DNA from: Glandiceps talaboti
Taxonomy: Eukaryota; Hemichordata; Enteropneusta; Spengelidae
Direction of reading: 5' to 3'
DNA length: 64,000 nt
Assembly: GCF_964340395.1 (NCBI RefSeq)
Contig: NC_135549.1
Coordinates: 24,821,342-24,885,341, forward strand
The notes under the pieces were generated by a model. That model saw only the letters and a list, made by a program, of their open reading frames with translations. It made no database searches and was not told where the DNA came from. Position numbers and translations under genes: made by a program. This document shows, piece by piece, positions 1 through 64,000 of this stretch. The first letter of the stretch is position 1, and every line of letters begins with the position of its first letter.

Positions 1-173
1 GCAAATGCTAAGGTCTTACGACCAGGATTGTGTATGTTTCAAACAAGAATTGTGTGTGTCTCAAACACCCAAATGCTAAGGTTTTATGACAAAAAGTGTA
101 ACTCTGATTTCGGGTTTAACATAATTTGCGGCTTGCAACAAGCTAAAAAGATAACAATTCACAATTTTCTTAC

Positions 174-2164
174 TTTGATTTGGAGGTTGAAGTTAATCCA
201 AAGGACTCAATTTCTGCTTCATACGGATTTAACTTCTGTTCAGAGGTATCACCGCGTTTCAAATTACTGTAAGACCACTCAAATTCTTCAACGATACTCA
301 TCCAGCTCATCCCAAAATGACTATAATTGATGTACGGAAAGATTTCGGCGCGGAAGTATGAATCTTTCGACTTAAAACCCTGCAAGTCTTCTTTCGAAAC
401 TGTTGATGCAGCTGTAACTCTTTGTACCGGTACTTTCTTTGTATCTTGTATGTGAGTCACTACACTTGTAAACGTCTGGAAGGAACGATATTAACATCGT
501 AAGAATTAGTTCTAAAGTTGCGATACCGATGAAAAATGTTTATGTTGGATATATGATTACTAAATTTCTTTATACTAATATTTTATTATCTACTTGAAAA
601 AAAAATGAAACTACACAAAGCTGAATACTCTAGAACGCCAGCTCGTGGAAGATTGTTCCGATAACACTAAGATTTAAATCGAGGGTACACGCACAGGGTA
701 AAGGACAAATGATCAATTTTGTACTCGCGATTTTCCGGATTTCTAATATTATTTTCTGTATATTTCAAATAAACTTTTAAATACTGTTTCCTCTCACTGT
801 TTTTTTTTCTATTTCCTACCTGATATCAATGTCTTATCTGAGTTTATCAGCTTTGCATTAATTAGTAGCTTGCTAGAACAAACTCACTATTTGACCAAAT
901 TAACGCATTATACAGTGAGTGTAAACATCTACGACTAATCCGTGTATTACCATTAAGACCAGATAAGATAGCGTATGAGACGAAAGACGACTTTGGTTTA
1001 GCTACTGGGGCACGGTATCTTCTACTTCTAGAAATATGACGGTCGTTGAATTCTGCATAGATCTAGAATGGATGGGAAGGGTCTTTCAGAACACTACGAG
1101 CCTTCCATGGTATGCGTTTGTTGTAGATGAAATCTACACTTTCACTTCGTTTACCGATAATTTGGCTACCTTTTTTTAATTTCATTGTGCTGGGAATTGC
1201 TCCCAGCGATTTCCTGTTATGCATATACATACACGCAAACACCTTTTTTGATAATCTTGTTTAGTCTTCCTATCTCATCTCATTTCGGGAAGGTTACCTC
1301 CCAAACAAACAATACCAAAAGTGGGAGCACTGCAAACAACTTCTGAATCATTAAAAACACTCCAAAACGAAAAGTTTATTGTTCTTAGCTGTGTTGAGGG
1401 AAATGATACCAAGCAGTAATTGGTTGTCTCCTTCAAGATCAAGTGGTACTTTTACAGAGAAAAGTAGTATTACAGCTGTATCTGTATTACGATAACTTTA
1501 ATGTCGCACCCGTTAACAATATTTTGGGGTTTGAAAGTATCAAAAAAGTGTACGTTTTGGCCTCAGGTGTGTTACTTTGTCATAGGCTCTGCAACCCTCT
1601 GTTTAAATTATAATGCTTTTTTCAGTGTTTTAAGTTGACTCTTCACCTTTGCTTAAGTGTGACATTGTTGTCTAGCCTTTTTTACTCTCTCCGTGCAAAT
1701 CAATTTCACCACATATCAGCTGGACATTTGCTGGCTATAGTTGGCAGATCTCGACAATTACCAAACATTACTGGAGACAGGCAGATCTTGAAAGTTTATC
1801 TCGACAAATCTCGACTATTAAAAATAATTAATAACCAGAATTTCCAAAATTAAAGCAATGGTTATTATTCTAGTTTGTGCTGGTTATGCTATGCGGTTAT
1901 AGTCACTCACGCCGGTTTGCCGTAATTCCTTTGTACGACATACCGCCATGTATACGGCATCGGAAACGCCACCCTTTTTATTCAGACTAGCGTAAAAATG
2001 AAACAAGAATACAAGTTCTTATACTAATGGATGCATTGACTAAATAACTGGGTTTGCGTACTTACCACGTTTTCCACTATAAAGTATAAGACAAAGGCGA
2101 TAATTACGATGAAAAGAATATATTTCTTCATTGAAACTACCAAATTTCGTAAAAATGACATCAT
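174..2164 (-). CDS. NXPE-like: Second NXPE-like gene, exons 1-2 only (partial at left edge)
   Basis: Exon 1 at 2164-2066 (MMSFLRNLVV, then a hydrophobic anchor about 16-30, then GTAAGT) and exon 2 at 475-174 (acceptor TTCCTTCCAG, donor GTAAGA, same phases as the gene to its right). Exon 2 differs from the neighbouring copy at only a few of 100 codons, while exon 1 differs at about ten of 33. Both exons are open and have intact splice sites, so the gene is probably functional. The neurexophilin-like and esterase exons must lie beyond the left edge. The intron is about 1.6 kb, against 3.9 kb in the other copy. Confidence 0.78.
965..1080 (-). mobile_element. LINE C-terminal remnant, duplicate copy
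   Basis: Same reading as 17050-17360 (EFNDRHISRSRRYRAPVAKP), truncated. It is part of the segmental duplication. Confidence 0.55.
1188..1222 (-). repeat. Hairpin tail repeat, copy 1
   Basis: GCTGGGA/TCCCAGC stem followed by CGATTTCCTGTTATGCA. Also at 17478-17513 and, as the SINE tail, at 41915-41950. Confidence 0.6.
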
Positions 2165-2524
2165 ATTGGCCAGATTACACGGCAACGATCAATGCTGTTT
2201 TAGCCACACGAGAAATTTGGTATACTAGATTTATATTTCTGCTCTGAACAGTTCCTATGCGATAGGTGTATATCGCATTCTGCCGTAATAATATATAAAT
2301 GAACACATATGCTACGAGCTTATATTCTTTAAAATCTTTTTTTTTTCCATTATAACATTTCCAGCTGACAGCAACACAACACTTCTTTCGGTGAATTGTA
2401 AAGCAAGCCTGGACGGTGTTGTAATAATTCCAATATAATTAGTAATCTAAATGAAAGGGATCAAAATGTCGCGTAGCATTTGTGCAATCACAGCCGGAAA
2501 CCTAACATTAAAAGAACTACAAAT

Positions 2525-2528
<4 letters not shown>

Positions 2529-2580
<52 letters not shown>
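2529..2580. repeat. (AC)n microsatellite
   Basis: About 26 AC units, at the point where the two segmental duplicates diverge. Confidence 0.95.
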
Positions 2581-2582
<2 letters not shown>

Positions 2583-3104
2583 CGTTGTAGCATTAACATT
2601 ACCTCAAGGTAGTCATGTTCATATAAAATATATGTTTATTCATTGCGTAACAATATTAATCTACTTCTTATAGCAGTTTTCTGATGTAACTGCTAAGTTA
2701 AATTTATTCTCGTGGTGAAAGTTCGCAACCAATTCAACTCAGGTCTTTTTTCAGATACTGTAGTTTCCGTCAGCCTTGATTATGCATAGCTGTTTTCACT
2801 TAAACACAGATTATATCGTTTCATCTCATTTGGTTTATTAAGTCTCTGCTTGGGTGAAGATGACCCCGCTTATAATGGTTGACACATTCATAATAACAGA
2901 GCTTATGCCATTGCCTTCTTTCCGCATTTTGCCAATCATGAGCGGAGGCACATGTGGGAAAATACAAATGTAAATGTATCGATGCACATAACTGTGTTGC
3001 AGTGAAATTTAGAAAAAAAAATGGCTCGTGTCTTCCTTTAATTTATAAGGCCTAAAAAGATACTTGTGTGGTTCCGATTACGCTCAATTTCGGAATAGGT
3101 AGAT

Positions 3105-3330
3105 TTTTTGAACGATGTGTGAGTGTCTAGCTCGGGTAGTTCTGTTTTCTGATGCGGTCTCTGGTCTGTGTTATTGGTTTCTTCCCATCAGATGAACAGC
3201 CATTACAGATTGGAAGGACAGTTTTATATTGTGTTTTTGTCAGTTTCCGCTCAATTTCGCGCGATTTTATTGTGTTTTGCTCGAATACGTCAAAGAAAGT
3301 TTAAGGGTCGGCAGTGAAAAACTAGTTGGG
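3105..3330. repeat. Dispersed repeat, copy 1
   Basis: The inverted partner is about 49260-49470. Shared pieces include GGTTTCTTCCCATCAGATG and CTCGAATACGT. Confidence 0.6.
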
Positions 3331-3698
3331 GTAGGGTAACCGAAACCAACCAAGTTCAATGTGTTTGTTTGTTTGTGGGCTAAAGTTTTGCAACTCCGAT
3401 TTACCGAACATGGAAATGTCATATGACCAGTAAATTCCACTTCTGGTATTAAGAACACCGGGTGTGCAGGATAAAGAAATACTGCAACTTTAGCCGTGTG
3501 TTTAAACACTTAGAACACAGAAATCGTTCATTATTATTGTTTGACAACTATAATAGTGGCATCGTATCTCTTCAGATCATTTCTGAATTGTACTGGAGTT
3601 TAATTGTTAGGGAAAGTTGCCAATTGAAATGGAAATGGTTTGCTTTCAGTGATATTGATATCTACCGGACATTTGAGATAATCATATGAAGGCGATTT

Positions 3699-3898
<200 letters not shown>

Positions 3899-5321
3899 CT
3901 GAACAGCTCGGCCCACTTTTAAAAAGTTCACTTTTGAAAGTCAAACTGTGGTTGATAATTTTTGATTGTAAAATGAAAAATGGAATACTATTAGCACTGC
4001 GCAAATTCTGTCGTCTTTATGATTCGAGCCTCCAACAAATTTAAACGTTAGTTTGTTTGTTTTACAATTTACGTTCAATGCTACCATTGTGTTGTTAATA
4101 ATAGAGAACGGTAGGTCCCTGCTCACCAACGTGACTTCTGTCAAGAGTTGAAATGTATAGGGATTAGTATACGCAGAGACTCTCCAATCATACATATCTA
4201 TCTGCACGTAATTCGACTTTATCTCTGGGAAAGCAAAAACAACTTAAGTGTGAATACTGCCATCTTTGTACTGACTTCCGTTCTAGTATAAATAAACAAA
4301 TACTATACATGTGTTTACACTAATTTATAGCTAAAATGATGCAGGCTTTCACTCATGGGATGTTATGTTTTTGACACGGAGCTACGCATATTCCAACGTT
4401 AACTCGAGACTAACAATAACGAAGACACAACAAATGCAGCTGGAACCTTTCCCCAATTACATATTTCCTGGGGGGAAAAAACTAATCGATGTGCGATACC
4501 CGTCGGCCATATTTTACACCATGGCAGCAAATTCTCCCTAATATAGTTTCACTGCTAATGAACTTAGCTTCAATATAGGCATTACCAATATCACACGGCA
4601 ATAACAGCAACGATTGCGGACAACAAAATATCTAACAATCTACCGTTAAAATAATACTTTATTATTAATTTAAAAAGTGAAAGTGACGACACAAATTTAT
4701 ATTGAACGACAATATTGTACTAATTATCAATTAATTTGACCATTATATGTCATTCTCACCTAATTACCACGTATTGAACAATCAAGGTAACTAACAACCT
4801 GTATAATTAATGAACATGATAATATTACATTGACAACGTAATGATTTCCATCCATTCCATAGGCACGTGCCTATCGTGTATAAGTGCTTTCAGGTGACAC
4901 ACGGGCTTTGCAGTTCTTACCAGCGGCTGGCTTTTGAAGTATTCTGTAATGATGCCGACAAAGGTGATTGAACAGTTTGGACTATATGTATATTTTATGA
5001 CTGGCTTAAAAGATATCCACAAGCTACAATTATTTATATAGACTGACTACCCTAGTTGTATTCAAGGCGTGTGTGCTATTTAATTCACGGATACATTTGT
5101 TGTGTGTAATTCAGCTTTTTTAGGTTTGTAAGCTCACATTTGCTGTGTTAGCCCCCTCTAATATTCAACTATGATGTGATACTTTAAATATCATAGCAAC
5201 GTCGTTTATTGAAAGCTATATAAAATAAGGAGCATATTAGAGTGGTGGGTAAAATATTAATAAATACTGGTTCTCATCCATCAATTCATCAGTTTATCCA
5301 TCGGTCTGCCCGACCGTCCCT

Positions 5322-5485
5322 CTCTCATACATACATACATACATACATATATACATACATACATACATACGTACATACATACACACACACATACATACAT
5401 ACATACATACATACATACATACATACATACATACCTACCTACATACATACATACATACATACATACATACATACCTACCTACCTA
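5322..5485. repeat. (ACAT)n microsatellite
   Basis: Near-perfect tetranucleotide array with a few CCTA variants. Confidence 0.95.
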
Positions 5486-5693
5486 GACATACATTCATAC
5501 ACGAACGCACGCACATAAACATAGACTGACACGCACACAGACAAAACACACATGCATATAGACCAGAAATACACTCGTCCATCCTGATTGAAACAAAATC
5601 GTAGCTAAACAAATGTGTTTGAAACATTTATTTTCTTTTTGCAGGGAAGTAAAGGCTCCTCCATTAAACTCCTCGCTTTATTTTCTATTTTAG

Positions 5694-6087
5694 ACTAAAT
5701 ACGTACAATTACAAATCCAAACGAACACATTTGTTTTGGACCTGTTAGAATGCTATGTTTCAAAGACGTAAACATGCTTTTGAGGGGTAATCCGTCCGAG
5801 AACCAAACATTGTCTACAAATACTTTCCATAGTCATAGAGACAAATCAAATGCAGGTATAGAGCTGAGTATTATGCTGTTGATGTCGATGACTTTTGAAA
5901 ACGACCGTACCCTTCAAAAAGTATGACACGTATGTATTGATGTACCAAACAATGTATATGTCTGTTCAGCGTATATTGATAGAACAATCTATTTTAAGAT
6001 ATCTGGGTATACGTTACATGTAACATTCGGCTTTGCTTATTCCCCTAAATATCTGCATTGCTATGATGTCTGACACGTAATCCAGGT
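5694..6087 (+). pseudogene. Decayed copy of TRPC exons 4 and 6
   Basis: Positions about 5732-5780 match TRPC exon 4 (AACACATTTGTTTTGGAC reads NTFVLDLLE). Positions about 5857-6087 match exon 6: MLLMSMTFE near 5870, GYTLHVTFG near 6010 and NICIAMMSDT near 6050-6085, with stops and a short frame-breaking deletion. The large S1-S5 exon is absent between them. A splice-acceptor-like tract (TTTTCTATTTTAG) precedes the exon-4 part. Confidence 0.75.
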
Positions 6088-6404
6088 TAAAGGAGAGATC
6101 GCTCATCAAGTGGTTTTCTTTTTCAGTGACACCTTAAGGTTCCTTACTCTGAAATGTAAGAGTGATTAGTCACTTCCTGTATGATGCAACACGCTGACTA
6201 TGATTACAAACAGAACTAGTTCCAACAGTGTACATTAGAGACTACTACAGTATTACATTATGGGATACATACAAATATTAAAATAAAACAGGCAGACAGA
6301 CACAGACACATCGTGCCAACCAAGGTAGACTATGGGATGATATAGAGGTAATATGTGTGTGTGTACGTAGTTGAGCGTCACACAGATGCATAAGTTACCT
6401 CAGT

Positions 6405-6570
6405 TTCATTTTTACCTTCCGTAAGGAAGGTTTTATAATAGCGATGAAGTCTGTGTGTCTGTGCGTATGTGTGTGTGCGTGTGTGTGTGTGTGTTTGTAT
6501 CACCATTTCCGAAAAAACTGCTGCATCAATTCGAACGAAATTTCATAGACATGTTCCATAGGGTAATGGC
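6405..6570. repeat. Dispersed repeat around a GTCT/GT microsatellite, copy 1
   Basis: AAGGAAGGTTTTATA, then a GTCTGTGTGT run, then TCACCATTTCC. Related copies at 14990-15150 and about 25005-25120. Confidence 0.55.
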
Positions 6571-6641
6571 AAGAACTGATTAGGTTTTGCTAATAATCGG
6601 ATGAATATTAATGACCACTTTGAGTAATTAATCGATCAAAC

Positions 6642-6880
6642 AAGTATAAAGTTGGCGTCAGATTCAGATTCAGATTCAGGTTGTGTTATCTTATGAACGT
6701 TATATTGAGTGTCAGATGGCCTCAGATCCGAAGACACCTGATGGACTCAAACCTGAAATAATACCATTGAGACTACAGGGAAGGATTCTGCTTCACTGTG
6801 GTCGGGTGTATTCGGATCTGAGGCTATCAGATGCTCAATATGATGCTACCTGAATCTGAATCTCACGCCAACTTTATACT
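6642..6880. mobile_element. Foldback/MITE-like element
   Basis: Terminal inverted repeats AGTATAAAGTTGGCG and CGCCAACTTTATACT; pairing continues inwards through CAGATTCAG, ATTGAGTGTCAGATG and CTCAGATCCGAAGACACC. No coding capacity. Confidence 0.75.
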
Positions 6881-7659
6881 CGTACTCTACACTGAGAAAG
6901 ACTCTGTTTTCAGGGGTTTCGTGCCAACCTTATTTTGTGTTCCCCTTGGATCTGCACTCTGCATCAGCTGGACAAACAAAAGAAAAAAGAAGACCGAGGC
7001 AGGGTTTTTAAGTGTTTCAAACTCACCAGAAAACAATTTTTTTTCTTGGCCTTAAAATAGGTTTACAATGAGCACGGAGTTCACAAAAAGGTGAAATATT
7101 TATCATCGTTTCAATTTTGTCAAATATGGACTTTTTTCACACACTAATGCACAGATGAATAAAGAGAAATCGTGTCTTTTTAGATTTTCGATTAGAAGTT
7201 TAGGAAGTATTATATTGACCTCAAACCGTCTCCTTTTAACCACGTTCTTTTACAATTTCTCTCGATAACAAACTACCACTGTTTGTTGCAAGGCTTGTAC
7301 ATAATCATTTATCTAGCTTGTATCTCAGGATATAAATGTACTTTCACATATTTATCAAGTGTAATAATCTATAATTTATACCCAAATGTGTGTGGTCAAA
7401 ATATGAAAAATAGACCAAGCCTCGCCTAGCCTACAAAGAAAATTTCGCAACAATGTATCAATAATGGTGACCAATACATTGACCTCTACATACAGTTGTT
7501 TGATTCTCCATGTATCTTGACTTTAGCTATACACCGACATTCACAATGATAGAGAGACAGGGATATTTCTAGCGTTTGTCATATTATTTTAAACAATTAG
7601 AACACTACGCTGATCGACATCTCGCCCACGTTTTTACTGTATATTTTAGTTTGCCCATC

Positions 7660-7761
7660 AGGAATTGTAGCGTTTGCTTCAAGTTAAAAATCGGAATGAA
7701 CAAAAGCAAAAAGCAGAAGAAACCTCTGAAACATAACAAATGCAAAAGCTATTGCAGCTAA
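7660..7761 (+). mobile_element. Small MITE-like repeat, copy 1
   Basis: About 100 bp from GGAATTGTAGCGTTTG to ATTGCAGCTA. It resembles 19096-19202, in which the terminal inverted repeats are better kept. Confidence 0.5.
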
Positions 7762-8704
7762 TTACGAGCCATGACTTACATACTGTTGACAAAATGACCA
7801 AACTGACACAGTTTATACATGCATTCTCTTCAGAATCCTAACAAAGACTTGTTTACAAAAAATGTTCAATTGTATATAAGTCCAGAATATTGCCCACGAC
7901 TCTAATCCCGCTATCAAACGCTTCTAAGTTGTCAGCATATCGCCCACTACACATTTGTGTGATCTTACATATTGGTCAAACATTGCATACTTCCATGACA
8001 TATCTTAATTCACATTACGATATAGCAAATCAATTTACTGGTTGGCTACTGCTATTTTAATTTCCCGTGACAATTAATCTTTAACACCAATTATTAACAC
8101 TGTACATAATCAGCGACAACTTCATTTGCCTTTACCTTCATCGACTGTACCATTTATTACAACGTATGTCTTGAAATGAAATGAACCACTTCAACATCAA
8201 ACTAAGATTTTAGGATATAATTACTGGAAAAGTGTCGAAGGTGGATGCCACTCCAGTCGCCATCGGCAACTCTCGCTGTTAAACTGCGTACCTTCAGGAC
8301 GTTTCCATCCTGACCACAAGATGTCTACTGGACCAATCAGATTCCGCCACTTCATTCCGACCATGTTTAAAACCCATTATATTATTTTAATGTAACCAAT
8401 GACAACAACAGTAACTCACAGATCAGACACTGAGGGAATATGTCAACTTCATGACAATATAGACAAGATACAATAGCTGCAAGGAAACTGTAGAGTGTGC
8501 AACCTTGAACAAGAAGGATTAAAATGTTTCCGGTGAAGCTACTCTAGGAACGTTTGCGTCCCAAGACCCAAGAAGGAAGGAAACAGTGGGTGGTGTGATT
8601 AAAGTTAAGCTGTCTTTTACTGATAATGAATGAAAGTTACATGCAACATGGAGGCTCTCGTGCCTCTTACCAACAGGACGTATTAAGTTCTGGACATTAT
8701 TCCA

Positions 8705-9444
8705 TTAAGATGATGATTTTTTCACCATGTCTGGACAAATGTACGATAACATGAGATGTAGTTCTTGCGTAATTACCATCGGAGGCATGTGGATCTCGTT
8801 AGTGGTGATATGGGATGATACAAGATCCCAGATATCCATGAATCTGACGCCAATGCCACCAAAGACCCGACGTATCATTCTATCCATGTCATGAAATCTG
8901 TAGTTAGAGCTATGCACTCTCTGTACTAAGTCTTCATTCTCTCGGGGATGTGCTAATTTAATGATAACAGTTGAGTTAGGGCACCGGTTGAATAATCTGA
9001 GAATGGCATATTTTGCTCCAAAGAGTCTATCTAAATAAGCTCTTGTTGACCAGGAACCAAAATGGAAACAAAAATTTAAAACAACCACGGGGGTAACAGC
9101 AGTGCAATTTCTTATTCTATCTATGTAATCACCTTCAAATAACAAACCCTCAACATACTGAATAGGAGAACCAACCCTGATAAGAATGAATTTATTGTGT
9201 AATAAGTGAGGTGGTATGACATTAAGAGCTTTCATTTGTTTTTCAATTTGAACAAGGGTTGAATCTCCGTACATGTGTATTTCTTTTCCCAAAAGGCACT
9301 TTTCCATGTCTTTGGTCTGCCATTGTTGACTGCGACACATTAAAGGTACGAACGTCAGGTTATCCTTCCAATAACCACTGGACAGTGTAACTGGTAGATC
9401 AGGACCACATGACGGAAGCGCTAGCTCTGGTGTCATTTTGACGT
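8705..9444 (-). CDS. NXPE-like: NXPE-like gene, last exon: PC-esterase domain
   Basis: 740 nt from acceptor CAACACAG to the stop TAA at 8707-8705. The reading frame continues upstream of the internal Met into the acceptor (VKMTPELA). It encodes SSGYW, C-x12-C, the nucleophile motif YGDST, the VVLNFCFHF block, VIIKLAHPR, DIWDL and HLMLSYIC, all in NXPE order. Confidence 0.9.
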
Positions 9445-12400
9445 CTGTGTTGAAATATCAAAGGAACAAGATCAACAAGTATTCAATAAAGTTATTGAGT
9501 ATTGTCAGGTAAAGTATTTGTCTTGTGTTGTATTTTTCCGAAACTGTTTTCCGATTTTTGGCCTAATTCGTACCTCTCGAGTTCGTCGCACCGAAAGGGA
9601 AGAAAATTGTTCGCTCAGTGGTGGTGAAGTCTGTGTAGACCCCATAGATACTATTTTTGTCGGCTTGAGATCTAGATTCAAGTGAATTTCTAGCTATATA
9701 GGTACCACAAAAGGAAATACAATCTGTAGAATTTTTCTGACGTTACTTGCATTAGTCTGCTGTAAGTATGTGCCTTCAAATATTATAATCCGTCATTTTT
9801 GAAAATACTTACCCACCATTCTGAAAATTTGGATCCGCCATTTTTAGTATTAATGATATATTAGAAACAATCGCTATGCATACCTTTAATGTTGATTGTA
9901 ATTGGATTTCCAATATCAGATTTTCCTTTGTGTCTGTGCAATGAAATTCCAAGAAATTAAACGTGATTAAATTGCTTACTTATTGTAAGTTTAATAGCCT
10001 GGCTGATTTTATCCTTCCCCCTTTGTTTGTGAAATTGGTGCATTAAAAAAAGAAAGTTGTGTACATAAAAATACCTATCATAAAGTGACCAAGAGAGTTG
10101 AACATTTTAGATAATTATTTTCGAATGTATTTTTCAGCCAAAAAAAGGTGAATTCCAAAATTAAGGCAAACACTATGCAGATATTTATTTTTTTTATATA
10201 TTCAATATACATAAACATTAAACAAAATTGCGATCAGAATGCACTACGATTACAAAATCTAAATCTGGCTATTTTTTACATTGGTAACCTAAAGGTAGTC
10301 TTGCATATTTTCGAGATGAGAGGTAATGAGTAAAAACTAAAAAACTAAAATAAATATCCCTACAAGTTATATATTCGGTTATCAAGGGAACATATTAGTT
10401 GTGGATATATTTAGCAGGGAAATTCGCCCTCCGTCTCTCTTCAGTGATGATTGAAGTGCCCGGATGTAAATAGCTTATTTCATTCCCCGTTCAAAATGTA
10501 TATTTTCGGTGTCAAGGACCTTTACTTTGTTTATGTTGACTGAGTGACCTGGGGATTCGATGTTGATGTGTTGGGAGACCTTTGATGTGCTGGAACTTTG
10601 TCTTCTATGTTCCAAAATTCTGGTTCTAAGTGATCTCTCTGTCCCCCCTATGTATGAATCTTGACATTGGCCTGTGTTGGTCTGGCCCTGGCAAGGAATT
10701 TTGTACACTACTCCACACACATTTTACTTCTTGGTCTTGTCCTTTTGGAGACACCAATAGTGGCCGCAAGGTTTTTGTGGGCTTAAATAATGTGGGTATT
10801 TATACCGTAAGTAGTAAAGATCATTTTAAGTGCCTTTTAAGTGGCCTTGATGTAAGGTGTAGGACCACTGTTTCCTTACTTGGTTGTTCCTTCTTAAGGT
10901 TGGTTTTTGGCTTATGAGGCTGGATGACTGTGGCCTTATCTACTGCCCACTTAATAGGATATCAACACCTATACGATATAAACTTCCAGGCACCTATGAC
11001 ACCTTGTTAGGCTCACGTGTCCGTAAGGTCACATGTACTGAATAGCGGGTCAATCTGTTGCCAAATACTGATGTAGTGTTTGGAACAGAGTTTAAATTGA
11101 ATACTATGGTTTACCAACACTGATGAATTTCAATTTGAAAATAAGTTATTTACTTTTGGTTTACAAATTAACTCACAATTATGATAATTATGTAAAGACA
11201 TAGTATTATTTATTTTGGATTTGTTGCTTTATTTTGGAATTCTGCTAATACGAAGTCATATTTGACCATGTTTTTCCACCGTGGTAAATCTTGGGCAGAG
11301 GATGTGTAAATGTGGTGAGTATGAGACGAAGTTCCACCTTTGACTTAATTTACCCCCGGTGATCTCTCACCTGAGGGTTTTAGACAGTCAAAAGTGGTAC
11401 TGCGTCTCGTACTACCCCTGGACAGAGATAGTAGTTAGGTGGGTCACAGGTATATTTATAGAATGATTTCACATCTCATAAATTTCACACGACTGCAAAG
11501 AAATGCCAAAATGAAACTTGCCTCACATTCATTGTCCTAGAAGGCGACTAGTATTTCTTGATGAGAGTTAACAGACATGCACTGGACGAACAGTAAATAT
11601 TCAAGCAGTTTGAAAGGGAGTTTTGAACCAGTACCAAGATCAAACTGAACAATTATAAACAGGACAAACAAGTAATTGGTATATATGTCTACACGCCTTG
11701 ACTGTATTAGACATTGGTTTGCAGTTATATTAACTTCGCACATTTCACACTTGTTTATAATTGTTAATCCATGGCAATACTTCACTCAATCAATCAAAGA
11801 GATATCCTAGAACTTTTGGTTACTAAACCATTAATATTTACACATGTGAAGCAATCAATACATCCCGCAATAATTCTATCAGCCGCCATCCTTTGAAAAG
11901 TTTACTCGACTGTTATCATCTGATCAAACAAGTGAATTACTGAGATTCGCAGCCTTTATTTATCACTAATACTTTAATGGAACTGTAACACATTTTTGGG
12001 GTTATGTAAGTTTGTAATTGCAGTTTGGGCCTATGGCCTTTGACTACAATAAAGTGACTATATCACATTATCACAATAGAGTTTGGTTTATTGGCAAAAT
12101 ACATTTAAAATTACTGAAAATGTGAAGTTAATTTATGTGGCATTCTGCTTTCGAAATACATTTTTTTTACAAAGGACAGGACTTTTCGTGTCTCCAGATG
12201 GGGTCAGTTTTTTTTAAATTTATCAATGGGTTAGGTTGGCTTGTTTAATTGTGTGGATGAATTGCAGGGGACATTCTGTTAGTTACAACACAGACAAAAT
12301 AAATCACCAGCCTATGTCCTGGTCGTAAAAACTGATCGCTCCCTAAGGGTCGTTATTAAAACATATATTATCACTGTGTCTGTACTTACCCACTGAAAAG

Positions 12401-13055
12401 ATACGATACTGCTTCGGTATCCTTTGCTGTTTTAATGTTCATGTTGCCAATATTATTACTTGTGCTGTGTAAGTTCTCACAAGACAAGCTCTTCGGCTTA
12501 TCACAAATAAAGGCTGTTTTCCCTAAAGAAGACGGACTGACATAACCACATTTATCTTGCCATAAACCAAGATCATTAGTTATAGTACAATGTCTTGTTT
12601 CTACTAGTTTACCCTCGGTGAAGTTTGCCTGGAATCCAATACGTGTGTTCTCAAAGCTAGTTATAAAGTTTTGGTACAAGATGGCCTCTCGGTGGCGTAC
12701 TAAATGGATGGCTATGGTTGCATCCCCTTTCCACGCAGCATAGAAATATATACTATAGGTGCCATTCCCATAATCGAATACCTTCCCTCCAGTTCTTGTA
12801 CCGAGATTTTCATTTATCATCAAGCCTTGTAGAAAGTCTCCTCCACGTAAGCGTCTATTACCATACTCATCATAGGCTTCCATGATGACTTGAATGTAAT
12901 CACCCTTTCCGAAGGCCTTGTCATGCACTAGGAATAACCTAAAATACAAAAAGTGGTGACATTTTAGGACAAATTCAAGTAACAGGTAGCCAGGAATATG
13001 AAAAGATAGGGAGGGAGAGAGGAGGGACATATTTATATATGGGCGAGAAAGAAAG

Positions 13056-13138
<83 letters not shown>

Positions 13139-15045
13139 AAACGACTGACAGACGGACGGACGGACGGACGGACGGATTGGACAGCGACAGATATACCTGA
13201 CTGCCAGCTTACATAATGAATCTTATAATAGTCTTATAAGCAGGCATGCATGCAGACAGACAAACAAACAAACAAACAAACAAACAAAAGACAAAGTGGG
13301 ATATAGAGATATATGGATTAACAGACAAGGGGACGGAGACAGACAGAGAAATAGACATACATACATACATACATACATACATACATACATACATACATAC
13401 ATACAAATGTACATACTAGACTCTCTTACAGCCCTCGGAGCTTCGCTTTACTAAAATTAAAGCTAAACGAATTATTTTGTATGTACCGATGCCAGCTAAT
13501 TAACCGTACTCGAATGTCCTTGTACTGTGCGCCCTCATCGACCATGATAGAGATAACCATTCGTTGACGTGTGACTGCGACGCTCCGTATTAAGGGGCTT
13601 CGCGAAAATACGGAGCGTCGCAGTCACACGTCAACGAACAGATATCTCTAGGTGGTCGATGAGGGCGCACAGTACAAGGTTGTTCAAGTTCGATCATGGA
13701 GTACGTTATGTAGATGGTATCGGTACATACAAAATAATTCATTTAGCGTCAATTTTAGTAAAGCGAAGCTCCGAGGACTGTGAGAGAGTCTAACATACAT
13801 ACATACATACATACATACATACATACATACATACATACATACCGACAAACATACAGACAAACAGCAACAGAAATAGAGACAGAAACAGACAAAGAAGAGA
13901 TGCGCAGATAAAAAAAAAAACTGTATTTGCAATTGGAAATACTCGGAGACTAATTCTGGTTATTTCTTTCTCTTTATGTTTGCGTTCTGTTTGTTATTGC
14001 TATATTTACCATTCATTATAACTCGAGATAACTCTGATTTCGGGTTTAACATAATTTGCGGCTTGCAACAAGCTAAACAGATAACAATTCACAATTTTCT
14101 TACTTTGACTTGGAGGTTGAAGTTAATCCAAAGGACTCAATTTCTGCTTCATACGGATTTAACTTCTGTTCAGAGGTATCACCGCGATTCAAATTACTGT
14201 AAGACCATTCAAATTCTTCAATGACACTCATCCAGCTCATCCCAAAATGACTATAATTGATGTACGGAAAGATTTCGGCGCGGAAGTGTGAATCTTTCGA
14301 CTTAAAACCCTGCAAGTCTTCTTTCGAAACTGTTGATGCGGCTGTAACTCTTTGTACCGGTGCTTTCTTCGTATCTTGTATGTGCGTCACTACACTTGTA
14401 AACGTCTGGAAGGAACGATATTAACATAGTAAGAATTAGTTCTAAAGTTGCGATACGGATGAAAAATGTTTATATTGGATATATGATTACTAAACTTCTT
14501 TATACTAATATTTTATTATCCTACTTGAAAAAATGAAACTACACAGCATATCAAGTCTTGTGTAACTTAAATAAGTATAAACGTTCATGGTACCTACTAT
14601 ATGGTATAGATACAAAGAGTGTCAACACAAGTAATGCGTTTATCAAATCTAATCTGTGTATGCGTCTGCCTATTCTTCTTTGGCAAAATAAAATAAATTG
14701 TTTATTTCCGATAACATGACTATATCAGTGAAATAGGTTAGATAGGTACTTTTTTAATTACTTTGATCCCAAGATAACATACTCGTTGGTCTCAATACTT
14801 CTGAGAGTTTGTTGAGATGTGAAAGAAGTAAATGAAGACAATTATAAGTTAAGTAGACAAACACGTTATGCAGACTGTGTACTGTTATAGTCTAAATAGA
14901 CATGGTTTCTCTCTGGAATACGATTTTTTCAAGTGACTACCGATGAGGCAAAGGCATGGAGTTGCATGTGGAAATAAAAGTAAATTGGTACCATTTTAGC
15001 TTCCATAAGGAAGGTTTTATATTAGGGATGAAACGTCTGTGTATG

Positions 15046-15076
<31 letters not shown>

Positions 15077-16384
15077 CCGTCTGTCTGTTTGTCTCACCAT
15101 TCCTAAAAACGGATGGCTCATTTCAAACGACATTTGGTGCACATATTCTGATACTGAAACGTCAAACAAGATATGTAATAATTATACATGCATTTTTTTC
15201 TCTTGTAGTAGTCAGATGGTACAATGTGGAAATGTTTGTAAGCTATTGTCAGACAAGTATCAATGAGTGGCGGTTTATTAGCCAAATGACACCAGTTAGT
15301 AATTGACACCAGGTAGCAATTTTGATAGGAAGTTGTTGAACAATGTGATAAATACAGATTTTGTCAAAGGATAAATAAAGCAATACTTTTAGTACGGATT
15401 TGTCAAACAAACAAACAAACAAACAAACAAACAGACAGACAGACAGACAGACAAACAAACAAACAAACAAACAAACAAACAAACAAAAATAAATGTTAAC
15501 GTATGAACTTATCGAGATGTGATTTTGTAGAGCCAATGATAAAAGGTAGCAATCGTGCTGGTAAGATTTTAATTTACAAAAAAATAGCAGTGAGTGGTTT
15601 ATCGAGCCAGATGATACGAGTAGCAATTTTAGTAAGAATGCGTCGTACAACATGATGCGACTCGGTCAAATGATTAATTTGTTTTCCGTCCATGAATTTC
15701 CCAAAATATACTAGTTTGTGTTTTATTTCACATATTACTATTACTAATAAAACGATACGATTATGAGCTGGTTTATGGAGAGGTTTATGGAGAATTTTAG
15801 CTGTAGGCTTGGCGTTTCACTCATGTGCCTTGACATTTAATACACACCCTCAGACAACTTCTATTGCAAAATAAACAATTACATAGCCTCGGAGCCGTGA
15901 ACAGTGGGGATGTAGAAGTAGTCCAGTTGAAATGTTGATTACCAGAAAATAAACCATTGCAGCCATTAAAATCATCTAATGCTTTCATTAGAAGCCTGTT
16001 CCTACTGCACTGTGAAAAATAACAATGTCTATCAGACTGAGTGTTCAATGTGATTGGGCAAATGATCCTGCTGTGTTTATTGTAGCTCTGTTATTGTTAG
16101 TCAGAGTTGAAATATGCCTAGCTCTGTGTCAAAAAAGTACTGTCCCAGGAGTAAACCACCAAGCCTATATCATTTAGCTATAATGTTTAAAAGTGTTCTA
16201 AACGGAAGAAAAAAATCAGTATATTGTCTTCATTCATCTGATGTAGTTTCGTGCTGTTGAGCTACTTGCTGATAGTTCAATGGATGTATAAATTCAGACA
16301 GACTGACAGACAAGCAAAACACTGTTGCTCGACAGCATTATCATCATAATTCATAGATGTCCCTTGAGTAGTCGTAGTTGCTGC

Positions 16385-16436
<52 letters not shown>

Positions 16437-18448
16437 GAAGTAGGGTTATCAATAATGGAGTATCTATGTGGAGTCATGATGGGTGATCTGAATGGTTAGT
16501 TTGACCGGCTTGGAATCTACAGGTTGCAGGTTCGACGTCTTCTGTTTGTTTCTGAGTGGCAAGATTTGAACCATGACTATACCTCAGTCAACCAAGCTGT
16601 AAAATTTGGGACCTGGTAGGATGTAGGTTGCAATGTGAAGGTTTTAATCCTATGCGCTTAAGTATGCTCCCCGGGGAGTTGAGGAAGAGACTAAAGGGCC
16701 GTTGTGTCGTTCTGATCCGAGCCAGGGTAATAATTATAAAGTGCTTTGAGCACGGAGTGGGAAAGCGCTATATAAGAACCCAACATTATTATCATAACAC
16801 GCAGCTTCAAGTATACCAAACATTTAACTATGTGACTGGAATTTTTTGGGGTAATATGCCATAGTTGTTAGTTTACCACGACCGTCTTGTTGGCGTCGGT
16901 TGATTTGGAGCTATTTACGTTTACCATATTATCTATCTTCAATTTGCTCTTTCCTAGCTATTGACGAGCGGGTCTTCAGTATTCATGTCACATGTTGGAA
17001 ACTTGACATCTCTCACATAAATCTATTTTTCAACTGAATTTGCAGGTTGTGGTTTCAGGATCAAGATCAGAATTACTTTATTCAAACCACTAGAGGAAAT
17101 TAAAACGATAATCTATGCAGCAGCTGCTAAAACAAAAATAAAAGCAATACAAAAGAAAGCATTACGCTTATTACACAGGCTTACTAAAAACACCAGCCGG
17201 GCACTAAAAGGAACGATAATGGTTATTATTAAGAACTGAGATAGCAGATGGGACGAAAGACGATTTAAAACGCTTTGCTTTAGCTACTGGGGCACGATAT
17301 CTTCCACTCCTAGAAATTTGACGTTCGTTGAATTCTGCATAGATCTAGAGTGGATGGGAAGGGTCTTTCAGAACACTACGAGCCTTCCATGGTATGCGTT
17401 CGCCGTTTGTTGTAGATAAAATCTACACTTTCACTTCGTTTACCGATAATTTGGCTACCTTTTTTAAAAAAAAAATTGTGCTGGGAATTGCTCCCAGCGA
17501 TTTCCTGTTATGCATATACATACACAGAAACACCATTTTTGATAATCCTGTTTAGTCTTCCCATCTCATCTTATTTCGGGACAGGTTACCTCCCCAACAA
17601 ACAATACCAAAGGTGACTGCACTGCAAACGACTGCATTAAAACACTCCAAAACGAAAAGTTTATTCTTGTTCTTATAGCTGTGTGGAGGGAAATAATACC
17701 AGACAATAATTGGCTGTCTCCTTCAAGATCAGGTGGTACTTTTACAGAGAAGAGTAGAATTGTATTAATACAGCTGTATCTGTATTACGATAACTTTAAT
17801 GTCGCACCCGTACACTATATTTTTTTCTGGGTTTGAAAGTATCAAAGAAAGTGTACGTTTTGGTCTCAGTTGTGTTTGTCATCGGCTCTGCAACCCTCTG
17901 TTTAAATTATAATGCTGTTCTCAGTATTTTAAGTTGACTCTTCACGTTTGCTTAACTGTGACATTGTAGTCTTGTCTTTTGTACTCTCTCCGTGCAAGTC
18001 AATTTCACCACATATCATTGCGACATTTTGTGACTACAGTAGGCAGATCTCGACAATTACCAAAAATTACTGGAGACAGGCAGATCTTGAAAGTTGATCT
18101 TGCCAAATTTCGACGATTAAAATTACTTTAATAATAACCAAAATTACCAAAATTGAAGCAATGTTATTATTCTGGTTTGTGCTGGTTATGCTCTACTGTT
18201 ATGGCCACCTCACCCCGGTTTGCCACAATTCCATGTGTACGGCATCGGAAACCCCACCCTTTTATTCAGACTAGCATAAAAATAAAAAACCGAGAAAAAA
18301 GTTGTTATACTAATGGATGCATTGACTAAATAACTACTGGCGTACTTACCGAGTTTTCCAATATAAAGTATGACACAAAGGCGATAATTAAGATGAAAAG
18401 AATATGTTTCACCTTCGAAGCTACCCAGTTTCGTGAAAATGACATCAT
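8705..18448 (-). CDS. NXPE-like: NXPE-like protein (neurexophilin and PC-esterase domain), complete five-exon gene model
   Basis: Exons on the minus strand: 18448-18350, 14405-14104, 12938-12390, 9820-9813 (8 nt) and 9444-8705. They sum to 1698 nt, 565 residues plus stop, close to the usual NXPE length, and every junction phase matches. Residues 1-33 carry a signal anchor (about 16-30, ILFILIIAFVSYFIL) and no obvious cleavage site, so a type II Golgi/secretory membrane protein is expected. Residues 134-316 hold the neurexophilin/filamin-like domain with GGDF (166-169), GKVFDYGNGTY and conserved cysteines. Residues 320-565 hold the PC-esterase-like domain: GDS (379-381), then LNFCFHF, then IHMPP (His538) before LSYIC. 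NXPE proteins are thought to be carbohydrate O-acyltransferase or esterase relatives; the substrate here is unknown. The usual Asp three residues before the catalytic His reads Asn (NEIH), so activity is uncertain. The weakest part is the microexon. The start is the first ATG of a tandem ATG-ATG pair. Confidence 0.85.
9813..9820 (-). CDS. NXPE-like: NXPE-like gene, candidate 8-nt microexon (exon 4)
   Basis: Exon 3 ends with two bases of a codon and exon 5 begins with two bases of a codon, so they cannot be joined directly. An exon of length 2 modulo 3 is needed between them. AATGGTGG sits between a TTTTCAG acceptor and a perfect GTAAGT donor, is 8 nt long and restores the frame (Gly-Met-Val-Asp). 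Extending it upstream to the next AG with the required phase meets a stop. No transcript was available, so another exon could serve instead. Confidence 0.5.
10382..10930 (-). mobile_element. Penelope-like element remnant (GIY-YIG endonuclease end)
   Basis: In NXPE intron 3. Minus-strand translation shows KKEQPSKETVV, then PYIKAT, FKPTKTLRPLLVSPKG, CGVVYKIPC, CQDSYIGGTERSLRTRILEH and SPGHSVNINKVKVLDTE. These are the end of the reverse transcriptase and the GIY-YIG domain of Penelope-like elements. A 4-nt GTGT duplication near 10713 shifts the frame, and a TAA interrupts the conserved block after FERGMK. Non-functional. Confidence 0.85.
11319..11412. mobile_element. Short foldback element
   Basis: Imperfect arms GTATGAGACGAAG... 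and ...CGTCTCGTACTAC, with an inner stem around CCGGTGA/TCACCTG. In NXPE intron 3. Confidence 0.5.
12390..12938 (-). CDS. NXPE-like: NXPE-like gene, exon 3: neurexophilin/filamin-like domain
   Basis: 549 nt between a TTTTAG acceptor and a GG|GTAAGT donor. It encodes RGGDFLQ, GKVFDYGNGTYSIYF and a Cys-rich end (CTIT, DKCGYV, FICDKPKSLSC), in the order found in NXPE proteins. It ends with two bases of a Gly codon. Confidence 0.88.
13041..13413. repeat. Compound microsatellites
   Basis: (GAAA)n to 13140, then (ACGG)n, (ACAA)n and (ACAT)n up to the foldback at 13417. Confidence 0.9.
13417..13792. mobile_element. Foldback element in an (ACAT)n microsatellite
   Basis: Two arms of about 175 nt pair almost throughout, from the outer end TAGACTCTC to the inner CGACGCTCCGTATT, around a 15-nt loop (13592-13606). 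(ACAT)n lies on both sides. It has no coding capacity. Non-autonomous, MITE-like. Confidence 0.8.
13793..13842. repeat. (ACAT)n microsatellite
   Basis: Continues the same motif on the far side of the foldback element. Confidence 0.95.
14104..14405 (-). CDS. NXPE-like: NXPE-like gene, exon 2: stem region
   Basis: 302 nt with a pyrimidine-rich acceptor (TTCCTTCCAG) and a GTAAGA donor. It enters in phase 0 and leaves with two bases (AA), which the first base of exon 3 completes to Lys. It encodes the lumenal stem up to the first strand of the neurexophilin-like domain (STSKSK then LFLVHDKAFG). It is nearly identical to 174-475. Confidence 0.82.
14990..15150. repeat. Dispersed repeat around a GTCT microsatellite, copy 2
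   Basis: AAGGAAGGTTTTATA, GATGAAACGTCTGTG, (GTCT)n, TCACCATTCC. Same layout as 6405-6570. Confidence 0.55.
15407..15486. repeat. (AAAC)/(GACA)n microsatellite
   Basis: AAAC units interrupted by five GACA units. Confidence 0.95.
15820..16025. repeat. Dispersed repeat, copy 1
   Basis: Matches 19598-19810 in inverted orientation (GGGGATGTAGAAGTAG, GAAATGTTGATTA). Confidence 0.6.
16379..16437. repeat. (TTG)n microsatellite
   Basis: About 18 TTG units, just upstream of the SINE. Confidence 0.95.
16480..16800 (+). mobile_element. tRNA-derived SINE
   Basis: A tRNA-like head (GAATGGTTAG as box A, GGTTCGACGTC as box B) is followed by a body and the tail AAGCGCTATATAAGA, then ATTATT-rich sequence. 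This is the layout of invertebrate tRNA SINEs. Confidence 0.65.
17050..17360 (-). mobile_element. LINE 3' end remnant
   Basis: Minus-strand reading EFNERQISRSGRYRAPVAKA, then KRFKSSFVPSAISVLN, is the C-terminal end of a CR1/Jockey-like reverse transcriptase. A 3' UTR follows, ending in TTCTGATCTTGATCCTG. Confidence 0.65.
17478..17513 (-). repeat. Hairpin tail repeat, copy 2
   Basis: Same stem and flank as 1188-1222, within the right segmental duplicate. Confidence 0.6.
18350..18448 (-). CDS. NXPE-like: NXPE-like gene, exon 1: start codon and signal anchor
   Basis: Thirty-three codons beginning MMSFSRNW, with basic residues (R6, K12, K14) before a single hydrophobic helix. It ends in phase 0 at a strong GTAAGT donor. 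A diverged copy of the same exon lies at 2066-2164. Confidence 0.8.
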
Positions 18449-18837
18449 ATTGGCCAGGTTACACGATGGCGATAAATGCTGTTTTAGCCACACAAGAATT
18501 TGGGTATACTGGATTTATATTTCTACTCTTAACAGTACCTGTGCGATAGGTGTATATCGCATTCTGCCTTAATAATTTGTACATTAACACATATGCTACA
18601 AGCTTATATTCTTTTAAAGGATTGTTTAAGTATATTATTTCCAGCTGACAGCAACACAGCACATCGTTCGGTGAATTGTAAAGCAATAGATGATGATATA
18701 AATTAAATAATTCCATGAACGATCTACTGAAAGAGATCAAAAGATTACAAAGCATTTGACAAGTGCAATGACAGCCTAATATTAAAAGAATTAAAAAAAT
18801 ACACACGAACACACACATACACACACACAAAAAAACC

Positions 18838-18840
<3 letters not shown>

Positions 18841-18928
<88 letters not shown>
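18841..18928. repeat. (TA)n beside hammerhead element A1
   Basis: 88 bp of pure AT dinucleotide. Confidence 0.95.
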
Positions 18929-18930
<2 letters not shown>

Positions 18931-19060
18931 CTCGGTGAGTATCAATCTGCTAAGACAGTGCGCTATACCGCAGTGGTAGAGCGCAATAGTTTTGGTAGTA
19001 CTGGAACTCTTTCTTGGTTGTAACTCGGAGTTTCACGCATTGTGCGATCATCAGACAACT
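18929..19060 (-). mobile_element. Family A hammerhead element, copy 1
   Basis: About 130 bp next to an 88-bp (TA)n. It holds the hammerhead, then a shared 3' part with CAAGAAAGAGTTCCAG, and a tRNA-like stretch (CCGCAGTGGTAGAGCGC on the plus strand). The left segmental duplicate lacks this insert. Confidence 0.65.
19017..19059 (-). ncRNA. Hammerhead ribozyme motif A1 (type I, short helix III)
   Basis: Read on the minus strand: helix I GUUGU/ACAAC; core CUGAUGA at 19054-19048; helix II CGCA/UGCG with loop CAA and a U-U pair at its base; core GAA; helix III ACUC-C-GAGU; cleavage expected after the U at 19022. All conserved core bases are present and all three helices pair. Confidence 0.75.
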
Positions 19061-19095
19061 GTTTTCTACTATCTGTGTGTTTGCATTTGCGTTAG

Positions 19096-19202
19096 AGGAA
19101 TTGTAGCGTTTGATTTTGGTCAAACGTCGGAACGAAAAAAGGTACAAAAACAGACGAAAAAGCCCTCAAAGTCACACCAAACGCTACAATTATTGCAGCT
19201 AG
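19096..19202 (+). mobile_element. Small MITE-like repeat, copy 2
   Basis: Terminal repeats ATTGTAGCGTTTG and CAAACGCTACAAT bound about 105 bp. The middle is purine-rich and non-coding. Confidence 0.6.
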
Positions 19203-19597
19203 GAACAGTAGGTCTCTGGTACTTAAACAACATTAATCACCACTTCTGTCAACAGTTGAAATGTATAGAGATAAGTATACGTAGAGACTCTCCAATCATA
19301 CATATGTATCTGCGCGTTAATTCGACTTTATCTCTGGGAAAGCAAAAACCTGAAATGTGAATACTGCCATCTTTGTACTGACTTCCGTTCTGGTATAAAT
19401 AAACAAATACTATATACATGTGTTTACACTAAATTATAGCTAAAATGATGTAGTCTTGGTGTTTCACTCATGGGATATTATGTTTTTTGACACGGAGCTA
19501 GACATATTTTAACTATAGACTAACAATAACGGAGACACAACAAATGCAGCTGGAACCTTTCCTCAATTACATTGAACACCGGATAAGCATTGCTATT

Positions 19598-19810
19598 TCA
19601 TGATCATAGTGCAGTAAAAACAGGCTTCTAATGAAAACATTACACATGGACTTGATGATTTCAATGGCTACTATTGTTTATTTTCTAACTGATAATCAAC
19701 ATTTCAACTTGCCTACTTCTACATCCCCACTGTGCACCCAAGGAATTGTTTGCTTTGCATTAGAAGTTGTCTCTGGATATGTATTAAATGTCATGTTACA
19801 TGAGTGAAAC
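19598..19810. repeat. Dispersed repeat, copy 2 (inverted)
   Basis: Partner of 15820-16025. Confidence 0.6.
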
Positions 19811-19829
19811 AACAAACCTACACCATTTT

Positions 19830-22560
19830 AGCTGTGCTATAGCATATGAGATCGAGAGTTTATATCCTTATATCCATCTATCCTTACAACAGGGTTCAAT
19901 GAATTATAAATGCGAATGCGTCGCTAATGCATTATATTAAAGAATAAAGGTCATTTTGTATAGATTTGGCGCTAACATAGCATAGTTGCCATGACGACAA
20001 TTATTATTTGATATTATATTTAAATCAAAGAAAACAAACGAACAAGACAACAGCAAGACTATGTATTTAGCCGGAATTATCACAACATACGGTTAAATTT
20101 GCTCTTCTCTTCGAAGATTATTTAAGAATGACCTTCATATCATCCTAATACAGTTGTTCAGTTTTTGAAAAGCTCTTATATGTCAGACGAGGTTAATAGC
20201 AGGGCATAAAAGGCAGGGCATAAAAGGGTTTGTTATTTAAATCAGGACATTGAATACATGCATATTATATTAAGGTCGATTGCGAAAAAAAAAGAGTCTC
20301 GGGTTGAAGTTCAAGTTGTGAGCTGTAAATACGGCCACAACAGCGTTGGAAGAATATATCATGCGCCCATTGGTTGGAATAACGGACATTTCAATATGCG
20401 ATTTTCAAGAATTTTACAGCTGATCTTGGTGGATGGTTATGTACAATTGGCGTGACCTTAAGTTATAGAGCTATTCGTTTCGTGGGAAAATAGCCAGCCT
20501 TGAGAACAACGAAGACGTCAGTATAGTGAACAAGGCGTGATCCGAGAAACGCGGATTAGTGCGGTTCCCGTGACAACAACGTACAGCGGCATTACAGCCA
20601 AGTAAGTGAATCGCAGAGTCGTCTGCCATAACCCTGAAACTCAAAGCACGGAGTTATCGACTTTACAGTCATAATTCTTATGGTTTATTTTTCTAAGGTT
20701 ACCCACCTTCCAATCATGTCGTATGAATCAGTGCCAACGTTCAAATTAAGTTCTTCTCTATTTCACTGACATGCGCACGCCATAATGCTATCAATGTCTC
20801 CTAAACACTTAATTTGTAAGACACAAATTTTCAAATACTGTAAGACAATCACAGTTAACAACTAGATAGACTTTACCCATGAGTGTTGACTATACGACAT
20901 GCTTGGTTGGGTTGGCAAGATGACCTAGCAACACTAATGAAGGATGGACCTGGGTACATATGCATAGTCTGTACTGAAAACTTCTAGAGTTTGGTATATA
21001 TATGTTGTATTTTATACGACCCGATGTACATGGATGTCCAAGCATTCATACTCTTCAGATGTATATTCGCTTAATGGTGTTTATCAACAGGTTCAGTGTT
21101 ACCGTATAACTCCAATATAGGTCACCAAAGCAAAGGGTCATAGTGAAAAATGTCTACATAATTTACGTGCAGACGACCTACACACGTGTTAAGGTTAAAG
21201 AGATCATTTTTATATTGTCTGCACGCCATACAGACAGTGACCAATACTGCACTGCCTCAGGGAAGCGCAGTTTACCCCCAGCACACATTGACAGGTAGCA
21301 TAATACAAGTATTCTCAATTAAATATAACCATTCATACTGAGGGCAATAGTGTCAAATCCCTTTGTTCATTGCCAGTCTTACAAAGACCATGTTCATTTT
21401 AGATTTGTATTGAAGGTTCTTAGCTGTGTATGGTGGCAGCAGTACAACGTTAAATCGTAACCGACTGTATATATGAGCCCTCTAAAATTGTGTATGAATA
21501 TCCACATGTGAACGTTATGCTTCATATCTGACAGCAGTAACCTTCAAAACTCCAACCGTTTTGTCACGTCTCTATAACAGAAATGAATGGGACTAAACAT
21601 TCTTTTACATAATTAAGTAGTTTGGTGAAAGTAAATTCACAGGGTCACGGTACACTAGTATTGAAAAATAGCTGAGGGTTTTACGTCGGTTGCCAAGTAT
21701 AAAACAAAAGGTTACGGCGTTTGAACTAGAATGTGATAAATAATGATTTACCATTCTATCGTCAATTTATCCACAGTTTGATATTATAAGATAACAGAAC
21801 AGTTCGTCAGAGTGAAATGTAACAAACAATGCTGTAAAGCTATTTTTGGACTTTTTTGAAAAACAGACCGTCTTTATGGATGAAATTCCAAATTTAAAAC
21901 TAATTTAAAATTGCCTAATTTCGCAACGTAAAAAAATTGAAACTATATTGTTTATTTAATAAAAAAAACAAGATGTATTCTTTAATTTGTGAACGCTGTT
22001 GTTTGCTCAGAAATTTAGCGCGCCCAAAGGGTTGATTTTTCCAACCAATAAATATATCATATATTCATGAAAGCATAATTGGTTATTTATTACAGTAAAA
22101 ACAAATCTTTTGTAAGAAATTAACCCTTACTTTTTGTCATTTATTTAATTGTTTGTTATTGTAAATATAATATTATGTTCAATATATGTCCTTATTACCT
22201 GATACAATTCTGTTTATTTGTAGTAGATTTAGTTTTACACTAGATAGTTTTAATTTATTCATGTTTGCCCTTTTTATATTTACTCTAGGGCATTCTATGT
22301 ATTTTGATGTTATACTTGCAATTCACCTGGCGTGCGTTGGCTTTACACACGTTCTTTTATTCTCTAGCATATTTACGTTTTCATTCAATTGAACTCTTGA
22401 GGAAAACAAACGCTCAGGGTGCGAAACTAGTCGAAGATAGAAACAGTTTTTGGATTAAAGAACTACTGATTAATTTATTACTTAACTTTTTCAGCACTGG
22501 AATCCAAACACAACTACTTTAAAGTATACAGCTGCATCCGTTGAACTGACAGAAATAACG
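19830..22560. other. Intergenic, between NXPE start and TRPC start
   Basis: No exon or element recognised. It lies between the divergent 5' ends of the two genes and so should contain both promoters; no clear TATA or initiator could be assigned. Confidence 0.5.
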
Positions 22561-22562
22561 GA

Positions 22563-32254
<9,692 letters not shown>

Positions 32255-33790
32255 TGTATTTAATACAATATTGTTTTATCTGCCATGATTTAACACTGTC
32301 AACGGGAAAATAGTTTGGTTTTAATCAAGATACTGACAATGTTGTATTACTCTTATTAAGCGCCAGTGGAAATTCGTGCAGAAAGGTCGATTGCTAATAC
32401 GATTATGAAAATGAGTAATATTCATATTTACAAAGTGTGTTTTAATTGTTTATATTAAACGTTGACTTTCATATTGTCTCACAACCTAAAATATCTGTAT
32501 TTGTTTTTAACTGTAAGCCGTAAGATTTTAAGAAGTATTTCTTTAACTTTTCGTTAAATGTTAATAATATACGAATAGGTTCTAATCGCATCGAAATGTC
32601 TTTAATATATAGATAATGTTCTGATAGACGTTCTCACCGAATTCTTGTGAAAACATAAACAAGAGAAAATTCAATTAACATTTCAAGTTCATCTTCCTCT
32701 GGTCCGATACTTATTTGATCTGCTATGCACTTGTGTAAACGTGCAAAGAATTGTAGTCAAGAGGAAGTGTGGTGAATTGTTATCTTAATCTTTAAACAAA
32801 AATGTCCGGGTATTGTGTATTCTAACATTCATGTCAACTATTCTATTCATCGCGTCAATCAGAAACCATTCTAGCTTGTCATTCTATGTATTTCTCTTCA
32901 TGAAGAAAAAAATGAAATTCTTTTATTTAACGTTTGTGAATATCCAAACTTCGAATTTTACTTAATGGATTGTAATGCATAATGATGGCTACTAATTAAA
33001 ATTACTCATCAAGCCATGACAATTTGTGTCAAACCTGTTATATCCAGGTCTATGGCAAGGATCCTAAGAAGAAGATATACGTATTGTGATTTCTGCACGT
33101 GTAGGGTGATTTGTCTGTCAATTCTTTTTGATAAATCAACCGACAACGTTGCAAAATCGCCTATATGGCGCTAAAAGACCCAATCCACACTGAATTCTTC
33201 CTTGAACAGATCTTCAGTTCTTCAACATGTCTACATTTGATGTTTGCCTTTTGTTTAAAAAATTCTAAAAACAATCTATCACATATGTACACGTTCTCTG
33301 TCAATTTGACGTCTCTTTCTAAATAAATGGAATATTTTTGCTAATGATCTACAACTTGCTTTTGTGGATGCATTTCGATGAATGACATGTATTATCTGTA
33401 TTGTGTGTTTTGCTACAGATTCTTCAAACAATACGTATCCAAAGTATTAGACGAAGCAGTCCCATAAATAAACTAACATGTCCTTAGTATATCACGCATG
33501 AATACAAATGTAATTCCCATATCTCAGGTTGTAGCATAGCCATTATATTTGTATGATGAAGCCCATGGCTATGCCTCGAATCAGGTAAAACCGATTTGCA
33601 ACCTCATATATAACGATCAATATCTGACAGAGTCTTGTTTCTGCGATAAATTACTGCATCATATATGACTGCAGTACATATCTATATATTACCCGTACAG
33701 TAACTACGAAAGTCTAGATCTGCTTTTATCTAACAGCATAATTTATATCAATCATATACTATCTAACAGCAGTATTGATTAGTTGCATCA

Positions 33791-33814
33791 TAGACCCTCC
33801 ACGTGGAGGGTCTA
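33791..33814. repeat. 24-bp perfect palindrome
   Basis: TAGACCCTCCAC followed by its exact complement. No partner seen nearby. Confidence 0.7.
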
Positions 33815-36384
33815 TATGGTTGCATGCGGTCTTTTGTCATTACACTACTTGTTTACAACATTATAATTGTTAGCCTACAAAACTCAAAGGGAACCTCCAC
33901 ATTTCTACAATTGTATTCAGCTAGTACAGTCAAACTTTAGCATATGATCTGAAATGATTGTATAATTCGATCTCGATGATATGTAATAGGGTGCCTACAG
34001 TAGTTATAAGGGGGAAGTTAGCTAGCAGAATGAGTCAAAGTAAAACATATCTCTCTCCTTAGCCTAATCATATTATCGAAAATACGTCGCCCCCCCCCCA
34101 CCTGAATTGTAAAATGTGGCCCTCATTCCCCCAACCCTCCCCCTCGTAAATACTGACGGCTCTCATTATAGTTTTTCATCTCATGATTTATTCTTAAAAA
34201 GTACTAAACCTCAGATCATTGCAGTGTATCAATACAAGTGTCAGACTGAAGGCGTTAATATACAATCATTACGATTGATTTAGAGGCTATGCCGTGTTAA
34301 TGAACATTTTAATGTCAAATTTACACATTGGGGAGCTTGAATTACATCATATAACATTTTGAGATTTATTCACGTTTTGTTAGAGGGAATACAATCAGAA
34401 GATTCAAAAAATCCGAATGTAATGAAACAGTTGTACCTGATTGAAGTAACATTTAGAAAATGACAACATAACCCAATACATTTTGTATAACTTCAACAAA
34501 TCAACTCATCGTGATGAGTAAAAGAAGAAGCAAATACGCGCGATGTCCATTTACCCAAATGAACTACGTGAGGGCATACAAGCTATAAGGTTTCCAGCGC
34601 TATTCTTATCTTGATCATTTGGAGATGTCCATTGATAGATGGGTAGTCATCACATACTGATTACTTTTGGATCACAAATTAAACCTGCTCGGAACTGTCA
34701 ACCACGCGGGAGCTTCAGTGATTGTGTAAGTGATGAGAATTGAGAGGAATTTGGAGTTCTGGAAATCCTTCTTACTTACCAATTATTACCCTGGCCATTG
34801 TCATAAAAATGCTATTACACTGCATGCAGGAAAATAGTATGAAAACAAATTCAAAAGAGATTGAATGGTAGATTTACTTGACCATGAGAAACATGTGTTG
34901 AGGAAATGAGTTTGCATTTATGACCTGTTGACATTACCGTGATGTATACAAACATCAGAAACAGCAGTAAAAATCACCGGACTTGGAATGCAATGTAATA
35001 ACCCCCTGTAGTATATTCTCTCAATGCATATTATATTTATGCTCCACACTGAACCTCGAAACCCCATGCAAATAAATCACGTAGGGAGAGTGTGTTTTAC
35101 ACTGTCTAGAGCAAGATTTATGGTAAAGACGGAACAGATGATGAAAGCAAGCTTAGATCATACGCTTTATGTTTTTTTTGCCGTTTGGTAGGTGCAGTCT
35201 TTCGAAGAGTAAGTATTATAAGAACAGTACTGTTCGTGGATTGAATATTATAAACGCACTGTACATTTACAGTCTACGTGTACAATAATGATGAAGTTCA
35301 GCTATTGATTACCGATTTCCGTTGGTAGTTTGTTATTGATTAAAACTTTGCCAATATACCCTTGGTGGATATATATCAATGCAATAGCACCAAGGGAACT
35401 GACGAGTAATTGTGTTATTGACTTGTTACATTGTCAAAGTGAATATACGAGTATTTCGTGAGAGATAGTTGCCTTGATAGAAATGCCTATGGCATCATGA
35501 TGTCTAAAAATGCACATCTCAGTGAGGTACTATATTAATTGTTGGCTACGTCACATAAACTTACAACATTTAATTGATTGTGGTAAGCGTGATTTATCCA
35601 ATAGAGAGTTCCGAAGCAATGCGAAATGTCGAAAATCAAAATCAAATGTGTTGGCGAATCATGTCATCCTTAAATACTTCTTAGATGTCATAATAAGTTC
35701 CCCGGATATTAATGAAGGCATGCAGCCTTTATTATGACATGACGCCGATGAGATATTTCTTATTTGTTTCCAAGAGCATGTAAAGGAACGCAGCAACATT
35801 AAAATTGGACACAGAAAATTGGACATTGAAAACAGAAGTGATAACACTACATTTATAGATTTTATCAATTTATATCTCCTGAAGTGACCTGATATAAATA
35901 TTCGAGTTGATGGCACAAACGTTCTTACGCAGAAATATTATGATTCGGTCGTAATATAACGAGTGCACATTATAACGTCATTACTAAACATAGCATTCAA
36001 AACTATGTTTTGTATGAGATTCCGTGATTGGAATACTATGTAAGTAGGGTAACAGCTAACTCTTTATACAGCGATCAATCATTCCAAAAAAGGTAATATT
36101 AACCACACAATACGCTCAATGGACAATTTTGCGTAATTGTGTAATTCTTGCGCGTCTCAGATATATTTGAATTCCATAGATGTACGGTTTATTTGCCAAA
36201 GTTAAGTTTGGAGTATTAATATCAATCTAAATCCCATAAAGGCTATAAAAACAATCGATCAATCCAAGACTAAAAGTCATTTTCAGTCGACATTTACAGT
36301 GTCGAAGACTTCAATAATTCATGCTTGCTGGCCAAAACGGAATGAACCAAACATATCAATTTGTTTTCATTTTGGTCATTGCAG

Positions 36385-36471
36385 TCTTGGTTGAAAGGTT
36401 CAACTTCTTTGTCTAGCCTACTCAACTCATACTGGAAAGGTTTGACGGCACCGTTTGAACATTTCCCAAAG
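36385..36471 (+). CDS. Candidate orphan exon
   Basis: A strong acceptor (TTTGGTCATTGCAG), 29 open codons in phase 0-0, and an AAG|GTAAGA donor. The reading includes LLNSYWKGLTAPFEHFPK, which faintly resembles the TRPC LP-PFN-IPSPK segment. No neighbouring exon was found, so it may be chance or a pseudogene piece. Confidence 0.2.
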
Positions 36472-37896
36472 GTAAGAGTCCCTAAGATATCGATATACTA
36501 CTTGAGGGCACATAAGATGTCCGTTGATATCTCAACAATGCCAATAACATCATTACTTTATATAATATTATATGGACATTGCATTATTAGTCTCTTATTT
36601 TCTTAAGATTCTATATTTATAATTGACTACATTATTATGAATCGAATTGTCCACCATTACCACATGTTGTCCTCGTATCAACTTAATTAATTAGCGACAC
36701 CCCTTTTGTTCTAACTTGTGATGTGTAACTGTACGTACAAAGTAAATTATTCAGAACACGTTAACGCATATTTATTGGATGACTAACACTCAACAAATAT
36801 GTATTTCGTTACTGGTTTGCCGACGGCACATATCGTCTAGCAAAGCGTGGGGAATACATTTTCTCAAAGTTGTAATCTTCGTATTAAGGTAAAAATGCAT
36901 TGAAACTATTCATAGCTGAAAGTAGCAAATATATTAGCATATTATAGTAATACTATTAGTATTGATTATCAGTAAATGAGTCAATTAAATACACTTGTTC
37001 AATATTGAAATAAGCCACCGTTCGGCAAGATTAATGCTAACCTCAACTACTTTCTGAGAAAGTTTTTCTATTAAAATTTGATCGGTTACCTTTCTAGAAA
37101 AGTGTTTTGTCATATATGACGTATGTGAAATTGTGATTTATTGTCTAAGTGTAGTTTGATTTACGTTGAGATATAAATGTGTCATCATCATAGTTTTGCA
37201 TCTTGATTTGTTCGCCTGTCTGCATGCTTCAGTGGTTTTCGTAATGGATTAATGGCCGGGGTTCCAGTAGCTCTTAAGATTCATTTGGCGTACATTCAAC
37301 ACATGCTAGCATTTCAACTTATAATAATAGTTCCAAACATTTGACAAGAATTACAATTTTCATATAATGCATTACATTGAATATACAATATCCAAACCTT
37401 ATAGGGCAGAATGTGTCCTACATGTCGTAACAGGGCTTACTTTTCGGATATTTATATCTTATGGACAATTGTACGTATCATGTTATCTGTTTAACGCAAA
37501 AGGGGAAAACGCAGTTTTTTCACACGATTTATAAGGTTGTTAATCACATATGAGGACAATATGTTCCAATTAGTTAATGACGTCAACTTCACGGACGGAT
37601 TAGGGTAAACCTAACAAACCATGTACCAGTAGCTAATGTTTCGCATTTTAGTGTACCAAGAATATTGAGTATGTTAGATTACATTAATTGTTATGCACCC
37701 TCTTGCGCAGGAAGAGTACTTCTATATCAAGAGTACTTCTATATCATGTAATACAAATGAATTAGTCGTGTCTCACAACTTAGCTAAATTCTAAAGATAC
37801 AAAAGATATATTATCACAAAGTGGCAACATGTAGTACCTATAATAAGTAAGTATACGCTAATTTCAACCAATCCATATAATACAAACACAGACAAA

Positions 37897-37938
<42 letters not shown>

Positions 37939-40900
37939 GTTACACACTACTTTATTATTTCTACTGCTAGGTTCCATTCTGGCTTCATTATATCGTATCA
38001 CAGATTTGATTAATCCACTGGGCACACAATTACGTCTATGGCTGTACAAATCAACAGCTCTGCCAGTTAAGTTTGTCCAATGTATCCGGGTCATGCTTTT
38101 CGATTAGACAATATCAGTCACTTGGGTACATATGTTATCTCTCTCAATTCAGAGTGTGACTGCGTTAATAATCCTTGTTAGTTCGCATGCACAACATTTC
38201 TTCTATATATATAGTAGATGCGATAAATACACAGTAATCGGCGTCACCTACTAAAAAGAGGATATAGTATTCGCGTTTCCTGACTACAAAATATTCAATT
38301 AATGAACTTCTTTCGATCCAATCAAGTGTGACAGCGAGTAACAACTTATTATTTCGAATAGAGTATGCAGTTTTGATAATAATTTTAATAACACTTCAAC
38401 AGATTGTAGCACCCTGAGTACGTTTATAATTTATGTCAAATCAAATGAAAATGATGGCACAAGTACAAGTAAAATCTAAAAAAAATGTCGTCTGGCTCCA
38501 CAAAGGTATCAATATTTATAATGCTACATTCCATCGTCTGACTGAACAAATATCTTACTAGCATCGCTACATTTCATCTACTTGCATGGTAGACGTTTTA
38601 CTAGTCCAATTACTACACTTCTGTTTCTGACTTGACATATGATCTTAATAACGTTCTTAATTTGCTACATTTAATTCCATGTAATACCGTTATCTTAACA
38701 GATTTAACTTCAGTAAGTGATTTATTCTGAATTAAGGTACTCTGGTTTGCAATGTTCGATATTTACAGTGAAGTGTATATTCTTTAACTCTAACTGATTC
38801 CCTAATGTTCTACACTAACTTCATGATAATGGCAACTCAAGCAAAGCAACTGTAAAGATGCTAGCAAGGTTGTTGTGTGTCATCAGACAAGTGTAGCAAT
38901 ACTTGTAAGATTGTTGACGAGCCAGTTGATATTCTGTTTCAGGCTTACTGGTCTCATATCAATTGTAAAGATACTGAACGTCTAACATAAAACACATGCA
39001 TAAGAGGGAAATTTAATTTAGTCAAAAGCAACATTTTAACACGTTTGACGTTCATATATACGAACATTAGCTAACAAGGAGAGATAGATGACATATTTCT
39101 GATCACCTCACCTGTGTTAATAACATTTTGTTGTTTCTGATTGTGTCAATAGTTGACATGGTCTCTGAAGCGTCAATTAGTCATAGACACCATGCACCAT
39201 AGTAAAAAAATATGTTGAGGCAGTGGGTAACAATACGACTTTTGGAGTGAATCTTATGCATACAATATTGATTTTTAAAAAATATGATAGATTGGGCTTG
39301 TTACTAAATCGAGTCTTATACCAACGATAGCTTGCGCAAGCTGACACCGTCCCTGGACGTCGGGTCATTATGTACAGCAAATGGTACGTGTATTTATATG
39401 CCATAATGTACTTTTTTTAAAACATACAATTGTAACTGGTACGGTGATTTAAATTGGTTTGTGAATTAATAATGATATCCACAACCAGACATTGCAATTG
39501 CTAGACTAACAGACAACTGTTTTAGGCCAAAACGTGAGTATACAATCTAGAGTGAGGCGAATATTTCTTGTCTTTTCTGCAAAATGATTTCGTAAACGGT
39601 AATGTCAGACAAAACGTCATTACTACTGGTTGGTTAAGGATAGTAATAGTTATAATTGTAAATCTGGACTAAGCATATTAACATAAATGACGTCACGTTG
39701 CATTAGCGTAGATAGTTGTCACATAAAGAGTCAGTATATCGTGTAGCGCGACGGGCGGAGAAGCTGCATTCGGAAAATTACAAGGTCTGTATATTTTATT
39801 TTACATGCATGAATTCCAGCCATCGAAAGGTTCGCAAGGAGTATTTACCTTAAAGCTTGAGGGATACGGGTGTAAGAAAGTAAAATTGATTATATATTCC
39901 GTTCGGTTAGAGAGTGTGTCCGTCCCTGCTTTACTAAGCAAACACATGTTCACGAGTTTGATGTAATTTAATAAAACTCAATCAAGTACGTTCTTCTACA
40001 AGTTGTCGCCAATGCTTAATCATTAATTACCGTGTCATGCAGTTCAGAGTTTTAGGTCTAATGCACAGTCATATGAATGATAATTAAAGGAAATAGTTAT
40101 GACATCGTATACCTTTTGCAAAAACTGAGAAATATTACATTCTGTAAACTGAAAAGTAATTAGTAATATAATGTATTTACACTAATTTTGATACCAATAC
40201 TCTACAGGCTACTTTTACTATATACGTCAGTTATAGAACGAGATGTCAATCTCTCGTCATGGCTCTTTTAATATTTACTGTTTGTGTAGTCAAATTCAAC
40301 ATGAGCCAGACTCACTCTCTTTGCTTTTTTTTGCAAACACATTGCCATAGAACTCAATTAATAATTCTTGCAATATTCCAATTAATTTTATGATTGTTGT
40401 CTTTGTATGCCTAGTCCGACAATGATGAAAAATCAAGCAGTAATGACAACATAACACAATTTATTGATCGAGGATGAATTAATTGTTTATTCAGCATCTC
40501 GAGCTTCGTTCAACAGGATATTACGGATGCCGTCAGTTTTGTTTTCCAATGCGCCATTCACAGTGTAATATTGATAGACATTCCCGGAAGTAATGTCCAG
40601 TGATATAACCATAACTATACAATAAATGAGAATATCGGATTGGAAATTTGTTTGCATATATATTACGACATATAACGGTTTGTTAGTATAACAAATTTTG
40701 AATAAATCCAGCAATCGTTATTCAATAGCCATCATGTCTCGTTCATGAGCACTATTCCACCTGCATGCCTTGCCTACGGGTAGTAGTGTTAAGTTTCCTC
40801 TGTGGGTCTACAAATTGTTCGGTGATATGAGACTGCCTGAAATTTACTTCTACATCAATAACATAAAATACTAATACTAAGGACTGTTTTAGTGAATAGT

Positions 40901-41911
40901 CTCTCTTTGTAACCATTAACGAGTTATGGGGGTTTCTTTAAAACCGTCTTAAATGCAGGTGCAGGTGCAAATTGTGGAACTGAAACTCATGAATATACAT
41001 TGTCCAATGAACAATTATCAACTTCCAATGCATTCGGGCATGTTACCAGCTTTTTAGAAGCTTTACTGATATTAAGATTATGCACTTTGATCCAACAAAG
41101 GAAAATGCCAGCAGTAATACTTCACTGTTGTATTAGTACTACTAATAGAAGCAGCAAAGAGACTGTACCGTAAAATAGATAGAAATCACGTGTCATCAAG
41201 ATGTGTACCTAGATTTTCCTTGAGGAAAGATGTTAAACATTAAATTTCAAATGTTGGCCTTTCAACCTAATGATGAAATTAACTTACAGTTTCTGTCTAT
41301 GGATCATCAACTTAGGGATCAAAATTTGTAAAGCACTGAGAATCATACATTGATACAACGGCTTTTATACATAAATTGCTGTTACCGTCAGCTGGTCAGA
41401 GCAACTAGAATTCAGGTAACATAGTTGTAACGCCCACACGTGTCGTCTTTCCTCAATTTTTACTTCATTAATGGAATTTGTACTGTATATATGTATGTAC
41501 AGTACACTTACATTTATATGAGTATATATGTAATACATGTATTCTAATATACTAAGTGTTGTCACAAACGGTTTTGTCACAGCGTTTTAAAAGATGTGAT
41601 ATTTAAAAGATATGATATTTGCTCGGCTATTAAAGGTCTCTTGTTACCAGTTGGTGCACATGTGACTGCGGGCTACTAGTATGATAATATGTACACCTCC
41701 AGCTAACAAAATAGAAAGAAGTAAAGTCCATTAGATTTTAAACACGACAACTGACAATCCAAATATCCATAGGCTGACAGCAGTAAATAATTGGTTTTCC
41801 ATTAGGCTGAATTGTCAATAACATGGAGTTGGTATACTACAATTGAATAATGGACGGACCTTCGGATAAAGTGGTCGATCTAGATGTGTATGCAGTATTT
41901 CTTTTTTAATT

Positions 41912-42362
41912 TTTGTGCTGGGAATTCCTCCCAGCGATTTTCTGTTATGCAGACAAATACACACAAACAAACAAACAAACAAACAAACAAACACAAATGC
42001 TACAGAGATCCATTCGGGTTTGGGACTACGTGACAGGGCTATACTGCACGCTCTATATCACGTTGCTGTGGAACTGTCAATGCTTTCCCAGTCAGTCCAC
42101 AGGTTATCCCAAAGTCATCCAGCCCGGCAAACATAGCACCTGTGGGCTCCATGTGAATAATCGTCCCCGACTTTTCGAGGAGTCCCCCAAATTCGCACTC
42201 GTCTTGTGAGTGAGACGCGGCTGAGTGATACAACCTACCCATCCAGTCTGTAGAACACTCACCCTGGGTTTGGGTCGGTCACAGAAAAATCCCCTGATTC
42301 CAGTGGGATTCGAACCCGTGACTGCTAATCCTGTGCGCTAACCACTACGCTACAGGGAGCCG
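41912..42362 (-). mobile_element. tRNA-derived SINE with hairpin tail
   Basis: Minus strand: head GGCTCCCTGTAGCGTAGTGG (box A) and GGGTTCGAATCCC (box B), a body of about 290 nt, (TTTG)n, then the hairpin GCTGGGA-GGAAT-TCCCAGC shared with 1188-1222 and 17478-17513. Not a working tRNA: the 3' acceptor strand does not pair. Confidence 0.7.
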
Positions 42363-42598
42363 GTTTATGCAGTATTACTCGATAACATATATTGAACATC
42401 CGTTTGACATTTTACGACCTTCATCTTGTGACTCATAATATTCTTGAAAAGAAAATAGAATTCTATAAATCTAATAAAATTTAGCAGCCTAAAGTTTAAA
42501 AAAAAATATATCAATTGTTTTCATATCAACATAGGTAACACACTGGCACCTAGACACAGAGACACAGACACAGACACATATATATAGAGTGTGTGTGA

Positions 42599-42652
<54 letters not shown>

Positions 42653-42655
42653 GTC
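42599..42655. repeat. (TCTG)n microsatellite
   Basis: Twelve or so perfect units. Confidence 0.95.
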
Positions 42656-42789
42656 TGTGTGTGTAAGGCTCATGCATCTATGTGTGCATTTATATGCAAT
42701 ACACTCACTCATTATTCTGACTATTACAGACAAATTGCAAATTAAATCATCGGACATAGAGGTCAACATAAACAGGCAGTCAATTTAAG

Positions 42790-45700
42790 TCATAAAAAAT
42801 CACAATTCTTAACTGCCTTGCATGTATGGCAAATGCATACAGGATCAGAAAAAGCTGCTTGGTTCGTTATCAAAAATATTCTGTTTTGGGTGAAAACTCC
42901 CATAACGCTACTTATGTGAGTGTGTTTTCCATAGACTAGGGATTCGGTTGTGTGTAAATATCTGGTCTAAAGAGCTGTCATATCGTGCCATTAACATTAA
43001 GGACATTTTAAATTCATTACTTTCAAAATTACAAACGTGAACGACCACGATCGTGTGTGTTTTCGCAGAAGACAGAGATAAAAGATAAAAGCAAATGTAA
43101 ATGTTTATGCATCACTAGACTTTTACTGCACGAAAGGACCCAATTTTCTATGTGCAATTACAAAATCTGTCAATTTTATACACCACTATTTCAAGATTGT
43201 GACGTGTTATAGAGATGATTTATTCATCTGGAGTTTATGTGTAATGGAAACAACATATCATTTATAGTGATTGTATTGATAACAAGTTGAAAATTGTCAC
43301 GAAATAGTTAAATAACACCATGTCGGAAAGTGAGCTACAACATCTCCCATTATGGTAAACTTCTATTCATATCTGGTCAAATACGTGCAGTGAATGCCAT
43401 CTAGATAAGCAGTGATATATTGACAGGCATTACGTCTTACAGTAGAGTAAATAGTCAAAGTTGAGAACAGTCGTCTTTTTTCATCATGATTTCATGTATA
43501 AAGTATCATCATTCGACTTAATTTATTATATTATTGTGTAACATTTTCATGTAATGGGCTTTGTGCCTTTTAGCCATCGTTTTTTAGGGAATTGGAAGTT
43601 GAAAAATTGGCGTCTTTTCTACAACGTGCATATCATTCTTAAAAGCATTGCCACATTTTATCGTCTGGCTAAACAAAATTCTTACTAGCAGTTGTACATT
43701 TTATCGTCTTTTCATTTTTAGCCTGACATACTATTATCTCAGTAACTGTCATAGTGTAAATGATTCTCTCTTTTTTGCTGTTTAGTGCGCTGGTTTTATA
43801 ATGTCAGAATATTCACGATTTAACGAGAACTGTCACGATACTTGTATAGCTGAAGAATGAAAATGTAGCAGACAAGCCAGGAGATGACGTTTACTAATGC
43901 TAGAAAGAGTTCTTTGGAGCCATTAGCGCAGCAATTAATATTAATAAAATTGTATGTCTAGACAGACACGAAACGTAGCAATAATATTTCTATCTAACCA
44001 TTCGCTGAAATGTATATTCTGATAAGACTGTTGTCGCATGGGGTTCAGGTTTTTAAGTATAACTTTCCACATGCAATAATCTGCGATTTTGAAATAGAAA
44101 TTAGGATAAGAGTGTACAGACTTGATTCATATTTTTTTTTAAATTACGATAGCAAAGACGTATGTGATAAGACTTCCATACAACCGCGTAAGTAGGTTCC
44201 TAAAACGCAAACAGGCAACAAGTACTTAATGTTGTAACTCAAGAAATGCACAGCAAGGTGCCTGCCGACAAACTCGTAAATAGTAATTACCTCATTTTTT
44301 ATATTAAGTATCAAGGGATGTTGTTTCAAGAGCGATACATGTCGACGTATTTAAATATCAGTTAACCCTTCAAGATATATTTATTATTTATGTTGAGATA
44401 GTATCAATAGTAATAGATGGCGTTCTATACAGTTGCAATACCCAAATAAAAAAAAGAGGCCCTGTAAAGTAGTAATTAATAAAATACATATCATTGGATA
44501 AGTGACAAAACATTAAGATAGGAATGTCATAAAACATTAAACCGTCTGCGTTTTTAGCTACATCTTACTCTGTAAGTGAGGGGTCTAGATTATTACAGAG
44601 TTACTAGGAGGAATATTGCCTGTATAAATTCCCTCTGTGTACTGTCCATAGATTAAAATTGATAGGGATATAATCATCTATACCAGAAACCCTGAGACAC
44701 TTAGCGTACATACAGTGGATAAGATATGTCGTGCGTTATGAGGTATTGTTTCACCTGTGGGCACTATAAAAGTATTAACAATGAGCTCATAGAAAGAACT
44801 TACTCATAATAGACAATGAAAGAGAGAGGAGAAACTCAACTTTGAGGAAAATGTACAAGTTAGTGCTAAATATGTCAACATATAGCAGGACTAGATAATT
44901 CCTGTTTAAATTCCTTCACAATATCCTGTATATCAACAGCAAACTAAACAGGTTGAACCCACTAAGATTGCATACAAAAATATCTACCTTTTGTCACACC
45001 ACGCACCACAGAGTCAATTGAACATAGTTTCTACTCACGTAACAACATGACCATCTTATGTACAGACTGTCTCCTTTTATGAGGAAATACTTTAGACTTA
45101 CAATACCCCCCCCCCCCCCCCGGGTCAATTGTACATGACTCTCTCCGACCTAGAAGAATCATTTTTGGTAAATTTAGTTTGCTAGTAAGGAATTTATCAA
45201 TAAATGTAAACCTAAGAAAAGATACTTCCCTTTGAAGAGTTTATATACCATATTTTCCAGTGTGGACGCTTTATTGTTAAGCCTAATGAACTTATTGCAT
45301 TCTACTGATGATGTACTTTCACAACGAATAACTATATTTTTACTGGGTTTTTTCACTGGAAATCTGAAATGTAAATCTTGGAGATAACATAGATATCAAT
45401 CTTTGTGCACGTAACGAAAATCACAAAAAAACAAAAACAAATATCCGTCGGTGAACTATATACTTACGACGGCAATTGCCTATCATTACGATAAATTGCA
45501 TTAATAACAACTCCCTCCCCTCGACGTTTATGCGCACTGCACTTATTTAATAGATGTGACAAGTATAACGGATCGTTTGTCCTACGAGATAATCAACTTG
45601 GGAATCAATTCAAAATCAATTTCTTGGGTTTTTTGTTAACATATTGTAAGACCTATCAAGCTTCACTGTCTGAAAATAGACTCGATGGTATTGGGAATAA

Positions 45701-48700
45701 GTAGTTAATGGTTCCATAGGCAATGAACCGTATTGAAATATAAAAATTAAAAACTTATTTTTTTTCCATTAATGAATGTCAGAAAGACCTTTAAGAACTG
45801 TGACATATAATGCCTTCAAGTTACAGCTTTTCATTCTAGTTAATTATTTTTTTAAAAGGCTCACATACATTAATATTGCATTGGAATACGCAAAATTAAG
45901 CTCGCTGTGTCGTATTGTCTTCAATGTTCGTAAGGCATCTGGATACCTACTTACAAGTACATTTCAGCAGCCTCATCTAGATTGTGTAGTCGTAATCGTC
46001 TGCGTAATTTGTGAGTAAACGTGTCATAATTGTACATAGCATATTGTAGAGCTCTATCCACTGTGATGGAACACATGGTCTCTTTCTCATGAGGTGACAA
46101 ACACTCTAGTACTGCTAAATGGCATGTATTTTAATGTGTTCAAATGTTGACTAACTGTTCATTTGAAAACTCATTAGCTTATACTCTTATACTGAAACTG
46201 TACGTACGATTCATCTTCGAAAATGTATTCATCAGTCACTGGATTATTTTTCGTCCTCATGGTTCAATAACGTTACAATTGTCTTAAGACTTCTGTACTA
46301 TTGCTAATGAGCGTCAATGACATTGTTCTGAACAGGCTATGAACGTGTTAGGCTATTTACGCTGTTCATGTATCTCCTTAGTCTGTCGAACTTTCCTCGA
46401 TCATGTACGTAATGCTCGTTTTTGTGAGGGGAGTTATTTTTTGTTTTGTTGATTCTTTTCAGCTCTATTATGATATAGGATATCACTGTCCTGTTCGCTG
46501 GACTGAATGGTTTTTGTACACACCGTTATTGTTTGTCCGATTTCAGCAGGTTGAATATATGCCATGTGTCAGGGTGGGTTTACAAATATGAGTCTCTGAA
46601 CTTGTAGGATGTCTAGAAAGTACCTTTATTCTGCAGGTCTGCAAGTATATACACAAAAGTTACACTTGTGTAGCCGTACTGGCCACGTCTGCACTGCTGC
46701 CTTAACTAACCTGCCGCGCATGTTTATAAGGGAAACATCATTTGATGAAAGATATGTAGAAGGAAATGATTGGATATTAGATTTTGAAGATGGATGTGAT
46801 TGGATGAGGAGAAGTTAGCAGATGAGTCCAGATGACATGATGAATGTACATAGAAATCGAAATGAATATTTTATGAACACAACAAATGAACACAGTATTG
46901 TAAATCACAAAACGAAACACAACTGTGACACACATTTGTTAACATGGCTTATTTTTGTTGTTATCTTGGGAATGGTTTGAGCGTTTGTCTTCGTGCCATG
47001 GTCATTACTCGTTGATTCTAGTCTCTAGTTTTTAATGATTTTATACAGTTAAGTCGGTCTACTGTAAGTGCAGACAAGACAAATGCATGAATTTTATGTC
47101 CAGACACTGTTATGCATAAACTGGTTTATCTTCGTTCGTACTATAGAGTTAAAATGTCCATGTTGTTGATTAAATCTGTGAGGCATCCTGCTGTCTACAT
47201 ACATGATCAGATCCAATTTATCAACATGTAATTTGATGTATTAGCAAATAATTTCCAGAAGGATTAGTTTCGATTCTATTTGCAACGCTTTGTTAACGCG
47301 AGTACTATACGTAGAATATTCTATATGTTTGCCTTGGCGTTTTGCGCCAGCGGAAGTAATTTTGTTCAGAGGGCTATGTTTAGTTGTTTGTGTTGATCAG
47401 CTTTTGCAGTATTACTATTGCCATGTCTCTGCTTTTTTACTCACCCCTTTGTAGCATACAAATCCAAGTTTCGATGAATGTATCATATATCAGAATGTAA
47501 CATAAGTGCAAAAGATTGTATCTGTTTTCCAACAAATAGTGATAGCTTGATAGTTTTCTTCGTATGCTTGTCATCTGTATGGTAATTAAGATTGGTTGAT
47601 GTGCAATTCTCGCTTTTACCCCATATTTGAACTTTCTAGTCCTATACACTATCCGCGAGAAGCCTAATCTCCGAACACTTAGGTCATCGAACAAATATTT
47701 ATTTGTTTGAACCCGATGACAGACTTAATTCCTTTGATGGCCGTGCTTTCTTACTACTCAAATTGCCGCTGGAGCTTCGACGAACAACCAGTCAATGAAT
47801 TGAAAAAGAACCTGAAAACATATTTATTCGGCAAAGTTTTCAATATATAACTGTACAGCGCCTCTGAGTCTGATTGATTGACTGATTTTTCAAATTGGTT
47901 TATCTTTCTGAGCTTTCTTCATCATCGATCATTTACTTTACCATGATTTAATTGTTTCATGACTGTTTTAGAAATATATTGTTGTCGTATTCTTTTATTT
48001 GGCACAGGTTGTTCAATATTCCCTTTTGCATCTTCTCTTTTAATGTCCTGTTAACATATATTACACATTACTTTTGGTAATATCTCAATGTATTTATAAT
48101 TTTTGTCATGCAGTGTTGACTTGTTTCTCGTTTGTTATGTTTCTTGCATTGTACTATCGATCATGTATAAGTTCAGACCAGACGAATATATTTAGCATAT
48201 TGCGTAAGGACATTGCTGTGATAGAAGAGCGCAAAGATATCTACATCAGTATATTTGTACAGCAAGTCATCGGTATTACCATAACGGCGTCAAACATATG
48301 CCGTGAGAATGTGTCTCTATTAAGAGACTAATGCCACCTGTGCGCTATTGTTACACGGAATACTTGGTTAATACCGTGTAATACCTTGCTGGGAAAACCG
48401 AACCACATGGAACGATAAAGAAGTAATTAATCAAAAACGCCAGGAAGGTCTAAACATAGCTGTATGAACAATGCTGCAACTTCCGCTGGAACAAGACCTC
48501 AGCCAGGTATATTGCAATGCCAAAGTATAGCATATGATTCAATGAAACGTTACATTGGGAATCAAAATTACAAGAAGAAAATTCCGATTACCTCAAATAA
48601 TTTGTTTCTTACACATTTGTCTAGATTATATTCACAGACCAGGATTATAGAACAATATGACAAAAATCAACTCCAGCTTAAGTTAAAGCTTTTAATGCAT

Positions 48701-49255
48701 TTGAATATATATCACAGCAATGTCCGCACACAATACTCAATGCATTTGCCGTCTCTCCTATAATTGCAATACATCGACATGAACGTGCCAAACATATGGA
48801 AATCTATCACAGCTTAACACTATATAACGACGAAAAGTAACAATTCTAACTGTAAGTGTACATTCTTTAGGATTGGTTTGTCTTGACAACTATGTGTTAA
48901 TGACATGAAATAAGAGGCCTAATTATTTCTAGCGAACACATTCGAAATCGTCGTCTTTTATATTATTATAATAAACAGTCGAAATATATAACAGACAGGC
49001 ATGACATAATTGAAAAATGCTATGAGAAATGAAACCTTAGCGACTAGTGATAATTTCAAAGAGGATGCCGCAACCAGAGAGTTAACCATTCATGCTCATA
49101 CGATCCGGTGCGTCTTACTGTGGACTTAAAACATGTCAAATGTGAAAAGAAATTTTTTTAAAAATGCTTTCACTTTTGCTATATCTAACTTACGCCTAAG
49201 AAAAATAAATATTTGGCTTGGGTTACCCGATCCCACCTAGTTTTTAACTTCCGCC
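42790..49255. other. Long non-coding stretch
   Basis: Only short open frames with no recognisable family. A poly-C run lies near 45107-45122. Nothing else could be supported. Confidence 0.5.
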
Positions 49256-49259
49256 CCTA

Positions 49260-49466
49260 TCCATTTTTTTTACGTATTCGAGAAAACAAAATCGCGAAAA
49301 GTCTCGGAGGAAAATAGTGGATGCGAAAACTGACATCAAGTTACAAAGACAATACAATACTGTTCTTCCAATCTGTTATGGCTGTACATCTGATGGGAAG
49401 AAACCAATAACAGAGAGACCATATGGAAAGCAATGGAAAACATAATTACCTAAACTAGACACTCAC

Positions 49467-49470
<4 letters not shown>
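49260..49470. repeat. Dispersed repeat, copy 2 (inverted)
   Basis: Reverse-orientation match of 3105-3330, ending where the (TA)n at 49473 begins. Confidence 0.6.

Positions 49471-49472
<2 letters not shown>

Positions 49473-49552
<80 letters not shown>
49473..49552. repeat. (TA)n before foldback B
   Basis: About 80 bp of pure TA. Confidence 0.95.
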
Positions 49553-49556
<4 letters not shown>

Positions 49557-49722
49557 GTTTTGAAAATTTGAACCAAATTATATGCTATAGACCCTACAGA
49601 ACTGTTTCGTGAGGTGCGTAGTCCTCACTCATCAGGGGTGATGAGTGAGGACTACGCATCTCACGAAACAGTTCTGTAGGGTCTATAGCATATAATTTGG
49701 TTCAAATTTTCAAAACCTGTAT
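49553..49722. repeat. Long foldback with hammerhead motif B
   Basis: Two arms of about 83 nt around a GGGG centre, with one mismatch between them. The outer ends run into (TA)n on the left and AT-rich DNA on the right. The inverted pair probably arose by head-to-head insertion or rearrangement of one element. Confidence 0.85.
49591..49639 (-). ncRNA. Hammerhead ribozyme motif B
   Basis: Minus strand: helix I ACCC/GGGU, CUGAUGA (49635-49629), a perfect 6-bp helix II GUGAGG/CCUCAC with loop ACUACGCA, GAA, helix III ACAG-UU-CUGU, cleavage expected after the A at 49595. It lies in one arm of a long foldback; the plus-strand arm has lost C3 and helix I. Confidence 0.78.
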
Positions 49723-49780
49723 ATAATTCGCTCTACTACCCGTATTGAGCACTTTTATGTGGTTTTATCTACATCCAGTC

Positions 49781-49782
<2 letters not shown>

Positions 49783-49857
<75 letters not shown>
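49783..49857. repeat. (TA)n before family A copy 2
   Basis: About 75 bp of pure TA. Confidence 0.95.
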
Positions 49858-49859
<2 letters not shown>

Positions 49860-49947
49860 AGAGAGTAGGCCTCAGAGTTGTCTGATGATCGCACTATGCG
49901 TGAAACTCCGAGTTACAACCAAGAAAGAGTTCCAATACTACCAAAAC
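49858..49947 (+). mobile_element. Family A hammerhead element, copy 2 (truncated)
   Basis: Starts just after (TA)n at 49857, contains motif A2, and ends at CTACCAAAACTA where a second (TA)n begins. Confidence 0.65.
49877..49919 (+). ncRNA. Hammerhead ribozyme motif A2
   Basis: Same fold as A1: helix I GUUGU/ACAAC, CUGAUGA (49882-49888), helix II CGCA/UGCG with loop CUA, GAA, helix III ACUC-C-GAGU, cleavage expected after 49914. Embedded between (TA)n tracts. Confidence 0.75.
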
Positions 49948-50469
49948 TATATATATATATATATATGAATTCTGCCTTCCCACCTATTCTAAAATTGATC
50001 GTAATCGGAAGCACTCGGTTATCAAACCTCTCGTCGTTTCATATAACCGTTTGAATCGACGAATGTATCGAACACTTTTCATTTGTGATAGCTTACTAAT
50101 TAAGATTACAGGGAAGTATGGTAAATAAATGATATATAGTGTATTGAGATAATCGTCACAGTTGAAGACATTTGTAAATGTAGCATCATTTTATCACTCG
50201 ATGAAAATATATTACGTGGAGACAAATCTGTCTTCTCATTTGCCATCAATATTCTGTACTCGTACTTTGTTAACTAGTAAATTATGTATCTTAATATATA
50301 GGTGTGAGCATAACTTTATTCCAAACATAAAAATTAAAGAATATAGGAAGGTGTAACTTGCAAGGCAAAGACGAATGTCTGCATTGAAACGGTGGTTATT
50401 GATTTTACATATTCTTGTAATTATTGCTGTCGTCATTTTTACAAACAAAGAGTGCCGAGTGTGTGTATG

Positions 50470-50471
<2 letters not shown>

Positions 50472-50547
<76 letters not shown>
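50472..50547. repeat. (TA)n microsatellite
   Basis: No hammerhead motif seen beside this tract. Confidence 0.95.
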
Positions 50548-50550
<3 letters not shown>

Positions 50551-51377
50551 AAATGTATTAACCAAATGCCAACAAGTTAGAAAAACACATATTTATAAAA
50601 CCTTGTTATGTGGATCGACTTTACCAATTAATATGCAATTGACGTGAGCAATTCTAAGGAAAATACCTTTCCAAACCATATGAATACATGTAATTCCTGC
50701 ATTGTGTTGACCATTGAGTTAAAGATACATTGTGTATGTGTCATTCTTATCAACTGTAGTGGTAAGACCTCCTGAATGCATGTGATGGTATAGTTGTATT
50801 TAGGTTCTAGATATCATATCAGATTATAGTTTCGACTCCAAAAGGTTTATATGTCTATGAAAATAATTTATCTCACACATAATTATAAACCTGGAGCGTG
50901 CGTACGACCAAGGTACGCAAAGCCAGTAAATCGTGTGCCGTTGACAGTTACCTATACCTTGGGGGAAAGTTAACCCCGTTTACTTGCAATTGAGTAAAGA
51001 TACTTAAAAAGATGAGGATCGTAATAAGTGTCAATTTACTAATTTAAGGTTTCAGTTTTCCATCGGTATGATAAAAGTCAAGAACAAATGCCACTAAACA
51101 AAAGAATGGGTGTCATTTTCATTCTATATTTAGAAAAAAAAACACTAGGTACGTACGTTCGCATTGAACTACTTTTAAAAGGGTACGTCATTTTACTGAC
51201 CTTTATTTAAATATATTCGAGCTACACTTGTTTAAACCCGACGATATAGTCTTTAAAAATTGTATTTTAGATTGAAAATATAGGTGTCCCCAGGAAGTGT
51301 AAGACTTTCGAAGGACTAACTGTACTATATTCCACTTCGGGTTGTATATTCTATAACATTCGCACACTCACAGGCAC

Positions 51378-51380
51378 AAA

Positions 51381-51435
<55 letters not shown>

Positions 51436-51536
51436 ATACACACATACATACACACATACATACATACATACATACATACATACATACATACATACATACA
51501 TACATACATACGTTCGTTCGTACGTACATACATACA

Positions 51537-51565
<29 letters not shown>
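51378..51565. repeat. (AAAT)n(ACAT)n compound microsatellite
   Basis: AAAT units, then ACAT units with one GTTC/GTAC interruption; leads into the 90-bp repeat. Confidence 0.95.
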
Positions 51566-51567
<2 letters not shown>

Positions 51568-51655
51568 GTATAATATATAATTATATATGTTTCCCTTAGT
51601 TATGAAAAACACGGTGCCAGCGACTTTTCGAGGATTTAAATGTGATAGCAAGCAT
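51566..51655. repeat. 90-bp dispersed repeat next to (ACAT)n, copy 1
   Basis: Nearly identical to 57284-57370 (TTTCCCTTAG, ACACGGTGCCAGCGAC). Both follow an (ACAT)n tract. Confidence 0.8.
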
Positions 51656-53799
51656 TATCCAAACATTACTAAAGCTAAATGTATAAAATGTATAGCAATC
51701 AAACTAGATGTGTGTCTTGCATAATGATGAACACATTGCGTGTGACTTTAAAGGTCGATAATTATGGTCACATGACTTGAATATTAATATCGTGTATTTG
51801 TACTATACTATACAATGCAATGCAGCGCGCTGTAAACTATTCGAACGAATACTACTTCCCGGTGAATTCATCAGGCTTTTGGACAACTCCTCAATGAGAA
51901 GTGGGTACATCTACTTCAGCATAGTCGCAAAGCTAGGTTGATGACTTACATGTGTGACATTCTTCGAGAGTTGTAGAAACCTACGAAGAGATATGTACAG
52001 CGCTTCATCGGAGAAAGGCAACCTTCGAGGGCAACTGTGATGATACCCGCGTTAACAGCAGACAAGAGCACAAAGCGAATTGAATAATAGTTCGCGAAAT
52101 ACGAATAAGGTAATTATGATGAAAATCATCGATGATGAACCTGTTCATATACAATTGAAATGATATTCATAACGACCTGATATGAATACAGCTGTCCATT
52201 CAAGCATTCAGTTTTCTACGATTCTTTACAATCGATGTTGCAGATGATTGTATAGATGTGTTCACACTCAGTGAGATATTAGTTTCAGTGTTCACTATAT
52301 AAACTCCAATAGATTTGACAGTTATAATGTCCTAGCTAGGGGTGATGAGACACCACAGAAGAGTGTTGATAACCGTCACCAAATGAAGCGTAGAACAATT
52401 CACAACTATAATCTCTATTGATGTAGTGGTACTTCCCGTTATAATCCAATATGATAACCTAATGGAGACATATGGTTACGAATTCATTTGATTGTGTCCT
52501 TTGTGTAATCTCCATTGCACAATTTATTAGGATCTGAACGGCCTTGGGATTTGTAATTGGCGTATGTGCTAAGCAATTACAATTACGTCACATTATTTCT
52601 AGGTATCTGCATAGTACATTTTCAAGACAAAGGCATCCCTCCGATTACCGCTAAAATAATGAAACCGAAACTTCAGACCAATTTCATAATATGATAAAAT
52701 GATATAACCCTTCAATACCTATATCTCAATAATTTATTCATTCATTCATTCGTCAATGAGCGAAGGCGTCCATTATCACAAGAATCTAAATAGTGTAGGC
52801 TTATTATTAGCACAATTAGTTAGCAATATCATTACTAAGTATTTGGCCTATCGACTCGCACAAGATCCGTTGCAGACATAACTAATTCAAATGTATTTAT
52901 TATTCCTTAAAGATAAATGTAAATTGCCATGGACACTGAAGCACAAATGAAATCATTTTACATAAAACATAGTTCAAGCTGCACGAGCTGCAGTGTGACT
53001 ATGCTTTTTAAAATGGGCTGTTAGATACAATTATTCACTTCTCAATATTGTACACAATGAGATGTTTTAAATCAGCTACTTTACTGTGTAGCTTTTCTCA
53101 AAACACTATAGCAAAACTTACATGATTCGTATTTTACCGCACACATCCCACACAATGCCTCCGTCGACCAGAACATGTTGAATATATACACTCAAATTGT
53201 GATCATTCACGGGACGAGCCGTGATGCGTGCAGCGTGGTGATTAACGTGATCTAGCTAGTACGTTGATGTTGAATTTCACGAGCGCTACATATATGAGTA
53301 TAGCGACAACGTTAACTCAAACTAAATTATAAACAGGTTACAGATTCAAACCAAACACTCACTCAACTCAACTCAAGACAAAAACCTACTACTGTAAAAA
53401 AAAATATCGACCACTAATCAACATATATAATGCCCTCTTTATAAGTAACTCACCTATTTTAGCGAATATATATAGTTGGTTGTTTGATGCCAAACATGGT
53501 CCAAGTTGCAGGCAGTGCAAGGTTAAAACAATAATTTATCTGACATTGTCAAATAACTAAAATAAATGGATACAATATATTGTACACATTTGTATTTGAT
53601 ATGTGTGAATGAATTGGTGAAAAAAGTGTCTGTCCTCATCGAAGAGAGTTTCAAGTTCAGTTGGCTAATGACTTTCTATGAATTTACGATTTAAATCTAT
53701 AATATTAAATTAATTCCCATCATCAAACGGTTGAATATTCACTTCTTATAAAACGTGTCATCCTCTTAAAATACAATGACTTCGTCATGAACTGATGGA

Positions 53800-53801
<2 letters not shown>

Positions 53802-53880
<79 letters not shown>
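53802..53880. repeat. (TA)n before family A inverted pair
   Basis: Pure TA, about 79 bp. Confidence 0.95.
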
Positions 53881-53885
<5 letters not shown>

Positions 53886-54070
53886 TTGGTAGCACTGGAA
53901 CTCTTTCTTGGTTGTAACTAGCATTACGCGATCAACCGCAGTTGTCTGATGATCGCGCAATGCGTGAAATTCCGAGTTACAACCAAGAAAGAGTTCCAGT
54001 ACTACCAAAACTATTGCGCTCTGCCACTGCGGTATAGAGCACTGTCTTAGCAGATTGATACTCACCAAGT
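53881..54070. mobile_element. Family A hammerhead element, inverted pair
   Basis: A truncated minus-strand copy (53881-53935) faces a fuller plus-strand copy (53936-54070). Both ends abut (TA)n. It carries motif A3 and the tRNA-like stretch (TTGCGCTCTGCCACTGCGG). Confidence 0.65.
53941..53983 (+). ncRNA. Hammerhead ribozyme motif A3
   Basis: Helix I GUUGU/ACAAC, CUGAUGA (53946-53952), helix II CGCG/UGCG, GAA, helix III AUUC-C-GAGU. The changes from A1/A2 keep pairing by G-U wobble. A broken inverted copy lacking the core lies immediately upstream (53881-53935). Confidence 0.72.
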
Positions 54071-54109
54071 TATATATATATATATATATATAAATATATA
54101 TAGATATAT

Positions 54110-54178
<69 letters not shown>

Positions 54179-54181
54179 CAT
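54071..54181. repeat. (TA)n between family A pair and family C copy 2
   Basis: Interrupted TA tract shared by two element families. Confidence 0.95.
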
Positions 54182-54390
54182 AATACATATATACATATAA
54201 AACACAATATCAAGGACGATATTAAGGTGTCGTTACACAGTCTTTCATTCTGTTGCGATCATCAGGCGACTAACAGTTGCTCCTGAGTATCTTGCTTGAT
54301 ATTGTGTATTTATCACTCTACATACATATGTTCTGTGCACTGGTTACTCCAGCATAGACATTTTACATATACTGATACATATATGACATG
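54182..54390 (-). mobile_element. Family C hammerhead element, copy 2
   Basis: Follows (TA)n directly and matches the 26003-26207 unit along most of its length. It lies downstream of the family A pair, so two families share one (TA)n block. Confidence 0.6.
54229..54270 (-). ncRNA. Decayed hammerhead motif C2
   Basis: Same family as C1 with the core intact (CUGAUGA at 54265-54259, GAA) and most of helix I, but helix II no longer pairs and helix III has one mismatch. Confidence 0.5.
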
Positions 54391-54639
54391 GTTTGCTGAA
54401 TATCTTTTTGTAAACCTTAATATGCAAATTATTTTTTATGAATGCATCTGTCACATAATTTAAAAGTATTGAACCTAAACATCAATCCAGATATTCTTAG
54501 ATGGGTTGTTCACTGTCTTACATACAGAATATAAAACGATTGTCTTGAATAAGTCCCTTTTGAGAAAAATGGCAACATATAAAAGTTTGCCTGCCCCAGA
54601 GTACAAACTTGCCTCCATGTTGGTATTCATGTTAATGGA

Positions 54640-55200
54640 AAATGACGTCCACCTACAGTCAGACCTCTATAAAAATTAATGAATAGACTACAAGAAAAAT
54701 ATGCAATTAAACCCTAAGAAGTGCACTGAATTGAGGTTACGTTTTTCAAAGTCCGTTGTAAATCTTCCGCCTGTTAATAATAGACGAAACAGTCTTGGAG
54801 ATGACTTATTTTCATAATTGTCTGGGTTTTAGAATAGCTAGTAATTTGAAATTGAGATTTCAATTGATGAAAGGAGTAGTAAAGCGTCTAGGCCTCTTCC
54901 TGTTTTGAGTAGATACGGTGCCAATGAGGATATGGTCTAAAGTTAATTTATATCTCATAGGTACGATCATGCCTCGACTTTACTAGCGTAGTGTGGCAAG
55001 GTGGCTATTGGCGAGGGGTTACAGATAAATATACTCTTGGCCATCGTTGAGAATATTCAGAAAAGAGCCCTTAGGATTACTTACCTTCACAGCTTTCACA
55101 GCAATGTTAAATATTGATACACCTGAAGCAAGGCGTCAATATTTTGTAAGAATTCCTCCACAAATATTGTACACACAGACCACAAACCTCGTGTTGTGTA
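54640..55200 (+). mobile_element. LINE reverse-transcriptase remnant (first type)
   Basis: Plus strand: NPKKCTELRLRFSKSVVNLP, later SRYGANEDMV and ENIQKRALRI, typical of Jockey/RTE-type reverse transcriptases. Several stops and frameshifts. Confidence 0.7.
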
Positions 55201-55254
55201 GTTACTGACATCATAGCTAAAATAACCATGTACATGACCTCGATACCAATACCC

Positions 55255-55815
55255 AACGTTCAGACAAGAAATAAGTACATTTTCAAACTGGTGTGACCGG
55301 AACTATCTAGAACTTAATGCAGGTAAAACAAGCAAATGGTTATCGGTTTTAGAAGAAAGCCGTCTATGTACGAAGATATTGTGATCAAGGGTGAAGTTGT
55401 CGATAGGGATGGAACATCTGCGTATTTAGGGATTACTCTCGATGGTAAGCTTTCATGGTAACATACCACACATGCCATTGTCAAAAAAACTTCATAGTCG
55501 ATTGTACTGCTTCAGAAAACTGTGATCTTTTCATATTAGCATAAATCTACTACAAATGTTTTATACAAGACAAAGACAAACTTGACAAAATCAGCACAAA
55601 AGCTGGAAGGGTGGTGGGTAAAAAAAAGATATACCACAGACACATTATGGTCAGACTGGGAACGATATTACCTGACGATACACATTCACTCAGGCCAGAA
55701 CTTGACAGTCGATGAATAGATAGAAGCGACAGACTCTGGCTCTAACGTACCAGAACAACACGCTATAAGCAATCATTAACCACAGCAGTAACTAAATTAC
55801 ACAACAACAGATAGA
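55255..55815 (+). mobile_element. LINE reverse-transcriptase remnant (second type)
   Basis: Plus strand: ISTFSNWCDRNYLELNAGKT, MVIGFRRKPSMYEDIVIKGE, YLGITLDGKLSW, then LDKISTKAGRVVG and DDTHSLRPELDSR. Interrupted by stops. A different LINE from the one before it. Confidence 0.75.
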
Positions 55816-56040
55816 CAGACAGCCAGACCTCGACTGTCGCCCTACATGCTCACATGTTTAGCTGTGGCCACTTAGTTTTAAAGCTTACGCTTTACGAGTT
55901 GTTCTTTTATCCTGATTATGTTGGTAAATACTATTTTGATTGTAAAAGTCTTGCTTTTATGTACTTGTTTGTATTGTTTTTATTTACTTGCTTAAATTGT
56001 TTCAAGACAGACACTAACATTTCCTGATGAGGATTAATAG

Positions 56041-56168
56041 TTTTATTGTATTGCATTGTATTGTATTGTATTGTATTGTATTGTATTGTATTGTATTGTA
56101 TTGTATTGTATTGTATTGTATTGTACAGTATTGCATTATATTGTATTGTATTGTATTGTATCGTATTG
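56041..56168. repeat. (TTGTA)n microsatellite
   Basis: About 25 pentamer units with a few variants. Confidence 0.95.
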
Positions 56169-57213
56169 TTTGAAACTAATGTTTTGTAAGTTTCCATAAA
56201 TTATATAAGTATCTAACACGATGGAGTCCGCGAATGAATATAATCCGGTTGTTCACATTGTCAGACTTTTACAAAAAAGAGATGTGACGTCTTCGTATTT
56301 TCGTCTGTTGTGATTTCTTTCATCGTTTACGATACATCTGTTGCTTTTTAGATCGATATTTTTATTGACGATTTATAATCTATTTTTGAAGAATTTAAAG
56401 TATTGGCCACAAGAATCGCTTATATAAAAGTTATGTACACCATTTCTATTTGACCTCTATGGGCCACCATAAATTATAATCATTTACAATTCTATTTGAT
56501 TGAACAATATAATCCACTTACTTCACACTTTCGTGATTCTCAATCGTTGAAATCAAATGCTGTTCATTGTAGTTTACAGTTCGAGGACTTTTGTCAGCGT
56601 AGATGAGATTAAGTTCATCACCTGTGTACTGAAATGAAAAAGGTAATTTGACATATGCCCATTCCTTCAAATTATTTTGGTAGGCTTGGTTACTTGTCTG
56701 TTACTGTGTTGACAAGGGTATTGAGAGGCAATATTACCATAAAGCATATGACTGTTTACACTTATGCATTAATAATGAGATTACTGGAGTTTTTTTAGAT
56801 AAACAAATCATAGGAAACAAACAATGCATGGTGTTCACTGTACGTAAGCGTACAAGTTAGTTTGGGGTGTCATAGCATTACTAGATAAAATTAAATCTTA
56901 GAATGCCTGCTTAGGTCGTGGGAATATCATTCGTTTGATGATGTAAAACTAGAGAACCTTTAGCAAAGTTGATTACTTACATCTTGCCTTCTTACCTTTA
57001 ATTAAAGTTTAAGAAATAATAAAGTATGTTGGGTATGGGTAACCTATATGCAGTTTTGCTCTGAATCCCACGACTTCTAGGAATATCAGCATAGACTGTG
57101 TATACCAAGCATTTGATTTAAAACAATTATTCTTGAGATAATTAAAATAGACAGACGGAGAGAGATACAATTATTTGCACATAAATTGAAACGGAGACAT
57201 AGTCAGTCAGTCA

Positions 57214-57255
57214 TACATACATATACATACATACATACATACATACATACATACA

Positions 57256-57283
<28 letters not shown>
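57214..57283. repeat. (ACAT)n microsatellite
   Basis: Upstream neighbour of the second 90-bp repeat. Confidence 0.95.
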
Positions 57284-57287
<4 letters not shown>

Positions 57288-57370
57288 ATATATAATTATA
57301 TATGTTTCCCTTAGATATGAAAAACACGGTGCCAGCGACTTTTCGAGGATTTAAATATGATAGCAAGCAT
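57284..57370. repeat. 90-bp dispersed repeat next to (ACAT)n, copy 2
   Basis: Partner of 51566-51655. Here ACAT units resume just after it, as if it were inserted within the microsatellite. Confidence 0.8.
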
Positions 57371-57391
57371 ACATACACACATACACACACA

Positions 57392-57448
57392 TACGGACGG
57401 ACGGACGGACGGACACACACACACACACACGAACGGACAGACAGACAT

Positions 57449-57490
<42 letters not shown>
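57392..57490. repeat. (GGAC)n(AC)n(ACAG)n compound microsatellite
   Basis: Three adjoining arrays. Confidence 0.95.
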
Positions 57491-57491
<1 letters not shown>

Positions 57492-57499
57492 TGTTTAGC

Positions 57500-60400
57500 A
57501 CCCCGACGGAAGAGAAAAAAGCTGTCTGTCAGTCCATGATACTTCTTCACATTTTGAGTACTTTTTTTCCATTACCGCACTGTCGAAAACACTTATTGCT
57601 ATTGCGCTGCAAACAACTATTTTTACCATGTTTACAATTTTCCCAATTAAGAGAATTTGAAAGGTGCGGGTATCAATCTGTCTTACTATTACATTCATCG
57701 TAAGGTTTAAAGCCAATACGTATGGCAAAGGTGTACGTATGAGATGTACCTATCCCAGGACCATGCGATCTAAACGGAGATGTATAAAAGGAGTCGTCAG
57801 TAATTAATCGGGGGGTCACTTTTTACAAATTGGTTGTCGGGGGAGGGCCATATTTTAGAAAAAGCGATTATGGGAGGGTCACATTTTACTTTGATTCATT
57901 GTATTGTCTTAAATTGCAGCATTGTTTTGTTTATTTTGGCATCCTACCACTGCCATCTAGTTCACATCCCACTGCTGCCACATCGGTTAGGGTTATAGGA
58001 ACCGTAATGTCTTACCATTTCAAACAAATCGTGAATTAGTTGTCAGTTGTGATAAGGAAAAAGGTCCTGGAGTGGGTCTCACAAGATTAAAATGGGATCA
58101 TTTGCTTAAGATTTGGGGATAATGTTGTGGCGTGGAGATATTGACCTAAGTCCCGAAATTGGTAGGAGTGTTTCCATCTAATCTTTGCGAGTTCTGTACT
58201 TCAACACAACCAATTAGATCCAAACATAGGTATTGATTAATGCAGTGCCGTCACTCAAATTCCATATGTGTCGGTCGTAGTTGGAAAAAAAACAAATCCG
58301 TTTAAACAATCACTGTGGAGGGAGCGGTGGGACTTGCGTCCTTTTCCATGTCTAAAATCGTTTTAGCTTATGGGTTTTAACTACATGATGGGGAAATCGA
58401 GGGAGGTCACATTTTACACAACAAACTGGGCCTGATCACCCTCCCCCTCCCCCGCGCCGCCTTCACCCACACCTTGCAATATTACTAAAGGCATCCTAAA
58501 ATATACACTGGTTCAAACACCGAGGCTGTTTTTTTTATGTTGCATATGTACATGTAACTTATCTTCGTACTCGCTATAGTCTTGGCATACCGTTGTTTAT
58601 CTATTCACCAGAGAATGTACCAGCTAAATATGCAAATTTCCATATTTTTCAAAAACATGGATCCGGTTGTAAATGTACATTGAAAGTTATGATGGTACAT
58701 GACATGAAACATAAATGGGATCGTCTGTAGAGTAGATTTATTGCCATCGGCAATCGAGGGACGAACAATGTAGTATTTTGGGATGAATGAACTGTCGCTG
58801 GTAGTAACGATTTTGGATAGTATGCAGTCCGAGCTACTGAAGCGTGAACACTACATACGTTCGGGATGATTGATCTCGTGATAATCAATAATAATCCAAT
58901 ACTCGCAAATTCCCTTGAGCAAACGTAAGCCCCCCAGAGGAAGCGGATACATTTGCACCGTCTACGCTATTGATGTGTACTTCCAGCTTTTTTGGAAGTA
59001 CATTTGATGAAAGTATTTCCCACGTGAGGTGAGCTGTATGTGTATGTCATCGCAAACCGTTACATGTAACATGCATCAGAATAAATGCCTATACTGACAT
59101 GGACATGGGTATGTTTTTCGTACATGTCCGATGGTTGACTTTACGTTCAATAGACACATGTTACCGATGACAGAATGCAACTTTCTAATATGCGCAGAGT
59201 TGTGACGTGACACAATGTCACTGTGAACTCTCAGCTGTCGGGAAATACTGCCTCGAACAAATATTTGCATATCGCGAATAGTATTCTTCTGAGATGACCA
59301 CATTAAAGATCATCAATGTCAAATAATAATCAATCAGAGGCAGCTGGAAGAACAATGACGTGATTACATTGTTTAGCTAGTTTACATATTTGTCAGTATT
59401 ATTTGCATTGAATTAAGGCAACAACAACACTTCCGTTTATTCATTTATGGTGCTGATTATTTTATCACCCAATCATTTGAGTATTATACATTTTATTTTT
59501 ATAATAATTTAATGTTTGCCTGCACAATTATTTTGCTGAGTTAAACTGTACAAGTGTTTACCCTCAATGATTTTGTTTACTAATAGTCCTAAAACAAATA
59601 ATGCCCCGTGTGTGCACAGACAGACAGTCAGGTAGACAGGCATGCTAAATTCATCATGGGATTTTGTCATACATCGGCCATTACTATTAGCCATTCAGAA
59701 ACAACTAAAACGGCAGTGACGAGGCTTAAACAACAATAGCACAGATGGTGACAGCAATGATAAGTCTAACCAATTTGTTGTCTTCTTTTGAAATATTATA
59801 ACTGATCACTGGATGACCTCATTGTATTTGAGGGTTTATTTGACATCGCCCCCCCCCCCCCCTTCGTTTTATGTATAAATCATACATGTAACAGTTTTAA
59901 CTGGACATAATTAGAAGCTTGTTTCTGGCTCACATCCATAGTAATACGATCATCATAAATTATTGCTGAGATATTGTTGTTTTGGAATCTTCCTATATTC
60001 GACTGAGTTAACAATCAGAGACAGTTTTCTGTGTCGCCTGGAACGATACTTGATTCTGCTTTCAATATATACATTATGTTTTCCTGTATCCCCAGGGACG
60101 AATAGTGATTCTGATTTCAATGTATACATTATCTTATTACCTGATGACTCAGGTAGAAACGCATATAAAGCTTGAATTGTAATTATTAATTGCTGCATAT
60201 TGCATAGGTATCGGTAATCACAACACGAATATTGAAATCAATCTTCATCTTGCAGAAAAAAAACTGATGCAACTAACAGCTTGCTTAGGCAAATATACAT
60301 ACTCGAGACCAATTTTTTGAAAGTATAAGATTTGGAGCATCTATGACTTGTATAAATTGAACACCTTGTCGTGATTTGTTTTTATCTTGAAAGTGGCACT

Positions 60401-63400
60401 TACACAAGATGTGAATCAGATTATTTCAAACAAATAACAAACAGGTAATACATACTATGATCAAAGAGCAAACTGAACATAAAGCCAACATTACTCTGGT
60501 GTAATGCAATGTGCCTTATTTTACGATTCCTTAACACCAGACCTAATAAGGAAAAGTTTTTCCAGTTTTGTAATATTTGAAAAACAAATATTTAATTATC
60601 GTTTAAAACATTGTAATTTTGTGCTTATATTATCTGAATTAATTATCTGATCAGTATAATGTATTAAAATTTAGTACAAATAATGTTCAGATTTGTATTG
60701 TTTCGATACAATATTTGCTGATCTTGTTCACTTCAATGTATTAAGGTAGTGCTTATTCACGAAACGGGACAAGACGCCTAATTAGCTCTGTTAAAGTTAT
60801 TTGTCACGTTCGTCACAATGACACCTCTAGTGACTATTCTGTACGTATATTATTACATCGGTGAAAATAAAGAAATACAAGCTTTCGTCATTCCCAAATA
60901 GAGAGACGCCCGACGGATGTCAATAAAGATTGGTATACACGGCCGTGTCCATTAATCACGTGGACATGGGTAGATACACAAACTTTAAGCATACATATCC
61001 GCAGCAGTACACATATAAGACATTTTACAAGTACTTGGGGATACTATGGTATCGGCCATCTTGAATAATTCAAAATCATCACTTTGCAGTGTCTTCGGAT
61101 GATTGCTCAGGTCTCAAATATTGGCAATGTCTGCGTAAGCATGGGATAGACAAAATTGCGGAGACAGGGATTCATTTTATAGGCAAGTAATTAATTTTCT
61201 GCTATCAGATCAAGTCTCAATGGTGCCTATCTATACTTGTATAACAACCTTCTGTTGACACACTAAAACTACATGAAGTGGTTTCGTTCCTTTATATTTT
61301 ACTTGGGCATAGTATCAAAGCCTATATTTTAAAAAGAAAGAGCTCTAGGCAATATCTGACAACGAACGTCTCACTAACTAAGCGATTGTTAGAGCTCTCG
61401 TTTTCAGTAAATCTTTCATTTATGTTGAGCTAAATTAATATCTACAAAATGAAGATTGATGGTTGTTTTGCCTTGAGCGTTATATATACGGCATTTTGAT
61501 TTGGTATGTAATATAATTTGAATTCCATTCTGACTCTTATCATCCAGACGTGCAATATCTTATGGGGGTGTCGTAATTCAGATTGCCAGTTCATAACACC
61601 GAATTACATGCGAACTGTCTAGTTGGATAACAAATTTGAATCACTGGACTATATTATTTGCATCAGACTTCACGCTCTATGGATGTGACGTTGGCAGCAG
61701 ACGATACGCCATGCGTTGCCAAACTCAACATGATTATCCGTTGAATTACCGAACTGTGTAGCGGACAATAAAAGCGTTCAGCTCTTTTCGTCACGATCTG
61801 TGACGCGCTAATTATGATCCTCCGAGGCCAGCTACAGTAAAATTAGTAATTAGCAAACCGCGATCGTATATCAAATATTGAATATTTTGTGGAGCTACTA
61901 AAATAAATCCTTGTTCTGGCATATTTTCTCTCTTTTTTCAGTGACAACTAATTAGTCTAACTGTAAACTACCTTACGTTTCTTCAAGCGTTATTTTCGTG
62001 CTCTAAAATCACTGATTAATAAAAACAACTGTATAAGCTTAATTAACCGTAACAATAAACAAATGTCAAAATATAATATATTTCCGAAATGCCACCATGG
62101 CTATTTGGAAACTAATTACCATCCTATTTTTGGAAAGTAAGAAATTGCTTTAATTGATATCATTACAACATGTGTGTGTTTTTATTTTCAACGATGGCAG
62201 TAATAAAATTAATGATAGTGATAACAAATGTCATCATTTCCTGCTTTTCAAACTAATTTCAAACTTCTAATTATATAGAATAGCCGCAATATTAATCCAT
62301 CATAGAGCCAGGAAATACTTGCCTGGTATTCTGTTATTCGTATTATATTGTATATATTGCTGTTTACAAGCAATTTAATTTCCGCCGAAAATACATCAGC
62401 TTAACACACTGCTTTGAAGAGGAACATATGAAAAGTGTCAACATAGAGTGAATTTATTGCAATTTTATTTCAAGGGTGACACCAATCCAGGAAAGAAAGA
62501 TATTTCCATAAATTGTGGGTTCTGAATGGAGAGTCATTCAAGGATTTGAAATCACATATATTTCGATTGGTTGCCAAGAACAACCAAATGAAACTCCTGT
62601 TCACCTTTACTGTTCTTCCAGAGGAACACAATAGTTTATCAGAATCACACTGAATATTCACTACTCCTATTTCCTTCATAAAAAATAGTCATGAACATTC
62701 AGTGTGCATCTAATAAATATTCATGTCTGCTAATACCAATGAAAGAACACTAGAGGTGTAAAATAGTTTCAATTTGGTGTTTCTTAGCAACCGAGCGAAA
62801 ATAATGTGAACTCATAAAATACCTTCATCCTCTAGTTCTCCTTTATCCTTTAGTTTCATCCTCTTCAAAACCCAAAGTTTATGAAAATAACTTTAATTCC
62901 TTGAGTGACGACCTCTGGGAACAATGCTTTAAAGTAGCAACGCGAATAAAGTTTGTATGGAAAGACAGTAGTAATCAGTGTATAATTCATCGATACGCAT
63001 AAATAATCATTCTGTAATTCGTAAAAATATGCCCAGTGCTATTAAACCAACAGCATTACAACTGTGGAATGAACAGCGTTGGCTTTGCATGTATGAATTG
63101 ATGTGGAAAGATTGACAGATTCATACAGAGATAAATAAAGTAAACATAGTAAGTTCAATGATATGAAAAAAACAACAGTGTATATCTCTGATATTGGCTA
63201 TTATGAAACACTTACCACTTTTTTAATATGTGAAAGTTACTTGCATAGTCAATTATCTGCTTCTACATCGTACATTGGATACACAATTGACTTCTCAAGG
63301 ATCAATAAAAGCAGTCAGTTGGGGATTTCTGGTGCTTTTGCTGTGTTAAATTACCGACACTACTTAAATCTTGACAAGAAACTTGTCTCATTGCTGATTG

Positions 63401-63914
63401 ACACGAACACGCCCAGTCAACGCCATTCATTCCATCGCTGTAATTCTGCACTATTGTTAAACCTTGACTTAATACTACATGCACATATACATGTATCAAT
63501 TCACGTGTGGTCAAACTGACATTCATCCTGATTTATTACATGGGTAGCGAACTATTGCTATATGACATCCATCTCTCATTTTCTTGTCATGCATCGATCT
63601 TGACCCTCTTCGTGATCCCAGCCAAGTCGACTGATTAACTGTTAATTTCATTCCCAATGGAATTGACTTTTAATTCAATACTCACCTGCTCCCAACTGTA
63701 ACATGTCGTTAGCTGTTCTTACTGTATTAAAAAAACGAAGACATGTTGTCAACAATGTGCACACGACTATGAAACATTATGTCAGTATAACCCAGAAATA
63801 TTGGTCATCCATCAATCGTTAACCTCATCTTCACCTAATGTTCGTATTTATATGATAACCTCACGTCATATCATGCCAGACGTTTCATGTTTCATTCCAC
63901 AATTATTGTAGTTA

Positions 63915-63915
<1 letters not shown>
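57500..63915. other. Long non-coding stretch to right edge
   Basis: No exon set or mobile-element protein recognised. A poly-C run lies near 59849-59862. Confidence 0.5.

Positions 63916-63917
<2 letters not shown>

Positions 63918-64000
<83 letters not shown>
63918..64000. repeat. (TA)n to window end
   Basis: Pure TA, then GTGTGTGT at the edge; may continue outside. Confidence 0.95.

Follow-up and report, generated by a model that had tools for sequence, protein, structure and literature searches.

Three copies of a 43-nt motif with a hammerhead-like core lie within 64 kb of the genome of the acorn worm Glandiceps talaboti, raising the question of whether the motif is a ribozyme, what kind of element carries it, and what part it might play in that element's life cycle. 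We found it at 19059-19017 (minus strand), 49877-49919 and 53941-53983 (both plus strand) of the window, by which we mean the whole 64-kb stretch of DNA analysed. These are the places given by the initial annotation, and the CUGAUGA, GAA and three pairing helices it had described in every copy were borne out by a check of sequence and pairing. A 31-nt piece of the motif, searched for with up to 3 mismatches, matched the window at those three places alone and had no match in shuffled sequence (0/100). The looser pattern CUGAUGA..GAAA, with a gap of 4-20 nt, occurred 7 times in the window against 0.89 expected, a count never reached in shuffles. A search of viral contigs with the 24-nt core pattern gave no match. 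We call this motif and its element family A, and count element positions from the A that opens AGUUGU, ahead of the core (position 1), so that the predicted cut falls at 39/40 (49914/49915 in copy A2). The copies, together with those of a neighbouring family B, are as follows.

18929..19060, minus strand: copy A1, comprising hammerhead, body and tail (element positions 1-132); a solo copy whose outer 3' site abuts (TA)n
19017..19059, minus strand: A1 predicted hammerhead, predicted cut 3' of 19022
49554..49783, unstranded: family B fold-back, with a tail-less left arm to about 49638 and a tailed right arm at 49639-49783
about 49639-49591 (core 49635-49606), minus strand: family B predicted hammerhead, within the fold-back
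49858..49950, plus strand: copy A2, the copy originally noted; 18 nt of upstream pseudo-LTR and then positions 1-75, up to the inner 3' site
49877..49919, plus strand: A2 predicted hammerhead, predicted cut 3' of 49914
53883..53919, minus strand: inverted left arm of A3, which is a fold-back; positions 75 to about 36, with the inner 3' end abutting (TA)n
53920..53939, minus strand: A3 junction, containing an inverted remnant of hammerhead sequence
53940..54071, plus strand: A3 right arm, positions 1-132 with tail; predicted hammerhead at 53941-53983, predicted cut 3' of 53978
54015..54071, plus strand: A3 tail, which contains a stem-loop and separates the two 3' end sites

Copy A2 is located inside the (TA)n that comes after family B. 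Family B is itself a second hammerhead of Penelope-like type, with a canonical core and a 6-bp helix II, and had at least 58 genome matches when 40 of 377 candidates were scored. Two decayed hammerhead-like relics, at 54229-54271 and 26028-26075 (both minus strand), sit beside TA or ATT tracts and possibly represent a third family. The window also holds a segmental duplication (983-4462 / 17267-19572; two blocks, of 84% and 89% identity), through which we sought an empty site for A1; none was obtained, A1 falling in an unmatched gap. Exons of NXPE4/neurexophilin-type genes and of an apparent ion channel occupy 8705-13222 (minus strand) and 26959-29406 (plus strand); the Ion_trans match of the channel-like exons scores below the model's cut-off.

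A hammerhead is recognised by a core of consensus CUGANGA...GAA together with three helices. In family A helix I (GUUGU/ACAAC, 5 bp), helix II (CGCR/UGCG, 4 bp, with a 3-nt loop) and helix III (ACU-CCG-AGU, 3 bp) can all form, the pairing in the third copy including two G-U pairs. The helix II pair adjoining the core, which we take to be 10.1/11.1, is U·U; the core and the three helices are those of a type I hammerhead. The hammerhead fold has a calculated energy of -3.1 kcal/mol in subfamily A-I, -0.1 in the third copy and -2.2 in subfamily A-II, and the minimum-energy folds, at -5.3, -10.3 and -6.2 kcal/mol respectively, differ from it. Minimum-energy folding of the three window copies did not favour the hammerhead in any. 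The initial annotation had held that the lack of a significant covariance-model hit would refute a ribozyme, and for Rfam this is the outcome: no hammerhead family matched the window at the gathering score, where nothing matched at all, or up to E 10, where none of the 50 matches was a hammerhead and many were miRNA models aligned to simple repeats. The Rfam model mir-1278 matched the family B palindrome below its own cut-off. The Rfam hammerhead models are built on longer, canonical hammerheads. The family A motif is best read as a minimal type I hammerhead, predicted from its sequence and resembling those known from Penelope-like elements, and taken alone it is a weak-looking one.

The many copies of the element say more about the fold than the motif alone. 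Searching the 590-Mb genome (47 contigs) for the repeat body (positions 44-75, up to 3 mismatches) gave 1550 + 1540 = 3090 places, against 0 for the reversed control. After deduplication, the 5' half of the hammerhead was kept in 159 of 198 fetched body contexts, and the core was unaltered in most of these 159. Helix I stays paired across the two subfamilies through compensatory change in 33/33 copies, which had been selected for a retained upstream CAGAG and for fit to the search pattern: 17 had UUGU/ACAAC, 15 GUGU/ACACC, 1 GUGU/ACAUC and 0 were mixed. GUGU stood beside ACAAC in 3 of the 159 rows; their 5' ends are truncated, and the letter there may come from flanking sequence. This replacement of U-A by G-C is our strongest indication that the fold has been under selection, though it is a single event between two lineages. 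The changes in the third copy, which had been offered as a sign of past selection, do keep pairing through G-U, but they make a weak argument: a single one of the 159 fetched copies shows the C to U change in helix III, and the change in helix II defines a small subfamily. Helix I, compared between subfamilies, is the stronger evidence.

The element that carries the motif is a Penelope-like element (PLE), one of the two affiliations originally suggested, and the motif lies in its pseudo-LTR (pLTR), downstream of its ORF. Among eight copies traced about 8.5 kb upstream (two of which, L052 and L053, include long N stretches), three (L050, L051 and L055) have open frames that contain the run VYIGLTENNFKQRYANHK and stop roughly 200 nt short of the hammerhead. 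In L050 the frame spans 2677-4446 (590 codons), with the hammerhead and tail following at 4668-4799 and then (TA)n, and a pLTR piece that begins near element position 35-37 lies before the ORF, at 2241-2338. The L050 frame had 3433 relatives at E <=0.001 among 7982 candidates scored. For a relative with 61% identity to the frame (P0002), modelled from 37 sequences at pLDDT 86.5, the first 5 rows of a Foldseek search against the PDB were telomerases (E 3e-8 to 2e-7), at a low TM-score by query of 0.32-0.38. Through this model of a relative at 61% identity, the PLE ORF is predicted to encode a telomerase-like RT. Pfam found no RT domain and no GIY-YIG domain in the ORFs given to it. A PDB search by sequence gave no match. 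A putative GIY-YIG endonuclease is assigned by motif alone, from VYIGLTENNFKQRYANHK, which sits in a conserved stretch with no Pfam match. Canonical PLEs are marked by a telomerase-like RT and a GIY-YIG endonuclease (PMC11167929), and the further PLE traits of a pLTR with a TATA box, an optional tail and inverted copies are all found in family A. We regard the motif as a hammerhead in a PLE pLTR, an ordinary resident in an unusually informative setting. Adjoining the family A copy of L051, in reverse orientation at 6146-6976, is a distinct RT that contains the run WRYIDDIWGLW and may belong to another PLE clade.

A purified PLE protein cleaves both strands of its target and extends them, and its RT begins at two sites, one on either side of the tail (PMC11167929). 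The 3' ends of family A likewise fall on two sites. On contig C1, 56 of 138 arms ended at position 75 and 61 at 137, together 117/138, the end at 137 being about 132 plus chance TA letters. This C1 sample comprises 61 loci after 9 same-place repeats were dropped; it requires an exact body at positions 44-75 and omits four clusters of the capped list of body matches, near 13.461, 21.313, 21.639 and 22.422 Mb, while 13.502 Mb is in the other sample. The tail between the two sites has a same-shaped hairpin in A3 and family B and a variant of it in A1; its stability exceeds that of shuffled sequence in A1 (z -2.3) and B (z -1.7), and the A3 tail folds no better than shuffles (z 0.35). A tRNA-derived SINE identity was dropped, with ARAGORN finding 0 genes and the hairpin being the PLE tail.

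At the other end of the element, 93 of 100 hammerhead arms had no more than 12 nt of sequence upstream of the core, most commonly 6 nt. Among 12 long copies listed, 7 of which had been chosen for having CTATATA, the TATA-like box TATATATA begins 32-34 nt ahead of the hammerhead 5' edge in 10, and the remaining 2 carry a variant of it. We infer that transcription starts at this edge and that the RT runs off the end of the RNA there. Because the 5' ends cluster at the hammerhead edge, 32-34 nt below the TATA-like box, the ribozyme probably opens the transcript, forming from the first ~45 nt of RNA.

A hammerhead-cut RNA used as template would give arms that end at position 40. Counting fold-back junctions genome-wide with a spacer of up to 10, we found 199 with both arms at the 5' edge and 16 at position 40; the spacer of the latter was <=3 in 12 and exactly 1 in 10, both subfamilies were represented, and microhomology, read by eye, was at most 2 nt. 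Clearly distinct unique flanks distinguish 12 of these 16 loci, two others (L127 and L132) having few letters of flank and two (L128 and L136) TA alone within the fetched stretch. Of the arms in the C1 sample, 7 (from 5 loci) have their ends at 36-41, compared with 19 across 56 other positions, in counts made by eye that omit L098 (an internal deletion) and one L107 arm running off the stretch. At control positions, a spacer of <=3 was seen in 0/7 junctions at 50, 1/1 at 30 and 6/8 at 22, where two of the 6 resemble one local duplicate. Position 22 falls on the inverted repeat of helix II, and its cluster indicates that the sequence itself can make junction hot spots, which weakens the position-40 junctions as proof of cleavage by themselves. 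Family B had no junction at its predicted cut. On balance the position-40 junctions are suggestive of hammerhead cutting of a minority of templates in vivo, and are not proof of it.

If instead the U·U and the weak helices make the hammerhead inactive, it would be a relic and the junctions at 40 a microhomology hot spot. We incline against this account but take it seriously: the missing Rfam match, a minimum-energy fold other than the hammerhead, the sequence-made hot spot at control position 22 and the behaviour of family B at its cut all agree with it. It is harder to square with a helix I altered on both sides between the subfamilies, with 12 junctions at position 40 that have at most 2-nt microhomology in two subfamilies, and with a core left unaltered in most of 159 copies.

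How the fold-backs themselves arise is indicated by the ends of their arms. Head-to-head pairs numbered 48 in the 61 C1 loci, and direct neighbours were seen in 11 loci. Leaving aside 6 pairs with an arm ending elsewhere, 41 of 42 classifiable C1 fold-backs had one inner and one outer 3' end, against about half expected; locus L105, two pairs resembling a local duplicate, reduces this to 40/41 if counted once. The exceptions to the pairing rule are L075, L022 and L143/L144. A second sample of 27 pairs, mostly from a query favouring inner ends, contained 16 inner+outer, 1 outer+outer and 10 unclassified. One tail-less and one tailed arm were likewise present in 16/16 position-40 loci (in L139 the tail-less arm ends a few nt short, and L126 and L129 have an extra piece) and in 6/7 separate position-22 loci, the exception being L143/L144, apparently one duplicated locus; in L147, also a position-22 locus, both arms fall short of the usual sites. 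In family B the same was true of 17/17 head-to-head pairs among the matches listed, a set that favours tailed arms. Furthermore, in 35 of the 36 pairs with position 43 known in both arms the letter there was the same (CC 23, AA 11, TT 1; T/C 1). One RNA with two start sites, each used once and by a different DNA end, would yield both mixed arms and a shared haplotype, while independent copying of two RNAs, or self-priming, predicts neither the pairing rule nor the shared letter. We therefore infer that a fold-back comes from a single RNA on which both DNA ends have primed. Six fold-backs (L010, L012, L016, L023, L029 and L040), and probably L100, have a common junction beginning ACTATCATCACGC, and the six are identical after position 121, so that a single fold-back appears to have multiplied as a whole.

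In self-priming, a strand turns back on itself and serves as its own template; this would be the first cDNA or, as proposed for a rotifer Penelope in the portion of PMC3846280 available to us, an antisense transcript. Self-priming could accommodate the palindromic junctions, the haplotypes common to both arms and the junctions on the helix II inverted repeat. The copied arm should then traverse the tail, yet the second arm ends at the inner site in 41/42; that site is also used by solo copies, and mixed arms persist in 6/7 of the separate helix II junction loci. We consider self-priming unlikely. An animal retrozyme, that is, a non-autonomous 170-400 nt tandem repeat unrelated to the PLE ORF and spread via ribozyme-made circular RNA, is very improbable, and this half of the original suggestion was not supported: like family A, retrozymes have a type I hammerhead in a small repeat, at thousands of copies (PMC7229834, from its accessible text), and some family A copies are direct neighbours (the 11 loci in C1), but the motif lies in a pLTR downstream of a PLE ORF, 48 head-to-head pairs occur in 61 loci, the 3' ends fall on two sites in PLE fashion, and the sampled copies are PLE pseudo-LTR pieces, mostly solo or head-to-head, rather than tandem non-coding 170-400 nt monomers outside an ORF-bearing element.

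Altogether, we think it likely that family A is a PLE pLTR hammerhead that opens the transcript, with double-primed insertion into (TA)n from two start sites. The TATA-like box of the pLTR would set the transcript start at the 5' strand of helix I, the ribozyme being the first ~45 nt. The PLE protein would cut both strands of (TA)n DNA and copy the RNA from fixed start sites at 75 and about 132, which flank the tail. Both DNA ends would use a single RNA as template, starting at different sites, and the two cDNAs would join head to head; the resulting fold-back would have a tail-less arm and a tailed one, like A3 and B. The fuller proposal, that Penelope-like elements insert by such double priming and that a minority of their templates had already been cut by the hammerhead at the head of the RNA, leaving a genomic record of ribozyme cleavage in vivo, we put forward tentatively, at a little short of an even chance.

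Poseidon of Anolis carolinensis (PAc) is, like family A, a PLE with a hammerhead in its pLTR region, two tail-bounding RT start sites and an AT-rich target; both DNA strands are cut and extended in PAc, as we propose for family A (PMC11167929). The PAc ORF begins within the hammerhead, whereas family A has body and tail between hammerhead and ORF; unlike in PAc, the next hammerhead of the family A element comes ~200 nt past the stop codon. Family A insertions sit in (TA)n, and their one-inner-one-outer fold-back rule is absent from the PAc description (PMC11167929). For PAc no RNA reads were found to begin or end at the hammerhead site, and cleavage was unnecessary in vitro (PMC11167929). The Penelope families of the rotifer Adineta vaga, as given in the available part of PMC3846280, also have a TATATATA box in the pLTR, head-to-head inverted pLTRs with palindromes and an optional tail on one inverted pLTR; unlike family A they have low copy numbers, with self-priming rather than double priming proposed, and the word 'hammerhead' occurs 0 times in that part of the account. 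The minimal PLE hammerheads (Cervera and de la Pena 2014; Lunse 2017), according to an excerpt of PMC7761336, are likewise of type I and located in PLE repeats, but are described without helix III or loop-loop contacts, whereas family A has a 3-bp helix III. Family A differs from the animal retrozymes, as far as the accessible text of PMC7229834 describes them, in belonging to an ORF-bearing PLE.

We came across neither the pairing rule nor a footprint at the cleavage site in the literature listings searched or in PMC11167929, PMC3846280, PMC7229834, PMC7761336 and PMC12910113, some of them in partial text; Cervera and de la Pena 2014 and Lunse 2017 fall outside this set, and we do not claim priority. 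How PLE insertion is completed and what the hammerhead does are described as open (PMC11167929; PMC7761336, in its available part). The ~3000 pLTR pieces in this one genome are a countable record of start sites, of the pairing rule and of template 5' ends, and further PLE-rich genomes, like the in vitro system already available, allow the pairing rule to be put to the test.
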